From Hydrogenimonas urashimensis (lineage in GTDB: Bacteria; Campylobacterota; Campylobacteria; Campylobacterales; Hydrogenimonadaceae), in the NCBI RefSeq assembly GCF_016593255.1, contig NZ_AP023212.1, positions 1,830,501 through 1,894,500 on the forward strand: a stretch of DNA of 64,000 nt. The letters are read 5' to 3'. The position numbers and the translations under genes are program-made. Numbering within the stretch: position 1 is the first letter of the stretch; every line of letters begins with the position of its first letter. The notes below the pieces were generated by a model. That model was not told the DNA's origin. It was given only the letters and a program-made list of their open reading frames with translations, and did not search any database. Positions 1 through 64,000 of this stretch are shown here, piece after piece.

Positions 1-168
1 ATCATCATCGGCAAACAGCGAAACGGCCCGACCGGTATCGTCGAACTGAAGTTCCAGAAGCGGTTTACCCGGTTCGTCGATGCGGGATATGTCCCGGTCG
101 AAGTCGTCTACGAGCAGAGCAACATCGATACGGGCGCCGAAACGAAAATTGAGCTTCCGCCTATCTAA
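1..168 (+). CDS. dnaB: Replicative DNA helicase DnaB, C-terminal 55 residues (partial)
   Basis: The frame is open from base 1 and ends in TAA at 166-168. It encodes the characteristic DnaB tail: a KQRNGPTG segment followed by a VELKF-type strand, which in this hexameric RecA-fold helicase belongs to the C-terminal ATPase domain that unwinds DNA ahead of the replisome. The rest of the gene lies upstream of the window. It is followed directly by a comEC-like gene, an order I recall from Helicobacter (dnaB next to comE3). The product is clear despite the truncation by the window edge. Confidence 0.9.
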   Translation: MIIGKQRNGPTGIVELKFQKRFTRFVDAGYVPVEVVYEQSNIDTGAETKIELPPI

Positions 169-1426
169 ACCGACCCTCCTTGAGGGGCGCCGTGAATGGC
201 ATGCCTTTTTCGGGCTCGCACTGGCGCTTCTGCTCCTCTCCACAGGGTGGCACTTTCATCGCTACACGCAGTTTGTTTCCCAAAAGAAGATGTGGACAGA
301 GGCCGATGTGCTGGTGCAGTACACCAAAAGAGCGAAAGGGCGAAGCTATGAAGTTTTAAAACTTGAGACGAAAGAGGGCCTGCGGCTCTATACCACTTCG
401 AGAGAAGATCTTAAAAACCTGCAGGGGCGCAGCGTCTCTGTTCTTCTTTTTCCCGCAAAAGTGACTTTTTTCGACTATCTTTCGATTCCTTACATCCCCT
501 CCGTCATCGTTCGCGTCAACGCCGGGAAGTCTGCTCGTATGAAACTCTACGAGCGCATCGGGAGCCAGCATGAATCGAAATGGATGAAAGAGCTCTACGG
601 GGCGCTTTTTCTGGCCGTTCCCATCTCCAAAACGCTTCGTGAAAGAGTGACGATGCTGGGGGTCAACCATCTTCTGGCCCTCAGCGGTTTTCATATGGGA
701 CTTTTGTGGTTCATTCTCTACGGGCTGCTTTCGGCACTTTACAGGCCGCTGCAGCAACGTCTCTTCCCGTGGCGCCACAGACTGCTCGATGTCGGCGCCG
801 TGACGGTCATACTGTTGGGATGCTATCTGCTTCTGACCGATATGCCGCCCTCTCTTCTACGCGCCTATGCCATGGTGGTGGTGGGGTGGCTGGCGCTGCT
901 TTTTGGTATCGAACTTCTCTCTTTCACCTTTCTGGCAGTCTGTGTTGTGATGCTTGCCGCGCTTTTTCCGTCACTTCTTCTCTCGGTCGGATTCTGGCTC
1001 TCCGTTTTTGGTGTTTTTTTCATCTACCTTTTTCTGAAATGGACGGAGGAGTGGCCGAAATGGCTCGTTTTTTCGGTTTTGAATATCTGGGTCTATCTGG
1101 CGATGCTTCCGATTGTCCATCTCTTTTTCGGCACTTTTGCGCTCTCCCAGCTTTTGTCGCCTCTTTGGACGATACTCTTTACACTCTTCTATCCTCTCGC
1201 GATGGGACTTCATCTGCTGGGCCTGGGCGGCATGGCGGATGGAATGCTTCTTTCGCTTCTGCACTGGGCGCAGGGGGCATCCGCGGTGTCGGTGCAGACC
1301 CCTCTGTGGTTCGCACTTCTTTTCGTTCTACTCTCTTTCGCCGCCCTTCGGTGGCGGTTCGCACTCTATCTTCAGATGGGTTCCGCGGGGCTCTTTTTTG
1401 TATATCTCGTTGAGCAGGTAGCATAG
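149..1426 (+). CDS. comEC: ComEC/Rec2-family DNA-uptake channel protein, short form
   Basis: This is a polytopic inner-membrane protein with an N-terminal membrane segment, a soluble stretch and then a dense run of hydrophobic helices. The family signature around VNHLLALSGFHMG marks the competence domain that carries incoming single-stranded DNA across the inner membrane. At about 425 residues it lacks the C-terminal metallo-beta-lactamase-like domain of long ComEC proteins, as is common in Campylobacterota. The start is uncertain: ATG codons at 80 and 89 lie deep inside dnaB, while TTG at 149 overlaps dnaB by only 20 bases and still precedes the first membrane helix, so I chose it. The last 99 bases overlap the convergent yihY gene. 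Confidence 0.85.
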   Translation: MSFRLSKPTLLEGRREWHAFFGLALALLLLSTGWHFHRYTQFVSQKKMWTEADVLVQYTKRAKGRSYEVLKLETKEGLRLYTTSREDLKNLQGRSVSVLLFPAKVTFFDYLSIPYIPSVIVRVNAGKSARMKLYERIGSQHESKWMKELYGALFLAVPISKTLRERVTMLGVNHLLALSGFHMGLLWFILYGLLSALYRPLQQRLFPWRHRLLDVGAVTVILLGCYLLLTDMPPSLLRAYAMVVVGWLALLFGIELLSFTFLAVCVVMLAALFPSLLLSVGFWLSVFGVFFIYLFLKWTEEWPKWLVFSVLNIWVYLAMLPIVHLFFGTFALSQLLSPLWTILFTLFYPLAMGLHLLGLGGMADGMLLSLLHWAQGASAVSVQTPLWFALLFVLLSFAALRWRFALYLQMGSAGLFFVYLVEQVA

Positions 1427-2224
1427 CTTCTGACCATAGAGGAAGATGATCCATGAGACATAGATCCAGAGCATGAAAAAAAGAAGGACGCTGAACGAAC
1501 CGTAGACGGTCGTATAGGTCTTGGTGTGAAGTGTGTAGTAGATGAAGATGTTTTTGCCGACATACCAGATAAGGGAGGCGAAAAAAGAGGAGACAAGGGC
1601 CGCTTTGAACCGGATGTTGACCGTCGTCGAGATTTTGTAGGTGACAAAAAAGAGCATCCAGATGATAAGGAAAGGAAAAAGCGCCAGAAAATCGATGCCG
1701 CTGGTATATTGGGAACTGTTGAGCAGGTTCTGGACCTTGACCGAAAGGTAGATCGACGCGGCCAGCGCCATGGGGCCCAGTGTGATGAGTGTCCAGTAGG
1801 TGGTCAGAGCGCTCCAGAAGCTTTTTTGCTTCGAATGGAAAATTTTTCCGACGATATATTCATAGTTCTGAAAGAACATGATCGATGCGAAAAGGATGAA
1901 GATAAAACCGATCGTGCCCAGTTTCGATGTATTGGCCAAAAAGGTATCGATGTACTGGGAGACCGTCTCCTGGGAGGCGGGCATGATGTTGGAGAAGATG
2001 AAGCTTTTGATTTTTTCGTACTGGTCGGAAAAGTTGGGGAGCCGGACGATGATCGAAAAACTGACCAGCAGAAGAGGTATGATCGTGAAAATCGTATAGA
2101 AGCTGAGGCTGGCGGCGTAATAGGGAATGTCGGGATCGTAAAAATTTTTGAGGGAACAGTAGATGTTTTTGAGTGAAAAGTGAAAAGTGGGAAGTGAGAA
2201 GTGATTTTTACCATTTTCGGACAT
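1328..2224 (-). CDS. YihY/BrkB family inner-membrane protein
   Basis: About 298 residues with the family's six hydrophobic segments. The hallmark DPDIPYYAASLSFYTIFTI region follows the N-terminus, and there is a WIYVSWIIFLYG motif near the C-terminus. Members were once called RNase BN, but the family function is unsettled; these are integral membrane proteins. The only ATG before the conserved region is at 2224, so the protein appears to begin with a stretch encoded by a GTGAAAA-like low-complexity tract (2171-2203). It lies downstream of glcD on the same strand (62-base gap). Its stop (TAG) sits 99 bases inside the convergent comEC gene. Confidence 0.85.
   Translation of the reverse strand: MSENGKNHFSLPTFHFSLKNIYCSLKNFYDPDIPYYAASLSFYTIFTIIPLLLVSFSIIVRLPNFSDQYEKIKSFIFSNIMPASQETVSQYIDTFLANTSKLGTIGFIFILFASIMFFQNYEYIVGKIFHSKQKSFWSALTTYWTLITLGPMALAASIYLSVKVQNLLNSSQYTSGIDFLALFPFLIIWMLFFVTYKISTTVNIRFKAALVSSFFASLIWYVGKNIFIYYTLHTKTYTTVYGSFSVLLFFMLWIYVSWIIFLYGQKLCYLLNEIYKKEPRGTHLKIECEPPPKGGERE
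2171..2203. repeat. Low-complexity GTGAAAA/GTGGGAA tandem tract inside yihY 5' end
   Basis: On the plus strand the tract reads as imperfect 7-9 base units (GTGAAAA, GTGAAAA, GTGGGAA, GTGAGAA, GTG). It is read in frame by yihY on the minus strand and gives an HFSLPTFHFSL-type N-terminus. The same unit recurs at 28201-28231 and 28329-28362. Confidence 0.75.
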
Positions 2225-2253
2225 GGCTTTACCCACCGTTCCAATCGGAAAAA

Positions 2254-2283
2254 CCGACGACCGACGACCAGCGAGCAACGACC
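2254..2283. repeat. Short GACGACC tandem tract between yihY and glcD
   Basis: Imperfect repeats of CCGACGA / CCAGCGA / GCAACGA units fill most of the 62-base gap between glcD and yihY. They resemble in style, but not in sequence, the GTGAAAA tracts elsewhere in the window. Confidence 0.55.
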
Positions 2284-2286
2284 ATA

Positions 2287-3669
2287 TTAAAGCGCCATCT
2301 TTCCCGGGTTGAGGATGTTGTTGGGGTCGAAGGCCCGTTTGATGTCGCGAAAAAGGTTCATCTCCTCTTCGGTGTAGGCCAGGTGCATGAAGGGGGCCTT
2401 GGAGAGGCCGATGCCGTGTTCGCCGCTGAGTGTGCCGCCCAGGTCGACGGTGATACGGAAGATTTCTTCGATCGCTTCATGGCCGATCTTCAGCTGTTCG
2501 GGGTCGTTGCCGTCGACCATGACGTTGGTATGGACGTTGCCGTCGCCCGTGTGGCCGAAACAGGGGATTTTGACTTTGTATTTCAAAGCGACGTCGTTGA
2601 TGCGCCGAAGCAGTTCGGGCAGCACGGAACGGGGCACGGTGATATCTTCGTTGATCTTTTTGGAGCCGTAGATCGTGATGGACTGGCTGGCGTTGCGCCG
2701 GGCGAACCACAAATCGGCCGACTCCGCGTCGTCTTTTGCCTTTCTGAAGTCGCTGCAGCCGTTTTCGAGGAAGACCTTTTCGATTACGTCCATCTGGTAG
2801 TCGATCTCCTCGCTCAGATTGCCGTCGACGTCGGTGATGAGAATGGCGCCGGCATCCACCGGAAGCCCTTTGTGGTATTTCTCCTCCACAGCGCGGATGG
2901 TGAGGTTGTCCAGAAACTCCATCGCCACCGGGGTCACGCCGCTGGCCATGGTTTTGTAGACCGCCTCCATCGCCTCTTCGACGCTGGGGAAGATGCCCAT
3001 GGCGGTCTTTTTGAGTTTCGGTTTGGCGATCAGCTTGAGGGTAATTTCGGTGATGACCGCCAACGTCCCTTCGCTGGCGATGAGGATGCCCGCGATGTTG
3101 TAGCCCGCCACATCCTTGATGGTCTTTTTCCCGGCGCGGATGATGTCGCCGTTGGGGCGTACGGCGCGGATGGCCATGACGTAATCTTTGGTGATGCCGT
3201 ATTTGGCCGCCCGCATGCCGCCGGCGTTTTCGCTGACGTTGCCGCCGATGGTGCTGTACTCCTGGCTGGCCGGGTCGGGGGGGTAGAAGAGCCCTTTGGC
3301 CTCCACCGCCTTCTGCAGCTCCATGTTGATGACCCCCGGCTGCACCACGGCGACCATGTTGTCCATATCGATTTCCAAAATCTTGTTCATATGCTTTTCC
3401 AGAGCCAGGACGATGCCCCCATTAGCCGGCAGCGCGCCGCCGGTGAAGCCGCTGCCCGCACCGCGGGGGACGATGGCGATGCGATGCTCGTTGCAGTAGC
3501 GCAAAATGGCGCTGACATCCTCTTCGTGGCGGGGAAAGACCACGGCGTCGGGTTCGTACCGTTCTCTGGTCGCGTCATAGCTGTAGGCGATCATATGAGC
3601 TTTGTCGCGATAGAGATTCTCCTCTCCGACAATCTTTTTCAAAGCGTCGATATGGGTCTGCTCAATCAT
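2287..3669 (-). CDS. glcD: FAD-linked 2-hydroxyacid oxidase/dehydrogenase, GlcD family
   Basis: A 460-residue flavoprotein. The N-terminal PCMH-type FAD domain is seen in VPRGAGSGFTGGALP and in the SENAGGMRAAKYG region. The C-terminal vanillyl-alcohol-oxidase-type domain has CFGHTGDGNVHTN and SGEHGIGLSK near the end. Family members oxidise glycolate, D-lactate or similar 2-hydroxyacids and pass electrons to Fe-S partners and quinones. No GlcE or GlcF partner is adjacent; a two-CCG-domain Fe-S protein lies 20 kb away at 23018. The start ATG overlaps the stop of the upstream PGBA-like gene (ATGA), implying coupling. The true substrate cannot be told from sequence. Confidence 0.9.
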   Translation of the reverse strand: MIEQTHIDALKKIVGEENLYRDKAHMIAYSYDATRERYEPDAVVFPRHEEDVSAILRYCNEHRIAIVPRGAGSGFTGGALPANGGIVLALEKHMNKILEIDMDNMVAVVQPGVINMELQKAVEAKGLFYPPDPASQEYSTIGGNVSENAGGMRAAKYGITKDYVMAIRAVRPNGDIIRAGKKTIKDVAGYNIAGILIASEGTLAVITEITLKLIAKPKLKKTAMGIFPSVEEAMEAVYKTMASGVTPVAMEFLDNLTIRAVEEKYHKGLPVDAGAILITDVDGNLSEEIDYQMDVIEKVFLENGCSDFRKAKDDAESADLWFARRNASQSITIYGSKKINEDITVPRSVLPELLRRINDVALKYKVKIPCFGHTGDGNVHTNVMVDGNDPEQLKIGHEAIEEIFRITVDLGGTLSGEHGIGLSKAPFMHLAYTEEEMNLFRDIKRAFDPNNILNPGKMAL

Positions 3670-4388
3670 TTTTCACTCTCCATTTTCCGGTAAAAACGGT
3701 CGAAATCCCCGATTTTGTACTCCGTCCAGTCATAGAAAGGAGAGGGAATCTCCTCGAAACGGTTGAAAAAGGGCTGCTTGAAATGGTTCGCATCCACCGA
3801 TGTCACGTGAGCATCGCCCACTTTGACCCAGCTGACGCAGTCGATAAAGTCGGTACCGTCTTTGAACATGAACATGACGATACCCAGATGCATCTTTTCG
3901 CAGATTCTTTTGAAATGTTTTTTGGAGGGGAGCGGTGATTTGTCCTTGGCAAGTTCGGCGGCGAAGAGGTCGGGGTGGATGAGGTGCAGTTTTGGGAAAC
4001 TCTCTTTCGCCTTTTCTAGGGATTTCTGGTTGGGAACGATCGGCAGGGCACGGTCGTAGAGGTAACCCAGAATGACCATGTCGCCGTTTTGCGGTTTTGT
4101 CTTGATCGTGGGAAGGTTGGGCTGTCGCAGCCCTCGATAGGGCAGCAGTTTCAGGGTTGCCGAATTTTTGTCGCCGGCGGTGACAATGACCGATGCCAGA
4201 ATCGCCTTGTGGGTCTGGTCGTAAGCGTGAATGACGATACCGCTTACGCCGACGGGGATGTTGCCGACCGGCACCGTTGCGCTGTCGTCTTTGACATTTT
4301 CCAGAGCCGCTGTAACGGTACGGGGCTCTCCTGCGGCCATCAGGGAAAGGGTGCAGGCGAGAAAGAGAAACAAAAGGGTGCGTATCAT
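3666..4388 (-). CDS. PGBA_N-domain exported protein (plasminogen-binding-like)
   Basis: 240 residues with a cleavable signal peptide (about residues 1-20, ending near MAAGEP). A beta-rich N-terminal region follows (TVPVGNIPVGVSGIVIHAYD), then a KLLPYRGLRQPNLPTI segment. These match my memory of the PGBA_N domain named after Helicobacter PgbA/PgbB. In free-living Campylobacterota plasminogen binding is unlikely to be the native role, so the function is open. It lacks the long charged C-terminal tail of PgbA. It is the first gene of a minus-strand unit with glcD, and a TATAAT element lies upstream at 4422-4427. Confidence 0.75.
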   Translation of the reverse strand: MIRTLLFLFLACTLSLMAAGEPRTVTAALENVKDDSATVPVGNIPVGVSGIVIHAYDQTHKAILASVIVTAGDKNSATLKLLPYRGLRQPNLPTIKTKPQNGDMVILGYLYDRALPIVPNQKSLEKAKESFPKLHLIHPDLFAAELAKDKSPLPSKKHFKRICEKMHLGIVMFMFKDGTDFIDCVSWVKVGDAHVTSVDANHFKQPFFNRFEEIPSPFYDWTEYKIGDFDRFYRKMESEK

Positions 4389-4421
4389 CGATGAATGTCC
4401 TCAATTGACGTAGTATCGGTG

Positions 4422-4427
4422 ATTATA
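4422..4427 (-). promoter_or_regulatory. Putative -10 element for the PGBA-like gene/glcD unit
   Basis: On the minus strand this is TATAAT, 34 bases upstream of the ATG at 4388. No convincing -35 box is seen, which is usual for Campylobacterota sigma-70 promoters. Confidence 0.5.
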
Positions 4428-4510
4428 CTCAAAGGATCTTTTAAAGCGACTTTAACGCGCCATGGAGTAAAATACAGGCTATTTTAAAAAAAACGGTTAT
4501 CACAACTAAT

Positions 4511-5707
4511 ATGCGAAACACTCTTGTCATCCTTGTTTTTGCCATCACGCTCCTGCACGCTTCCGTCGTTGAGAAAAAAGCATGGCCCCAGGGGGAGAGC
4601 TTCCTCCATTTTCTCGACCATCACGGCATGCCCCAGTCGATCTACTGGAATCTGGACAAAGAGGACAAGGAGCTTTGCGAAGAGATCCGTGCGGGCGTCT
4701 CCTACTACGTGATGAGCGACGACAACGGATCCGCGATCGAGCAGGTTCTCATTCCGATCAACGAAGAGCTTCAGATCCATCTGGCAAAAGATGGCGAAAG
4801 CTACCGGTTCGAACTGATTCCTGTCGCCTATCAGGAGATTACCGATCTGTTTTCTCTCGCGATCGAGCGTTCGCCCTACCAGGATATCATCTCGGCGACC
4901 AACAACAGGCCGCTGGCCCACGCCTTCGTCGACGCTTTCAAGAACAGCTTCGATTTCACGAGACTCCGCAAAGGTGACAGACTGGCGGTCGTCTACAAAG
5001 AGAAGCTGCGGCTCGGCCGTCCTTTCGGGCTGCCGAAAATCGAAGCGGCGATGATCGAAAAACGGAAAAAACCGTACTACCTTTTTCGTTTCAAAGACCG
5101 CTACTACGATGAGAAGGGACGGGAAGTCGAGGGATTTCTCTTCAGGAAGCCCGTCAACCACGTCCGCATCACTTCCCGTTTCACTTTGCGCCGGTGGCAT
5201 CCGGTGCTGCACCGATACCGGGCCCATCTGGGAGTCGATTTCGGCGGACGAACCGGTACGCCGATTTATGCGGCGGCGGATGGCCGTATCATCTTCGCCG
5301 GACGGCTCGGCGGATACGGCAATGTGATCAAAATCCGCCACCGTGACGGCTTCATGACGCTTTATGCCCATATGCACAGGTTTCGGCGCGGAATGCGGCG
5401 GGGAAAATATGTCAAAAAGGGGCAGGTGATCGGCTATATCGGTTCAACGGGCATGAGCACCGGTCCGCACCTGCATTTCGGTCTTTACAAAAACGGTCGG
5501 CCCATCAATCCGCTCGGCGTGATCAAGGTGACGAAAAAGAGTCTCTACGGCAAAAGACGCAAAGAGTTTCTCAACTACGCGGCGATTATGAAAGAGAAAC
5601 TGCAAAATGCGGTGGCATCAAACGCGTGCCCGGTGCGTTTGGACGATCTATCACGGTCAAAATACTGCATCGACGAGATCGATATCAACGGAAGTGTCGG
5701 CGGATGA
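4511..5707 (+). CDS. M23 family metallopeptidase, Csd3-like cell-shape endopeptidase
   Basis: 398 residues with an N-terminal hydrophobic signal (residues 1-17). An OapA-like/inhibitory N-terminal region precedes an M23 zinc peptidase domain from about residue 225. Zinc ligands are visible: HLGVD (H239, D243) and HLHFG (H320, H322). This arrangement matches Csd3/Mpg endopeptidases, which trim peptidoglycan cross-links and shape the cell in Helicobacter and Campylobacter. A short basic tail follows the catalytic domain. The stop overlaps the start of the Nudix gene (ATGA). A TAAAAT -10-like element precedes the gene near 4470. The family assignment is firm; the Csd3 subgroup is inferred from domain order. 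Confidence 0.88.
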   Translation: MRNTLVILVFAITLLHASVVEKKAWPQGESFLHFLDHHGMPQSIYWNLDKEDKELCEEIRAGVSYYVMSDDNGSAIEQVLIPINEELQIHLAKDGESYRFELIPVAYQEITDLFSLAIERSPYQDIISATNNRPLAHAFVDAFKNSFDFTRLRKGDRLAVVYKEKLRLGRPFGLPKIEAAMIEKRKKPYYLFRFKDRYYDEKGREVEGFLFRKPVNHVRITSRFTLRRWHPVLHRYRAHLGVDFGGRTGTPIYAAADGRIIFAGRLGGYGNVIKIRHRDGFMTLYAHMHRFRRGMRRGKYVKKGQVIGYIGSTGMSTGPHLHFGLYKNGRPINPLGVIKVTKKSLYGKRRKEFLNYAAIMKEKLQNAVASNACPVRLDDLSRSKYCIDEIDINGSVGG

Positions 5708-6261
5708 TCGAAGAGTTCCGCATCGAGCCGCTTGAGACATCACATTTCGTCCGCCCCGCCCTGGTGCGATACCGGCAGAACGGCACAATGAAGAGCTGGG
5801 AGATCATCCGCGCCCACGACAGTGTGGCGATTCTGATCTTCGACAAAGAGAAAGAGGCGTTCGTTCTGGTCAGACAGTTCAGGCCCGCCGTCTATCTTCA
5901 AAACTCGGATGGATATACATTCGAACTGTGTGCCGGCATCGTGGACAAGGAGAGTTCGCTTCTGCAGATCGCCAAAGAGGAGATCTACGAGGAGTGCGGC
6001 TACGATGTCCCTCTGGAGCGGATCGAAAAGATTACGTCGTTTTACACCTCCGTCGGATTCGCCGGGTCAAAACAGACCCTTTACTATGCCGAAGTGGATT
6101 CGACGATGAAAGCTCATGCCGGCGGAGGTATCGAAATGGAGGAGATCGAGGTGATCGAACTTCCGGTCGCAAAGGCGCGGGATTTCATGTTCGACGAATC
6201 GCTGGTCAAAACGCCGGGCCTGCTTTTCGCTTTCATGTGGTTTTTTTCAACTAAAAGTTAA
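5704..6261 (+). CDS. Nudix hydrolase, UDP-sugar diphosphatase (NUDT14)-like
   Basis: 185 residues starting at the ATG that overlaps the stop of the preceding peptidase gene. The Nudix box lies in the CAGIVDKES...EEIYEECGYDV region. Its usual REUXEE arginine is replaced (EEIYEE), as I recall from the UGPPase/NUDT14 subgroup, and the following SVGFAGSKQTLYYAEV and C-terminal MWFFSTKS also fit that subgroup. Such enzymes split UDP-glucose or ADP-sugars into sugar-1-phosphate and nucleoside monophosphate. The last residues (STKS) and the TAA stop are encoded by an ACTAAAA-type low-complexity tract. The substrate is inferred only. Confidence 0.85.
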   Translation: MIEEFRIEPLETSHFVRPALVRYRQNGTMKSWEIIRAHDSVAILIFDKEKEAFVLVRQFRPAVYLQNSDGYTFELCAGIVDKESSLLQIAKEEIYEECGYDVPLERIEKITSFYTSVGFAGSKQTLYYAEVDSTMKAHAGGGIEMEEIEVIELPVAKARDFMFDESLVKTPGLLFAFMWFFSTKS

Positions 6262-6280
6262 AAACTAAAAACTAAAAATT
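6249..6280. repeat. AACTAAAA/AGTTAAAA low-complexity tract at the Nudix gene end
   Basis: Imperfect units of about eight bases (AACTAAAA, GTTAAAA, ACTAAAA, ACTAAAAATT) cover the last codons and stop of the Nudix gene and the gap to the convergent aguB gene. This is the same kind of edge-of-gene tract as at 2171, 28201 and 28329. Confidence 0.65.
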
Positions 6281-6309
6281 GCGGAAAATGGTTTTACTTT
6301 TAACGATTC

Positions 6310-7182
6310 TCAATCAATAAATCGCTTCAACAACCCTTCATAGGCGTCGATGCGCCGGTCTCTTAGAAAAGGCCACCAGCGACGCACCTCTTCGCTTCTT
6401 TTCAGGTCGATGTCGCAGTAGAGAATCTCCTCCTTATCGTTGGACGCGGTGGCCAGCATCTCTCCCTGGGGGCCGCAGGCGAAGCTGTTGCCCCAGAACC
6501 GGATGCCGTCCAGTGCGCCGCTTGGATCGTTTTCGAACCCGACTCTGTTCACGGCGACCAGCGGGAGTCCGTTGGCCACGGCATGTCCCCGCTGTACCAT
6601 GACCCAGGCATCCAGCTGGCGGCGCTTCTCCTCTTCGCAATCGCTGTCGAACCAGCCAATGGCGGTGGGATAGAGAAGCAACTGCGCCCCTTTGAGCGCC
6701 ATGAGCCTAGCCGCTTCGGGGTACCATTGGTCCCAGCAGACCAAAACGCCGAGCCGTCCGACGGAGGTGTCGACGGGTTCGAAACCGAGATCGCCCGGCG
6801 TGAAGTAGAATTTTTCATAAAAACCCGGATCGTCGGGAATGTGCATCTTTCTGTATTTTCCCGCAATGGTTCCGTCTTTTTCGAAAACGACGGCCGTGTT
6901 GTGGTAGAGGCCGGCTGTGCGTTTTTCGAAGAGTGAAGTGACCAGCACGACGCCGTTTTTTTGTGCTACTCTGCTCCAGAATGCCGTATCTTCCCCAAAG
7001 CTTTCGGCCAGATCAAAAAGCGCCGTATCTTCGTGCTGGCAGAAGTAGCGCCCCTGGTGAAGCTCCTGAAGGACAACCAGTTGGGCCCCATGTTTCGCCG
7101 CCTCGGCGATCCGGGCCGCCGTCTCTTCCACCATGGCGGATTTGTCTGCGCGCCAGCACTGCTGGATCAGAGCCGTCTTCAT
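6310..7182 (-). CDS. aguB: N-carbamoylputrescine amidase
   Basis: 290-residue nitrilase-superfamily hydrolase with the Glu-Lys-Cys triad: E40 in LQELHQ, K112 in YRKMHIPDD and C149 in LVCWDQWYPEA. AguB converts N-carbamoylputrescine to putrescine, CO2 and ammonia, the second step of the agmatine route to putrescine. The first enzyme, AguA, is encoded nearby at 7810-8820 on the same strand, with an unrelated exported protein gene on the opposite strand between them. An extended -10 (TGC-TATACT) lies 28-33 bases upstream of the start, and an AAAGGA ribosome-binding site precedes the ATG. Confidence 0.93.
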   Translation of the reverse strand: MKTALIQQCWRADKSAMVEETAARIAEAAKHGAQLVVLQELHQGRYFCQHEDTALFDLAESFGEDTAFWSRVAQKNGVVLVTSLFEKRTAGLYHNTAVVFEKDGTIAGKYRKMHIPDDPGFYEKFYFTPGDLGFEPVDTSVGRLGVLVCWDQWYPEAARLMALKGAQLLLYPTAIGWFDSDCEEEKRRQLDAWVMVQRGHAVANGLPLVAVNRVGFENDPSGALDGIRFWGNSFACGPQGEMLATASNDKEEILYCDIDLKRSEEVRRWWPFLRDRRIDAYEGLLKRFID

Positions 7183-7209
7183 CCGAATCCTTTGTGCGAA
7201 TCTTGGAAA

Positions 7210-7215
7210 AGTATA
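7210..7215 (-). promoter_or_regulatory. Putative extended -10 element for aguB
   Basis: On the minus strand TGC precedes TATACT, giving a predicted start of transcription roughly 20 bases upstream of the aguB ATG. Confidence 0.5.
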
Positions 7216-7385
7216 GCAAAATTCCCCTTTTTTGCGACGGAACCGGTCGGCTGGAGAGGATCTTTTTTCAATTCAGCATAATCTTATACCGAAAGAGTGA
7301 TAATGAATCAGAAACCGGTACATTCTGGCATGATCGGTTTGATATGAATTCATAACGACAGCGTTGTGGACCGAAAGGATTGACA

Positions 7386-7808
7386 ATGAAAAAAATGACC
7401 GCAGTCTGTTTGTTGTCGGCTGCCACATTCTGCTTTGCAGGTCCTGCGGGAATGTTCGGTGTGAGCTATACATGGGGCGGTTCCATCGGAAACGGGGAGG
7501 TGGGGCTGAGTGCCAAAGTGATCTCCGATAACAAGGAAGACAAGGTGATCGCTGCGGCGGGGGTGAGCTACTATCCGTGGGCTCCAGTGAATAAATTCGG
7601 GGCGGATGTGAGTGCCGGTTATCTCTTTGACGGGGTGGCTTTGACGGCGGGATGGGATTTCATCCAGAGCGACTGGCAGGTAGCTGCCGGTTATGTCAAC
7701 ACCGTGGATGATGACAATGATCACGAGAATGCTTCGGCGCCGCCGGCAGAAGAACCCGCAGAAGAGGAACCGTCCTCTAAAACGCCTCCGGGCGAAGGAG
7801 AAACCTGA
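7386..7808 (+). CDS. Exported protein of unknown function with acidic proline-rich tail
   Basis: 140 residues starting at ATG 7386, with AAAGGA seven bases upstream. A clear signal peptide (MKKMTAVCLLSAATFCFA) is followed by about 80 residues of alternating hydrophobic and glycine-rich strands (GVSYTWGGSIGNGEVGLSAK, AAGVSYYPWAP, GYLFDGVALTAGWDF) that look like a small beta-barrel or beta-sandwich. The last 30 residues are an Asp/Glu/Pro-rich tail (DDDNDHEN, APPAEEPAEEEP). I do not recognise the family. It sits between aguB and aguA on the opposite strand, with its stop one base from the aguA stop. Confidence 0.75.
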   Translation: MKKMTAVCLLSAATFCFAGPAGMFGVSYTWGGSIGNGEVGLSAKVISDNKEDKVIAAAGVSYYPWAPVNKFGADVSAGYLFDGVALTAGWDFIQSDWQVAAGYVNTVDDDNDHENASAPPAEEPAEEEPSSKTPPGEGET

Positions 7809-7809
7809 T

Positions 7810-8820
7810 CTATTCGGAAAAGTAGTAGGCAGGAATCTGCATCGTGGAGCAGTGAAGGCTTCCTCCCTGCTCGATCAGTTTGAGGCAGTTGATCGGGATG
7901 ACCTCGCGGTGTGGGTAGAGCGTTTTGAAAAGGGCGATCATCGCCTTGTCCTTCGGATCGTCGTAGGTGGGCAGAAGCAGAGCGTGATTGGTGACGAGAA
8001 AATTGGCATAGGTGGCGGGCAGACGGTTTCCGTCGCGGTCGTGTTTGGGTGAGGGAAGAGGGAGGGGAACGAGGTGGTAGGGTTTGCCTTTGAGGGTCCG
8101 AAACTCCCTGAGCTGCGCTTCCATCATCTTCAGATTTTCGTAATGCGGGTCTGCGGGATCGTCGCAGGTGACGTAGGCGATGGTCTCTTCGTCGATAAAA
8201 CGGGCAAGGGTGTCGATGTGGGCATCGGTGTCGTCTCCCAGGAGCTCTCCGTGATCGAGCCACAGAACCCGTTGGAGGCAGAGCTTCTTAGTCAGAAACG
8301 ATTCGATCTTCTGCCGATCCATACCCGGATTGCGGTTGGGGTTGAGCAGGCACCGGGAGGTTGTAAGCAGTGTTCCTTTGCCGTCGCATTCGATCGAGCC
8401 CCCCTCCAGAACGAAATCGACCTTTTCGTAATCCCCGTAGAGATATCCCCGTTCAACCAGCGTACGGGTGACGGCATTGTCCAGCGTACTTTCGAACTTG
8501 TTGCCCCACCCGTTGAAAGTGAAATCGAGAAATTTCCGTATGCCGTTCTCGTAGAGGGTAATGGGGCCGTAGTCGCGTGTCCAGGTGTCATTGGTCTCGA
8601 TCTCGATGAATGTGATGTTCCTGGTGTCGCAGAAATAGTGTCCGGCTGCTTTCGCATCACGGCAGAGAAGAAGGACCGGTTCGCTGTAGGCGATGGCACT
8701 GGCGATGCGGATAAAAGGGGTCAGGGCACTTTTTAGATCCCCGGCCCAGTCGGTTCCCTCGTGGGGAAGGGCCATCAGGACCGCATCCTGCTTTTGCCAC
8801 TCAGTCGGGAAGATGCACAT
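7810..8820 (-). CDS. aguA: Agmatine deiminase
   Basis: 336-residue member of the peptidyl-arginine-deiminase/agmatine deiminase family. Substrate-site motifs are visible: NDTWTRDYGPI in the N-terminal half, FTFNGWGNKF, LDHGELLGDDTDAHID, and the catalytic cysteine near the C-terminus in GGSLHCSTMQIP (C324). It hydrolyses agmatine to N-carbamoylputrescine and ammonia, the substrate of AguB encoded at 6310-7182. Its 5' end overlaps the end of a 71-residue membrane protein gene by 20 bases on the same strand, so the two are probably co-transcribed. Confidence 0.93.
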   Translation of the reverse strand: MCIFPTEWQKQDAVLMALPHEGTDWAGDLKSALTPFIRIASAIAYSEPVLLLCRDAKAAGHYFCDTRNITFIEIETNDTWTRDYGPITLYENGIRKFLDFTFNGWGNKFESTLDNAVTRTLVERGYLYGDYEKVDFVLEGGSIECDGKGTLLTTSRCLLNPNRNPGMDRQKIESFLTKKLCLQRVLWLDHGELLGDDTDAHIDTLARFIDEETIAYVTCDDPADPHYENLKMMEAQLREFRTLKGKPYHLVPLPLPSPKHDRDGNRLPATYANFLVTNHALLLPTYDDPKDKAMIALFKTLYPHREVIPINCLKLIEQGGSLHCSTMQIPAYYFSE

Positions 8821-9016
8821 GGTCGTCTTCGTCGTGCTTGATTACTTTGATGCTTTTGATGACCCAGTAGATGACGAAAACGGCCGTGGCGGTCATCCCG
8901 GCGATTTTGACGGCGGCCACGATCGGGTGGGCCTGGGCACCGCTTTGGGGTACGAACACCGGTTCTGCGGCCGCCCAGGATATCAAGAGAGAAAAAACCA
9001 TGGCAAAACGTGACAT
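8801..9016 (-). CDS. Small membrane protein of unknown function upstream of aguA
   Basis: 71 residues. It begins with a signal-like hydrophobic stretch (MVFSLLISWAAAEP), followed by a second, convincing transmembrane helix (VKIAGMTATAVFVIYWVI) and a short basic-then-acidic cytosolic tail (KSIKVIKHDEDDHVH). The histidine/aspartate-rich tail could bind metal, but this is a guess. It overlaps the aguA start by 20 bases in a different frame and is the likely first gene of that unit. Family not recognised. Confidence 0.65.
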   Translation of the reverse strand: MSRFAMVFSLLISWAAAEPVFVPQSGAQAHPIVAAVKIAGMTATAVFVIYWVIKSIKVIKHDEDDHVHLPD

Positions 9017-9034
9017 TTTTAATCCTTAATGCGC

Positions 9035-9040
9035 TAAAAT
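9035..9040 (+). promoter_or_regulatory. Putative -10 element for alr
   Basis: TAAAAT ends only six bases before the alr ATG at 9047, so the predicted transcript would begin at or next to the start codon. No Shine-Dalgarno sequence is visible. Confidence 0.5.
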
Positions 9041-9046
9041 CTGTTC

Positions 9047-10057
9047 ATGTCCTATATCGAAATTTCACGTAAAAATTTTCTTTACAATATTAGCCAAATC
9101 GCCCGAAAAACTCAATCGGTCGAAAAGATCGCGCTGGTGCTCAAGGACAACGCCTACGGCCACGATCTGGGTATCATGGCAGAGTTGGCGAAAGAGGCCG
9201 GAATCCGCCACGCCGTGGTCAGGACGATGGCGGAAGCCTTCGCAATACAGGAGCGCTTCGAGAGCGTCCTGGTGCTCGCCGATATCCCCAATGAGAGACC
9301 CGAGGAGAGGATCCATATCGCCGTCAACGACCGAAGGGACCTGGAGAGGATTCCGGCGGGAACGCGGGTGGAACTGAAAGTCGACACTGGCATGCACCGC
9401 AACGGCATCGGGGCCAAGGAGCTTTTCGAGACACTCGAACGAATCGAAAAGAGGGGCCTTTCTCTCGCGGGCATTATGACCCATTACCGAAGTGCAGACG
9501 AGATGGGAAGCGATTTTTTCTGGCAGAAAAAACGTTTTGAGCAAATCAGAAACGCTGCGGTCCAAGCCGGCGTGAAAAAGATCCGCTGGCACAGTTGCAA
9601 TTCGGCGGCGCTCTTTCGCTCCGCATCGTTCGATGAGGATATCGCCCGTGTGGGCATCGCCGCCTATGGCTGCCTCGCGATGCCGGTGCCTTTTAGGATA
9701 CCCCCGCTCAAACCTGTCATGTCGCTCTGGGCGGAGCGCGTCGCCGTCCGCCGTCTCAATCGTGGTGAAAGGGTCGGTTATGGCGGGGAGGGGAGACTTT
9801 TGCAAGAGGGGCTGCTTTCGACTTACGACATAGGATACGGAGACGGATGGCTCAGGGGGGATGCCTCGAACCCCTATCGGCTGCCCGACGGCCGCTGCGT
9901 CGTCGGAAGGGTTTCGATGGATCTTGTCAGTCTCGAGGGCGACGATTCGGCTGTCTGTCTTTTCAACGATGCCAACGAGGCGGGCCGGCAGTTCGGAACC
10001 ATCGGATACGACATTCTCGTCAAGCTCAACCCCCGGATTCCCCGTATCGTGGTATGA
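9047..10057 (+). CDS. alr: Alanine racemase
   Basis: 336-residue fold-type III PLP enzyme that interconverts L- and D-alanine for peptidoglycan. The PLP lysine is K33 in LVLKDNAYGH, and the catalytic-tyrosine region is represented by GYGGEGRL and YDIGYGDGWLRG; VGRVSMDL marks the C-terminal beta domain. Its N-terminus MSYIEISRKNFLYNI is as expected for the family, supporting ATG 9047. The stop overlaps the start of a hydrolase gene (ATGA). Confidence 0.95.
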   Translation: MSYIEISRKNFLYNISQIARKTQSVEKIALVLKDNAYGHDLGIMAELAKEAGIRHAVVRTMAEAFAIQERFESVLVLADIPNERPEERIHIAVNDRRDLERIPAGTRVELKVDTGMHRNGIGAKELFETLERIEKRGLSLAGIMTHYRSADEMGSDFFWQKKRFEQIRNAAVQAGVKKIRWHSCNSAALFRSASFDEDIARVGIAAYGCLAMPVPFRIPPLKPVMSLWAERVAVRRLNRGERVGYGGEGRLLQEGLLSTYDIGYGDGWLRGDASNPYRLPDGRCVVGRVSMDLVSLEGDDSAVCLFNDANEAGRQFGTIGYDILVKLNPRIPRIVV

Positions 10058-10908
10058 CGGCGCTTTTTCTGCTTTTTCTTTTCGCGCTTTTTCTTGTGCT
10101 CTATCCTTTTTATGTCGTCTCGAAGCAGATATCAGGCTACAGGGAACCGATCGAGAAAACTCCCGCCCAATGGGGTGCCTCTTTTGAAAATATCGACTTC
10201 GTGACCGACGACGGTCTGGTTTTGAAAGGTTGGTGGATACCGGGCAAAGGTCGGAAGGCTGTCATGCTTCTGCACGGCAAATCGGGGAGCCGCAATGGAT
10301 ACCACAGCGGCATCTTCGACCTTGGACAATGGTATCACAGCCGGGGATACCACGTGATGATGGCCGATATGCGTGCCCATGGAGAGAGTGGGGGAAAATA
10401 CGTCTATTTCGGTGTCAGGGAGTCTTGCGACATGCTCGGATGGCTGCGAAAGATCGATCCTTTGGGAGAATACCGGTGGGTGTTGCACGGCTTTTCCCTG
10501 GGGGCCGTGACAGCGATGATGATGCTAGAACGCGAACCCGCACTTTTTGGGAAGGTCGTGGCCGATGCACCGTGGATCGATTTCGAGATGCTCGTAAAGA
10601 GCGAACTCAAAAAGCGCGCTCATCTGCCCCCTTTCACCTACCCCTATGTGGCGTGGATCGCGCAGAATTTTTTTGGACAGGATTTCAGGGCCGCGGACAA
10701 CAGGGGGCGTTGCCGCAGGCTGTGCGGCCGGCCGATTCTCTATATCCGCGAAGAGGAGGATGCGCTGCTTCCGCCGTGGCACTGGAGGCTGCTGGAGAGG
10801 GCGTGTCCGCAAGCGAAAGTGGCGCTTTTTGAAGGGGTGGGGCATGTGGAGGCTTTCACGGAGTGTCCCCGGCGCTATACGAAACTTCTAGAAGCGGAAG
10901 GTCTGTGA
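10054..10908 (+). CDS. Alpha/beta hydrolase, membrane-anchored
   Basis: 284 residues from the ATG overlapping the alr stop. An N-terminal transmembrane helix (LFLLFLFALFLVLYPFYVV) anchors a serine-hydrolase domain. Visible elements are the oxyanion-hole strand MLLHGKSGSR, a DMRAHGESGG loop, the nucleophile elbow HGFSLGAV (catalytic Ser) and the C-terminal histidine in EGVGHVEAF; an acid residue in REEEDALLP completes a plausible triad. This resembles the YqkD/FrsA-like hydrolases often encoded next to unrelated genes; the substrate is unknown. Its 3' end overlaps the convergent cytochrome gene by 21 bases. Confidence 0.85.
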   Translation: MTALFLLFLFALFLVLYPFYVVSKQISGYREPIEKTPAQWGASFENIDFVTDDGLVLKGWWIPGKGRKAVMLLHGKSGSRNGYHSGIFDLGQWYHSRGYHVMMADMRAHGESGGKYVYFGVRESCDMLGWLRKIDPLGEYRWVLHGFSLGAVTAMMMLEREPALFGKVVADAPWIDFEMLVKSELKKRAHLPPFTYPYVAWIAQNFFGQDFRAADNRGRCRRLCGRPILYIREEEDALLPPWHWRLLERACPQAKVALFEGVGHVEAFTECPRRYTKLLEAEGL

Positions 10909-12048
10909 CGTCAGCGGTTTGAATCCCGTCACTTTTTTTTCGGTGATGCCGAGCTTTTTTGCCGCCTTGGGGTTGACGATGTACAAACCGAGAGTCACCT
11001 TCACTTCATCCCCTTTTTTTACCCGAATGCCCGTGTCGAACGTTTTTGTCGAGGAGGCATCGATGCCCTTGCTCTTGAGCACGGTGTCGGCGATCCACGG
11101 CATCGCCGGTTTTCCCTCTTTTCCAAGCACCGTGTAGAAGTTGATCGGTTTGGGTCTGATAATCTTTCCGTCGCGACGGATCGTGACGCGCAACTGTCCC
11201 AGCCTGAGCGGATGGGTGAAAAGTTTGTGGATGGAGTGGTTGACGACCGTCACGTTCAGATGACTACGCTTTGCGGATGCTTTGAGCGTCACGGCTTTTT
11301 TCAGAAGATTCAGGTGATGATGGGGGCCTGCGAATCCATGGTAGGTATGGGTTTTGCTCTTTTGGATCGTCGAATACGAACCCGGGACTTGAGGCATATG
11401 GCAGGCGATGCAGTTGTGTTTTTTCGGATCGTTTTCCCTGATGTTCATCGAACAGATGGTAAAACCGTGACTGTTTTGTTTGTGGTCGTGGCATCCGAGG
11501 CAGATATGGCCCGTAGAGAAGAGTCTGTTGCCGTAGTCGATCGTGTGAAACGGTGAGCCGGCGGTCGTTCTGCTCAGTCCGAAAAACGAACTCGTTTCAT
11601 GAAACTTGACCCGTTTTTCGATGGTTTTCCCCTCTTTGGCGGCATAAAAGTACTTTGGTGTCGGGTTGATGATGTTGCGATTCTGTTTGGCGTGGGTTTG
11701 GACAGAGCGTATACGGTGGCAGTAGGCGCAACCGATGGGCTCCTCTTTTTGGATGAGACTGCCGGAAGGCATCGCGGATTCGCCTTTTTCAAGCGCTTCG
11801 ATAACTTTCGTGTCGGAAGGGGTGTGGCAGACGGCGCAGTTGTATCTCTTTTTGGCTTTTAAGGGGTGTTTTTCCCAGATCTTCCGGTGAATGGGATCGT
11901 TGGCGACAGAAGCGTTGCGGTGCATCGATTCGCTGTACTCTTTGTAGATGAGAGGGTGGCATTTTGCACAGACTTTCGATGCGACGAACGTTTGATTCGC
12001 CCAGGCGGCGCAGGTGAGAAAAAGGGCGAGAAAAAGGGGGCGGATCAT
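10888..12048 (-). CDS. Pentaheme c-type cytochrome with C-terminal beta domain
   Basis: 386 residues with a signal peptide cleaved near AWA-NQ. Five CXXCH heme sites are present: VCAKCH (27-31), NCAVCH, GCAYCH, ICLGCH and NCIACH, with free histidines between them that could be axial ligands. The heme region resembles the cytochrome c554 family. From about residue 250 there is a heme-free region rich in beta strands. The same order is seen in the protein at 20044-21255. A role in periplasmic electron transfer or reduction of a nitrogen or sulfur compound is plausible but not shown. A perfect FNR/CRP-type palindrome lies upstream (12103-12116), pointing to oxygen- or signal-dependent control. 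Confidence 0.88.
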   Translation of the reverse strand: MIRPLFLALFLTCAAWANQTFVASKVCAKCHPLIYKEYSESMHRNASVANDPIHRKIWEKHPLKAKKRYNCAVCHTPSDTKVIEALEKGESAMPSGSLIQKEEPIGCAYCHRIRSVQTHAKQNRNIINPTPKYFYAAKEGKTIEKRVKFHETSSFFGLSRTTAGSPFHTIDYGNRLFSTGHICLGCHDHKQNSHGFTICSMNIRENDPKKHNCIACHMPQVPGSYSTIQKSKTHTYHGFAGPHHHLNLLKKAVTLKASAKRSHLNVTVVNHSIHKLFTHPLRLGQLRVTIRRDGKIIRPKPINFYTVLGKEGKPAMPWIADTVLKSKGIDASSTKTFDTGIRVKKGDEVKVTLGLYIVNPKAAKKLGITEKKVTGFKPLTSQTFRF

Positions 12049-12073
12049 GGTGCTGTCCTCGTTTTTTGGATGA

Positions 12074-12116
12074 ATTCTATCCGATTACGCTTTCATCTTT
12101 CTTTGATCGACATCAA
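12074..12116 (-). promoter_or_regulatory. Predicted FNR/CRP-family-controlled promoter of the pentaheme cytochrome gene
   Basis: The 14-mer TTGATCGACATCAA at 12103-12116 is an exact TTGAT-N4-ATCAA palindrome. On the minus strand a TAGAAT -10 occupies 12079-12074, with the palindrome centre 35.5 bases from its last base, placing the site near -42. That is the class II activator position for CRP/FNR proteins. The porin promoter has identical spacing. Confidence 0.7.
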
Positions 12117-12175
12117 ACACCGACACCGCGCAAATCAAGAATGCCGTTCATCCTCTCGGCATTCGGAGTTTTTTG

Positions 12176-13390
12176 TCAATCGGTCTGGTCTTTCAACCTG
12201 AAAGAGGTCGTGAAAGCGATTAGAAGCGTAAGTGCGGTGACGCCGTAGAGGAGGGTGTAGCCGCCGAAATGGAGCAAAAATCCGCCGAGAATCGAGAAAA
12301 ACATCCCGAGGGAGACGATATTCATCTGCACCGCCACATAGAGGGGTCGTTTCGCTTCGGGAGCGAGAATGAGGATAAGGTTGGAACTGGCGATACGGCT
12401 ACCGTCTCCGGCGGCGCCGAAGAGGAAGAAAATAATCCCGTATGCGATGAGCGTATCGGCGAAAAAAGCCAGTCCCACGGCAACAAGTTTGAGAAAGATG
12501 CTGAACGTCGCGATGAAGCGGTAGCGTCCGAGACTTCCCAGTCTGCCCCACAGCACGTTGCTGATCATGGCGCCGACCATCTGGACGGTGATGAGAATAC
12601 CCACCTCTTTGCCACCCAGATGAATGGTCTCCTTGGCGTCGAGAATGACAAAAGGCATGGCGATGAGGTACCCGTAGGCGAGCAGAAAGGTCACTATCTG
12701 CACCTGAAGCTGCCTATCCACTTTCACAAGCGAAAACGCATGGCGCAGAAAGCCCGTGAACGACTCTATTTTCGTCTCGAAACGGGTTTTGACCGGTTCG
12801 TCGACGGTGGCGAAAGCGAGGAGACCTATCCCCATCAAAAGGGCGCTGAGAATGAAGAGGTAGCCGAAATCGTAGGGGGCTTCGAACCGCTCCAGAACCC
12901 ACGCCGCCACGGCGCCGCTGATAAGGGCTCCCAGGCCCGAGAAGAACTGCCGCCACGCCATCGTCTTGCCGCGGAACCGGTGGGAAAAGATCTTGGCGAC
13001 GATCTCTCTGAAATAGATCGCGCCGAAACCGGCGCTGAAGGAGAAGAGAAAGAGTCCGATGCCGATGCACCAAAGCGTCAGGGTCGGATGGCTCTTTCCG
13101 AAAAGAAGGATCGCTACGCCGATCATGAACCACGAAAGGAAACGGAAAGCGAAGACACGCCGCAGGTAGGGAAGCATGCGGGCGTAGTGCTGGGCTTTGT
13201 AGGCGGCGAAAAGCTGCATGAGCACCGCTCCCCCGCGCAGCAGACCGCTGAAGAAGCCGATCAGTACGGAGGAGCCCCCGAAATAGTTGATCATCAGCGG
13301 CAGAATGGTGGCGGGTTCGGCGATGGTGGTGCCGACGGAGAGAAAGAAGCCGTGGAGAATGTTTTTGATATGGTTGGAAAATTTATCCAT
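12176..13390 (-). CDS. Major facilitator superfamily transporter
   Basis: About 404 residues forming roughly 12 hydrophobic helices with no signal peptide. An MFS-type loop (FRGKTMAWRQFFSGLGA) follows the first helices, and the C-terminal half contains a glycine-rich loop (LWGRLGSLGRYRFIA). Start ATG 13390 (MDKFSNHIKN) is chosen because an alternative at 13444 lacks a conserved N-terminus. It follows the TrpD2-like gene on the same strand with a 65-base gap. The substrate cannot be assigned from sequence. Confidence 0.82.
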   Translation of the reverse strand: MDKFSNHIKNILHGFFLSVGTTIAEPATILPLMINYFGGSSVLIGFFSGLLRGGAVLMQLFAAYKAQHYARMLPYLRRVFAFRFLSWFMIGVAILLFGKSHPTLTLWCIGIGLFLFSFSAGFGAIYFREIVAKIFSHRFRGKTMAWRQFFSGLGALISGAVAAWVLERFEAPYDFGYLFILSALLMGIGLLAFATVDEPVKTRFETKIESFTGFLRHAFSLVKVDRQLQVQIVTFLLAYGYLIAMPFVILDAKETIHLGGKEVGILITVQMVGAMISNVLWGRLGSLGRYRFIATFSIFLKLVAVGLAFFADTLIAYGIIFFLFGAAGDGSRIASSNLILILAPEAKRPLYVAVQMNIVSLGMFFSILGGFLLHFGGYTLLYGVTALTLLIAFTTSFRLKDQTD

Positions 13391-13455
13391 GGCGGCTCGC
13401 TGAGATGGGCAATGTGGGGAAGAAACGAATGTCAAAGGCGCCAAGGGAACGGGAG

Positions 13456-14361
13456 CTAACGATCATTGAGCATCTCCCATCCCTCTTCGATTGTTTGGGC
13501 CACTCCTTTGCAAAACAGCCAGAGTCCCGCATTGAGTTTCGCGATATCCATCAGTGTATCCGAGGGAGAAGCGAGGTGCGAGAGGCTTTCGCTTTTTGTT
13601 ATCGGATCGAAGGATTTTGTGTAGTCGATGCCGAAACGCTTCGGGTCGACGATTCGCTCTTCGCATCTATCTCCTTCGCAGACCCAGACGCGGCATTTGC
13701 CGAAAATTTCGGGTGTCCCCTCATTCCCTTTGGCGATGACAAGCCGTCTGTAGCGGTGAGCGAACACCTCCCGGTACTTTTTGACGTAGGGTTTGTGAAA
13801 AACGCCGATCAGTGCCGTATCGCAGCCGCCGGCATCGGGCAGCCGCTCCAGAGTGTTAAGACCGGTCCGAAGCCCCAGCTTTTGGCGAATGGGCGAGAGA
13901 TCGGCCAGGGGTTTGCAGTAGTTTTTTTGGTCGAAATATCTGATGTTTTCGGGCAGTGGCACACTTTCGCAAACCTCCCGAACGGTCAACCCTTTTTTGG
14001 AGGGCTGCAGGGCGCCGCCGTTGACGATCACCCGGATACCGAAGGGCGCGACCATCGGTGCGGCGAGGGTGAAAATATAGGGGTTGTCCGCCTTCCCGTC
14101 GAAAGGGTAACCCAGTTCGATGCCGTTATCTACGGGTTTTCTTACGCAATTTTCATCCAGTACATCCAGCGCGGCCCGAAACTCTGTGGCCGTTTCGGGC
14201 TTGAGGCGCCATCCCAGCAGAAAGGCGGCGCACTGTTCGGGCGATGCACGGCCGTCGAGCATCTGCTCCATCGCGTCGCGCATCTCTTCGTATGTCAGAT
14301 CGCGGTTGTGTTTGGCGCCCGTTCCGACGCATTTGATATATCGGATAAACGCGTCGGACAT
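13456..14361 (-). CDS. Anthranilate phosphoribosyltransferase-like protein (TrpD2/YbiB family)
   Basis: 301 residues with the two-domain layout of class IV phosphoribosyltransferases: an N-terminal helical domain (YEEMRDAMEQMLDGRASPEQCAAFLLGWRLK) and an alpha/beta domain with KPLADLSPIRQKLGLRT. It lacks the usual tryptophan-gene context and the GTGGD diphosphate loop is not evident, which fits the TrpD2/YbiB group whose E. coli member is reported to bind nucleic acid rather than make tryptophan. The start codon overlaps the htpX stop by one base (TAATG), so it is co-translated with htpX. Confidence 0.75.
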   Translation of the reverse strand: MSDAFIRYIKCVGTGAKHNRDLTYEEMRDAMEQMLDGRASPEQCAAFLLGWRLKPETATEFRAALDVLDENCVRKPVDNGIELGYPFDGKADNPYIFTLAAPMVAPFGIRVIVNGGALQPSKKGLTVREVCESVPLPENIRYFDQKNYCKPLADLSPIRQKLGLRTGLNTLERLPDAGGCDTALIGVFHKPYVKKYREVFAHRYRRLVIAKGNEGTPEIFGKCRVWVCEGDRCEERIVDPKRFGIDYTKSFDPITKSESLSHLASPSDTLMDIAKLNAGLWLFCKGVAQTIEEGWEMLNDR

Positions 14362-15218
14362 TACTGCCGCGTCATTTCCCGGCGGATCTCTTCGAGGCGC
14401 TCAATCCGTTGTTCTGTGGTCGGGTGGGTTCTAAAGAGGTTGGCGAAACTGATATCCTTGCCCGTGAAGGGGTTGACGATGAACATATGGGCCGTTTCGG
14501 GTGTCGCTTCGGGCAACATGCCCTGCCTGTTATAGTTTTCAAGCTTGATTAGAGCGCTTGCCAGCCATTCGGGATGGCCCGTGAGCCGGGCGGCGCCCGC
14601 GTCGGCTTCGAACTCCCGGCTGCGGCTCACCGCCATCTGGATGATTCCCGCTGCGATCGGCAGAATGATCGACATGACCAGCATCAGAATCGGGTTGGGG
14701 CTCTCTTCGTCCCGTCCACCGAAAAATGCGCCAAACTGCATGATGTTGGCGATTGTGGCGATGGCACCGGCAATCGTCGCGGCGACCGTGCCGATCAGGA
14801 TGTCGTAGTGTCGCACGTGGCTCAGTTCGTGGGCCAGTACCGCTTCGATCTCCTCTTCATTGAGCAGGTCCAAGAGACCTTCGGTCACCGCGACCGCCGC
14901 ATGTTTCGGATTGCGGCCTGTCGCGAAGGCGTTGGGAACCCTTTCGGGAATGATGTAGACTTTCGGCATCGGCAATCCCGCCTTCTGTGTCAGTCTGCGG
15001 ACGATGGCGATCAGGCCTGGGGCGCTCCGCTCGTCCACTTCGACGGCATGGTAGTGGGCCAGTACCATCCTGTCGGAGAAGTAGTAGGCGTAGAAGTTCA
15101 TCGCGCCGGCGAAAAGCAGGGCGATGAGCATGCCGGTGGTTCCTCCGAACATGCCGCCGATCCAGACCATCAGTAGGGTCATCAGCGTCAGAAGTACAAC
15201 CGTTTTTACCGCTTCCAT
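14361..15218 (-). CDS. htpX: Membrane zinc metalloprotease HtpX
   Basis: 285-residue M48-family protease with two N-terminal transmembrane helices (residues 5-22 and 28-48), the zinc motif HELSH (130-134) and a downstream acidic ligand region ([10 protein letters not shown]). Two more hydrophobic helices lie between. HtpX degrades misfolded membrane proteins in concert with FtsH. The [15 protein letters not shown] segment is diagnostic. It heads a minus-strand unit with the TrpD2-like gene. Confidence 0.94.
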
Positions 15219-15296
15219 CTCTTTCGATCCTTTTTTAAATATAAAGTTATAATTGAGTCGTATGGGCTAAATAATACTATATGAGATTATTCAATG

Positions 15297-15689
15297 TCAA
15301 GAGGCCGGAAGCTCAATGGCCCCCTGAAAGATGACACCGTCGATTCCATCCCTCGCCGCCGATTCCATCTCCTTCTCCTCCGATACCGGCAGAAGGATTT
15401 TGGCATCGAAGAGATAGGTTTCGGCGGTTTTTTGTATCTGCGGCGCGAGGGAAGCATCCGCCAGAATGTACTTTGCATGCAGTGCGTTGGCCAAAAGAGC
15501 CTCGGTGAGCGATGCGGCCATCACGGCATAGGGAATCTCGTTTTCGAAGCAGTGCTTCGCAACTTCTTTCGTTTCGGCGTAGGGACCGAGCCAGAGTGTG
15601 GCGTTTGCCGGTGTCATGGCGATCTCTTCGATCGATTCGATATAGTAGAGCGGTTCATAGGGAATGTCGGGATGGCCGAGAATGATCAT
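15297..15689 (-). CDS. Conserved hypothetical protein downstream of the PP0621-like gene
   Basis: 130 residues, soluble, mixed alpha/beta, with no recognised domain. It begins MIILGHPDIPYEPLYYIESIEEI and contains TLWLGPYAETKEVAKHCFEN and a central alanine/leucine-rich helix (AVMAASLTEALLANALHAKY). The pattern of short strands and helices suggests a small Rossmann-like or flavodoxin-like fold, but no catalytic motif is visible. Its start is directly next to the stop of the PP0621-like gene, making it the last gene of the ribA-rsmG-PP0621 unit. Confidence 0.7.
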   Translation of the reverse strand: MIILGHPDIPYEPLYYIESIEEIAMTPANATLWLGPYAETKEVAKHCFENEIPYAVMAASLTEALLANALHAKYILADASLAPQIQKTAETYLFDAKILLPVSEEKEMESAARDGIDGVIFQGAIELPAS

Positions 15690-15923
15690 CTATCTGACTC
15701 CTGCGCATGTTTTCGAACAGTAATACTTTCCGTCGACAATGATCGCTTCGTGGCTGCTGACGAATGTACCGCACTTTTCGCACTCGACCATGATCTCTTC
15801 GTCGCGCTTGGGTTTGCGTTTTTCCGCGGCGCGGGTTTGACGATGCTGTGTCACTTTCGGTTTCTTGATCAGGAAGAAGTAGACGGCGGAGATGACAGCG
15901 AGGGTGAGTACGATTTTCAGCAT
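15690..15923 (-). CDS. PP0621-family small membrane-anchored zinc-ribbon-like protein
   Basis: 77 residues: an N-terminal transmembrane helix (KIVLTLAVISAVYFFLI), a basic linker (KKPKVTQHRQTRAAEKRKPKR) and a C-terminal treble-clef-like segment with CEKCG and a later CSKTC pair, likely one zinc site. This matches the PP0621 family of unknown function. ATG 15923 overlaps the rsmG stop by a few bases, indicating coupling with rsmG. Confidence 0.75.
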   Translation of the reverse strand: MLKIVLTLAVISAVYFFLIKKPKVTQHRQTRAAEKRKPKRDEEIMVECEKCGTFVSSHEAIIVDGKYYCSKTCAGVR

Positions 15924-16510
15924 TTGTAGGCATCCTTTATCCACAGGTAGTTGCGTTTGTCGCGGGTGATCAGTTCGTAGTCGCATCGGGCGAGCTCCGT
16001 CACTTCACCGAAGACATGTTCGCCCTTGTAGAAGAGCAGTTGGGTCTTTTCCCCGATGAAGGGTCTGCACCATGCAATCAGCGTCGAGGTCTCCGTCACG
16101 GCACGGGAAGTGATCAGATCGCAAAAAAAAGGGGGCAGATCCTCGATGCGCCTGGCCTCGACCGTGACATTTTCCAGCCCCAGCTCCCTGGCGATGAAAC
16201 CCAGAAAAGAGGCGCGTTTTGCGAGGGGTTCACAAAGGGTGCAGGCTGTATCGGGCATGACGATGGCCAGGACCATGCCGGGGAAACCGGCACCCGTGCC
16301 GATATCCAGCAGCGTTTCGGGGGAAGGGAGAAAAAGGATGGGGTAGAGGGAATCGAAGATCTGCTCTTCGATCGCTTCGAGGGTCCTGGCGCCCGTGAGA
16401 TTGTGGATGCGGTTCCACTTCATCAGGTGTTTGGCAAAGGCTTCGAGCCGTTCGATCGTTTCGGAGGAGAGTTCGATTCCTTCCCTTTCGATGCGGTGTT
16501 TCAGGCTCAC
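15917..16510 (-). CDS. rsmG: 16S rRNA (guanine-527-N7)-methyltransferase RsmG
   Basis: 197-residue SAM-dependent methyltransferase with the RsmG signatures WNRIHNLTG near residue 35 and LLDIGTGAGFPGM at the SAM site, followed by the SRAV motif. It methylates the 530 loop of 16S rRNA. The start is GTG at 16510, overlapping the ribA stop as GTGA. The order ribA-rsmG is one I recall from Campylobacter. Confidence 0.93.
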   Translation of the reverse strand: MSLKHRIEREGIELSSETIERLEAFAKHLMKWNRIHNLTGARTLEAIEEQIFDSLYPILFLPSPETLLDIGTGAGFPGMVLAIVMPDTACTLCEPLAKRASFLGFIARELGLENVTVEARRIEDLPPFFCDLITSRAVTETSTLIAWCRPFIGEKTQLLFYKGEHVFGEVTELARCDYELITRDKRNYLWIKDAYKC

Positions 16511-17085
16511 AGCATATGCCCCATTTTCTCTTTTTTCGTCTGCAGATACTCTTCATTGTGGGGATTGGCCTCCACGATGATCGGCAGACGTTCGACGATT
16601 TCGATCCCTTCGAGGCTTTCGATCTTTCGGGGGTTGTTCGTCAGAAGTCTTATTTTTTTGATGGCAAAGTGCCCCAGGATCGTTTCGACCATTTCGTAGG
16701 TGCGTTCGTCGGCGCTGAAGCCAAGCTGGTGGTTGGCGGCGACGGTGTCCAACCCCCTGTCCTGCAGCGCGTAGGCGTTGACCTTGTTGAACAGTCCGAT
16801 GTTTCGTCCCTCCTGTCGCAGGTAGATCACCATGCCCCCCTGGCTCTGAATGAAATGAAGGGCGAATGCCAGCTGTTCTCCGCAGTCGCATTTGAGACTC
16901 CCGAGCGCATCGCCGGTAAGGCACTCCGAATGAACCCGCACGACCGGTGTCTTGGGAAGGGGATCGGTAAAAATGGCGAGGTGCTCTTTGAAGCAGCCGT
17001 TTGCCAGAATCTCTTTGAATGCCTGGATTTTGAACGTTCCGAAACGGGTCGGGAGATTGGCGACTTCGGAGATTTCAGTGTTCAT
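16507..17085 (-). CDS. ribA: GTP cyclohydrolase II
   Basis: 192 residues carrying the zinc-binding cysteines of SECLTGDALGSLKCDCG and the active-site YLRQEGRNIGL motif. It converts GTP to the pyrimidine precursor of riboflavin. This is a stand-alone RibA without a fused DHBP synthase (RibB). It is the first gene of the ribA-rsmG-PP0621-15297 unit. Confidence 0.94.
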   Translation of the reverse strand: MNTEISEVANLPTRFGTFKIQAFKEILANGCFKEHLAIFTDPLPKTPVVRVHSECLTGDALGSLKCDCGEQLAFALHFIQSQGGMVIYLRQEGRNIGLFNKVNAYALQDRGLDTVAANHQLGFSADERTYEMVETILGHFAIKKIRLLTNNPRKIESLEGIEIVERLPIIVEANPHNEEYLQTKKEKMGHML

Positions 17086-17190
17086 TCGTTCTTTTTCCTA
17101 ATGTTTTGGTAAAATAGGCGTTTTCATAAGCTCATCGCGCCCTGCAGGATGAGTTGAATCAGCGCGATTATACCATATAAAGGTTCTGTC

Positions 17191-18159
17191 ATGTTCGCAC
17201 GTTTCCGACGCAAACGACTCCATCCCGTCCTCCGTGATCTCGTCCGTGAGACGGTTCTGACACCGGACGATTTTATCTACCCTCTCTTCATTCGAAGCGG
17301 CGAGGTAATCAGAAACGAAGTGGCTTCGATGCCGGGGGTCTACCAGATGAGCATCGATTCGGCGATCGCGGAGTGCGAAACGCTCAAGTCCCTTGGCATC
17401 CGAAGTGTCATCCTTTTCGGAATACCGGATATCAAGGACTCGGTGGGCAGCGATGCCCTCTGCGAGCACGGGATCATCGCCACCGCGCTGCGAGCGCTGA
17501 AATCGGCCCATCCGGACATGCTTTTTATAACAGACCTCTGCTTTTGTGAATATACCGATCACGGCCACTGCGGTGTGCTCAACCCCGAGCTCGAAACGGT
17601 CGATAATGACGTCACGCTTCAAAACCTTGCCCGTCAGGCGATAATCCACGCCAAGGCGGGGGCCGACATGATCGCGCCAAGCGGCATGATGGACGGGATG
17701 ATCACGGCCATCCGCGAAGGGCTCGACAGTGCCGGGTTCACCCATACACCGATCATGAGCTATTCAACGAAGTTCGCCAGCGCCTACTACGGGCCTTTCC
17801 GCGATGTGGCGGAGAGCGCCCCGAGTTTCGGCGACAGGCGAAGCTACCAGATGGACCCGGCCAACCGCAGGGAGGCGATCCTCGAGAGTCTCGAGGATGA
17901 GCGGGAGGGGGCCGACATTCTGATGGTCAAACCCGCACTTGCCTACATGGACATTATCCGCGACATCCGCGAAGCCAGCGACCTGCCGCTGGCGGTCTAC
18001 AATGTCAGCGGCGAGTACAGCATGCTCAAGATGGCGGCCAAGGCGGGCGTCATCGACTACGAACGGGTCATGATGGAGACGCTTCTTGGATTCAAGCGCG
18101 CCGGTGCGGACATCATCATCACCTATCATGCGAAAGAGGCGGCAGCACTGCTGGATTAA
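17191..18159 (+). CDS. hemB: Delta-aminolevulinic acid dehydratase (porphobilinogen synthase)
   Basis: 322-residue TIM-barrel enzyme that condenses two ALA molecules to porphobilinogen. Metal-site cysteines are present in [13 protein letters not shown], so it is the zinc-type enzyme. Schiff-base lysines lie in [15 protein letters not shown] and [20 protein letters not shown]-like element about 20 bases upstream is a possible -10. Together with HemN at 21575 it shows tetrapyrrole synthesis, which also supplies the heme for the cytochromes in this window. Confidence 0.96.
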
Positions 18160-18195
18160 AAGAAGGCGGACACTCTATAAACCAGGACATTGATT

Positions 18196-19125
18196 ATGAG
18201 ACACTTTTTGACACTGAAAGACTATACGAAAGAAGAGATACTTGAGATTATCGAACTGGGGCTTCGCATCAAAGCCGAAACGAAAGCGAAACGCTTCACC
18301 CCCTATCTGGAGAAACAGACACTGGCGATGATTTTCGAAAAGAGCAGCACGCGAACCCGCGTCAGTTTCGAAACGGGCATCTACCAGCTGGGGGGAATGG
18401 GGCTCTTCCTCTCCTCCCGCGACATACAGCTGGGACGGGGAGAACCGATGAAGGACACGGCGCGTGTCATCGGCCGCATGTGCGACATGGTGATGATCCG
18501 CACCTACAGCCAGAAGAAGCTGGAAGAGTTCGCCGGTTTTTCCGACGTGCCGGTGATCAACGGTCTGACCGACGACTATCACCCGGTGCAGCTGATGGCC
18601 GATTATATGACGATGATCGAACACGGCAAAGACCAAAACCCCGTGGTGGCCTATATCGGAGACGGCAACAACATGGCCCACAGCTGGCTGATGCTGGCGG
18701 CCAAACTCGGATTCGAACTGCGTGTCGCGACGCCGAAGGGATACGAGTGCGATCCGGATATCGTCGAAGACGCCGTGGAGTTTGCCAAAAAGAGCGGTGC
18801 AACGATTCTTTTTACCGACGATCCCAAAGATGCCGTGATAGGTGTCGATGTCGTCACGACCGATACCTGGGTTTCGATGGGGGATGAGGAAGAGAAGGAG
18901 AAGCGGCTCAAGGATTTTGCCGGTTATACCGTCGACGCCGCTTTGATGAAGCGGGCGAAAGCGGATGCCATATTTCTTCATTGTCTTCCCGCCTACCGGG
19001 GACTCGAAGTGACCGAAGAGGTGCTGGAAGGGCCGCAGAGCGTCGTATTCGACGAAGCGGAGAATCGGCTTCACGCGCAAAAAGGGGTCATGGTCTGGCT
19101 CGACGGAAAAAGGAACGAAGCTTGA
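18196..19125 (+). CDS. argF: Ornithine carbamoyltransferase
   Basis: 309 residues with the carbamoyl-phosphate motif STRTR (51-55), the [11 protein letters not shown] region, and the ornithine-site HCLPAYRG near the C-terminus, where aspartate carbamoyltransferase has a different motif. It makes citrulline in arginine synthesis. ATG 18196 is preferred to the in-frame TTG six bases upstream. The stop and the next gene's start overlap as TGATG. Confidence 0.95.
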
Positions 19126-19631
19126 TGGAGGTCGATATGAAGAGTCTGAAGAATCTGCCGGTGGAACAGCAGCTCAAGGAGATCGATCTGGTGGCCAAAC
19201 GTCTTGGAATGCCGAAACCGACGGAGCGGCCGGTGCTTGAGATCAAACCCGCGGGAGACGAGAAACACAAACTTCTGGAACTCAAACGGGGTGACTGGGG
19301 CGACGAACAGCCCTGGTTCGTGATCGACGAAGACGGGAAATTGCTGATTCTCTCGACCGCCGAAGCGATGATGGGCATCATGAATTCGCTACAGCATATG
19401 GGCGAGGAGGTGTTCAAGGCCCGCCTTGAGAGGGCGATCGCCAAAGAGCTACCGATCGATTTCCACGATGTCTGGACGGTCGCGATGCACGAACTGCAGC
19501 AGCGGCTCAAAGAGGGCGGGCAAAAGGCGGCGAGTGTCGATCTGGAAAATCTCGTCAAAAGCATCAAACGCCAACATCCCAATCTCTTCTATTCGCTTAA
19601 AGATCTTCAGCTCGACAGTGAGGAGATGTAG
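19125..19631 (+). CDS. DUF2603/UPF0763 family protein
   Basis: 168 residues. The conserved PWFVIDEDGKL and PIDFHDVWTVAMHEL segments and a C-terminal DLENLVKSIKRQHPNLF match the UPF0763 proteins I remember from Campylobacter, a lineage-restricted family with no known function. It is predicted soluble and largely helical, with no signal peptide. It is translationally coupled to argF (TGATG, one shared base). Confidence 0.85.
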   Translation: MEVDMKSLKNLPVEQQLKEIDLVAKRLGMPKPTERPVLEIKPAGDEKHKLLELKRGDWGDEQPWFVIDEDGKLLILSTAEAMMGIMNSLQHMGEEVFKARLERAIAKELPIDFHDVWTVAMHELQQRLKEGGQKAASVDLENLVKSIKRQHPNLFYSLKDLQLDSEEM

Positions 19632-20043
19632 GTTTTCGTTTTCGTGCAGAGGTGCGGAATCGGCGAAATCGCGTGATTGCGTACCCTCCGATCGAGCTTG
19701 CGAAGGGGATGGTGCATTCCGCAGAGTGTTGGGCGGACGAAAAAAAGCTTCTTTGATCGAAAACGATTCGCATATGCAAGCATCGGAATGGATTTACCAT
19801 GACACGGGCCCTTCCGATTTTTTTCAACAATTTCCAAACCTGAAACAAACCGCCGCAAAACGGTATTCGCTTGAAACTGTGAAGCGGCGCGACTATCTCT
19901 CCGTTTTTTTCAAAAAAGATGCCAAAAAAGTTTATGTTCTCCGAAATTTTGCCGATTTTTCTAACAATCTGGAAAACAGAAACAGATTTCGCAAATTCAG
20001 GAAGAAATATACTTTTTTGAAGAACGAAACAGACGGAGAGACA
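19632..20043. other. Intergenic region upstream of the second pentaheme cytochrome
   Basis: 412 bases without a supportable gene. The frame of the downstream cytochrome stays open through the region, but the residues look random and carry no signal peptide or domain. A TATACT at 20008-20013 could be a -10 element for the cytochrome gene. I see no FNR-type palindrome at the position used by the other cytochrome promoter. Confidence 0.6.
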
Positions 20044-21255
20044 ATGAAACGCAGGATCGTATTTGCGGTGAAACCGTTGATCGTTTTGTCGCTGCTCTCG
20101 TCAATATCGTCGATCCATGCCGATATTGAGGCAAGATATTCCGACAGTACCAAATGTAAACCGTGCCACAAAACGATTACACAGGAGTGGCAGAGCTCTT
20201 TGCATGCAAAATCGCACTTTTCCAAAAACGAACTTTACGCCAAACTACTTGGATATACCGCCAAAAAGAAGCATCAACCCGAATCGTGGATGGAAGTACG
20301 ATGTGCCCAATGCCACAACCCCCGGGTTCTTGATGCGGTGAATCAGAAAAATATCGACATGGCGGGATTCGGATTCGATGAGGGGATCATCAGAAAAAAG
20401 ATGGGATCCTCTTTTATCAAAGACGGTGTCAACTGTATCGTATGTCACAACATCCAGACCGTCCACGACTCCGTAAATGCGGGAAAACGGGGCAAGGACA
20501 CCGTGGTCTGGGGAGCCAATGACACGATGGTGGGTCCATTCCCCGATGCCCGCTCCCCCTATCACAAAACCGCCTACTCCTCCATTTTCAAGGAGGAATC
20601 GAACAGGCTCTGCTTCGTCTGCCATTACAATGAGCGCAGTGCCTACGGGGTCGAAATCGGATCCACTGGCAAAGAGTATGAAAGCAGCGGCGACAAAACC
20701 CGGTGCGTGGAGTGCCATATGGGGCCTTCGGTGAAAAAACGGGCCGTTCAGGTGGATCTGCAGCGGTCGACATCACGAAAGGTGCGGACGCTTCGCCGCC
20801 ATCTTTTTGCCGGAGTGAGAAACAGCGATATCGTCTCGGAAGCCATCGACATCGATTACAGGAGAGTGGGACGCAAAATAACGGTACGGTTGAAAAATCT
20901 GATTCCCCACAAACTTCCCACGGGTTTTGGAGGACGGCTTTTGCGCATTTATCTGGTCTACAGGGACCAATCGGGTACAAAAATCGGAGAGGATATGTAC
21001 GATATCGGGGCGAAATATGCCGATAAAAAAGGAAAGGAGACGATCCCCCACCTCGCTGCCCGCATCCTTTCGGACAACCGGCTCAAACCCTTCTCTTCCC
21101 GGGACATCGTTTTCAGGGCACCCGAAAATTCCAAAAGTGCCGAAATTTTTCTCCAGTACTATCTGATGGCACCCGAGTGGCTGGAAAAACTCGAGGTTAC
21201 CGATCCTCTGTTTCGAAAAAAATACGATATCGCCTCGATGAGGGTGAAGTTTTGA
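20044..21255 (+). CDS. Pentaheme c-type cytochrome, paralogue-like to the one at 10888
   Basis: 403 residues from ATG 20044, preceded by GGAGAG. A signal peptide ends near IHA-DIE. Five CXXCH sites are visible: KCKPCH (38-42), RCAQCH, NCIVCH, LCFVCH and RCVECH. A cytochrome c554-like heme region is followed by a heme-free beta-rich segment, the same order as in the cytochrome at 10888-12048, although overall sequence similarity is low. Likely a periplasmic electron carrier or reductase; the substrate is unknown. The frame is open far upstream, but the start chosen is the only one giving a signal peptide. Confidence 0.87.
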   Translation: MKRRIVFAVKPLIVLSLLSSISSIHADIEARYSDSTKCKPCHKTITQEWQSSLHAKSHFSKNELYAKLLGYTAKKKHQPESWMEVRCAQCHNPRVLDAVNQKNIDMAGFGFDEGIIRKKMGSSFIKDGVNCIVCHNIQTVHDSVNAGKRGKDTVVWGANDTMVGPFPDARSPYHKTAYSSIFKEESNRLCFVCHYNERSAYGVEIGSTGKEYESSGDKTRCVECHMGPSVKKRAVQVDLQRSTSRKVRTLRRHLFAGVRNSDIVSEAIDIDYRRVGRKITVRLKNLIPHKLPTGFGGRLLRIYLVYRDQSGTKIGEDMYDIGAKYADKKGKETIPHLAARILSDNRLKPFSSRDIVFRAPENSKSAEIFLQYYLMAPEWLEKLEVTDPLFRKKYDIASMRVKF

Positions 21256-21574
21256 TCGCCAAAAAAGATGCCCGAAACTCCGGTCCGAAAAGTTCTGTGC
21301 GAAGGAATTTCATGCCCTTCGTTTCAGCTTTCGGAAAAACCGGCAAACCGTTTCGGGAGCAGTACGGCTCTGCTTGTCATCTTGTCTTGGCAGAGTGAAT
21401 GGTTTGCGTGAGTGTGGGGTTTGCCGCAAAGATTTTCTTCGCCCCGACTGTTGCTTTCGTACGCTTTTTCTTAGATGTAAAATTCCGATTCCGGTTTTAT
21501 CACTTATTTATTGAAATTGTGGGAAAATAGGGGCAATTTTGTGCGGCGTGTCGCCAATTCGGAGTCTCTCTTTC
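21256..21574. other. Intergenic region between cytochrome and hemN
   Basis: 319 bases with no supportable gene. A TAAAAT at 21478-21483 and an AT-rich stretch just after it may be the hemN promoter region. No strong terminator hairpin was found after the cytochrome gene. Confidence 0.55.
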
Positions 21575-22948
21575 ATGAACACAATCGATTTCAAGCAATT
21601 TGTCAAATATTCCCAACCTGGCCCCCGTTATACGAGCTATCCGACGGCCCTGGAGTTTTCCGAAGCATTCACGTATGAGAAGTATGTCGGCAAACTCCGA
21701 TCGCGGGATTTTAGAAAACCGCTCTCTATCTATATCCACCTTCCCTTTTGCCGGAGCGCCTGCTACTTCTGCGGTTGCAACGTCGTCTTTACCTCCAAAG
21801 AGGAGAAGAAAGAGCGCTACATCGACTACCTGACCCGGGAGCTGCGGATTTTGTCGGAGACGATGGAGACTTCCAGCGATGTGATTCAGTTTCATTTCGG
21901 AGGCGGAACCCCCACCTTTTTCAGTGCCGAACAGCTCGATCGCATCATGGAGACGGTCAAAAAGCATTTTCCCAATTTCGTCGAAGATGCCGAAATAAGC
22001 TGCGAGATCGACCCCCGTTTTTTCAACGAAGAGCAGATGAAGGTTCTCAAAAAACACGGCTTCAACCGTATCAGCTTCGGGGTACAGGATTTCGAACCGG
22101 TGGTTCAGCAGGCGGTGCACCGCATCCAGCCCTACGACATTACGAAGGCGGCGGTCGATCTGGCGCGAAAATATGGCATCGAGAGCATCAACATCGATCT
22201 GATCTACGGGCTTCCCTTTCAGACGCTCGAGAGTTTCAAAAAGACGCTCGAACTCGCCTATTCTCTCGATCCTGACCGTCTGGCCGTCTTCAACTACGCC
22301 CATGTGCCGTGGCTCAAAAAGACGATGCGTAAACTCGATGAGACGACGATCCCATCTCCTGATGTCAAACTGGCTATTTTGCAGTATACGATCGATTTCT
22401 TCACGAATCACGGCTACAGGATGATCGGAATGGACCACTTCGCCAAACCCGACGACGAACTTTTCAGGGCGATCGAAAAGGGCGAACTGCACCGCAACTT
22501 TCAGGGCTATACCACAAAAGGCGGTGTCGATCTGCTTGGCATCGGACTCACCAGTATCGGCGAAGGCGAAGACTACTATGCGCAGAACTTCAAAGAACTT
22601 CCCGAATACGAAGCGGCGATCGACGCGGGGAAACTGCCCTTCTGGCGCGGCGTGGAACTGACCCTTGACGACCGCATCCGCAAAGCGGTGATCATGGATC
22701 TGATGAGCAATTTCAAGCTCGATATCGGAAAGATCGAAAAGCGGTTTGGTATCGACTTCAAAAACTATTTCGCCGACGCGCTGAAGCAGCTCGAACCGAT
22801 GGTTGAAGAGGGACTCGTGAAGATAGACGACAAAGAGATTGCCGTGTCGCAGACGGGTACGCTGCTCATCCGCAATATCGCCATGCCTTTTGACGCCTAT
22901 ATGCAAAAGCATGCATCGAGCAAGAAAACCTTCAGCAAGACAGTTTGA
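21575..22948 (+). CDS. hemN: Oxygen-independent coproporphyrinogen III oxidase
   Basis: 457-residue radical SAM enzyme with the 4Fe-4S motif CRSACYFCGC (C59, C63, C66), the N-terminal PGPRYTSYPTA signature and the FHFGGGTPTF motif. It decarboxylates coproporphyrinogen III without oxygen, fitting an anaerobic or microaerobic lifestyle. ATG 21575 matches the conserved N-terminus; an in-frame TTG 36 bases upstream is unlikely. The next gene is a GlpC-like Fe-S protein, the same neighbour I recall in Helicobacter. Confidence 0.95.
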   Translation: MNTIDFKQFVKYSQPGPRYTSYPTALEFSEAFTYEKYVGKLRSRDFRKPLSIYIHLPFCRSACYFCGCNVVFTSKEEKKERYIDYLTRELRILSETMETSSDVIQFHFGGGTPTFFSAEQLDRIMETVKKHFPNFVEDAEISCEIDPRFFNEEQMKVLKKHGFNRISFGVQDFEPVVQQAVHRIQPYDITKAAVDLARKYGIESINIDLIYGLPFQTLESFKKTLELAYSLDPDRLAVFNYAHVPWLKKTMRKLDETTIPSPDVKLAILQYTIDFFTNHGYRMIGMDHFAKPDDELFRAIEKGELHRNFQGYTTKGGVDLLGIGLTSIGEGEDYYAQNFKELPEYEAAIDAGKLPFWRGVELTLDDRIRKAVIMDLMSNFKLDIGKIEKRFGIDFKNYFADALKQLEPMVEEGLVKIDDKEIAVSQTGTLLIRNIAMPFDAYMQKHASSKKTFSKTV

Positions 22949-23017
22949 GAGTCACCGGTCAACACAAAAGGGTGGACGAAATCTCTTTCGCTGTTCACCC
23001 TGCGAAAAAGGGGAAGA

Positions 23018-24289
23018 ATGTTCAATTACACGTCAGTCAGCGACGCTTGTATCAAGTGCGGCAAATGCATCCCGGTCTGCACCATTCACAATGTCAATGC
23101 GGATGAGGTGACGAGCCCGCGAGGCTTCATCGATCTTCTCGGCGCCCATGAGCGGGGCGAACTCGAGCTCGACAGGACGGCCAAGGATATTTTCGAAAGC
23201 TGTTTTCTCTGCACCAACTGCGTCGATGTCTGTCCCAACGACCTGCCCACCGATATGGTGATCGAGGAGGTGCGCAAAGAGATTGCCGATACATACGGCA
23301 TCGCCTGGTACAAACGGCTTTTCTTCTTTCTGCTGCGTCACCGCACGATCATGGATATCGCCAGCAAGCTGGGGTACGTTTTCAAGACCTGTGCCGTGCA
23401 GAGCAACGAAAAGTACGGCGGCCTGACGCCCCGATTCAACCTGCCCATCATCAAAAAAGAGCGTCTGCTGCCCAGCATGGCGAGCAGGAGTGTCCTCAAC
23501 TCCTACAAAGAGAAACTCGATCACGGCGGCAAAGGGCGCGTGGCCATCTTTATCGGCTGCCTGGCCAATTACAATTATACCGGCATCGGCCACTCTCTCG
23601 TGAAGATTCTCAAAACGCTGGAGATCGACATCTTTTTCGCCAAGGAGCAGAAATGCTGCGCCGCGCCCGCCTACTTTACGGGCGATTTCGATACCGTCGA
23701 AGTCCTGAGCAAGAAGAATATCGAATATTTCGAAAGTTTCATCGACGAGGTGGATGCCATCCTCGTACCCGAAGCGACCTGCTCGGCGATGATCAAACAC
23801 GACTGGGCCGTATTTTTTCGCAACCGCGGTATGGAGGAGTGGGCCCAAAGGGCCGAGAGGCTCAACGAAAAGATATTTATGGCGACCGAGTGGCTCGCCA
23901 ATCACACCGATCTTCCGGCACTCCTGGAGGAAAAAGGGTGCCACAAAGAGATGCTCGTTACCTACCATGACCCTTGCCACGCCCGAAAAGTTCAGGGAAT
24001 CTACAAAGAGCCCCGCAGTCTGATAAAGGCCAACTACCGCTTTGCCGAAATGAGCGACCCCAACCGCTGCTGCGGTTTCGGCGGCGTAACGATACAGACA
24101 GAGAAGTTTCATCTCGCCGAAGCGGCGGGCAAGCCCAAGGCGGCGATGATCGATGCCACGGGCGCCGATGTCGTCGCCGCCGAATGCAGTGCCTGCCGCA
24201 TGCAACTGAGCAATGCGCTCTTTCAGGCCGACAGCAAAGCCGTCTTCAAAAATCCGATCGAACTGATCGCCGATGCACTGGAGGGATAG
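23018..24289 (+). CDS. GlpC-like iron-sulfur protein with two CCG domains
   Basis: 423 residues. Two ferredoxin-type 4Fe-4S motifs sit at the N-terminus (CIKCGKCIPVC at 11-21 and CFLCTNCVDVCP). Two cysteine-rich CCG domains follow (QKCCAAP around residue 212 and RCCGFGG near 350, each with a companion cysteine). Such proteins pass electrons between a flavoprotein dehydrogenase and the quinone pool, as GlpC and GlcF do. A possible partner is the GlcD-type flavoprotein at 2287, but the two genes are 20 kb apart, so the pairing is only a hypothesis. Confidence 0.85.
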   Translation: MFNYTSVSDACIKCGKCIPVCTIHNVNADEVTSPRGFIDLLGAHERGELELDRTAKDIFESCFLCTNCVDVCPNDLPTDMVIEEVRKEIADTYGIAWYKRLFFFLLRHRTIMDIASKLGYVFKTCAVQSNEKYGGLTPRFNLPIIKKERLLPSMASRSVLNSYKEKLDHGGKGRVAIFIGCLANYNYTGIGHSLVKILKTLEIDIFFAKEQKCCAAPAYFTGDFDTVEVLSKKNIEYFESFIDEVDAILVPEATCSAMIKHDWAVFFRNRGMEEWAQRAERLNEKIFMATEWLANHTDLPALLEEKGCHKEMLVTYHDPCHARKVQGIYKEPRSLIKANYRFAEMSDPNRCCGFGGVTIQTEKFHLAEAAGKPKAAMIDATGADVVAAECSACRMQLSNALFQADSKAVFKNPIELIADALEG

Positions 24290-24292
24290 AGA

Positions 24293-24721
24293 ATGGGAAA
24301 CATTTTCTGGAGCCTGTTGGCGACCGCACTCTTTTTTCTCGAAGGGTGCGCCGTCAACGGCATGGCGAACACACATCAGCCCTGCAGCGAAAAACTTTAC
24401 GGTACGACATGGAACCTGCGGATGATCGACAACGACAGAATAGATCTGAAACATCCCGCGACGATCCATTTCGACGATGATGGGAAGATTTCCGGTTACA
24501 GCGGATGCAACCACTATTTCGCGAAGGCGGAACTGACTGCCACGACGATCACGTTCGGGCCGGTCGGTTCGACGAGACGATACTGCATGGGGGAGGCGGG
24601 AAAGGTCGAGCAACGCCTGTTTTCGCTCTTCAAAGGAAAGAAATGGTGGAATTTCGATGAGAAAAAGCGTTTGCAGATCTTCGATGACGAGCATCGGCTT
24701 GTATTCGAACGTGCCGAGTAG
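24293..24721 (+). CDS. META-domain lipoprotein (HslJ-like)
   Basis: 142 residues with a lipoprotein signal (LFFLEGC, acylated Cys19). A META/HslJ domain follows: WNLRMIDN, a DDDGKISGYSGCNHYFAKAEL segment and FGPVGSTRRYCM. HslJ-type proteins are small outer-membrane or periplasmic lipoproteins linked to stress tolerance in E. coli. The gene is tightly spaced between the CCG protein gene and lgt (3-base gaps), so lgt, which acylates lipoproteins, is encoded just behind one of its likely substrates. Confidence 0.83.
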   Translation: MGNIFWSLLATALFFLEGCAVNGMANTHQPCSEKLYGTTWNLRMIDNDRIDLKHPATIHFDDDGKISGYSGCNHYFAKAELTATTITFGPVGSTRRYCMGEAGKVEQRLFSLFKGKKWWNFDEKKRLQIFDDEHRLVFERAE

Positions 24722-24724
24722 CCG

Positions 24725-25558
24725 ATGAGATTCTGGCAGCATATTTACGAGCATTTCGATCCGATCGCCTTCACGTTGGGACCTTTCAAGGTCCACTGGT
24801 ACGGCATTATGTATGTTCTGGCACTCGTCACGGCCCTCTACGCCGCCAAATGGTATGTCAGGCACGACCGGTATCCGGTCAATGAAAAGATGCTGGATAG
24901 TTTTTTCATCTATGTGGAGATCGGTGTGATACTTGGGGCGAGGCTGGGGTACATTCTTTTCTACGATCCCCATACCGGCTACTATCTGACCCATCCGTGG
25001 CAGATTTTCAACCCGTTCCAGGGAGGTACCTTCACGGGCATCATGGGGATGAGCTACCATGGCGCCGTTGTTGGTTTCATTCTGGCGACGTGGATTTTCG
25101 TGAGAAAAACCAAAACCTCTTTTTGGATGTGGATGGATCTTGTGGCACTCAGCGTACCGGTCGGATACGTTTTCGGGCGTATCGGGAATTTTCTCAACCA
25201 GGAACTGGTTGGACGTGTGACAGAAGTGCCGTGGGGTATCTATGTGCATCAGACGCTCAGGCACCCTTCGCAGCTCTACGAAGCCTTTCTGGAAGGGGTG
25301 GTGATCGCACTGATACTCTTCTTCTACCGAAAAAAAGAGCGGTTCGAGGGGGAGCTTATCGCGCTTTATGCCATTCTCTATGGTGCTGCGCGTTTTATCG
25401 TCGAGTTCTGGCGGCAGCCTGATATTCAGATCGGTTTTGTGTGCTGCGGATGGATGACGATGGGGCAGATTCTTTCACTGGTAATGGTCGCAGTGGGCCT
25501 CGTCATCTACATCCTGCTTGGAAAAAGGGCTACTCCGGTTTCGCCAAAACCTCGATGA
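24725..25558 (+). CDS. lgt: Prolipoprotein diacylglyceryl transferase
   Basis: 277-residue polytopic membrane enzyme with the Lgt signature [14 protein letters not shown] and the essential HGAVVGF and YEAFLEG regions. It moves diacylglycerol from phosphatidylglycerol to the lipobox cysteine of prolipoproteins. The family's seven hydrophobic helices are visible. Its last 29 bases overlap the convergent thioredoxin gene. Confidence 0.96.
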
Positions 25559-26072
25559 TCTTTTCCAGATCCTCCTCGGGTGCGTACCCCGGAATGATCT
25601 TGACCGCACTGCCGTTCTGATCGAACACGATGGAGAAGGGCAGACCTCCCTCCCACTGGGCCCTGTGAGCGATATACTGGACAAAATCGGGATTGTTCGA
25701 ATATTCGTAGATCGGATAGTTGAAACCGAATTTTTTCTCAAGCATATGCCGTTCGCCGGGTGTCATGGGCTGCTGGGCGTGAATTGCTATGACCTGAAAG
25801 ATTTTCGGATGTTTTTTCTGGAGGCTGACGAGGTGGGGAATCTCTTTCATACACCATTTGCAGTGTTTGCCGAAAAAGTTGAGCAGGACGATCTTTCCTT
25901 TGTATTCGTCGATGACGATGCCGTTGGGCGCCTCCGTGATATGGATCGTCGGTGCGCCTTTCTCCTTGAGCTCGAAAGTGAGAGTGACCTCGTTTTTCCG
26001 GTTTTCGGCCGCCGAAAGAGGCAGAAGCGACAATATGCCGAAGGCAAGAAGAAGGGTGAAGAGTTTTTTCAT
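25530..26072 (-). CDS. TlpA-like thioredoxin-fold protein, exported
   Basis: 180 residues with a signal peptide ([22 protein letters not shown]) and a thioredoxin domain whose active site is C71-K-W-C74 in [14 protein letters not shown]. The cis-proline region GLPFSIVFD is conserved. Periplasmic TlpA/ResA-like proteins reduce disulfides, for example in apocytochrome c before heme attachment, which would fit the multiheme cytochromes here, but the partner is not shown by the sequence. ATG 26072 overlaps the stop of the upstream permease gene (ATGA). Confidence 0.87.
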
Positions 26073-27154
26073 TTGAATTCCTTTAAAGGGGTTTGGGATC
26101 CTGTCTGGAACTGGACATAGAGTTTCAATATGGCGATGAAGACCGTCGTGATCGCCGGACCGATAATCATACCCCAGAAGCCGTAAGTCGTCAAGCCCGC
26201 GATAATCGAGAAAAAGACCAGCATTTCGTTGCGTGTGTTGTTCTCTTTGAGCATTTTTTGGTCGATCTCCTTGATAATGACCGGTTTGACGAAAGTATCC
26301 GCGATAATCGAGATGACCACAATCGAATAGATGACGACCACGAGTGCCGGCGTGGCGCCCTGAGTGACCCAGAGATAGATCGATGTGGGGACCCACATCA
26401 ACGCTCCGCCAATGACGGGGACGAGGGAAGCGAATCCGTAGAGAATTCCCAGCAAGATGGCATCAAGACCGAAAAAGAGGACGACGATGGCAAAAAGCGT
26501 TCCCTCCAGAATCGCCGTGGCCAGGATCGAGAAGAAGACCACCCCCATGGAGTTGGAGAGTTCATTGAAAAGAAGCTGCGTCTGCGCCGTGTCGAGCGGA
26601 AGAATCCGTTTGATGAAAGGCCCCACCTTTTCTCCGTAGTAGTAGGCGAAAAAGTAGAAGATGAGGATCAGAACCATATCCTTGAAAAAGACGGCACTCT
26701 GGGCCGCCATGGTGCCAAGAAAAGAGATGGCGTGTTTGAGGTATTTGCGGATACTCTCTTCACTGAAGACGTTGGCGAGGACTTTGTGGATCGATGCGGT
26801 ATCGATGTTGAAGCGTTCGAGCAGTTCGGGAGGAAGCGATATCGACTGGAGATAGTTGGCGGTTTTGACGACCAGTTCGTGAATGGCGATGGGATCGATA
26901 TGGGTGACCATGACCGCGATGGCGTTGATCATGTAGACCAGAGGAGCGAAAAACATGATACCCAGCAGCAGCGACATGACGGTGCTGATGACCCACCGTT
27001 TCTCGACCCGTCGGCCGATGTGTCTGGCGATACCCAGTGTGGCGAACATCAGCAAAATGGCGATGGCGATATCCTGCATGAAAGGCATGAAGACCCGGTA
27101 GAGAAAATAGCCCGAAACGAGAAGCAGAAGGGTTATGAAATATTGGGGCTTCAT
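26069..27154 (-). CDS. AI-2E family transporter (YdiK/PerM-like permease)
   Basis: About 361 residues with the seven-to-eight hydrophobic helices of the PF01594 family. The conserved LVPVIGGALMWVP segment and the C-terminal GIIIGPAIT-like GMIIGPAITTVF motif are visible. Family members export small molecules or act as Na+/H+ antiporters; AI-2 export is known only for some. Start ATG 27154 (MKPQYFITLLLL) gives a proper first helix and a 16-base gap to ruvB. It is coupled to the downstream thioredoxin gene. Confidence 0.85.
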   Translation of the reverse strand: MKPQYFITLLLLVSGYFLYRVFMPFMQDIAIAILLMFATLGIARHIGRRVEKRWVISTVMSLLLGIMFFAPLVYMINAIAVMVTHIDPIAIHELVVKTANYLQSISLPPELLERFNIDTASIHKVLANVFSEESIRKYLKHAISFLGTMAAQSAVFFKDMVLILIFYFFAYYYGEKVGPFIKRILPLDTAQTQLLFNELSNSMGVVFFSILATAILEGTLFAIVVLFFGLDAILLGILYGFASLVPVIGGALMWVPTSIYLWVTQGATPALVVVIYSIVVISIIADTFVKPVIIKEIDQKMLKENNTRNEMLVFFSIIAGLTTYGFWGMIIGPAITTVFIAILKLYVQFQTGSQTPLKEFK

Positions 27155-27170
27155 GCGGTTTTCACCGTTC

Positions 27171-28178
27171 TCAAAAGAGTCCTCCCTGGGCATTGGGAGA
27201 GAGTTTGAAATGTTCGAAGGTTTTGGGAGTGGCGATGCGCCCCCTGGCCGTGCGTTCGATGTAGCCGTTGGCCAGAAGATAGGGTTCGATCACATCCTCG
27301 ATCGTCCCTTCATCCTCACTGAGTGCGGCCCCGATGGTGCCAAGACCCAAAGGTTTTCCGCGAGCTTCGATCAGGAGTCTCAGAAGTTTGAGATCGAGTT
27401 CGTCAAATCCCTCTTCGTTGACACCGAGCTGGTCGAGGGCGTATTTTGTGCGTGTCAGAGCGATGGTCGCTTCGTTTTCGACTTCGGCAAAATCCCGTAC
27501 CCTGCGAAGCAGCCGAAGGGCGATTCGCGGCGTGCCGCGGCTTCGTCTGGCGATTTCGAGTGCCGCATCGGCGTCGCACGGCTTTTCGAGTTTGACAGCG
27601 GCCTGTTGAATGATTTTGGCCAGTTCCCTGCTTTCGTAAAACTGCATTCTAAAATGCATGCCGAAGCGTTCCCGCAGGGGATTGGAGATCATGCCGGCGC
27701 GTGTCGTGGCGCCGATGAGGGTGAAACGGGGAAGGTCGAGCTTGATCGTCTGGGCAGCCGGACCGCTGCCGATAATGATATCGAGCCGGTAATCCTCCAT
27801 CGCGGGATACAGAATCTCCTCGATGGCGGGACTCATGCGGTGAATCTCGTCGATAAAGAGAATATCTCCCTCTTCGAGATTGGTCAGGATCGCCGCCAGA
27901 TCGCCGCTTTTTTCGATCATCGGCGCCGCTGTTACTTTGATCTGGCTTCCCATCTCCGAGGCGATGAGGTAGGCGAGTGTCGTTTTGCCAAGACCCGGAG
28001 GTCCGAAGAATAGGACATGGTCGAGCGCCTCGTTCCTTTTTTTGCTCGCTGCAATGAAAACCTGCAGGTTCTTTTTGATCTTCTCCTGTCCGATATACTC
28101 GTCCCACTGCGACGGTCGCAGGGAGGCTTCGTAACTGTTTTCGTAATCGAATTTTTCGATTTCGACCATCCGTTCCAT
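27171..28178 (-). CDS. ruvB: Holliday junction branch-migration helicase RuvB
   Basis: 335-residue AAA+ motor with Walker [10 protein letters not shown], Walker B LFIDEIHR, sensor motifs (GATTRAG) and a C-terminal winged helix (PRTARGR-like [10 protein letters not shown]). It drives branch migration with RuvA during recombination repair. ruvA and ruvC are not in the window. A short GTGAATA tandem tract lies just upstream. Confidence 0.96.
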
Positions 28179-28200
28179 CTATTGTGTCTCCGGCAATATG

Positions 28201-28231
28201 GTGAATAGTGAATAGGGAATGGTGAATGGTG
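28201..28231. repeat. GTGAATA/GGGAATG tandem tract between ruvB and panB
   Basis: Imperfect seven- to eight-base units (GTGAATA, GTGAATA, GGGAATG, GTGAATG, GTG). On the far side of the same gap lies the GTGAAAA tract at 28329-28362 on the opposite strand. Confidence 0.7.
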
Positions 28232-28328
28232 TCGGGGCGGTGCTTCGCATCGCGATTTGATTGAATTTCGTTCGCTTTGCGAACGCTGTCATTCCCAAAT
28301 AAAAAGGAGCGTAGCGACCTTTCCCGCG
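28232..28328. other. Gap with short palindromes between two tandem tracts
   Basis: This stretch holds small self-complementary runs: GCTTCGCATCGCGATT and GTTCGCTTTGCGAAC (28270-28284). A CATTCCCAAATAAAAAGGAGCG run follows in part. The make-up is that of dispersed non-coding repeat remnants; no gene is seen. Confidence 0.4.
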
Positions 28329-28362
28329 CTTTTCACTTTTCACTATTAACTTTTCACTTTCC
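28329..28362. repeat. AGTGAAAA tandem tract at the panB stop codon
   Basis: On the minus strand the units are AGTGAAAA, GTTAATAG, TGAAAAG, TGAAAAG. The first unit supplies the panB stop (TGA at 28354-28356). Confidence 0.7.
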
Positions 28363-29151
28363 ATAGGTGTGCTCATCGTTCGGAAACAATCCGTCCCGTA
28401 CCTCTTTGGCGTATTGGGCGGCAGCCTCTTTGACCAATTCGGCGCCGTTGAGGTAGCGCTTGACAAATCGGGGTTTGAAAGCTTCGAAAAATCCGAGCAT
28501 GTCGGACCAGACGAGAACCTGTCCGTCGGTGGCGTTCCCGGCACCGATACCGATCACCGGAATGTCGACCGCTTCGGTCACGGCGGCACCCAGATCGGAA
28601 GTGACGCCTTCGACCACCAGGGCGAACGCACCCGCCGCTTCGATCGCTTTGGCATCTTCGATCACTTGGGCAAAGCTCGCCTCATCCCGTCCCTGGACCT
28701 TGTAACCTCCTTCGGACCGAACCGACTGGGGAAGCAGGCCCACATGCCCCATCACGGCGATGGCATTGTCGCACAGATGTCTTACCAGTTCCGCCCGCTC
28801 GATGCCTCCTTCGATCTTGACGGCGTCGGCGCGGGTCTGCTGGAACACTTTGACGCTGTTTCGCAACGCTTCGTCGAGGGTGTTGGTGGAGCCGAAGGGC
28901 ATGTCGCAGATGACGAAACTTTTCGGTGCGCCGCTGCAGACGGCGCGGGTATGGTAGATCATCTGATCGAGGGTTGCGGAGAGAGTGTCGGGTTCACCGA
29001 GAAAACTCATATTGAGGCTGTCGCCTACGAGAATCATGTCGGCCGACTCTTCGAAAAGGGATGCGAAAAGAGCATCGTATGCGGTAATCATCACCAGTTT
29101 TCTTTGGCCTCTGGCCTGCTGAAGCGATGTGATCGTCTCCTTTTTCTGCAT
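28354..29151 (-). CDS. panB: 3-methyl-2-oxobutanoate hydroxymethyltransferase
   Basis: 265-residue TIM-barrel enzyme of pantothenate synthesis with the ILVGDSLNM, KIEGG and VEGVTSDLG motifs and IGIGAG near the metal and substrate site. ATG 29151 is the start that gives the canonical N-terminus (KKETITSLQQARGQRKLVMITAYD). The C-terminal codons run into a tandem GTGAAAA tract that provides the stop. A TAGAAT -10-like element lies about 27 bases upstream, back to back with the promoter of the Hpt gene. Confidence 0.95.
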   Translation of the reverse strand: MQKKETITSLQQARGQRKLVMITAYDALFASLFEESADMILVGDSLNMSFLGEPDTLSATLDQMIYHTRAVCSGAPKSFVICDMPFGSTNTLDEALRNSVKVFQQTRADAVKIEGGIERAELVRHLCDNAIAVMGHVGLLPQSVRSEGGYKVQGRDEASFAQVIEDAKAIEAAGAFALVVEGVTSDLGAAVTEAVDIPVIGIGAGNATDGQVLVWSDMLGFFEAFKPRFVKRYLNGAELVKEAAAQYAKEVRDGLFPNDEHTYGK

Positions 29152-29204
29152 GGCTTCCCCCTTTACAATTGGTAGTGATTCTATCCAAAAATTGGTAAAA
29201 ATGG

Positions 29205-29210
29205 TATAAT
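29205..29210 (+). promoter_or_regulatory. Putative -10 element for the Hpt gene/trpA unit
   Basis: TATAAT 22 bases upstream of the ATG at 29233, within a short divergent promoter region shared with panB. Confidence 0.5.
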
Positions 29211-29232
29211 TGCGGACAGACAAGGGGCTTTC

Positions 29233-29631
29233 ATGGGCATCCGTACGGAGCTGGAACAGCAGTTTGAATACGATATCGTCGACGAGTTCGCCGACCATTT
29301 CGATATCATGACGGAGAGCATGGAGCCGGCCATTATCGCTCTTGAACACGAAACCGGACGCATCGACAAAATCAACGAGCTTTTTCGTATTTTTCACAAT
29401 ATCAAATCGGCGGCATCTTTTTTGAAGATCGAAAGAATCCATTTGCTGGCGGAGCTGGCGGAAGAGATGATGGAGAGGATGCGGGCGAACGAAGAAGAGA
29501 TCGACGAGAGAGTGGTCGACTGGCTTTTGCTGGTGAGCGATCAGATGCGACTGTGGTCTAGCGAGCTTCTCGAAGACGGGACGCTGGGCGATATCGATCC
29601 CGAAATTTTGAATGTACCAAAGAGAGACTGA
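29233..29631 (+). CDS. Stand-alone Hpt (histidine phosphotransfer) domain protein
   Basis: 132 residues forming a helical bundle with the phosphorylatable histidine H55 in LFRIFHNIKSAASFLKI, the classic Hpt signature. It lacks kinase, receiver and membrane segments, so it would act as a cytosolic phosphorelay intermediate between a hybrid kinase and a response regulator. It might instead be a Hpt-like remnant related to CheA P1 domains. No cognate kinase or regulator is adjacent. Its stop is one base before the TTG chosen for trpA. Confidence 0.85.
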   Translation: MGIRTELEQQFEYDIVDEFADHFDIMTESMEPAIIALEHETGRIDKINELFRIFHNIKSAASFLKIERIHLLAELAEEMMERMRANEEEIDERVVDWLLLVSDQMRLWSSELLEDGTLGDIDPEILNVPKRD

Positions 29632-29632
29632 A

Positions 29633-30373
29633 TTGAAAAAACTGGTGGCTTATATCACGACCGGATATCCGGACAAAGACTTTACGGTTGATTTGGCGCT
29701 TTCGCTTAAAGAATCCGGTGTCGACTCGCTTGAACTCGGCATTCCCTTTTCCGATCCCGTGGCTGACGGACCGGTTATCGAAGCGGCGAATCTTTTCGCC
29801 CTGCGCAACGGTTTCAGGATGGAGCATCTGCTGGAGGTGAGCGAAAAGATCGCCCCGGAGATCGACACGCTGTGGATGGGCTATTTCAATCCTTTCTACC
29901 ACAGGGGAATCGACTTCTTTCTCGAGAAAGCGAAGCGGTACGGGGTGAGCGGCTTCATCATACCCGACCTGCCCCACGAGGAGGGCGCAGCCTATCGGCC
30001 GCAGTTCGACGAAAAAGATGTGGCGCTGATCGAATTCGTCGCGCCGACCGATTCCCGTGAACGGATCGCCAAAATTGTAAAAGATGCCCGAAAGTTCATC
30101 TACATGGTCGCCTACGCGGGGATCACCGGTGCCGAAAAGAGCGAATCGCTCGAGCCTGTCATCGCCGCCGTGCGGGAGCATACCGATACGCCGCTTTATA
30201 TCGGGTTCGGCGTCAACGAAAAGACGGCGAAAGAGAAGGCTAAAGGGGTGGACGGCGTGATCGTCGGCAGCGCCTTCGTGAGAATTCTGCTTAAAGAAAA
30301 CTTGACAAACACCCAAAAGATTGATAAGATATCTACACTCGCACGTACGATCAAAGAGATGATCAACGAGTAA
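29633..30373 (+). CDS. trpA: Tryptophan synthase alpha chain
   Basis: 246-residue TIM barrel with the conserved LELGIPFSDPVADGPVIEAA motif, which holds a catalytic acid, and the phosphate-site GFGV and VGSAFV loops. It cleaves indole-3-glycerol phosphate, passing indole to TrpB; trpB is not in this window. I chose TTG 29633 because it gives the usual MKKLVAYITTGYPD start with AGAGAG in position; ATG 29612 in the same frame would overlap the Hpt gene. The ssrA promoter appears to lie inside its 3' end. Confidence 0.94.
   Translation: MKKLVAYITTGYPDKDFTVDLALSLKESGVDSLELGIPFSDPVADGPVIEAANLFALRNGFRMEHLLEVSEKIAPEIDTLWMGYFNPFYHRGIDFFLEKAKRYGVSGFIIPDLPHEEGAAYRPQFDEKDVALIEFVAPTDSRERIAKIVKDARKFIYMVAYAGITGAEKSESLEPVIAAVREHTDTPLYIGFGVNEKTAKEKAKGVDGVIVGSAFVRILLKENLTNTQKIDKISTLARTIKEMINE
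30302..30330 (+). promoter_or_regulatory. Putative ssrA promoter inside the 3' end of trpA
   Basis: TTGACA (30302-30307) and TAAGAT (30325-30330) are separated by 17 bases. Transcription would start near 30337, about 70 bases upstream of the mature tmRNA 5' end. Confidence 0.55.
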
Positions 30374-30405
30374 AAAGTGCATTAAATGTTGTTTGCTTTC
30401 TAGAA

Positions 30406-30777
30406 GGGGTTGACTTGGCTTCGACAGGAGCAGGCGATTCCTGGCTGCATGTCGGGTTGAACATCCCGTTACCACTGTTCACAATGCAATAAACGCAAAC
30501 AACACAAATTACCGCCCCGCTTACGCATACGCTGCGTAAGTTAACCCTTATCGGGGCTGCTCTCTCCGCCGACGCCATATAGGCGGTTTTTGAGAGTATC
30601 ACACTTTTATGGCTATATCGGCAGGGTGCCTCGCCTGCCGACGAATCTTCGAGGCTCGCACAGCGTAGCTTTGGACATTGCGCGAAGCTGTGTCAAACGA
30701 AGCAATGTCGTCTAAGCATGTAGACGCCAGGAGTTGCTTGTTTCTGGACAGGGGTTCGATTCCCCTCAACTCCACCA
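30406..30777 (+). ncRNA. ssrA: Transfer-messenger RNA (tmRNA)
   Basis: The 5' end GGGGTTG pairs with CAACTCC near the 3' end (30767-30773), followed by an A discriminator and an encoded CCA. The T-arm GGGGTTCGATTCCCC and the conserved GGCTTCGACAGG after the acceptor stem are present. The tag reading frame begins at GCA 30495 and ends TAA 30537-30539, giving ANNTNYRPAYAYAA. tmRNA rescues stalled ribosomes and marks the nascent chain for proteolysis. The tag resembles the ANN...PAYAKAA tags I recall from Campylobacter, but its last four residues are AYAA. Mature ends are inferred from the acceptor pairing. Confidence 0.95.
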
Positions 30778-31086
30778 ATAACTTCCACAATCCAATCCAT
30801 AAAATTCCAACACAAAGCCACTTAAGCCATTCAATACAAGAGAGCGAAATGGCGCCAATTCTCTCTTTTTGCCCCTCCGATGCCGATCGATAACTTTTTT
30901 CGAATCTGCCGAGAAGTTCGAGCGTGCAGGCTTTTTTGACCTTTCTCTTCCGGTTTGGGTACAATCGTCTCTACAGGCAGCTTTTTCTGCCGATGCCGTG
31001 ACAATTCAGTCGGTAGTCCGGCGCTTTCGTTTGGTTGGACAGAAGCTGGATCGGGAAGTCGCAGATTTTGAAACAGGAGAGTCCGA
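30778..31086. other. Intergenic region between tmRNA and upp with the upp promoter
   Basis: 309 bases without a convincing gene. No obvious terminator follows the tmRNA. A TTGACC/TACAAT pair (18-base spacer) at 30936-30965 is a likely upp promoter with a leader of about 115 bases. CAGGAGAG precedes the upp ATG. Confidence 0.55.
30936..30965 (+). promoter_or_regulatory. Putative upp promoter
   Basis: TTGACC at 30936-30941 and TACAAT at 30960-30965, 18-base spacer. Confidence 0.5.
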
Positions 31087-31707
31087 ATGGTAAAAGAGAG
31101 CACGTCGCCCCTTGTGAAACATATGGTCAATCAGCTTCGGGATGCCCATTGTGACGCTTTCAGATTCCGCTGGATACTCAAAGAGCTTGCAAAGCAGCTG
31201 TTGGCGGAATGTTGTGGCGTTCTGCCGCTCATGGAGAGGAAAATACCGACGTGGCAGGGGAATTTCGTGGGATCTTTCGTCGACGAAAGCCGCATCACCT
31301 GTGTCTGTATTCTTCGCGCCGCCCTACCGATGCAAGATGGCGTGCTGGAAGTGCTTGGCGAAGCCGAAGGGGGCTTTCTTGCCATGAAAAGAGACGAGCA
31401 GACCCATGAAAGCCGACTCTATTACGATCGGATTCCCGATATTTCGGGAAAAACTGTCATTGTCGTTGATCCGATGGTGGCCACGGGTGGGTCGCTGCAC
31501 GATGCGTTGGCACTGTTGAAAGAGCGCCAACCGAAACAGATCATCTCTTTGAATGCGATCGGTGCTCGGGAAGGGGTCGAACGGATAGAAAAGGCTTTTC
31601 CCGATGTCGATCTACATATCGCCCAAATCGATCCAACACTCAACAAAGACGCCTATATCGTTCCGGGACTCGGAGATGCGGGAGACCGTGCCTACAACAC
31701 CATTTAA
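31087..31707 (+). CDS. upp: Uracil phosphoribosyltransferase
   Basis: 206 residues with the PRPP-binding motif VVDPMVATGGSL and the uracil-binding C-terminal signature PGLGDAGDRAYNT. It salvages uracil to UMP. A possible promoter lies at 30936-30965. The next gene encodes a chemoreceptor with its own strong ribosome-binding site, so the two are probably independent. Confidence 0.95.
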   Translation: MVKESTSPLVKHMVNQLRDAHCDAFRFRWILKELAKQLLAECCGVLPLMERKIPTWQGNFVGSFVDESRITCVCILRAALPMQDGVLEVLGEAEGGFLAMKRDEQTHESRLYYDRIPDISGKTVIVVDPMVATGGSLHDALALLKERQPKQIISLNAIGAREGVERIEKAFPDVDLHIAQIDPTLNKDAYIVPGLGDAGDRAYNTI

Positions 31708-31797
31708 AAAAATAGAAACAAACCGATTTATCCATAACTGATCCTGTTCGAATGAGATGGAGGGTGACATCAGTAATCAAAACAAGGAGTGTTCCGG

Positions 31798-32886
31798 ATG
31801 GGATGGCTAAAAAAGAGTGGGGAAGAGAAAGAGAAAATCGAGAAACTCGAATCCGAGAACAGACGTCTGAACGAGGAGCTGTCTGAAGCGAAAAAAGCAC
31901 TGGAGTCGATGCGTCGGGAAAGAAATGACAGAGAGGATGTCGAAACTTCGCGAATCAAAGATGAAGTGATCGACATGCTGATAAACTCCTACGAGAGTGG
32001 GGTCGCCTTTACGCGGACCATCATGGAGAACAACAGCGAAATGCTGGATGAGGCGGACGATTTAAACACCAGGACGGCCAATCGCATCGAAAACGTTGAA
32101 AAAGAGCGGGATGCCGTGAACATGACGGTCGATGAGATTGGAGAGGAAACGAACAATCTCGAAACCGGTGCCAATACATTGACAGAAAGCGTGGATTCGA
32201 TCAGTGAAATTATCGGGCTGATCAAGGATATAAGCGATCAGACCAATCTGCTGGCCCTCAATGCCGCCATCGAAGCGGCCCGGGCCGGAGAACACGGCAG
32301 GGGATTCGCCGTCGTGGCCGACGAGGTGCGAAAACTGGCCGAACGCACCCAAAAAGCGACCCAGGAAGTGGAGATCAATATCGGTCAGCTCAAGCAGAAC
32401 GCTTCGGAGATTATGGATGTGGCGGACCGTTTCAGACGCAGCGGTGAATCGATTCAGCAAAAACTGGCTGCTTTTTTCGAAGAGCTCGAATATGTCATCA
32501 GCAATTCTGCCCGCATTCGGGCCATTACCGAAAACATCACCAATGAGATCGGGGTTGGTGTCGGAAAACTGGACCATATTCTATTCAAACTGCTGGCCTA
32601 CAAAGCGTTCATTCGCGGGGAACGGCCCGAATTGATCGATGAGCATGGCTGTCGTTTCGGCAAATGGTTCAAAACCAATCAACATAAAATCGACGATGAT
32701 CAGAAGACGCTCAACGATGTGGCACATTACCATGTCGAGGTGCACCAGGGAGTCAAAGAGGCTGTGCGAAAATGGCTCGACGAGAAGGCTTACCGTGAAG
32801 CGATCGAGCGGATGAAAGAGGTCGAAGAGGCCAGTGAAAAGGGCTTTGAAGAGCTTTACGAGAGTTTTGTCTCCCATCGTCAATAA
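31798..32886 (+). CDS. Cytosolic methyl-accepting chemotaxis protein with CZB domain (TlpD-like)
   Basis: 362 residues with no transmembrane segment. An N-terminal coiled coil (about 8-50) leads to the receptor signalling hairpin (about 100-215, with [32 protein letters not shown] at the tip). A C-terminal CZB zinc-binding domain (about 258-325) has H260, the HGCRFGKWF core (H283, C285) and HYHVEVH (H310-H316). This is the architecture of Helicobacter TlpD, which senses oxidants or zinc in the cytosol. ATG 31798 is preferred since AAGGAG lies nine bases upstream; a GTG at 31789 is too close to it. The 3' end overlaps convergent pabB by seven bases. Confidence 0.92.
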
Positions 32887-33869
32887 AGAGGCAGATAGAT
32901 TTTATCAATCATCTCCCGGTATTCTGCGGCGGCGTCACTGTCGATCGTGATGCCTCCACCGCTTTTGTAAACAAATCCATCGGCTCTTTTTTCGATAAAA
33001 CGTATCATGACGGCGCTGTCGACGTTTTTCCCGTCGAAAACTCCGAAAATCCCGGTGAAGAATCCTCTTTTGTGGGTTTCGATTCTTTCGATGATTTCAC
33101 AGGTCTTTTTTTTGGGCGTACCGGAAATGGAACCGGCCGGCAGCATCTTTTTTAAAATCTCTCCCAGCCTTTCGGGCCAATCTCTTTGCAGTTTCGCTTC
33201 GATGTGCGAACTCACCTGCAGCAGTGTTTTGTCGGCCGTTACGATCTTCTCGATGTAACGAAACCGCTTGACCCGTACTTTCGATCCCACGATTCCCAAA
33301 TCGTTGCGAAGGAGATCAACGACCATGATATGCTCCGCCATCTCCTTTTTGTCGGCAAGTATTTTGGCTTTCGCATCGTAAACGGAGGCGTCGATCGTTC
33401 CTTTCATCGGGTAGGTCGAGATGGTGTCCTCCTCGATGCGGATGAAGGGTTCGGGTGTAAAACAGACGAACTTTCCGGGTACCAGCAGTTTGTACGGGGC
33501 AAAGACGGTATCGAAAACCTCTTCGAGATTGAAGGAGATGTCGATAGGTGTGGAAAAAGAGAGGTTGAGCAGGTAGGTGTTACCTCTTTCGATCTCTTCG
33601 ATGACACGGTCGAATGCCTTTTTGTATGTCGCAAAAGGCACGGGTTTTTTCTTGAGTGTGACGCGTGAAGCAGGGAGTGGGGCGTTTTTTTTCTTCCCGC
33701 TTCTTTTTTTTAGATTTCCGATTCCCGTCATTCCTTTTATCGAAAAGCGTATGCCGTTTAGCTCGTCAAGTCGTTTGACGATAATCTCGCTCTTGTCATA
33801 CGAGACGATGAAAAGAAACGGCGTGCCCTCTGCGGCGAGGCGGGAAATTTCGGCGAAGCCGTCAGTCAT
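32880..33869 (-). CDS. pabB: Aminodeoxychorismate synthase component I
   Basis: 329 residues of the chorismate-binding family, with the conserved [28 protein letters not shown] and [10 protein letters not shown] motifs near the C-terminus. Together with an amidotransferase (PabA) it makes 4-amino-4-deoxychorismate for folate. The short N-terminal region is typical of PabB rather than TrpE. ATG 33869 overlaps the end of pyrB by eight bases, so the gene is coupled to pyrB. pabA and pabC are not adjacent. Confidence 0.88.
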
Positions 33870-34743
33870 TGGCAAGAATAAGTTTCTTGAGCGCCGCCAT
33901 ACGGACAACGACACCGTTTTTGACCTGTTCGAGCACTTTGCAGCGCGGATCGGCCAGCATGGCATCGTCGATGTCGATGTTGCGGTGTACGGGCCCCGGA
34001 TGAAGCAGGAGAATCTTTCGGTCGCCTATGCGCTCTTTGGTAATGCAGTAGTCGCTGGCGTAATCCTTGAGGCTGCCGTAGATAGGGTGAGCGTGGCGCT
34101 CCGTCTGGGTTCTCAGGCTCATGATAATGTCGACATCGTCAAGAATGTCGTCAAGCTTTATTGTCGTCGGAAGATCGGTTTTTGGGAGGAAATGGGGTGG
34201 TGCCACGAGTGTTATTTTAAGACCGAAGCGACGCAGAAGCCGTATGTTGGAGTTGGCGACCCGGGAGTTTTTGATATCGCCGACGATGGCGATACGCTTG
34301 CCTTCGATGTCGCCGCCAAAGTGCTGGCGAATGGTAAAGAGGTCCAGCAGGGCCTGGCTCGGATGGGCGTGGGCGCCGTCACCGGCATTGAAGATGGCGC
34401 AGTCGACATGGCGGGATATCTGGTAGGGTGTGCCGCTTTGGGCGTGCCGGACGATGATGGCATCGGGACCCATCGCGTTGAGATTGGCGGCGGTGTCGTA
34501 GAGGGTTTCGCCCTTTTTCGTGGAGCTTTTTGCCACATCCAGGTGGACCACATCGGCTCCCAGCCGTTTCGCGGCGATCTCGAAACTGCTGCGGGTACGG
34601 GTGGAATTTTCGAAAAAGAGCGTGATAATAAGACGGTTTTGCAGAAGCTTGGGCGGCGGCGCTTTCAGAAAATCTTCGGCATCTTTGTACAGCTGTTCGA
34701 TCTCTTCGATGCCAAAGTCGTCGGTAGTGATGAGATGCCGCAT
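33862..34743 (-). CDS. pyrB: Aspartate carbamoyltransferase catalytic chain
   Basis: 293 residues with the carbamoyl-phosphate motif STRTRSSFE, the [12 protein letters not shown] loop and the C-terminal HPGPVHRN motif. It forms carbamoyl-aspartate in pyrimidine synthesis. ATG 34743 ([10 protein letters not shown]) fits the family and has AAGGA seven bases upstream, whereas the ATG at 34758 does not. No regulatory chain (PyrI) is nearby. A TATAAT lies at 34822-34827 on the minus strand. Confidence 0.95.
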
Positions 34744-34821
34744 GAAAATCCTTTTCAACCATAAACAAAAGTTAAAATCTTGAACTGAAATGGGCCGTTT
34801 CGTTGGCTTTTGTATGTATGA

Positions 34822-34827
34822 ATTATA
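34822..34827 (-). promoter_or_regulatory. Putative -10 element for pyrB-pabB
   Basis: TATAAT on the minus strand, giving a leader of about 70 bases before the pyrB ATG. Confidence 0.45.
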
Positions 34828-34879
34828 GCAGGAAGGAAGAAAAGTTGAAATTAAAAACTCAAAGGTGGGAGGGTTGATT

Positions 34880-34908
34880 CAAAAAGAGCAAACCGCCCGA
34901 AGGCGGTT
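34880..34908 (-). terminator. Rho-independent terminator of the porin gene
   Basis: On the minus strand an eight-base stem AAACCGCC/GGCGGTTT with a TTCG loop (34908-34889) is followed by GCTCTTTTT. It starts 16 bases after the porin stop. Confidence 0.85.
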
Positions 34909-34923
34909 TGGAAGCGTCTGAAA

Positions 34924-36195
34924 TTACATTTCAGAGTGGAATTTGTAGTCGAGCTGGACCCAGTATTTGGTAGTGTCAGTCAAACCGTAAACTTCTCGTG
35001 CAGGAACGCCGCCTTCCTGATACCACGCTCCTTTAAGAAGCAGACCAAGGTCTTTGGTGATTTTGTAGTTGTACGCAACATCGAATTCGCTACCCAGATC
35101 ATCATCGGATCGTGTACCGCTTTTGATATCATCATCGCCGCTGAAGATGTGATAGAAGCCGGTAATTTTACCATACTCACCAAAATTGTAACCGAGTTTG
35201 AAGATCAGATCTTCGAGACCTTCCTGCGGAGTACCGAGGAATTTGTCAGCCCATCCGTTGAATTTGTGGAGGGTAGCCAACGGCGTATTGAACGAAAGAC
35301 CTTTGTAATTTCCCGGACCGCCATCCGCTGCACCGAGCAATTCGTACGCGATTCCAGCGCTAAAGCCACTCATATTGCCATACAGACCGATGCGATAGTA
35401 GCTGGCATCGTTGTCATCTGTAACATCCGGGTTGTAGAGAGGCTCGTTGTCGTCGTCCATTGTCGGATCTTTCTGATAAGCGTATTCTGCTTCATAATTC
35501 AGTTTTACCGCATCAAGATCGAATTTACCTGTTGCGCGGATACCGATATGGTCCGCGAAGTTGGAGATCATATAATCGTAAACGGTGACATCCAATTCCG
35601 GCATGAATTTGTAGTTGGCATGCAGGAGCACACTGTTTGTGTCGAGATGAGCATCTACAACCTTGTTAACACGCGTTACATAGGCACCCAAAAGATTCAG
35701 GCCTTCCCAGTTGTAGATTGCTGCTACCAGGTCATAGGTTTGCGGCATTTGTCTCCAGCCGACGTTACCGATGAAACGGGCGTTGTCCAGAACGACCATT
35801 TTTCGACCAACGATACCGGTGAATCCTTCATAGGTATAGCTGATGTTGGCCTGAGTCATACGGCTTTGGCTGGGGTCTGCGACCTTTTCATAACCACTTC
35901 TTTCAGGAGCATAATCATGGATCAAACCGAAGTGGGAAACATCCATGCCCTGAAGTTGTGCATTCAGGCCGTCGACACCGAACAGACCCATTTTAACGCC
36001 GATAGCGGTACGCACTGTCAGTGCATTTGCCTTATCCAGGTTGTTCTGATCGACATCGACAAACTCGTATCGAGGGCGAATCTCGATGTCGAGCTGCGGA
36101 TTGCTGATAATTTCCTCGAGCATGCTTGCGCTTGCACCTGTGGTCGCTACTGTCGCTGCCATGGCTGCGACGAGGCTCATCTTGATTGTCTTCAT
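34924..36195 (-). CDS. Major outer-membrane porin, Campylobacterota type
   Basis: 423 residues from ATG 36195, with AAGGGAG upstream. The signal peptide ends near ASA-SML, and an LDIEIRPRYEFVDVDQNN start is followed by many amphipathic strands with aromatic girdles (FTGIVGRKMVVLDNARF, YNFGEYGKITGFYHIFSG), ending in an aromatic-rich strand WVQLDYKF. It resembles alginate-export/OprD-like porins of free-living Campylobacterota. It has a strong terminator, an elaborate 5' region (perfect inverted repeat, FNR/CRP-type site) and stands alone as a transcription unit, consistent with an abundant regulated porin. Solute preference is unknown. Confidence 0.85.
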   Translation of the reverse strand: MKTIKMSLVAAMAATVATTGASASMLEEIISNPQLDIEIRPRYEFVDVDQNNLDKANALTVRTAIGVKMGLFGVDGLNAQLQGMDVSHFGLIHDYAPERSGYEKVADPSQSRMTQANISYTYEGFTGIVGRKMVVLDNARFIGNVGWRQMPQTYDLVAAIYNWEGLNLLGAYVTRVNKVVDAHLDTNSVLLHANYKFMPELDVTVYDYMISNFADHIGIRATGKFDLDAVKLNYEAEYAYQKDPTMDDDNEPLYNPDVTDDNDASYYRIGLYGNMSGFSAGIAYELLGAADGGPGNYKGLSFNTPLATLHKFNGWADKFLGTPQEGLEDLIFKLGYNFGEYGKITGFYHIFSGDDDIKSGTRSDDDLGSEFDVAYNYKITKDLGLLLKGAWYQEGGVPAREVYGLTDTTKYWVQLDYKFHSEM

Positions 36196-36227
36196 TCTTA
36201 CTCCCTTTGAAGAATTTGGTTTAACCG

Positions 36228-36275
36228 TTCCGGTCATATCTATATATTTAAGAGATTATACAGATATGACCGGAA
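36228..36275. repeat. Perfect 14-bp inverted repeat in the porin 5' region
   Basis: TTCCGGTCATATCT at 36228-36241 and its exact reverse complement at 36262-36275 flank a 20-base AT-rich spacer. If transcription starts near 36286, the repeat forms a long stem-loop at the 5' end of the porin mRNA, 33 bases before the start codon. The spacer contains a second TATAAT on the minus strand (36260-36255). Confidence 0.85.
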
Positions 36276-36292
36276 TCTTTACGAAACCATCA

Positions 36293-36335
36293 ATTATACG
36301 CCGATCAAAAAAGCTTTTTCCTTGACATAAATCAA
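36293..36335 (-). promoter_or_regulatory. Predicted FNR/CRP-family-controlled promoter of the porin gene
   Basis: TTGACATAAATCAA at 36322-36335 differs from TTGAT-N4-ATCAA at one base. On the minus strand a TATAAT occupies 36298-36293 and the palindrome centre is 35.5 bases from its last base, exactly as at the cytochrome promoter (12074-12116). The predicted start is near 36286, inside the 5' edge of the inverted-repeat region. Confidence 0.6.
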
Positions 36336-36471
36336 GAATAAGTGATGACTTTTTTAATCTGCCGTTATAGTATCAGATTTTTTCTTAAAAAAAGCATTTG
36401 ATAATGGCGTTAAAGTATTTGTCAACTACGCGGTTTTGTTAGAATACACTGAAAAACAGAGGTGAAACGGA

Positions 36472-37086
36472 ATGAAACATTACATCAAAAAAATATCGAC
36501 TTACGCGATGGTCGGTTCTTTTGGAGCGTTGGCCATGGTGGCGATCTCAGGGTGCGAAAGCAAACCCCCGGGGGAAGCGGATGCCTTTACCCGCGCCAGT
36601 CAGAAGCAGGGGGCGTTTGTCGTCATCGACGAAGTGGCGCCGGGGCAGTACAAGATTGCCGAGGAGTACCCGGCGGATACGACGCGGGTGATTTTACGCG
36701 AATTGGACGGCACGGAGAAGATTCTAAGCAAAGAGGAGCTGGATGCCCTAATCAAGCAAGAAGCGGCGAAGATCGACGCGGGGGAGTCGGCGCTGACCAA
36801 TCCCCAGCTCTCCAATGGCGGCCTGAGCCTGGGGGAGGCGATTCTGGCGTCGGCGGCCGGGGCGATCATCGGCAGCTGGATCGGCAGCAAACTTTTCAAC
36901 AACCCCAACTATCAACAAACCCGCCAGCGCAGCTACAAATCGCCTTCGGCCTATCAGCGCAGTGTCAACAGTTTCAAGAAAGCTAAAAGAAGCACGACCA
37001 CTTCCACGCGCCGCTCTACCAGGTCCGGATTTTTCGACGGCGGCCGAAGCGGCTCGCGTTCCACCTTCGGCGGATTCGGTGGCTGA
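36472..37086 (+). CDS. UPF0323 family lipoprotein
   Basis: 204 residues with a lipoprotein signal (MVAISGC, acylated Cys28), a soluble beta region (GAFVVIDEVAPGQYKIAEEYP), a glycine-rich hydrophobic segment (LASAAGAIIGSWIGSKLF) and a Ser/Arg/Gly-rich tail (RRSTRSGFFDGGRSGSRS). These match UPF0323, a Campylobacterota lipoprotein family of unknown function. The following ATP-grasp gene starts two bases after its stop; I recall the same pair in Helicobacter, suggesting a joint role at the envelope. Confidence 0.85.
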   Translation: MKHYIKKISTYAMVGSFGALAMVAISGCESKPPGEADAFTRASQKQGAFVVIDEVAPGQYKIAEEYPADTTRVILRELDGTEKILSKEELDALIKQEAAKIDAGESALTNPQLSNGGLSLGEAILASAAGAIIGSWIGSKLFNNPNYQQTRQRSYKSPSAYQRSVNSFKKAKRSTTTSTRRSTRSGFFDGGRSGSRSTFGGFGG

Positions 37087-37087
37087 G

Positions 37088-38263
37088 ATGGTGCGACTGG
37101 AAAAAGTTGAACCCCTGACGTCGGAGCTCCTGGAACGGCTGGGTTTCCGCTGGCATACCGACGCCGACGGCACCTCCTATGTGGCCGACGAGATCGTGGT
37201 GGTGAGCGAAGCGGAGGCGGAGGCCTACTACGAAGCGGCCAATACGCTTTACGATATGTATGTCGAGGCGGGGGAGTATGTCATCGAAAACGATCTTTTC
37301 CACGACATCGGCATTCCTTTCAATCTGGTCGACGCCGTTAAAAAGAGCTGGGAGAACGACGTACACTGGCACATCTACGGGCGCTTCGACTTCGCCGGGG
37401 GCATCGAGGGTCGGCCCATCAAACTGCTGGAGTTCAACGCCGACACGCCGACGTCTCTTTTCGAGACGGCCATCATCCAGTGGGCGCTGCTGAAAATAAA
37501 CGGCATGGACGAAGCGGCCCAGTTCAATCACGTCTACGAAGCGATCCGCGACAATTTCCGGCGGCTCATCGTGCTGGATGGGAATGTGGAAGAGTTCGGG
37601 CGCCATTACGAAGGGTGGAAGATACTCTTCAGCGCCATTCGTGGCTCCATAGAGGATGAAAACACGACCCGCCTTTTGCAAAAAATCGCCGATGACGCGG
37701 GGTTTCATACCGATTTCGCCTTCGCGGACGAAGTGGAATTCTCAGACGAGGAGGGAATCTTTTTTGGCGGCGAGCGGTTCGAGTATTGGTTCAAACTGAT
37801 TCCCTGGGAGACCATCGCCATCGAAGAGGGCGACCTGGCGAGGATTTTGACCAACATCATGAAAAACCAAAAAGCGATCATCCTCAATCCCGCCTACACA
37901 TTAATGTTTCAATCCAAGGGGATGCTGAAGATTCTGTGGGATCTCTTTGCTGGCCATCCCCTGCTGCTGGAGACCTCTTTCGAACCGCTCAAAAAGAAAC
38001 AGGTTCAAAAACCCTTTTTCGGCAGAGAGGGGGGCGGTGTGCGGATACTGGATGCCGAAGGAAACGAACTGGAGCGTGGCGAGGCGATCTACACGGACCA
38101 GCCCGCCATCTACCAGGCCTACGAGCCGCTTTTGGAAGACGAAGCGGGGCGACGCTACCAAGCCGGCGTTTTCTTCGCCTATGAAGGGTGCGGGCTGGGG
38201 TATCGCAGAGGCGGCGAGATTCTGGGGAACATGAGCAAATTCGTCAGCCATCTTGTCCGATGA
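37088..38263 (+). CDS. Glutathionylspermidine synthase-like ATP-grasp protein
   Basis: 391 residues of the GSP_synth family (C-terminal synthetase/ATP-grasp domain only, no N-terminal amidase). Visible motifs include WHIYGRFDFAGG, KLLEFNADTPTSLFE, NPAYTLMFQSKGML and KPFFGREGGGVRI, the nucleotide-binding end. The name comes from the E. coli enzyme that joins glutathione and spermidine; whether this protein does so is doubtful, since many such stand-alone homologues are uncharacterised. It is coupled to the UPF0323 lipoprotein gene and overlaps convergent bioD by 20 bases. Confidence 0.82.
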   Translation: MVRLEKVEPLTSELLERLGFRWHTDADGTSYVADEIVVVSEAEAEAYYEAANTLYDMYVEAGEYVIENDLFHDIGIPFNLVDAVKKSWENDVHWHIYGRFDFAGGIEGRPIKLLEFNADTPTSLFETAIIQWALLKINGMDEAAQFNHVYEAIRDNFRRLIVLDGNVEEFGRHYEGWKILFSAIRGSIEDENTTRLLQKIADDAGFHTDFAFADEVEFSDEEGIFFGGERFEYWFKLIPWETIAIEEGDLARILTNIMKNQKAIILNPAYTLMFQSKGMLKILWDLFAGHPLLLETSFEPLKKKQVQKPFFGREGGGVRILDAEGNELERGEAIYTDQPAIYQAYEPLLEDEAGRRYQAGVFFAYEGCGLGYRRGGEILGNMSKFVSHLVR

Positions 38264-38897
38264 GATCGTCGAGATAACGGTCGATCTCTTTTGGAAAGAG
38301 ATAATGGGCGATCTTTTGCGCCCGATAGAAGGGACGGGTGATCGTCTCGAAACTTTCCGCCTCCTCATAGAGGTTGATCGCAAGATCGAAGGCGATTTCT
38401 CTGCTGCGAAGCGCCTCCATGCTCAACAGGGTGTCGTTGATCGAACCCAGCCGACTGGGGCCAAGAAGAAGCGTCCTCGCACCGAAACGTTTCGGCAGGT
38501 CGATCATGAAGGTCCGCTCGTCGATGGGAACCATCAGGCCTCCCGCGCCCTCGATGAAGAGAATGTCGCATGAGGATGCGAGCCTTTCGATCCGCTCTTG
38601 GATGCGATCCATCGAAACCGATTTTTCTTTTTTGGCGACGAAGGGGGACGCGGGCATACTGAACCTGTAGGGAACGATCTCTTCAAGAACCATGGCACGG
38701 GTGGAGGGGTTGAGCTTTTTCATGGTTTGCAGCAAAAGTCTGCCGTCGGCAGGACCCTCTCTCCCGACACCCGTTTCGATCGGTTTGATGGCCGCCGGCA
38801 CCCATCCCTTTTGGTAGGCTTTTTCCATGAGACGGCATGTGGTGTAGGTTTTGCCCACGGCCGTATTGGTGGCGGTGACAAATATTCTTATGCCCAT
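38244..38897 (-). CDS. bioD: Dethiobiotin synthetase
   Basis: 217 residues with the P-loop TATNTAVGKTYT at the N-terminus, KPIETGV, and an EGAGGLMVPI motif binding the substrate carbamate. It closes the ureido ring of dethiobiotin using ATP and CO2. No other biotin genes are adjacent. Its 3' end overlaps the convergent ATP-grasp gene. Confidence 0.93.
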   Translation of the reverse strand: MGIRIFVTATNTAVGKTYTTCRLMEKAYQKGWVPAAIKPIETGVGREGPADGRLLLQTMKKLNPSTRAMVLEEIVPYRFSMPASPFVAKKEKSVSMDRIQERIERLASSCDILFIEGAGGLMVPIDERTFMIDLPKRFGARTLLLGPSRLGSINDTLLSMEALRSREIAFDLAINLYEEAESFETITRPFYRAQKIAHYLFPKEIDRYLDDLIGQDG

Positions 38898-38912
38898 TCA
38901 ATATTCTTTCGC

Positions 38913-38918
38913 TATAAT
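38913..38918 (+). promoter_or_regulatory. Putative -10 element upstream of the PLP enzyme gene
   Basis: TATAAT in the 125-base gap between bioD and the PLP enzyme gene, giving a leader of about 100 bases. Confidence 0.4.
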
Positions 38919-39022
38919 CTTTTCAAATAGTCGGATGTGCGGTTTGTCCGCTGCTTTCTAAAAGGAATCAGCCGGCATTTAGTTCCTGGATCATCGTATA
39001 CGGAACCGGAGGTATCGATCGG

Positions 39023-40270
39023 ATGAAACATTATGAATATTTTAGCACACTGCTGCCGCAGATTGTTGGCGAAAAAGAGGGGCCGGTCGCGCCCGAGATA
39101 GTGCCATCGGCCGCCTTCGCCTATGCCTCCGCCCAGGAGGCGGAGGCGATATTCGCGGGTGAGACGTCCAAGCCCCTCTATGCCCGAATGGGCAATCCGA
39201 CCGGTATGAAGCTCGAAAAGGTGCTGGCCAAGATGGAGGGCGGTTTCGGAGCCGTCGTGACCTCTTCGGGCATGGGGGCGATCTCGATGGCGATGACCGC
39301 CTTTTGCGACCGTGGCGACAGGGTGCTCTGCATCGGCGGTTTTTTCGGGGGGACCTACGCGCTGATGAACGAGACGCTGCCCCGTTTTGGCATTCAGCCG
39401 CACTTTTGCGATGTGGATGATCTCTCCGGTATCGAAAACTTCCTTCGCGAAGGGATCAAGGTTGTTCTTCTGGAGAGTGTCGGCAATCCCTCTTTGAAAC
39501 TTCCCGACATCCGGCGGATCGGACTGCTCTGTGACGAATACGGTGCTCTTTTCATCGTGGACAACACGCTCACGCCGCTCATTGTGGCGCCTTTTCGGAT
39601 GGGCGCCGATCTGGTGGTCTATTCGACGACCAAGATCATCAGCGGTCACTCGGCGGCCCTTGGCGGAGCGGTGGTGTACAGGGGGTTGAAAGAGGAGAAG
39701 GACAAGCTGCTTGAGAGAAAGTTTTCGGCGGTCCATCCGCTGCTGCAAAAAGGAAAAGGGGCGCTGGGCGCCATTTTGAAAAAAAGATCGATGCGCGATT
39801 TCGGCATGAGCGCGAACGCTTTCGCCTCCTTTCTGACACTGCTGGGCATCGAAACGCTTCCGATGCGGACAAGACGGGTCAACGAGAGTGTCAAAAAGGT
39901 GGTAGATATTTTGCACGACAGCGGTGTCGATGTGAGACACCCGAGCCTCCACGCCCACGAACATCACCTGCGGTACGAAGCGCTGTTCGAAGACGGGTGC
40001 GGGCCTCTTTTTACGATCGAGTGCCGATCGAAGGAGAGGGCATTTGCGTTTTTGAACGCCTCAAAGCTGCTGACACAGAGCGCGCAGGTCGGGGACAACC
40101 GGACACTTGGGCTTCATATGGCCAGCACCATCTACAGGGATTTCGAGGCGCTCGACAGAAAGCTGCTCGGCGTGACGGACGGCATGGTGCGGATATCGGT
40201 CGGGTTGGAGAGTCCGATGGCACTGGCGGAAGATCTGATCGGGGCATGGAAAACCATCATGCACCTTTGA
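39023..40270 (+). CDS. Cys/Met metabolism PLP-dependent enzyme
   Basis: 415 residues of the MetB/MetC/MetY/MGL family (fold type I). The PLP lysine is in VVYSTTKIISGHSAALGG, with the phosphate-cup SSGMGAISMAM and the YARMGNPT signature tyrosine/arginine pair that binds the neighbouring subunit's cofactor. Length and the YARMGNPT form fit O-acetylhomoserine sulfhydrylase or methionine gamma-lyase; sequence alone does not choose. GGAGG precedes the ATG by nine bases. Confidence 0.85.
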   Translation: MKHYEYFSTLLPQIVGEKEGPVAPEIVPSAAFAYASAQEAEAIFAGETSKPLYARMGNPTGMKLEKVLAKMEGGFGAVVTSSGMGAISMAMTAFCDRGDRVLCIGGFFGGTYALMNETLPRFGIQPHFCDVDDLSGIENFLREGIKVVLLESVGNPSLKLPDIRRIGLLCDEYGALFIVDNTLTPLIVAPFRMGADLVVYSTTKIISGHSAALGGAVVYRGLKEEKDKLLERKFSAVHPLLQKGKGALGAILKKRSMRDFGMSANAFASFLTLLGIETLPMRTRRVNESVKKVVDILHDSGVDVRHPSLHAHEHHLRYEALFEDGCGPLFTIECRSKERAFAFLNASKLLTQSAQVGDNRTLGLHMASTIYRDFEALDRKLLGVTDGMVRISVGLESPMALAEDLIGAWKTIMHL

Positions 40271-40284
40271 AATTTTGTCGCGAA

Positions 40285-40313
40285 CTTGAAAAATTTCTAA
40301 ATTATGGTATACT
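40285..40313 (+). promoter_or_regulatory. Putative clpS-clpA-aat promoter
   Basis: CTTGAA (40285-40290) and TATACT (40308-40313) are 17 bases apart; the leader to the TTG start is about 32 bases and holds a strong AAGGAG. Confidence 0.55.
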
Positions 40314-40352
40314 TAAATAAAACTAAAACAACTCATCCGAAAGGAGAAGAGA

Positions 40353-40652
40353 TTGGCGCAAAAAGAGTGGGTTGAGAGCGAAAGCCAGGTCGACCTCGAA
40401 GAGCCGGAACTTTACAAAGTGATCATGTGGAACGATGATTATACGACAATGGATTTTGTCGTGGAAGTTTTGGCCGATATCTTTCACAAGAGTTACGAAG
40501 AGGCCGTCGAGATCATGCTCGCGATCCACGAGCAGGGCAAGGGAATCTGCGGGACCTATACCTATGAAATCGCGGAGACGAAGGTCCACCAGACGATCAA
40601 ACGCGCCCGAGCCAATGAATTCCCGTTGCGGGTGACGATGGAGAAAGAGTGA
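40353..40652 (+). CDS. clpS: ATP-dependent Clp protease adaptor ClpS
   Basis: 99 residues. The core has YKVIMWNDDYTTMDFVVEVL, including the N-degron-binding acidic and methionine residues, and the later IHEQGKGICGTYTYEIAETK strand-helix. ClpS delivers proteins with N-terminal Leu/Phe/Tyr/Trp to ClpAP. Start is TTG at 40353, with AAGGAG seven bases upstream; there is no suitable ATG. It heads the clpS-clpA-aat set, which together makes and reads destabilising N-termini. Confidence 0.93.
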   Translation: MAQKEWVESESQVDLEEPELYKVIMWNDDYTTMDFVVEVLADIFHKSYEEAVEIMLAIHEQGKGICGTYTYEIAETKVHQTIKRARANEFPLRVTMEKE

Positions 40653-40856
40653 TTTCTCCAGCCGCTGGAAAGCAGCAGTGTCCGTTATGGTAGGCGATAC
40701 TGAAACGGACGAAAAGGGGTGTGCCAAAAAGGCGGGAGCCGAAACGCTTCCGTCGCGCATCTTGGGACGGCAGTGTGCCAAAAGCCCTCTGCCGATCAGA
40801 AAGCCAAGCGCGGCCCGATACGGACGGTCCGCGTATTTTCCGGAGGATAGACAGAT
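40653..40856. other. 204-base gap between clpS and clpA
   Basis: A purine-rich GTGTGCCAAAA motif occurs twice (near 40719 and 40772). No gene is supported. The clpA ATG is preceded by GGAGG, so clpA may have extra regulation here. Confidence 0.45.
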
Positions 40857-43052
40857 ATGATCAGCAAAGATCTCAACGACATTTTCAAAGAGGCGGTCAA
40901 ATACGCCAAAACGCATCGTCACGAATACCTGACGGTCGAACATATTTTTCTCGCGGTGCTTCTCTCTCCCCAGGGAGCGGAGATTCTGCAGAAGGCGGGA
41001 GCCGACATCGAACAGATGAAGAGTCGGATCAATCAGCACCTGATGACTTCGCTGCGGCCTCTGCCCGAAGGGGTGGTTCGTGAGCCATTCGAAACCGTGG
41101 CGCTTTCCAGGGTGATCGAGAAGATGATCCGCCATGCCCAGAGTTCCGACAAGAAAGAGGCGAATGTCGGCGATCTGCTCGCTTCGATCTTCAACGAAGA
41201 GCACTCTTTCGCCGTCGCGTTGATGAACTCCCAGGGGATCAACCGCCTGACGATTCTCGAGATCATTACAGAGAACGAAACGCAAAGCGAGAAGAAGCCG
41301 AAAGAGACGGAGAGCGAATATCTCGACCAGTTCACGGTCAATCTCGTGGAACGGGCGAGAGAGGGCAAAATCGATCCCGTCATCGGCCGCGACACCGAAA
41401 TCGAGCGGGTCATGCAGATTCTCTGCCGTCGCAAAAAGAACAACCCTGTTTTGGTGGGTGAGCCGGGTGTGGGCAAGACGGCCATCGCCGAGGGACTGGC
41501 CCTGGCCATCGCCGAGGGTGACGTGCCCGAAATGCTCGAAAATACAGAGATTTTCGCTCTGGATATCGGGTCTCTCATCGCGGGTACGAAATACAGGGGA
41601 GATTTTGAAAAGCGCCTCAAAGGGGTTCTGCATGAACTCGAAGAGCGTAAAAATGCGGTACTTTTCATCGACGAGATTCACAATCTTGTAGGTGCCGGGG
41701 CCACCAACGGGGGCAGCATGGATGCCTCAAACCTTCTCAAACCGGCCCTGGCCAACGGCAATCTCAAATGCATCGGTGCCACGACATTCGAGGAGTATCG
41801 CAACTTTTTCGAAAAAGACCGGGCGCTCAGCCGCCGTTTCGCCAAAGTCGATGTAACGGAACCGAGTTTCGATGATACGCTGAAGATTCTCAAGGGACTG
41901 AAGTACAAATACGAAAAGCATCACGATGTCCATTTCAGCGAAAAGGCGCTCAAAACGGCGATCGATCTTTCGGTCAAGTATATGCACGAGCGTTTTCTGC
42001 CCGACAAGGCGATCGATATCATCGACGAGGTGGGCGCTTCGTTCCGTCTCAAAGCCCGTCGGCGACGACGTGTCAGCGAACGGGATATCGAAGATGCGGT
42101 CAGCCGCATGCTGAACCTGCCACCGGCGCGTGTCACGAGCGACGATCTGGCGACACTGCAGAATCTCGAAAAGATTCTCAAAGCACGCGTGATCGGACAG
42201 GATCGTGCCGTCGAAGAGGTGGCCGCGGCGATCAAACGCTCGCGGGCCGGCCTGGGCGCGCCGAACAAACCGGTGGGATCCTTCCTTTTTGCCGGTCCTA
42301 CCGGCGTGGGAAAGACGGCCCTGGCCATCGAACTCGCCGAGGCACTGGGCGTCCATTTCGAACGGTTCGACATGAGCGAATACATGGAGAAGCACGCCGT
42401 CAGCCGCCTCATCGGCGCCCCTCCGGGCTATGTGGGCTACGAGCAGGGCGGTCAGCTGACCGAGGCGATCCGAAAGCACCCCCATACGGTGCTCCTGCTC
42501 GATGAGATCGAAAAAGCCCATCCCGACCTGATCCAGGTGCTGCTGCAGGTGATGGACAATGCGATGCTCACCGACAATACGGGCAACCGCGCCGATTTCA
42601 AAAATGTCATCATTATCATGACATCCAACGTCGGAGCGACGGAATCCAATGTCATGGGATTCGGCGCCCGCAGTGAGGCGAAGCACGACAGCGCGATCAA
42701 ATCGGCCTTCAGTCCGGAGTTCAGAAACCGTCTGGATGCGGTGGTGCGATTCGATCATCTGAAGCTCGAGCACGTCAAGAAAATCGTCGACAAATTCATC
42801 GACGAACTCAATCTCCAGATGGCCGACAAAAAGATCGTCATCAAACTTTCCGAGGCTGCGAAAACCTATCTGGCGGAAGAGGGATACGACGAGACGATGG
42901 GCGCCAGGCCGCTTGGTCGCGTCATTGCCGAAAAGATCAAAGCGCCGTTGACCGAAGAGATTCTTTTCGGTTCTCTCAGGCACGGCGGCGAGGTCGAATT
43001 CGACATGGAAAAAGAGGCGCTCGTATTCAAAGTGCCCGAGGAGACCGCGTAA
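40857..43052 (+). CDS. clpA: ATP-dependent Clp protease ATP-binding subunit ClpA
   Basis: 731 residues: an N-terminal Clp-N repeat domain (1-140), AAA+ module 1 (Walker A GEPGVGKT, about residues 200-207) and AAA+ module 2 (GPTGVGKTA near 480), with no ClpB-type long middle coil. It unfolds substrates into ClpP. The ClpP-docking loop, usually IGL or IGF, reads MGF (M600-F602), a mild variation. clpP is not in the window. It lies between clpS and aat on one strand. Confidence 0.95.
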
Positions 43053-43113
43053 GTGAGGGGACGGGGGTGTTCGCTTCCCGCCTCTTGGGCCACCCTCGAT
43101 CGGGGGAGGTGAG

Positions 43114-43839
43114 ATGATGCGGCAGCCCTATATTCCCCGCCTTGGATTCGACCATATCTTTCCCGATCCCCGATATGCCATGAAGGAGGGGCTGCTCGCC
43201 TACGGAGGGGATCTCAACCCCGATCGCATTCTCACAGCCTACCGGCACGGCATCTTTCCCTGGTATAACGAAGGCGATCCCATTCTGTGGTGGTCGCCTG
43301 ACCCCAGACTTCTGCTCTACCCCGATGAATTCAGGCTTCACCGATCTTTAAGAAAAAAACTGAGGCAGAGACGATTTACGGTAAAATTGGACAGAAATTT
43401 CGAAAAAGTGATGCGTCATTGTGCCGATGTGCCGCGGCATGGGCAGATAGGCACATGGATTCTTCCCGAAATCGTCGAAAGCTACCAAACGCTCCATCGC
43501 CGCGGATTTGCCCATTCGGTCGAAGTGTACGACGAAAAAGGCGAGCTGGCGGGCGGGCTCTATGGCCTGAGTACCGGGCACGCCTTTTTCGGGGAATCGA
43601 TGTTTTCGCTCAAACCGGACGGATCCAAAATCGCGCTGGCGCACCTGGTGGTGCTGGCCAAAGAGTGGAAATTCGCTTTTATCGACTGCCAGATCCCATC
43701 GGATCATCTCAAGCGTCTTGGAGCGGTCTGTGTCAGCCGCGACCGATTTCTGGACGAACTGGAAGAGACGCAGCAGCATCTCGGTATGCCGGGAAACTGG
43801 CAGGAGCACGAAGCCCTTCTGGATAGGATCGATTGGTAG
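43114..43839 (+). CDS. aat: Leucyl/phenylalanyl-tRNA-protein transferase
   Basis: 241 residues with the Aat signatures GLLAYGGDL near the N-terminus, GIFPWY and WWSPDPR, and FGESMFS with DCQIPSDHL in the C-terminal GNAT-like domain. It adds Leu or Phe from charged tRNA to N-terminal Lys or Arg, creating N-degrons for ClpS-ClpAP. A GGGGGAGG site lies 4-7 bases before the two adjacent ATGs (43114 and 43117); either may be used. Confidence 0.95.
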   Translation: MMRQPYIPRLGFDHIFPDPRYAMKEGLLAYGGDLNPDRILTAYRHGIFPWYNEGDPILWWSPDPRLLLYPDEFRLHRSLRKKLRQRRFTVKLDRNFEKVMRHCADVPRHGQIGTWILPEIVESYQTLHRRGFAHSVEVYDEKGELAGGLYGLSTGHAFFGESMFSLKPDGSKIALAHLVVLAKEWKFAFIDCQIPSDHLKRLGAVCVSRDRFLDELEETQQHLGMPGNWQEHEALLDRIDW

Positions 43840-43918
43840 ATCGAATCGGTTTGCGTTTTTGATTCCCGGGTCCTTGCTTTTTTTCTTTAATTACAACATT
43901 TGAGAAGGAGATCATATC

Positions 43919-44914
43919 ATGGTAGATCAGCAGATAGGTTTTTCGCTCTGGCTCGATTTCATCGAACGGGATCACCTGCAAAAAGAGTTTGGACGCATGA
44001 TCGAGGAGGGCATCATCAACGGGGCGACGAGCAACCCTTCCATTTTCGCCGCTTCCATCGAAACGTCACCGGCCTATACCGCCCAGCTCGACACACTCCA
44101 GAACCATTCGGCCAAAGCGAAATACGAAGCGCTGGCGAAAGAGGACATCCGTACCGCAGCAAAAAAACTGAAGCCGCTCTACGATGCCGGGAACGACGGT
44201 TTCGTCAGTATCGAAGTCGATCCTTTTTTGTGTGACGATACCGAGGCCACGATCGAAGAGGGACGCAGACTCTACCGGGAAATCGGGATGGAAAACGTCA
44301 TGATCAAAGTGCCGGCGACAGAGGCCGGCTACGAGGCGATGAAGCAGCTGATGAGCGAAGGACAGCATGTCAACGCGACACTCATTTTCTCTCCGATGCA
44401 GGCGCTGAAGTGCCTTGAAGCGATGCAGGAGGGGCTGAAAATCTACCAGGCATCCGGGACGAAGAGTGTCCGTGGTGTTCTCAGCGTATTCGTCAGCCGC
44501 TTCGACCGGCTTCTGGATGCGAGTCTGCTCGAACGTGGCATCGAACCGGGACGGGTGGGCATCATGAACGCAGCGAAAATCTACAATCTTGTAGAATCGA
44601 AACAGAATCCTTCGATCCGCACCCTTTTTGCCAGTACAGGGGTGAAAGGAGATGCCTATTCTGCCGATTATTACATCAAAGAGTTGATGGCGCCCCACAG
44701 TGTCAACACGGCACCTCTTGCGACAATCGAAGCGTTTGTGGAAAATCCGGATCACCGCACGAAGCTTCCGATCGACGATGCCGCGATCGAAGCGTTTTTT
44801 GCAAGGGTCGAAAACAGCGGTATCGATATGAGCGAGGTCTACGATTCGCTTCTGCAGGAGGGTCTCAAGGCATTCAAGGAGGCTTTCGCCACACTCTTAG
44901 CCCATCTGGAGTAA
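43919..44914 (+). CDS. tal: Transaldolase
   Basis: 331 residues with the Schiff-base lysine in VMIKVPATEAG, the GATSNPSIF N-terminal motif and FVSRFDRLLD. It transfers a three-carbon unit in the non-oxidative pentose-phosphate pathway. AGAAGGAG lies nine bases before the ATG. The pilT-like gene starts four bases after its stop. Length and motifs fit the cyanobacterial/Campylobacterota type. Confidence 0.92.
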   Translation: MVDQQIGFSLWLDFIERDHLQKEFGRMIEEGIINGATSNPSIFAASIETSPAYTAQLDTLQNHSAKAKYEALAKEDIRTAAKKLKPLYDAGNDGFVSIEVDPFLCDDTEATIEEGRRLYREIGMENVMIKVPATEAGYEAMKQLMSEGQHVNATLIFSPMQALKCLEAMQEGLKIYQASGTKSVRGVLSVFVSRFDRLLDASLLERGIEPGRVGIMNAAKIYNLVESKQNPSIRTLFASTGVKGDAYSADYYIKELMAPHSVNTAPLATIEAFVENPDHRTKLPIDDAAIEAFFARVENSGIDMSEVYDSLLQEGLKAFKEAFATLLAHLE

Positions 44915-44918
44915 TCGA

Positions 44919-46112
44919 ATGAGTGAACTCGACTGCGAAGTGAATGTCAACGATCTGACATTCGAAGTAACCAAAAAGATCAGACAGTACATGAAGGGGC
45001 TGATCGAGCACGGGGGAAGCGACCTCCATATCAAAGCCAACGCACAGGTGCGTGCCCGGATCAACGGCGATATCGTCACCGTCACCAAAGAGAAGATAAG
45101 CCACGAAGACTCGATCGTGATGGCGAAGGAGATTCTCCGCAGCCGTTTCAGGGAGTTCGTTGAAAACAAAGAGATCGACTTTCTCTACATGTATGACGAG
45201 AATACCCATTTCAGGGGCAACATGTTCTTTCAGATGGACGGTGTTTCGGCGGTTTTCCGGGTCATTCCCGCCAAAATCGCGACGATCGACGAACTGGAAC
45301 TTCCCCCGGCGCTTCACAAACTGACCGATCTGGACAGAGGGCTGATACTGGTCACGGGAGTCACGGGATCGGGCAAATCGACGACCCTGGCGGCGCTGAT
45401 CGACGAGATCAACAAAAAAAAGAAAAAGCATATCATCACGATCGAAGACCCGATCGAGTTCGTGCATCAGGACCGCAAATGTCTGATCAATCAGCGAAGC
45501 ATCGGGCAGGACTCTCTTAGCTTTTCCAGAGCGCTTCGCGCCGCTTTGCGCGAAGACCCAGACATCATCCTCGTGGGTGAGATGCGCGACGTCGAAACGA
45601 TCGACACCGCACTTCATGCGGCCGAAACCGGGCACCTTGTCCTCTCGACACTCCACACACTCGACGCCAAGGAGACGATCAACCGGACCATCAGCGTTTT
45701 CCCTCCGGAAGATCAAAACCGTGTCCGTCACACACTCGCTTCGGTGCTGCAGGGCATTCTCTCCCAGCGGCTTGTCAAAACCGTCGACGGCAGCCGGACA
45801 GCGGCGGTCGAGATTCTCTTCAATACCTCCTATATCCAGAAGCTTATTCTGGAAAAGCGCGACATGGAGATCAAGGATGCGCTGGACGAGGGAACGCAGA
45901 TTCACGGTACACAGAGTTTCGACACGGCACTTCTGCAACTGTACAGAAGCGGGAAAATCTCGCTGGATGAAGCGCTGCGCAACGCCACGAGCCCCAACGA
46001 CCTGAAGTTGCGCATCGAAGGCATGGACAGCGAAGTGGATATGACCCAAGGCCGAAGCGGCGTCTACATTCCTGAGGACGATGCCGACATCTTCGGTTTA
46101 AAAGAAGATTAA
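44919..46112 (+). CDS. PilT/PilU-family type IV pilus ATPase
   Basis: 397 residues of the secretion/retraction ATPase family: N-terminal domain with GGSDLHIKANAQ, Walker A GVTGSGKST, Asp-box (TIEDPIEFVHQ), Walker B ILVGEMRD and His-box STLHTLDA, ending with the PilT/PilU tail. PilT-type motors depolymerise type IV pili for twitching and DNA uptake. A ComEC homologue is encoded at 149-1426, so a link to transformation is possible, but no other pilus genes are in the window. The gene is four bases downstream of tal. Confidence 0.88.
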   Translation: MSELDCEVNVNDLTFEVTKKIRQYMKGLIEHGGSDLHIKANAQVRARINGDIVTVTKEKISHEDSIVMAKEILRSRFREFVENKEIDFLYMYDENTHFRGNMFFQMDGVSAVFRVIPAKIATIDELELPPALHKLTDLDRGLILVTGVTGSGKSTTLAALIDEINKKKKKHIITIEDPIEFVHQDRKCLINQRSIGQDSLSFSRALRAALREDPDIILVGEMRDVETIDTALHAAETGHLVLSTLHTLDAKETINRTISVFPPEDQNRVRHTLASVLQGILSQRLVKTVDGSRTAAVEILFNTSYIQKLILEKRDMEIKDALDEGTQIHGTQSFDTALLQLYRSGKISLDEALRNATSPNDLKLRIEGMDSEVDMTQGRSGVYIPEDDADIFGLKED

Positions 46113-46124
46113 AGAGCCCTGAGA

Positions 46125-46130
46125 TATAAT
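46125..46130 (+). promoter_or_regulatory. Putative -10 element for rplY and the downstream block
   Basis: TATAAT about 49 bases upstream of the rplY ATG, just after the pilT-like gene. Confidence 0.55.
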
Positions 46131-46178
46131 TCGCCTCTTAAAGTGCCAGCGCACTAATTTTTCTGCAAGGACAACACA

Positions 46179-46715
46179 ATGTTGGAAGGAATCGTTAGAG
46201 AGAGTATCGGCAAGAGCGATGCAAAAAAACTGCGCCGAGATGGTTATCTAATCGCCAACATCTACGGAAAAGGGCTTGAGAACGTTCATGCCGCATTCAA
46301 GATGGGTGAATTTATCCGGACGGTACGCCACAAGGAGACACTTGCGTTCCCGGTCAAACTGGGTGACAAAGAGATGAATGTGGTAATCCAGGAGTATCAG
46401 CTCCACCCTGTTACGGACCAGATTCTTCACGTTGACCTGATGGTCGCGCAGCCGGGTGTCGTAACGCACTACATGGTGCCGGTCAAAACCGTCGGAACAC
46501 CCAAAGGATTGAAAAACAAGGGTGTTCTCGCCATCTCCAAGCGTCGTATCAAAGTAAAGGGAGCGATTGAAAACATTCCCGAAAGCTTCACGCTTGATGT
46601 ATCCGATCTTGATGTGGGAGATGCGATTCTGATTCGCGACATTCCCGAATCCGACCAATACAAAATCATGGTTGCCGGTCGCGTACCGGTCGTCGGGGTC
46701 ATCAAAGCGAAGTAA
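46179..46715 (+). CDS. rplY: 50S ribosomal protein L25/general stress protein Ctc
   Basis: 178 residues: an N-terminal L25 domain that binds 5S rRNA ([15 protein letters not shown]) and the C-terminal TL5/Ctc beta domain ([12 protein letters not shown]). It is the first gene of the collinear rplY-pth-permease-lysA block, with a clear -10 element upstream. Confidence 0.94.
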
Positions 46716-46721
46716 CGCTTC

Positions 46722-47294
46722 ATGTGGCTGATCGTCGGCCTGGGCAATCCGGGAGCGAAGTACGAGCACACACGCCACAATATCGGGTTCCTGACACTCG
46801 ACCGGCTGGTCGGAATGACAGGAGCCCACCCTCTCTCCTCTTCATCTTTTCACGGCAAACTGTTCAAAAGCGGCCAAACGCTTTTTCTCAAACCCGAAAC
46901 TTTCATGAACCGCTCCGGTGTCGCGGTCCAGGCGGTCAAGCAGTTTTTCAAAATCGATCTGGAACAGATCGTCGTCATTCACGACGACCTCGACCTACCG
47001 TTCGGTGCCGTGCGTTTCAAGCAGGGCGGAGGAAACGGCGGCCACAACGGTCTCAAATCGATCGACGCCATGGTGGGACAGGATTATATCCGTGTCCGCA
47101 TGGGCATCGGTAAACCTGTGTACAAATCGCAGGTGATCGACTATGTACTGAGCGATTTTACCCCGGAGCAGATGCGGGTGCTTCCCCTCTGGATCGAGCA
47201 TGCGGCCAAAGCTACACTGGAGCTGACGCGACATCCGGTCGACAGGGTCGCATCCCTCTACAGTATACGAAAACCGGCATGGGAAACGCCATGA
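46722..47294 (+). CDS. pth: Peptidyl-tRNA hydrolase
   Basis: 190 residues with LIVGLGNPGAKYEHTRHNIGF at the N-terminus, which contains the catalytic histidine, PETFMNRSG, and HDDLDLPFG with GGGNGGHNGLKSI. It recycles peptidyl-tRNA released from ribosomes. Starts six bases after rplY; its stop overlaps the start of the permease gene. Confidence 0.95.
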   Translation: MWLIVGLGNPGAKYEHTRHNIGFLTLDRLVGMTGAHPLSSSSFHGKLFKSGQTLFLKPETFMNRSGVAVQAVKQFFKIDLEQIVVIHDDLDLPFGAVRFKQGGGNGGHNGLKSIDAMVGQDYIRVRMGIGKPVYKSQVIDYVLSDFTPEQMRVLPLWIEHAAKATLELTRHPVDRVASLYSIRKPAWETP

Positions 47295-48355
47295 GAATGT
47301 TCCGTTATGTGGCATGGATCTATCTGAAATATTTCTTCATCATCGCCTTTGCGCTCTCTTTTCTTTTTGCGGGCCTTGACTATCTTCAGCATCTCGGATC
47401 AAAACTCAACGGGTTCAACATCAAAGTTTTGTACCTTTTTTACAAAGGTTCCTACGCCCTCGATCTCCTTTTTCCCCTGGCACTCGTCTTTGCGATGATC
47501 GCTGCGAAGGTGGTGCTGATCCGCTCCAACGCCCTGCTCAGTTTCTATGCCCTCGGCTATTCGAAAAAGCAGGTGCTCACCCCCTTTATCGCGGTTTCGT
47601 TTTTTCTGACACTTTTGTATGTGGGTATGCATTTTTCTTCTTTTGTCGATGCAGATCTTTCGGCCCGCGCACTTTTGCACGGCAAAAGAGTCGAGAACAT
47701 CAAGCGCAATCTCTTTTTGAAATACAACGAGAGTTTCATCTATATCGGCCAGCTTGTGCCCGCGAAGAAGGAGGCACAGGATATCCGCATCTACAGGATG
47801 ACGGAAAAAGAGCTGGTCCAGATGATCTACGGCCAGAAGGCGATTTTCAAAGGGGACCGGTGGATCGTCAAAGATGCGAAGATCGTTTTCAAACCGACAC
47901 CTAAGAAGCTGGGAGGCAAAGGGTTCAGTGTCGAACACAAAGAGAGCTACGAGACGCTGTTTGGATTCAAACCGAAAATTCTGACATCGGTTTTTCAGGG
48001 CAAAAAATACTACACGATACAGGATGCCTACGAAGCGTTCAGACTCCTTGCATCCCAGGGTCTTGATACCCAAAGAGTCAGAACACTTTTTTATCACATG
48101 GCAGTCACACCCTTCTTCGCTCTTTTCCTGGTCATCATCTTTTTTCTCTCCATACCCCCCTACGCGAGGAGTGTAAACCTGCTGCTCACCTCTTTCGTTT
48201 TGACGGGAACGACCCTCTTTGTCTGGGGGATTCTCTATCTGCTCTACCGTATCAGCCAAACAGGTGTCATTCTTCCGGAGATGGGGATGGTGCTGATCGT
48301 TTTCCTGCTTGGCATCGGCGCCCTTTATTCCTATCTGGTTCGCACAAACCGCTAA
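47291..48355 (+). CDS. LptF/LptG-family LPS export permease
   Basis: 354 residues: N-terminal transmembrane helices (YLKYFFIIAFALSFLFAGLDYL, ALVFAMIAAKVVLIRSNALL), a large periplasmic beta domain (about 120-250) and C-terminal membrane helices. This is the YjgP/YjgQ fold of the LptB2FG transporter that extracts lipopolysaccharide from the inner membrane. The ATG at 47291 overlaps the pth stop (ATGA). Whether it is LptF or LptG is not decidable from this sequence alone. Confidence 0.87.
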   Translation: MRMFRYVAWIYLKYFFIIAFALSFLFAGLDYLQHLGSKLNGFNIKVLYLFYKGSYALDLLFPLALVFAMIAAKVVLIRSNALLSFYALGYSKKQVLTPFIAVSFFLTLLYVGMHFSSFVDADLSARALLHGKRVENIKRNLFLKYNESFIYIGQLVPAKKEAQDIRIYRMTEKELVQMIYGQKAIFKGDRWIVKDAKIVFKPTPKKLGGKGFSVEHKESYETLFGFKPKILTSVFQGKKYYTIQDAYEAFRLLASQGLDTQRVRTLFYHMAVTPFFALFLVIIFFLSIPPYARSVNLLLTSFVLTGTTLFVWGILYLLYRISQTGVILPEMGMVLIVFLLGIGALYSYLVRTNR

Positions 48356-48443
48356 CCCTCTTCTTTCCGGAGGATTTCGCACCGAATTCCGATATTTTTC
48401 GATTTTTGTTTACCGCGTTGCCCCCTCTTCAACCTTTTTTTGA

Positions 48444-48449
48444 TAAAAT
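48444..48449 (+). promoter_or_regulatory. Putative -10 element for lysA
   Basis: TAAAAT after a T-rich stretch in the gap behind the permease gene; the predicted start lies about 25 bases before the TTG start codon used here. Confidence 0.45.
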
Positions 48450-48477
48450 AGAAAAAATTTCATCAAAAGGTCTTTTT

Positions 48478-49680
48478 TTGATCGATTTCAGAGCTTTGGC
48501 ACAGAAGTACGACACTCCTCTTTACATTTACGATTTCAACCATATCTCCGGACAGTACGAAAAGCTGAAAAAGGCTTTTTCCGGCCGCAAATCGATGATC
48601 AGTTACGCAGTTAAAGCCAACTCCAATCTCTCTGTCATCTCCCATCTGGCCAAGCTGGGTGCCGGTGCCGACTGTGTCTCCATCGGGGAGGTGAAACGGG
48701 CGCTCAGTGCCGGCGTTCCGAAATACAAGATCATCTTCAGCGGCGTCGGCAAGCGTGACGACGAGATCGAAGAGGCGCTGAGGGAGGATATTCTGCTGCT
48801 GAATCTCGAAAGCGAAGCGGAGATGGAACGGGTGGAGTGCATTGCCGAAAAGATGGGTGTCAAGGCCCGTATAAGTGTCCGTGTCAACCCGAATATCGAT
48901 CCGAAGACCCACCCCTACATTTCGACGGGCCTGCACGAGAACAAATTCGGTGTCGATATCGAGACGGCGAAACGGATCTATATCCACGCCAACAACTCCG
49001 ACCATCTCGATCCCGTGGGTATCCATTTCCATATCGGGTCGCAGTTGACTAAACTCGAACCGATCAAGGAGGCCTCCGCGATCGTCGCCGATCTCGTGCG
49101 AAGCCTTCTGGCGATCAAGATCGAACTGAAATTTTTCGACGTCGGCGGAGGGTTGGGCATCGTGTACGACGACGAGACGACAATCGAGCCTTACGATTAC
49201 GCCCAGGCGATTCTTGGTACCCTGCACGGCCTCGATATAACGGTGGTCTGCGAACCGGGCCGGTTTATCGTCGGCAATGCCGGTTTTTTCCTGACGCGGG
49301 TTCTTTACGAGAAGATGAACGATGGAAAGCGTTTCATCATCGTCGACGGCGCCATGAACGATCTGCTTCGTCCCAGTCTCTACAATGCCTATCACAGAGT
49401 GGAAGTGGTGGGGAAAGAGGGGAACGAAACGGAAGCGGACGTCGTGGGCCCGGTCTGTGAAAGCGGCGACTTTTTTGCGAAAAACCGGCCGCTGCCTCCC
49501 ACCGATCATGACGACCTAATCGTCGTTCACAGCGCCGGTGCCTACGGGTTCGTCATGGCGAGCAACTACAATACGAGGCCCCGTCCTGCTGAAGTCGCGA
49601 TCGTGGACGGCAAGGCGCGCTGTATCCGGCAGCGGGAAACCTTCGAAGATCTGGTGCGACTGGAGACGATGTGTCTGTGA
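48478..49680 (+). CDS. lysA: Diaminopimelate decarboxylase
   Basis: 400 residues of the fold-type III PLP family. The PLP lysine is in MISYAVKANSN near the N-terminus and the substrate motif is CESGDFFA; HIGSQ and EPGRF are also conserved. It makes lysine from meso-DAP. The chosen start is TTG 48478, preceded by AAAGG, giving MIDFRALAQKYDTPLYIYDF, which fits the family. A TTG at 48406 would add 24 unconserved residues upstream of the -10 element. Confidence 0.92.
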   Translation: MIDFRALAQKYDTPLYIYDFNHISGQYEKLKKAFSGRKSMISYAVKANSNLSVISHLAKLGAGADCVSIGEVKRALSAGVPKYKIIFSGVGKRDDEIEEALREDILLLNLESEAEMERVECIAEKMGVKARISVRVNPNIDPKTHPYISTGLHENKFGVDIETAKRIYIHANNSDHLDPVGIHFHIGSQLTKLEPIKEASAIVADLVRSLLAIKIELKFFDVGGGLGIVYDDETTIEPYDYAQAILGTLHGLDITVVCEPGRFIVGNAGFFLTRVLYEKMNDGKRFIIVDGAMNDLLRPSLYNAYHRVEVVGKEGNETEADVVGPVCESGDFFAKNRPLPPTDHDDLIVVHSAGAYGFVMASNYNTRPRPAEVAIVDGKARCIRQRETFEDLVRLETMCL

Positions 49681-50468
49681 AAGGGTATATGATCGATGTG
49701 CAGGGTACGCTTATCGACGACCGGGAAAAAAAGCCGATCGAAGGTGCCGTGGACGTGATTCGCAGGCTGCAGGAAGAGAACGTACCCTACGTACTTGTTA
49801 CGAACAACACGAAACAGGAGAGCGAACGGTTTCAAAACTACCTTCGGGAACAGGGTTTTCTCTTTTCGGAGGGCCAATACCTTGATCCGCTCATGGTTCT
49901 TGACAAGGTGGTTCCTCCCACAGCCGTGGCGGCATACGGTTCTTCACGGTTCCTGGAGGTTCTGCAAAAACGGGGCTACGCACTGGACTACGAAAGTCCC
50001 GAAGCCGTGCTCGTCGCGATCAAAGAGGATTTTACGAACGAAGAGTATGCACAGATGATCGAACTGGTACTGGAGGGAGCCAGGCTGGTGGGTATGCACG
50101 AAACTTCGATCTACGCCAAACACGGGCATCGCTATCCCGGGGTCGGTGCGATTTTGAAAATGGTTTCGTTCGCCACCGGAAAAGGGTACGAAGTGGTCGG
50201 AAAGCCGAGCCGGGCTTTCTATACCGAGGCTCTGAAACGGCTCCAGGCGCAGGATGCATCCGTCACTTTCTCGCAGACGGTGATGATCAGCGATGATCTT
50301 GTCGGAGATCTGATGGAGGCGAAAACGATGGGGATGAAAACGGTACTTGTTCTCAGCGGAAAGATCGCTTCGGTACGCGAGGTCGAAGCGATCCTCGAAA
50401 AGGGAGCGGACAGCGTGGCCGAGACGGTTTCCACATGGTTCGCGAACGAGAAGAAGGGGGCGGCATGA
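49671..50468 (+). CDS. HAD-superfamily (subclass IIA-like) hydrolase with altered motif I
   Basis: 265 residues related to NagD/PGP-type HAD phosphatases: motif II VTNNT, the cap domain, a motif III lysine in GKPSRAF and motif IV ISDDLVGD. Motif I reads D9-V-Q-G-T, where the second aspartate (general acid/base) is Gln, a change expected to weaken or redirect phosphatase activity. Start is GTG 49671 (GGAG five bases before), overlapping lysA by 10 bases; GTG 49677 also possible. It lies between lysA and pheA, an order I recall from Campylobacter. Confidence 0.85.
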   Translation: MSVKGYMIDVQGTLIDDREKKPIEGAVDVIRRLQEENVPYVLVTNNTKQESERFQNYLREQGFLFSEGQYLDPLMVLDKVVPPTAVAAYGSSRFLEVLQKRGYALDYESPEAVLVAIKEDFTNEEYAQMIELVLEGARLVGMHETSIYAKHGHRYPGVGAILKMVSFATGKGYEVVGKPSRAFYTEALKRLQAQDASVTFSQTVMISDDLVGDLMEAKTMGMKTVLVLSGKIASVREVEAILEKGADSVAETVSTWFANEKKGAA

Positions 50469-51526
50469 GACTCGAAGAGTTGCGCAAGGAAATCGATGCG
50501 ATCGACGACAGACTGCTGGAACTGCTGAACGAACGGATTCGTGTCGTCCAGAAGGTCGGAGAGCTCAAACACAAAACGGGCGGGGCGATCTATCGTCCCG
50601 AGCGTGAAAAGGCGATCATCGAACGCCTGTTGCGGAAAAACGGGGGGCCTCTGACCGAAGCGGCGATCGAAGCGATTTTCCTCGAAATTTTTGCAGTCGC
50701 CAGGAATTTCGAACAGCCCCAGCGTGTCGCCTATCTGGGACCCGAAGGAAGCTTCACCCATCAGGCGGCCGAAAACCGTTTCGGTGCCATGAGCGAATAT
50801 ATCCCGCTCCACTCAATTCCGGCGGTGTTCAAGGCGGTCCATGCCGATCGGGCCCGTTTTGCCGTGGTTCCGATCGAAAACAACACCAACGGTTTTGTCG
50901 GAGAGACACTCGACGAGCTGGCGAAGACCGATCTGAAAATCGTCGCGGAGCTCTATATGCCGATCCACCACTCCTTTGTAACGAAAGCCGAGCATCTGCA
51001 ACGCATCAAGCGGATCTATTCCAAGGATATCGCTTTCAACCAGTGCCGCAACTTTCTGCTCGAACACGAGCTTGATACCATCGAATACATTCCCGTCGAA
51101 TCGACGGCCAAGGCGGCCCGTCTTGCGGCGGAAGATCATGAGAGTGCGGCGATCTGCTCCCATATCGCCGCAAAGCTCTATCAGGTTCCTGTCATGTTCG
51201 AAAATATCGAAGACAACCATAGGAACCAGACCCGTTTCATCATTTTGAGCGATTTCGAGAATGCACCCAGCGGTGCCGACAAGACATCGATTCTGGCGAA
51301 ACTCTCGGACCGTCCCGGCAGCCTTTACGAGTTTTTGCGGAGTTTCCACGAGGCCCATGTCAACCTCAAAAAGATCGAGAGCCGCCCCGCCGCGGAAAAT
51401 ACGGGATTTGACTATTGGTTCTATATCGATTTCGAAGGCCATCGGGAGGAGCCGCATATCCAGAAGCTTTTTGAAAAACATCGGGACGAAATCAAATATC
51501 TGGGCAGTTATGTCCAAAACGGGTAG
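50465..51526 (+). CDS. pheA: Bifunctional chorismate mutase/prephenate dehydratase
   Basis: 353 residues with three parts: an AroQ-type chorismate mutase (about 1-85, LRKEIDAIDDRLLELLNERI), a prephenate dehydratase (about 90-265, YLGPEGSFTHQAA, VPIENNTNG) and a C-terminal ACT regulatory domain (KTSILAKLSDRPGSLYEFL, with ESRP) expected to bind phenylalanine for feedback. ATG 50465 overlaps the stop of the HAD gene (ATGA). Confidence 0.95.
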   Translation: MRLEELRKEIDAIDDRLLELLNERIRVVQKVGELKHKTGGAIYRPEREKAIIERLLRKNGGPLTEAAIEAIFLEIFAVARNFEQPQRVAYLGPEGSFTHQAAENRFGAMSEYIPLHSIPAVFKAVHADRARFAVVPIENNTNGFVGETLDELAKTDLKIVAELYMPIHHSFVTKAEHLQRIKRIYSKDIAFNQCRNFLLEHELDTIEYIPVESTAKAARLAAEDHESAAICSHIAAKLYQVPVMFENIEDNHRNQTRFIILSDFENAPSGADKTSILAKLSDRPGSLYEFLRSFHEAHVNLKKIESRPAAENTGFDYWFYIDFEGHREEPHIQKLFEKHRDEIKYLGSYVQNG

Positions 51527-51535
51527 GAAGCGCGT

Positions 51536-52645
51536 ATGAAATTCAATCCTGTCATCGAACATCTGAAAACCTACGAGCCGGGCAAGCCGATCGAACTGGT
51601 AGTCAGGGAGTTCGGCATCGGTTCTGACGAGATCGTCAAGCTCGCTTCCAACGAAAATCCCCACGGCTGCAGTGAAAAGGCTACCGAAGCGGTCAGAAAG
51701 AACGCTCACCTGATGTATCGCTATCCCGATGATACGATGACGGCACTCAAATCGAAACTGAGCGCCCGTTTCAGTGTCGATGAAAAAGAGTTGATCATCG
51801 GTGCAGGCAGCGATCAGATCATCGAATTCGCTTGCCATGCCAAACTTTACGGCGGCGCGAAGATACTCCAAAGCGAAATCACATTCGCGATGTACCAGAT
51901 CTATGCGGCACAGTGCGGGGCTACCGTCGTCAAATCTCCCGGCATCGCCCACGATCTTGATGCGATGTACGAGCTCTACAGGAAAGAGGAGCCCGAGATT
52001 GTCTTTCTCTGCGCGCCCAACAACCCCACCGGCGACTGTCTTGACAGGGTCGATATCGAGAATTTCATCGAGCGGATCGATCCCGATACCCTTGTGGTGG
52101 TGGATGGTGCCTATCAGGAGTATGCCGCTTTCAAGGATCCGAACAAGGCCTTAGACCCCGCTGTACTGATCGAAAAGTTTCCCAACGTGCTCTACCTCGG
52201 GACCTTCTCGAAAGCTTACGGACTGGGAGGAATGCGCATCGGCTACGGCATCGCCCGCCGCGACATTATCGCCTCGCTCTACAAACTGCGTCCCCCCTTC
52301 AATGTCACGACACTCTCCCTGATTGCGGCGGAGAGAGCGCTGGAGGATCAGGAGTTTGTAAAAAACTCCCTAAAAGACTGCTTTTTGCAGATGGAAAGCT
52401 ATCTGGCTTTCGCTGAAAAACATGGCATCGAGGTGATAGAGAGCTATACCAATTTCATCACTTTCCTGCTGGATGGCGTCACCGATTCGACGGCACTCGC
52501 CGACGCACTGCTGCGGCGGGGGGTCATCGTACGTGATCTTCGTGGCTACGGGCTCAATGCCATTCGCATCACGATCGGCAAAGCCGAGGAGAACCGACGC
52601 TTTTTCGATGTGGCGGAACAGATTCTCGATAGTGGGGCAAAATGA
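51536..52645 (+). CDS. hisC: Histidinol-phosphate aminotransferase
   Basis: 369-residue fold-type I aminotransferase. The KLASNENPHG substrate loop is at the N-terminus, the PLP lysine in GTFSKAYGLGGMRIGY, and the CAPNNPTGD motif binds cofactor. It could also serve as a tyrosine/phenylalanine aminotransferase, fitting its place directly after pheA. The stop overlaps the fliF start (ATGA). Confidence 0.93.
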   Translation: MKFNPVIEHLKTYEPGKPIELVVREFGIGSDEIVKLASNENPHGCSEKATEAVRKNAHLMYRYPDDTMTALKSKLSARFSVDEKELIIGAGSDQIIEFACHAKLYGGAKILQSEITFAMYQIYAAQCGATVVKSPGIAHDLDAMYELYRKEEPEIVFLCAPNNPTGDCLDRVDIENFIERIDPDTLVVVDGAYQEYAAFKDPNKALDPAVLIEKFPNVLYLGTFSKAYGLGGMRIGYGIARRDIIASLYKLRPPFNVTTLSLIAAERALEDQEFVKNSLKDCFLQMESYLAFAEKHGIEVIESYTNFITFLLDGVTDSTALADALLRRGVIVRDLRGYGLNAIRITIGKAEENRRFFDVAEQILDSGAK

Positions 52646-54345
52646 ATTTCAAAGAGTTGACAGCACAGTTGACGCGTATGTACGAAAAGCTCAACCGTGC
52701 CCAGAAAATGGTGATTGTCGGGACACTTTTCGCTGTCATCGGATTCATTGTCTTCCTGGTGATCTACACATCCGCAGGTCGCAGCGGCACCTATGCCGTA
52801 CTTTTCGATCACCTCTCCTCAAAAGACGCGGGACTGATCATCCAAGAGCTCGAAAAGGAGGGGATTGCCTACAGAATACCCGAGGACGGTGTCATCGAAG
52901 TTCCAAAGGATATGGTCTACAGGGTCAGAATCAATGTCGCATCCAAAGGACTGCCGAAAGAGAGTCACGTCGGATTCGAACTTTTCGACAAGCAGGAGTT
53001 TGGTTCGACCGATTTCGATCAGAAAGTCAAATTTCTCCGTGCGCTTGAAGGAGAGCTCTCCCGCACCATTCAGACGCTTCAACCCATTGAGAGTGCCGTC
53101 GTTCATCTGGCACTTCCCAAAGAGAGTGTTTTCGTCTCCAAAACAACTCCTCCCAGCGCTTCGGTCGTAATCAAGACGGTAAACGGCATGCGGCTCTCCA
53201 GAAAGCAGATCGCCGGCATTAAAAATCTCGTTGCCGCGGCAGTCGCGAATCTTGCGCCGGACAATGTCAAAATCGTCAACGAATACGGCGAACCCCTTTC
53301 CGAAAGCGGTGAAGAGAGCGGGGAGCTTGTCAAGCAGCAGGTTTCCTACAAAAACCGTTTCGAAAAAGAGTATGAAAAGAAGATTGTCAATATACTCGCA
53401 CCCTTTATCGGCGGGGAGGAGAGGGTCGTCGCGAAGGTGACGGTCGATTTCGATTTTGCCCAGCGAAGCAGTGTCGAGGAGCGGTACGATCCTGAAAATG
53501 TCGTGCGCAGCGAGCAAAGCACCGAGGAGAAAAAAGAGGGAATGGCGCCGGAACAGGCCGGAGGAGTTCCGGGGGCGGTAAGCAATATCGGACCCGTTCA
53601 GGGGGTCGAATCGAATCGTCCGAGGCAGAAGTACCAGAAGTCGACGACGACGACCAATTACGAGATTTCCAAAATCGTTTCCAACGTCAAGGGACCCTTT
53701 GCCGCAATCCGTCGCATCACGGCGGCGGTGGTTGTGGATGGCAAATACGCTCCCGCGGAGGACGGTTCCTTGGAGTACAGCCCCAGAAGCGCCGAGGAGC
53801 TTCAGCGCATCAGCGACCTGGTCAAGCAGGCGATCGGATACAGCGCAAAACGCGGCGACCAGGTGACAGTTTCCAACTTTAGATTCGAAAAGACGGCGCA
53901 GGCTCTGACTCCCAATCCTTACAAGTCGGCCGTTTCAACCTTCTATGCCTATATCGAGCCGATTGTACCCGTCCTGAAGTACCTTGTGCTCTTTGTCATC
54001 CTTTTCCTTTTCTACAAAAAAGTGATCGTGCCTTTCAGCGAACGCATGCTGGAAGTTCCGGTGGAGGAAGGAGCGGAGAAGGAGACCGTTTTGCACCTGG
54101 ATGAGGAGGAGCACGAATCCCTGGCCGAGAAGTTCACGGAGATGCGTAAAAAGGTGGAGGAGCAGCTGGGACTGGGTGAAGAGCTCAGCGAAGAGGAACT
54201 CAAGTACGACCTGCTGCTCGAAAAGGTCAAGGAGATGGCCGAAGAGCGGACGGATGAATTCGCCGCGCTGATCAATACCCTGATCAGGGACGAGAACGAG
54301 ATCGAAGAGAGCGCGGTGGACAAGATCAAAAAGGACAAATCGTGA
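52642..54345 (+). CDS. fliF: Flagellar MS-ring protein FliF
   Basis: 567 residues with an N-terminal transmembrane helix (about 26-48), the PilV/YscJ-like ring-building domains, a Gln/Gly-rich periplasmic loop and a second transmembrane helix (LKYLVLFVILFLFYKKVIV), followed by a cytoplasmic tail that binds FliG. It forms the base on which the flagellar rotor is built. Start overlaps hisC by four bases and its stop overlaps the fliG start, so translation is coupled throughout. Confidence 0.96.
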   Translation: MNFKELTAQLTRMYEKLNRAQKMVIVGTLFAVIGFIVFLVIYTSAGRSGTYAVLFDHLSSKDAGLIIQELEKEGIAYRIPEDGVIEVPKDMVYRVRINVASKGLPKESHVGFELFDKQEFGSTDFDQKVKFLRALEGELSRTIQTLQPIESAVVHLALPKESVFVSKTTPPSASVVIKTVNGMRLSRKQIAGIKNLVAAAVANLAPDNVKIVNEYGEPLSESGEESGELVKQQVSYKNRFEKEYEKKIVNILAPFIGGEERVVAKVTVDFDFAQRSSVEERYDPENVVRSEQSTEEKKEGMAPEQAGGVPGAVSNIGPVQGVESNRPRQKYQKSTTTTNYEISKIVSNVKGPFAAIRRITAAVVVDGKYAPAEDGSLEYSPRSAEELQRISDLVKQAIGYSAKRGDQVTVSNFRFEKTAQALTPNPYKSAVSTFYAYIEPIVPVLKYLVLFVILFLFYKKVIVPFSERMLEVPVEEGAEKETVLHLDEEEHESLAEKFTEMRKKVEEQLGLGEELSEEELKYDLLLEKVKEMAEERTDEFAALINTLIRDENEIEESAVDKIKKDKS

Positions 54346-55373
54346 GTGTGCAGTTGACACCCCAGCAGCAGGCGCAGCTGGAAGGTCTTTCGATGGCGGA
54401 AAAGATCGCAATCTTGCTGATTCAGCTTGGGGAAGATGTGACGACCAACGTCTTTTCCCATCTGAATGTGGAAGCGATTACCGAAATTTCCAAATTCATT
54501 GCGATGGCAAGAACGATCGACAAACCGGTGGCGATGGCGATACTCGAAGAGTTCTACGCCATCATGCAGTCCAATCAGTACCTGAGCACCGGTGGACTCG
54601 ACTACGCCAAAGAGATTCTTTACAAAGCCCTGGGTGCCGAAGAGGCGAAAAAGATTATCGACAGGCTTTCAAAATCGATGCAAAGTACCCAAAGCTTCAG
54701 CTTCCTTTCGAAAATCAAACCCCAGCAGCTTGCCGATTTCATCGTCAACGAACACCCTCAGACGATAGCCCTGATCCTCGCCCACATGGATCCCGGTGAC
54801 GCGGCCAACGTACTCAGTTATTTCGAAGACGATCTTCGGGCTGTCATCGCGATGCGCATGGCCAACCTGGGCGATATCTCCCCCCAGATCATCAAACGCG
54901 TCTCCACCGTGCTGGAGAGCAAGCTTGAATCGCTGGCCAGCTACAAAGTGGAAGTGGGCGGTCCCCGCGCCGTCGCGGATATTTTCAACCGTCTGGGCCA
55001 GAAAGCGGCGAAATCGACGCTTGTGCAGATCGAACAGCTCGACGAGCAGCTCGCCAGCGCCATCAAGGAGATGATGTTCACCTTCGAAGACATTGTCAAT
55101 CTCGACAACAATGCCGTACGGGAAATTCTCAAGGCTGTCGACAAGAAAGATCTGATGCTGGCACTCAAGAGTGCCCCCGAAGAGCTCAAAGAGCGTTTCC
55201 TCTCCAATATGTCGCAGCGTGCACGGGACGCTTTCGAAGAGGAGATGCAGTTCATGGGTGCAGTGAAAGTGAAAGAGGTCGAAGGCGCCCAGCGGAAAAT
55301 TGTCGAAGTCGTCCAAAAGCTGGCGGAAGAGGGCGTTGTGAGCATCGGCGAAGCCGAGGAGATGATCGAGTAG
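54342..55373 (+). CDS. fliG: Flagellar motor switch protein FliG
   Basis: 343 residues with the three helical FliG domains: N-terminal (ILLIQLGEDVTTNVFSHL), middle with the EHPQTIALILAHM motif, and C-terminal with charged residues contacting the stator (LKERFLSNMSQRARDAFEEEM). Start is GTG 54342 overlapping the fliF TGA (GTGA). It couples stator torque to the rotor and reverses direction with FliM. Confidence 0.96.
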   Translation: MSVQLTPQQQAQLEGLSMAEKIAILLIQLGEDVTTNVFSHLNVEAITEISKFIAMARTIDKPVAMAILEEFYAIMQSNQYLSTGGLDYAKEILYKALGAEEAKKIIDRLSKSMQSTQSFSFLSKIKPQQLADFIVNEHPQTIALILAHMDPGDAANVLSYFEDDLRAVIAMRMANLGDISPQIIKRVSTVLESKLESLASYKVEVGGPRAVADIFNRLGQKAAKSTLVQIEQLDEQLASAIKEMMFTFEDIVNLDNNAVREILKAVDKKDLMLALKSAPEELKERFLSNMSQRARDAFEEEMQFMGAVKVKEVEGAQRKIVEVVQKLAEEGVVSIGEAEEMIE

Positions 55374-55374
55374 C

Positions 55375-56247
55375 ATGGAAACTGTCATTCCGCCCGAAAA
55401 AACCGGTGGTCATATTATCCGAAAGTACCGTTTCAAGGTTCTGGCACAGGAGGGAGCACAGCAGAATCCGCCATCCGGTACGCAGGAAGGAGGGGTGCGC
55501 CCCTATACATTCAGCGAACTTGCTTCTTCCGAAGATACCGGGGAGATCCCCCAGCAGGAGCATGTCGAGGAGAATACGCCCTCAAAAGAGAAGGAGGAAG
55601 AGAGCATGCCGGCTCCGGAGGCATCAACCGAGCATCAAGGCGAGATGATGGAAGAGATGCTCAAGCGGGTCGATGAACTCACGAGCGAGCTGGTCAAAAC
55701 CCAGATGGAGCTTGAAAAAGAGCGCCAGGCGATCGAAGAGCGTCTCGAAGAGACGAAAAAAACCGCTTACGATGACGGTGTGGAAGCGGGCAGAGAACTC
55801 TGCACGCGCGAGATGTCCCAAAAGCTTGAGGAGATGCGTGCCCGGTTCGCCTCGGCGATCGAAGCGCTCGAAGAGAGCCGCCGGATCTTTTTGGGTAAAG
55901 TGGATACCATCGAGGAGGAGCTGATAGAAACGGCACTCGACCTGGCGCGGCAGGTGGTCGCAAAAGAGATAGAGAGCAACGCACAGGATGTGGCTCTCAG
56001 ATTGGCGCGGCTTCTGCTCGCGGAAGTGAAGGATGCCGCGAAGATCAAACTCAAACTCAACCCGGAAGATTTCGACTATGTCAAAGATCATCTGGAAACG
56101 ACGAAAAACATCAAAATCGTTCCCGATCCGGCAGTGGGACCGGGAGGCGTCGTGATTTTGAGTGAAATCGGAAACATCGACGGCGAAATCATGCACCGCT
56201 TCGAGCGGATCAAAGAAGCGGTTTTCGGAACCGTCAAACAGGGATAA
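55375..56247 (+). CDS. fliH: Flagellar export apparatus protein FliH
   Basis: 290 residues. A Pro/Glu-rich, low-complexity N-terminal region (about 25-80) leads to a long coiled coil and a C-terminal domain (ETALDLARQVVAKEIE, PEDFDYVKDHL) that binds the FliI ATPase and limits its activity. The N-terminal extension is acidic. The gene starts one base after the fliG stop. fliI is not in the window. Confidence 0.88.
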   Translation: METVIPPEKTGGHIIRKYRFKVLAQEGAQQNPPSGTQEGGVRPYTFSELASSEDTGEIPQQEHVEENTPSKEKEEESMPAPEASTEHQGEMMEEMLKRVDELTSELVKTQMELEKERQAIEERLEETKKTAYDDGVEAGRELCTREMSQKLEEMRARFASAIEALEESRRIFLGKVDTIEEELIETALDLARQVVAKEIESNAQDVALRLARLLLAEVKDAAKIKLKLNPEDFDYVKDHLETTKNIKIVPDPAVGPGGVVILSEIGNIDGEIMHRFERIKEAVFGTVKQG

Positions 56248-56253
56248 CAGCGT

Positions 56254-58107
56254 ATGAAATTGGAAGATCTCAAAAAGATGAGTGTGCCGCAACTGGAAGC
56301 ACTGGCACAGAAAATCCGGGAGCGTATTCTCGATGTAGTGAGCCGCCGGGGCGGCCATTTGAGCAGTACACTCGGAGCGACGGACCTGATTGTCGCCATG
56401 CATTATGTCTTCGATGCATCGAAAGATCCTTTCATCTTCGATGTAAGCCACCAATCCTATGCCCACAAGCTTTTGACGGGACGCTGGGAGGCTTTTGAGA
56501 CGCTTCGCCAGTTTGGTGGTATCAGCGGCTATACCAAACCCGACGAATCGCCGTACGACTACTATGTGGCCGGGCACAGTTCCACCTCGGTCTCCCTGGC
56601 TGTAGGTGCGGCCAAAGCGATCCGGCTACGGGGAGAAGAGGGCGAGCGGATTCCGGTCGTCATGATCGGTGACGGAGCGATGAGCGCGGGGATGGTTTAC
56701 GAAGCCCTCAATGAACTGGGTGACCGCAAATATCCCGCCATCATCATTCTCAACGACAATGAAATGAGTATCGCCAAACCGATCGGCTCCATCAGCCGCA
56801 TCCTCTCCCAGGCGATGGCGAGCCCTTTTTATCAGCGCTTCAAGGAGCGAACGGAACAGATGCTGGAGCACTTTCCGGAATCCGCCCGCTATATGGCCAA
56901 GCGGATGGAGGAGGGAATGCGGATGATCACACCGGGCATCCTGTTTGAAGAGATGGGGTTGGAGTATATCGGTCCTGTGGATGGACACAACATCGGACAG
57001 TTGATCGAGACGCTTCAGACGGCCAGAGACCTTGGCAAGCCTGTGATCGTCCACGCCCAGACCACGAAGGGCAAAGGCTACAAAATCGCGGAGGGGTACT
57101 ACGAACACTGGCATGGTGTCGGACCATTTGACAAAGAGAGCGGCCAGAGTCTGAAGAAAGAGGGCAGACCGAGCGCAACGAAGATCTTTAGCGACACGCT
57201 CTGCGAATTGGCTGAAAAAAGCGAAAAGATCGTGGGCGTTACCGCGGCGATGCCCAGCGGAACCGGTATGAAACAGCTGATGGAGCGATTTCCGGAGCGA
57301 TTCTGGGATGTTGGCATCGCAGAGCAGCATGCCGTCACTTCGATGGGGCCGCTTGCCAAAGAGGGGTACAAACCTTTCGTCGCGATCTATTCGACATTCC
57401 TGCAGAGAGGATACGATCAGGTCATACACGATATCGCACTGATGAATCTGCCTGTCGCCTTCGCTATCGACCGCGCAGGCATCGTCGGGGAGGATGGGGA
57501 GACCCATCAGGGGGCATTCGATATCAGTTACCTGCGCACCGTGCCGAACATGACGCTTTTCGCTCCGCGGGACGATGCGACACTTCGGCTTGCCGTGGAG
57601 TTCGCCGCGGATTTTCCAACTCCCTGTGCCTTTCGCTATCCCCGCGGAGCGATGCTGCTAGAAACCGGCCGCTACAGGGCGACTCCTTTTGTAAAAGGGA
57701 AAGCGGAATATCTGGAAGAAGAGGGCGAGATACTGCTAATCGGCTACGGCAACGGCGTCGGACGGGCGGTTGCAGTCATGGACCTTCTGAAAGAGAGAGG
57801 AATCAAAGCGGCGGTACTGGACCTGCGTTTCGTTAAGCCGATCGACAAAGAGGTGTTGGAAGGAGCGACAGAGCGGTTCGGCCGCTGGTTTGTTTTCAGC
57901 GACGGAGCGAAGATGGGAGGTGTCGCTTCCGCTGTGGCCGAGGCGCTGATGCCTTCTTCGTTGAGAAAGGTCGACATCCACTCGTTTGAGTATGAAGATG
58001 CTTTTATCCCCCATGGCAATACGAAATCGGTCGAAGAGTCGTTGGGATTGCTGCCAAAGCAGATTGTAGAAAAAATAGAGAAGCGTTTGAAAGAAGAAAG
58101 CCGGTAA
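56254..58107 (+). CDS. dxs: 1-deoxy-D-xylulose-5-phosphate synthase
   Basis: 617 residues of the transketolase-like family: thiamine diphosphate motif GDGAMSAGMVYEALNELGD, the HGHNIG-like DGHNIGQLIE segment, the central pyrimidine domain with DRAGIVGEDGETHQGAFD, and a C-terminal domain. It makes DXP for isoprenoids and thiamine/PLP. It closes the flagellar operon, seven bases after fliH, in the order I recall from Campylobacter. Confidence 0.96.
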   Translation: MKLEDLKKMSVPQLEALAQKIRERILDVVSRRGGHLSSTLGATDLIVAMHYVFDASKDPFIFDVSHQSYAHKLLTGRWEAFETLRQFGGISGYTKPDESPYDYYVAGHSSTSVSLAVGAAKAIRLRGEEGERIPVVMIGDGAMSAGMVYEALNELGDRKYPAIIILNDNEMSIAKPIGSISRILSQAMASPFYQRFKERTEQMLEHFPESARYMAKRMEEGMRMITPGILFEEMGLEYIGPVDGHNIGQLIETLQTARDLGKPVIVHAQTTKGKGYKIAEGYYEHWHGVGPFDKESGQSLKKEGRPSATKIFSDTLCELAEKSEKIVGVTAAMPSGTGMKQLMERFPERFWDVGIAEQHAVTSMGPLAKEGYKPFVAIYSTFLQRGYDQVIHDIALMNLPVAFAIDRAGIVGEDGETHQGAFDISYLRTVPNMTLFAPRDDATLRLAVEFAADFPTPCAFRYPRGAMLLETGRYRATPFVKGKAEYLEEEGEILLIGYGNGVGRAVAVMDLLKERGIKAAVLDLRFVKPIDKEVLEGATERFGRWFVFSDGAKMGGVASAVAEALMPSSLRKVDIHSFEYEDAFIPHGNTKSVEESLGLLPKQIVEKIEKRLKEESR

Positions 58108-58140
58108 TTTTTTTACCGCTTTGCAGTATGTTTTTCATGA

Positions 58141-58168
58141 CGATCAGCCGCCGGAAGGCGGTTGATCG
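58141..58168. terminator. Hairpin between convergent dxs and ahpC
   Basis: A 12-base stem (CGATCAGCCGCC/GGCGGTTGATCG, one G-T pair) with a GGAA loop sits directly after the ahpC stop and 33 bases after dxs. A long U-tract is missing on both strands, so it may act as a weak bidirectional terminator or as an mRNA 3'-end stabiliser. Confidence 0.6.
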
Positions 58169-58765
58169 TTACAGTTCTTCGGCGTGTTTTGCGAGATATT
58201 CCGCAACGCCTTCCGGGTTGGCTTTCATGCCTTCTTCCCCTTTGTGCCATCCTGCCGGACAGACTTCACCGTACTCGTTGGTAAAGTGCATTGCATCGAT
58301 CATACGGAGCATTTCGTCAATGTTTCGGCCCAGAGGAAGGTCGTTGATGACCGCGTGGCGGATTGTTCCGTCGGTGTCGATCAGGAAAGATCCCCGCAGG
58401 GCGATGCCATCGTCGAGCAGGACGTCGTAATCGGCCGCAATCTGCTTGGTGAGGTCTGCCACGAGCGGATAGCGCACCTGGCCGATACCGCCCTCTTCCA
58501 CCGGTGTGTTTTTCCATGCAAGGTGTGTGAAATGGCTATCGATGGAACATCCGATAACGTTGACACCGCGGCTTGTGAACTCATCCAGCCGATGGTCGAA
58601 GGCGATGATTTCGGAAGGACAGACAAAAGTGAAGTCCAGAGGATAGAAGAAAAGAACGGTGCCTTTTTCACCGAAGTTTTCATAGAGATTGAAATTGTCG
58701 ACAATTTCATTGTTTCCGAGTACTGCATTGGCAGTGAAATCGGGAGCTTTTTTCGTTACGAGCAT
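58169..58765 (-). CDS. ahpC: 2-Cys peroxiredoxin, AhpC/TsaA family
   Basis: 198 residues with the peroxidatic cysteine C49 in YPLDFTFVCPSE and the resolving cysteine in GEVCPAGW near the C-terminus. It reduces hydrogen peroxide and organic hydroperoxides, probably with thioredoxin, since no ahpF is nearby. ATG 58765 has GGAGA upstream; an upstream in-frame ATG at 58897 adds unconserved residues. A TATAAT on the minus strand (58808-58803) is the likely -10. Confidence 0.95.
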   Translation of the reverse strand: MLVTKKAPDFTANAVLGNNEIVDNFNLYENFGEKGTVLFFYPLDFTFVCPSEIIAFDHRLDEFTSRGVNVIGCSIDSHFTHLAWKNTPVEEGGIGQVRYPLVADLTKQIAADYDVLLDDGIALRGSFLIDTDGTIRHAVINDLPLGRNIDEMLRMIDAMHFTNEYGEVCPAGWHKGEEGMKANPEGVAEYLAKHAEEL

Positions 58766-58802
58766 TGCGTCTCCTTTGTTTATAAGTTTTATTGACGGAA
58801 AA

Positions 58803-58874
58803 ATTATAACACAGACTCTTGTCAATACTATATTATAGGAATGGATTAATCTTTTACAAACATTTCGATATAAT
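58803..58874. promoter_or_regulatory. Divergent ahpC/metK promoter region
   Basis: TATAAT on the minus strand (58808-58803) serves ahpC; TATAAT on the plus strand (58869-58874) serves metK. The two -10 boxes are 60 bases apart, so any regulator bound between them could affect both genes. Confidence 0.5.
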
Positions 58875-58926
58875 CCAACGCAATCTATAATCTCCAAAAA
58901 TCATGAAACAACGAAAAAGGATGGTT

Positions 58927-60084
58927 GTGCCAAGAAGTTATCTTTTTACCTCGGAATCGGTCACGGAGGGGCATCCGGACAAAATGGCGGATCAGATCAG
59001 CGATGCGATTCTCGACTATATTATCGAGCGTGATCCAAACGCCCGTGTCGCCTGCGAAACGCTCCTCTCAAACGGTTTCTGTGTCATTGCCGGGGAACTC
59101 AAAACTGTCACCTACGCACCGATGCAGGATATTGCCAGAGAAGTGATTAGGGAGATCGGCTATACCGATGCCCTCTATGGGTTCGATTACCGGTCCGCCG
59201 GGGTCCTCAACGGAATCGGGGAACAATCGCCCGATATCAATCAGGGCGTCGATCTGGCCGGAGGAGCGATCGGAGCGGGTGATCAGGGGCTGATGTTCGG
59301 GTATGCCTGCAAGGAGACCCCTGCCCTGATGCCGCTGCCCATCTATCTGGCGCATCGTTTGACGGAAGGACTGGCGAAAAGCAGAAAAGACGGAACCCTT
59401 CCTTTTCTCAGGCCGGATGGCAAAGCCCAGGTGACTGTGGAATATGTCGACGGCAAACCGCACAAGGTTAAAACGATCGTCGTCTCCACACAACATGATC
59501 CGGATGTTTCCCACGAAAAACTGAAAAATGCGATTATCGAAGAGCTTATATACAATGTAATACCTGAAGAACTGATCGATGATGAGATTGTCTATCATAT
59601 CAATCCGACGGGGCGTTTCGTGATCGGGGGTCCCCAGGGGGATGCCGGCTTGACAGGGCGTAAAATCATCGTCGATACCTACGGGGGAAGCTGTCCCCAT
59701 GGCGGCGGAGCATTCAGCGGAAAAGATCCGACGAAAGTCGATCGAAGCGGCGCCTATGCAGCTCGCTATGTGGCCAAGAACCTTGTGGCTGCCGGCGCCT
59801 GTGAAAAGGTGACGATCCAGATTGCCTATGCCATCGGAGTGGTTGAACCGGTATCGATCATGATCGATACACACGGAACAGGGAAAGTGGTCGAGGAGAA
59901 GATCGAATCGTGCATCTACGAGCTATTCGACCTTACACCCAAAGGGATCATTGAGACACTTGATCTTTTGCGTCCAATTTACAGGAAAACAGCTGCATAC
60001 GGGCACTTCGGACGGGAACTTCCCGAATTTTCATGGGAAAAAACGGATAAGGCCGAAGCGATTCGAAAGAGTCTTGGACTCTGA
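58927..60084 (+). CDS. metK: S-adenosylmethionine synthetase
   Basis: 385 residues from GTG 58927 (393 if the ATG at 58903 is used). Hallmarks are [21 protein letters not shown] with the ATP-binding [16 protein letters not shown] and the [16 protein letters not shown] loop. It makes AdoMet from methionine and ATP. GTG 58927 gives an N-terminus matching the Helicobacter protein I remember, and AAAAAGG lies six bases before it, whereas the ATG at 58903 has no ribosome-binding site and that at 58921 touches the AAAAAGG. Confidence 0.95.
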
Positions 60085-60186
60085 AAGAATCGGGAACTGT
60101 CTGTCGGATATCGGCATCTGTTTTGTTCCCTATGCAGGGATTTTTTGGAGACGGTCCCATTTAAATACTTTTTAAAAATGTTGTGT

Positions 60187-60192
60187 TATAGT
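60187..60192 (+). promoter_or_regulatory. Putative -10 element for the ferredoxin gene
   Basis: TATAGT about 30 bases upstream of the ATG, in an AT-rich stretch. AAGGAG precedes the start codon. Confidence 0.5.
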
Positions 60193-60222
60193 ACGGATGA
60201 TTAAATTGCAAAGGAGCTTGAA

Positions 60223-60507
60223 ATGGCTGTTATTATTACAGATACCTGTATTAACTGTGGAGCGTGTATCGACGAGTGTCCGGTCGAAGCGATTGTTGAT
60301 GACGAAGATAATCCGACAGGAGAAGAGATTTATTATGTCTATCCTGACAAATGCGTCGAGTGTGTAGGGTACCACGACGAACCCGCATGTGCAACAGCAT
60401 GCCCGACAGAAGGTTGTATCTGCTGGGATGTCTGTGCAGAGGGTGCAACCTGCCGCGATGATGTTTCCGAAGAAGCGCGCACCGAGCATCAGCCGGTTGT
60501 CGAATAA
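60223..60507 (+). CDS. fdxA: 2[4Fe-4S] ferredoxin with extra C-terminal cysteines
   Basis: 94 residues. Cluster 1 ligands are C9, C12, C15 and C19 (CINCGACIDECP). Cluster 2 has the long-loop form CX2CX8CX3CP (C44, C47, C56, C60), as in Allochromatium-type ferredoxins. Four further cysteines follow in the tail (C65, C67, C71, C77), beyond what two clusters need. It is an acidic, low-potential carrier, probably for pyruvate or 2-oxoglutarate ferredoxin oxidoreductases. A hairpin at 60521 likely ends the transcript. Confidence 0.9.
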   Translation: MAVIITDTCINCGACIDECPVEAIVDDEDNPTGEEIYYVYPDKCVECVGYHDEPACATACPTEGCICWDVCAEGATCRDDVSEEARTEHQPVVE

Positions 60508-60520
60508 TATTTAAATCAAG

Positions 60521-60537
60521 GGAGGGGGTCCCCCTCC
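60521..60537 (+). terminator. Putative terminator after fdxA
   Basis: GGAGGGGG and CCCCCTCC form a GC-rich hairpin 14 bases after the stop; a pyrimidine-rich TTCTTTCTTTT run follows about 15 bases later. Confidence 0.55.
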
Positions 60538-60585
60538 ATCCTCCAACTACTTCTTTCTTTTAATTAATCTTAAACATCGTTTCAG

Positions 60586-60591
60586 TATAAT
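60586..60591 (+). promoter_or_regulatory. Putative -10 element for ndk
   Basis: TATAAT 32 bases upstream of the ndk ATG, after the fdxA hairpin; GGAG precedes the start codon. Confidence 0.5.
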
Positions 60592-60623
60592 TCCACCCAT
60601 TTTAATAATTTGGAGATCTTCTC

Positions 60624-61037
60624 ATGGAACGAACGCTTTCTATCATCAAACCCGATGCTGTCAAAAAAAATGTCATCGGTAAAATTATCGATCGTTTCGA
60701 AAGCAACGGTCTTCGTATCGCTGCCATGAAAAAAGTGCAGCTCAGTGCCCAGGATGCCGGCGAGTTTTACGCTGTCCACAAAGAACGCCCTTTCTTTGGC
60801 GAACTGGTCGAGTTTATGACAAGCGGCCCGGTTGTCGTTATGGTACTCGAAGGAGAAAATGCCGTAGCGAAAAACCGGGAATTGATGGGTGCAACCAACC
60901 CGAAAGAAGCGGCTCCCGGAACGATTCGTGCTGACTTTGCCGAAAGCATCGATGCCAATGCAGTACATGGCAGCGACAGTCTTGAAAACGCAAAAACAGA
61001 AATCGCTTTCTTTTTTGCCCAAAGAGAGATCTACTGA
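60624..61037 (+). CDS. ndk: Nucleoside diphosphate kinase
   Basis: 137 residues with the phosphorylated histidine H115 in [13 protein letters not shown] and the [12 protein letters not shown]-terminus. It balances nucleoside triphosphate pools. It is the first of a run ndk-DUF177-rpmF-plsX-fabH with short gaps, linking nucleotide supply, ribosome assembly and the start of fatty-acid and phospholipid synthesis. Confidence 0.96.
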
Positions 61038-61047
61038 GACGATTCGT

Positions 61048-61419
61048 ATGAAAATCCTGCTTCGAAAAATTCATGAAAACAGAAATCCTTTTTCCATCAG
61101 GAAAGAGGGACTTCTCTGCAGTGGTGAATTTTGGCGCAGCGGGAAACACGCCGTTACGGTGGACGGAACGGTCGAAGGCGATATCGGTCTTATGTGTGAC
61201 CGATGTGGTGAAGCGTTTTCAAAACATATCTCGGAACCCTTTCATGTCGAAGTGGTTGACAGACCACTTAAGGTAGATGAATCTCTCGATGTGATAGAAT
61301 GTCCGGACGGAATTGTCGATTTCGATATGATTTGTGAAAGTGAAATCGCTTCGATACAGAGTGAGTATCATTTGTGCCCTCAGTGTGAAGGTACCAATGA
61401 TTTTGAAATGGAATTTTGA
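61048..61419 (+). CDS. DUF177/YceD family protein
   Basis: 123 residues with the DUF177 pattern: FSIRKEGLLCSGEFW, a CDRCGEAFSKHISEPFHV segment and a C-terminal CPQCEG pair, giving two CXXC-like elements that probably bind zinc. The family is regularly encoded just before rpmF, as here, and has been tied to 23S rRNA maturation. Start ATG 61048 is 10 bases after ndk; the gene ends 21 bases before rpmF. Confidence 0.88.
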   Translation: MKILLRKIHENRNPFSIRKEGLLCSGEFWRSGKHAVTVDGTVEGDIGLMCDRCGEAFSKHISEPFHVEVVDRPLKVDESLDVIECPDGIVDFDMICESEIASIQSEYHLCPQCEGTNDFEMEF

Positions 61420-61440
61420 AACCACGCAAGGAGAGTAATT

Positions 61441-61593
61441 ATGGCAGTACCAAAAAGACGCAACAGTAAAACACGTGCAGCAAAACGCAGAACTCATTAC
61501 AAAGTAACACTCGCCCGGCCGGTCAAAGATGCCGACGGTACGTGGCGAATGCCTCACCGAATGAACAAATTCACAGGTGAATACAAAGCGTAA
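61441..61593 (+). CDS. rpmF: 50S ribosomal protein L32
   Basis: 50 residues beginning [20 protein letters not shown] and ending in TGEYKA. It has the basic L32 N-terminus but no CXXC zinc pair, so it is the zinc-free form. AGGAG precedes the ATG. Its TAA stop is immediately followed by the plsX ATG without a gap. Confidence 0.95.
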
Positions 61594-62586
61594 ATGGTCC
61601 GAATCGCCGTTGACGCAATGGGTGGTGATTTTGGTCACTACCCAATTGTGGAAGGAGCCATATTTGCCCTTAAACAGAAAAAATTTCTTCCCATATTTGT
61701 AGGCGATAAAAACAAAATCTACCCTCTCATCCCCAAGAAATTCAAAAACAGAGTCGAAATTGTCCATTGCGATGATGTAATAGCGATGGATGAGCATGCA
61801 ACCGACGCTTTGAAAAGAAGAAACTCTTCCATATTCGTGGCCGTTGATCTTGTAAGGCAGGGCAAAGCGGACGCGGTAGTTTCTGCGGGGCACAGCGGAG
61901 CGACCATGAGCCTCGCAACATTGAGAATCGGTCGCATCAAAGGGATTTCTCGACCGGCAATCGCCACCTTCATGCCCACCCAGGTCAAAGGCAAACAGAC
62001 CGTTGTTCTTGATGTCGGAGCCAATGTCGACTGTGATGCCAACAATCTCTTTCAGTTTGCGGTCATGGGGGATGCCTATGCCAGCAAAGTGCTGGGTTGT
62101 ACTTATACAAAAGTCGGACTTCTCTCCAATGGCGAAGAGGCAACGAAAGGCAATGAAGTCACCAAGGAAGCCTATCCGCTTATCAGTCAGCTTGAGAGCT
62201 TCGTCGGGAATGTGGAAGGTGGTGACATCTTCAACGGTGCTGTGGATGTCGTGGTCTGTGACGGTTTTGTCGGTAACGTTTTGTTGAAGACAAGCGAGGG
62301 AGTGGCAGAGACCATCAGCTATTATCTCAAGTCCGAAATCAAGCGGTCGCCTGTTTCAATCGCGGGAGCGTTGTTGATGAAACGCGTTTTTCGCAGACTC
62401 AAAAAACAGATCGATTATGCTGAATACGGCGGAGCGCCCCTGTTGGGAGTCAAGGCCTGTACGATTATAAGTCATGGCAAAAGCAATCCGAAAGCGATCA
62501 AAAATGCGATGTTCCAAGCCATACGATTCGTAGAGTCGAACGTCAACGAAGCGATACGCACGCGTCTTGAAACATTGAACAATTAA
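61594..62586 (+). CDS. plsX: Phosphate acyltransferase PlsX
   Basis: 330 residues with the family motifs [12 protein letters not shown] at the N-terminus, [10 protein letters not shown], and DVGANVDC, plus [10 protein letters not shown] near the C-terminus. It converts acyl-ACP to acyl-phosphate for phospholipid synthesis. The start codon abuts the rpmF stop, and fabH follows after 24 bases. Confidence 0.96.
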
Positions 62587-62610
62587 GCCGAACAGTAAAA
62601 AAGGTAAACG

Positions 62611-63612
62611 ATGTATGCTGCTTTGAAATCGATCGGTGCCTATGTGCCGAAGAAAGTTCTGACCAATCAAGATTTTGAAACGATGGTCGAAACATCGGAT
62701 GAGTGGATTACCAAACGGACCGGAATCAAAGAGCGGCATATCGCTTCGGAAAACGAGTCTACCAGCGATATGGGAGTTGAAGCGGCCAAGATCGCCATAC
62801 ATCGGGCAGGGTTGAAGATTGACGATATCGATATGATCGTTTGTGCAACGATCTCTCCCGACTACCTTTGTATGCCTTCGACTGCCTGTATGATTGCTGC
62901 GAAACTGGGACGCGTGAATGTAACCGCATTCGATATTTCTGCAGCATGTACCGGTTTTATTTACGCCCTGGCCGTCGCCAAAGCCTTTATAGAATCGGGA
63001 ATGAAAAAAAATGTATTGATTATCGGTGCCGAGAAACTGAGTGCAATCGTTGACTACAGCGACCGGACCACGTGTGTGCTTTTTGGTGACGGTGCGGGTG
63101 CGGCCGTTGTGGGCGCCACACGCAAAAAAGCGGAAGCCATCACAGATATTCATATTTCCGCCGACGGCAATTACGGCGATCTTTTGATGACCCCCGGTTG
63201 TGGTGTAAAAAAGCCCTGTTCCGAGCAGGTTCTTGAAGAGAAACTTTGCACGATGAAAATGAAAGGGAACGAAACCTTCAAAATCGCTGTACGAACTCTG
63301 ACTAGCGATGTGGTCAACATTCTTAACGACAATGAAATGAAGGCTTCGGACATCAAACATTTCATACCCCATCAGGCCAACTATCGTATTATCAAAGCAG
63401 TCGGCGATGCGCTTAAAATGAAGGAAGAGCAGGTAGTGCTCACCGTCCATAAATATGGCAATACCTCTTCTGCCTCTATACCGATGGCGATGAACGATAT
63501 CTGGGAAAGCGGACGTCTACGCCAGGGAGATACCATGCTCCTTGATGCATTCGGGGGCGGACTGACATGGGGAAGTGCTTTACTCCCTTTTGCCGGCAAA
63601 TCATTCAAGTAA
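62611..63612 (+). CDS. fabH: 3-oxoacyl-ACP synthase III
   Basis: 333-residue thiolase-fold enzyme starting fatty-acid synthesis from acetyl-CoA and malonyl-ACP. The catalytic triad is visible: Cys113 in [13 protein letters not shown], His in [10 protein letters not shown] and Asn in [11 protein letters not shown]; the GGGLTWG motif closes the C-terminus. It ends the ndk-to-fabH unit and is followed by a rho-independent terminator. Confidence 0.96.
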
Positions 63613-63617
63613 AATCC

Positions 63618-63645
63618 AAGGTGCACAGCACCTTTTCTCTTTTTT
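63618..63645 (+). terminator. Rho-independent terminator after fabH
   Basis: Seven-base stem AAGGTGC/GCACCTT with an ACA loop, followed by a U-rich run (TTTTCTCTTTTTT). It isolates the fatty-acid unit from the rRNA operon. Confidence 0.8.
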
Positions 63646-63676
63646 CAAAAATTTTCCAATTTTTCCCCCAGATCAC

Positions 63677-63705
63677 TTGACAAGGGGGGAGCTACCTGCT
63701 ATAAT
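63677..63705 (+). promoter_or_regulatory. Consensus rRNA operon promoter
   Basis: TTGACA (63677-63682) and TATAAT (63700-63705) with the ideal 17-base spacer, an exact sigma-70 consensus, about 183 bases before the 16S gene. The T/A-rich stretch upstream (63635-63668) may act as an UP element. Confidence 0.85.
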
Positions 63706-63711
63706 TCCCGT

Positions 63712-63888
63712 CCGCAAACAGAGGAAGCCGACGGGTCGAGTGATCTCAGAGGCGAGTTTGCAGGAGTCGGAAAGACGACGAGATCTTTGACAACCGAGTA
63801 AGAGATAAGTAACAACCTTTGAGTGATTATTTTTGGCCGTTTTTTAGTAAAAACGGTCAGTTAGTCGACAGGGACTGACACTTCATAT
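63712..63888 (+). promoter_or_regulatory. rRNA leader with boxA-like site and pre-16S stems
   Basis: The leader contains GATCTTTGACAA at 63782-63793, close to boxA antitermination sites, and two hairpins: GGCCGTTTTT/AAAAACGGTC (63835-63858) and GTCAGT/ACTGAC (from about 63856). The second overlaps the first by a few bases, so they may alternate. No gene is seen. Confidence 0.6.

Positions 63889-64000
<112 letters not shown>

Follow-up and report, generated by a model that had tools for sequence, protein, structure and literature searches.

According to the portions of the literature available for the systems closest to the one described here, the regulators NssA, NssB and NssC of Wolinella succinogenes respond to nitrate, NO and N2O (PMC6682613), and the Nss sites of Nitrosophilus labii follow the pattern TTGA-N6-TCAA, with exact sites located 48-49 bases before the predicted napA, norE and nosB starts (PMC11539149). 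In pseudomonads, DNR binds TTGATnnnnATCAA (PMC1274295). A pentaheme cytochrome is not named as a target in those parts of the Nss and N. labii papers (PMC11539149, PMC6682613), and the pentaheme cytochrome c552 of Thermochromatium tepidum, here cited second-hand, has been assigned no clear role, with a link to sulfur metabolism suggested (PMC11976967). The sections of the Hydrogenimonas literature that were available yielded nothing on the regulator or the cytochrome treated below. Our analysis makes it highly likely that a dyad upstream of a Hydrogenimonas pentaheme cytochrome gene is a class II operator through which one Dnr/Nss-type regulator activates a cytochrome serving denitrification, together with a nap/nir/nor/nos regulon.

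The stretch analysed, in the following referred to as the window, comprises 64 kb. Its positions 10888-12048 encode, on the minus strand, an exported c-type cytochrome of 386 aa, and an MFS transporter gene, named from sequence resemblance only, is located upstream on the same strand (12176-13444). The dyad TTGATCGACATCAA occupies positions 12103-12116, reads TTGATGTCGATCAA on the strand of the cytochrome gene and is the sole exact TTGAT-N4-ATCAA match within the window, which bears out the exact site of the original prediction; of the perfect palindrome claimed there, both half-sites are indeed perfect, whereas the CGAC spacer between them lacks self-complementarity. A gap of 23 bases separates the dyad from the -10 hexamer TAGAAT (12079-12074, minus strand), and the distance of 35.5 bases from the dyad centre (12109.5) to the last base of this hexamer was the same upon recomputation. 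Based on the hexamer, transcription is predicted to start at 12067-12068 on the minus strand, which would place the dyad centre near -42 and its first base 48-49 bases ahead of the start, in agreement with the distance given for napA, norE and nosB of N. labii (PMC11539149). A plausible ribosome-binding site, GAGGAC (12055-12060, minus strand), lies six bases before the start codon at 12048, and the gene that follows encodes five CXXCH motifs, as had been claimed. A class II position near -42 upstream of a -10 hexamer is the classical activator arrangement, as established for E. coli FNR and CRP.

Within the window alone, the number of motif matches is only mildly improbable: TTGAYNNNNRTCAA has two matches where 0.39 are expected, and 7 of 100 shuffles reach two. 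What makes the dyad convincing lies beyond the window, namely its conservation at a fixed distance from the -10 hexamer and the recurrence of this spacing at other sites throughout the genome. The second site of this type in the window, TTGACATAAATCAA (36322-36335), is followed 23 bases further by TATAAT (36293-36298, minus strand) in the direction of a MOMP-like porin gene (34924-36237, minus strand; weak Pfam match below the cut-off, and the start codon may be positioned further inside), which is predicted from the sequence to be a member of the same regulon.

A pattern search of the genome, a single contig of 2.30 Mb, returned 29 matches to TTGAY-N4-RTCAA, compared to a single match to the reversed pattern. 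Since uniform base use alone would give roughly nine matches, some of the 29 are due to chance, and about half of them sit inside genes, have no suitable -10 hexamer and look like chance matches. Fifteen have a TAnnnT hexamer at 21-24 nt, where about 1.6 would be expected (background 2.7% per orientation), so that the search for further sites proposed in the original prediction gave a set at class II distance. With gene names taken from Pfam/NCBIfam where run and otherwise from sequence resemblance, and operon membership inferred from gene order, these sites precede a diheme c cytochrome (genome 337.7 kb), a small protein and a membrane protein (811.1 kb), a hemerythrin operon (816.7 kb), divergent genes for siroheme decarboxylase AhbAB and a CysG-like protein (822.9 kb), a norC/norB-nirS-pentaheme paralogue-nirC-nirF stretch (834.8 kb), a small gene (835.3 kb), napA (836.5 kb), a small c cytochrome (849.2 kb), a COX2-like and heme-copper oxidase pair (874.4 kb), another small c cytochrome (921.2 kb), a membrane protein with a CXXCH motif (1367.8 kb), the pentaheme cytochrome of the window (1842.6 kb), the porin (1866.8 kb, window 36322), nosZ (2042.5 kb) and a nosD-containing stretch (2045.4 kb). 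The fifteen look-alike sites probably turn on genes for nitrate and nitric oxide respiration, and because the switch of the five-heme cytochrome is one of them, this protein very probably belongs to the same pathway. The COX2-like and heme-copper oxidase pair (locus L049, 14432-16734; genome 874.4-876.7 kb), preceded by a dyad of its own, may be a non-canonical NO reductase. The CXXCH membrane protein (locus L057; genome 1365.8-1367.8 kb), whose site is followed by TATAAT at a distance of 23 nt, is a possible heme-based sensor within the regulon.

Three Crp-type HTH proteins were found in the genome, in line with the expectation that a regulator of the Crp/Fnr family would be present. One of these, a protein of 223 aa with a single cysteine, has its gene flanked by the nor stretch on one side and napA on the other (genome 835.6-836.3 kb), and it is the only one with an E-x-x-S-R recognition helix (PETLSR; TPETLSRIL), a signature missing from the corresponding helices of the other two, GTVRHVVNRHL and GSVRSVVTAQL. 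Its top-scoring relative in the PDB is DNR of P. aeruginosa (3dkw, E 5.7e-15), with which it shares a near-identical recognition helix (QPETFSRIM in DNR) and, as predicted here, the DNA consensus and targets among the nir, nor and nos genes; however, overall identity is low, and the two neighbouring N-terminal histidines of DNR are not conserved in the alignment. As in the Nss proteins of Campylobacterota (NssA/B/C and C. jejuni NssR) and in N. labii, as far as the available parts of these papers describe them, the regulator belongs to the Crp/Fnr superfamily with a Dnr-type DNA-binding domain, and its gene adjoins nap or nor (PMC11539149, PMC6682613); the likeness to these systems is one of domain, site and gene place. 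The regulator gene is flanked by three dyads, whose positions are the same in this genome and at 11 other congener loci and whose spacers change, which links the motif to this regulator.

TTGAT-N4-ATCAA is also the consensus of FNR, and the position would suit FNR as well as CRP, as established for E. coli. CRP, or a genuine FNR that senses oxygen by an Fe-S cluster, might hence recognise the site, in which case the cytochrome would follow anoxia or carbon state rather than nitrogen oxides. In FNR, four cysteines hold a [4Fe-4S] cluster, while CRP acts on TGTGA-type operators by an R-E-x-x-x-G-R helix. The one protein among the three that has an FNR/Dnr-type helix possesses a single cysteine and can therefore not hold an FNR-type cluster; the operator is not of the TGTGA type, none of the three helices matches that of CRP, and the remaining sites precede denitrification genes. 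We thus regard control by FNR or CRP as improbable. Of the oxygen- or nitrosative-stress sensor originally proposed, nitrogen-oxide control of the Dnr/Nss type is the better supported part, whereas the single cysteine leaves oxygen control, and the TTGAT-type operator control by CRP, without support. The PETLSR helix, the single cysteine, DNR as best match and the denitrification targets argue for a Dnr/Nss-type nitrogen-oxide regulon instead. From the site, its spacing and conservation, the look-alike promoters and the helix and location of the regulator, all read from sequence, we infer that this protein would sense a nitrogen oxide and, once bound to the dyad near -42, bring RNA polymerase to the promoter with the TAGAAT hexamer. 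This would turn on the pentaheme cytochrome and, with it, the nap, nir, nor and nos genes, those for siroheme and NO stress, and genes for further cytochromes.

The upstream regions of 12 Hydrogenimonas cytochrome orthologues, this genome included, were compared. Eight carry a dyad matching 9-10 of the 10 defined positions of TTGAY-N4-RTCAA, 22-23 nt before a -10-like hexamer (TAGAAT, TAAAAT or TACAAT-like) and 58-72 nt from the start codon, and the N4 spacers of these eight dyads are all different (GTCG, ATGC, GCCG, CCCC, GAAA, GCCC, CTGT and GCTC). In dinucleotide shuffles (500 trials), a mean of 0.24 and a maximum of three such upstream regions were obtained. An MFS gene, with a stop codon that can overlap the dyad, is found upstream of the cytochrome gene in several congeners as well; in this genome, the end of the MFS gene is about 60 nt farther away than in several of these, and the distance from dyad to -10 hexamer is unchanged. 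Thus, promoter geometry is what is kept. Beyond the genus, the dyad occurs in 16 of 31 homologues, each with TAnnnT at 21-22 nt (300 shuffle trials: mean 0.84, maximum 5), although these represent fewer than 16 independent events as several or many of the bearers are close kin. The presence of a regulator with a TTGAT-type helix and the conservation of both site and spacing strongly support the class II Crp/Fnr-superfamily site that had been predicted. Of the three refuting conditions named with that prediction, the two checked, lack of a Crp/Fnr-family regulator and lack of the site in close relatives, thus did not apply. Ahead of the cytochrome dyad of one congener (locus L017), a long run of near-identical CAATGAC-type units of about 7 nt was observed.

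Four of the 12 Hydrogenimonas orthologues have no dyad, and at least three of the genomes concerned still have the regulator. Three of the four form one clade in the tree, from which the fourth, a partial gene, is absent, and in three members of this branch (loci L022, L023, L024 and L031) a TTATAATAAGTATAAT-like sequence is located upstream of the cytochrome; regulation may have been rewired here. Some Hydrogenimonas genomes lack the gene for this cytochrome entirely. An attempt to correlate loss of the regulator with loss of the site within the genus gave no result, as the regulator is retained in almost every congener, and an order-wide search, in which 83 of 100 genomes had Crp/Fnr homologues, gave no clean co-occurrence test since such homologues are too widespread. 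The position near -42 before a -10 hexamer, common to 15 promoters in this genome, is the classical class II layout of an activator, and we deem it quite unlikely that the regulator represses here or that the site merely fine-tunes a promoter driven by another factor. Such a role would fit the branch that manages without the site and the negative relation between a nap-linked Crp/Fnr gene and nosZ expression that is suggested for N. labii in the available part of that study (PMC11539149). A chance match, as which the intragenic half of the genome matches may well be explained, is very improbable for the dyad itself, as its fixed distance to the -10 hexamer is conserved with variable spacers across the genus and beyond and recurs genome-wide.

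The cytochrome predicted to be regulated in this way has 386 residues with an N-terminal signal-like segment, and its closest named relatives are from Hydrogenimonas (Campylobacterota), the genus to which the genome is assigned on this basis. Its family profile matches the pentaheme c552 of T. tepidum (5ze8, E 1e-32), and in a Foldseek search with an AlphaFold2 model (pLDDT 87.5), 5ze8 was, among the matches listed, the only one with E < 0.001 (2.8e-19, TM-score 0.66). According to the model, the protein thus has the fold of the T. tepidum cytochrome with five CXXCH hemes, at about 20% sequence identity. Invariant histidines outside the heme motifs (H43, H168, H234, H237 and H274) would fit bis-histidine electron-transfer hemes, without proving them. 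NrfA, the pentaheme nitrite reductase, has an active-site heme bound by CXXCK. All five motifs of the present protein are CXXCH, its profile match to NrfA chains is weak and local, and NrfA is absent among the 50 Foldseek matches listed; it was therefore rejected as a candidate. Another multiheme cytochrome gene with 26% identity to the pentaheme one resides in the window at 20047-21255 on the plus strand and has no exact dyad upstream.

A distant paralogue of the pentaheme cytochrome (25-31% identity) is encoded in the nirS-nirF stretch of the same genome. In Sulfurovum-like loci, with genes named by their resemblance, the orthologue is divergent from a COX2-like/heme-copper oxidase pair (L088, L090, L094 and L102) or, at L089 and L095, from genes for a NirC-like cytochrome, a nirJ-like radical-SAM protein, a CobA-like protein and Crp/Fnr, and at L102 it is followed by nirF-like, paralogue and nirS-like genes. 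This neighbourhood of nir, NOR-like or Crp/Fnr genes in relatives ties the cytochrome to denitrification, to which its regulation and context point, unlike the sulfur metabolism suggested for T. tepidum c552. In denitrification, the protein would most likely carry electrons in the periplasm or act as a partner in handling N-oxides. More tentatively, and with somewhat less than even odds in our estimate, it might be speculated that the c552-like cytochrome is an as yet unrecognised component of denitrification in Campylobacterota, either a dedicated donor to cd1 nitrite reductase and the NOR-like oxidase or their NO- or hydroxylamine-handling partner, and that it is switched on by the Dnr/Nss regulator across several families.

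The kind of switch and system described here is already known, while the membership of this cytochrome in such a regulon was not found described in a limited literature search. Campylobacterota are important nitrate respirers at hydrothermal vents. Our analysis links denitrification control in this phylum to an unstudied multiheme cytochrome family whose sole solved relative has no clear role assigned, and it provides a predicted list of promoters for one regulator, which makes the role of the cytochrome directly testable.
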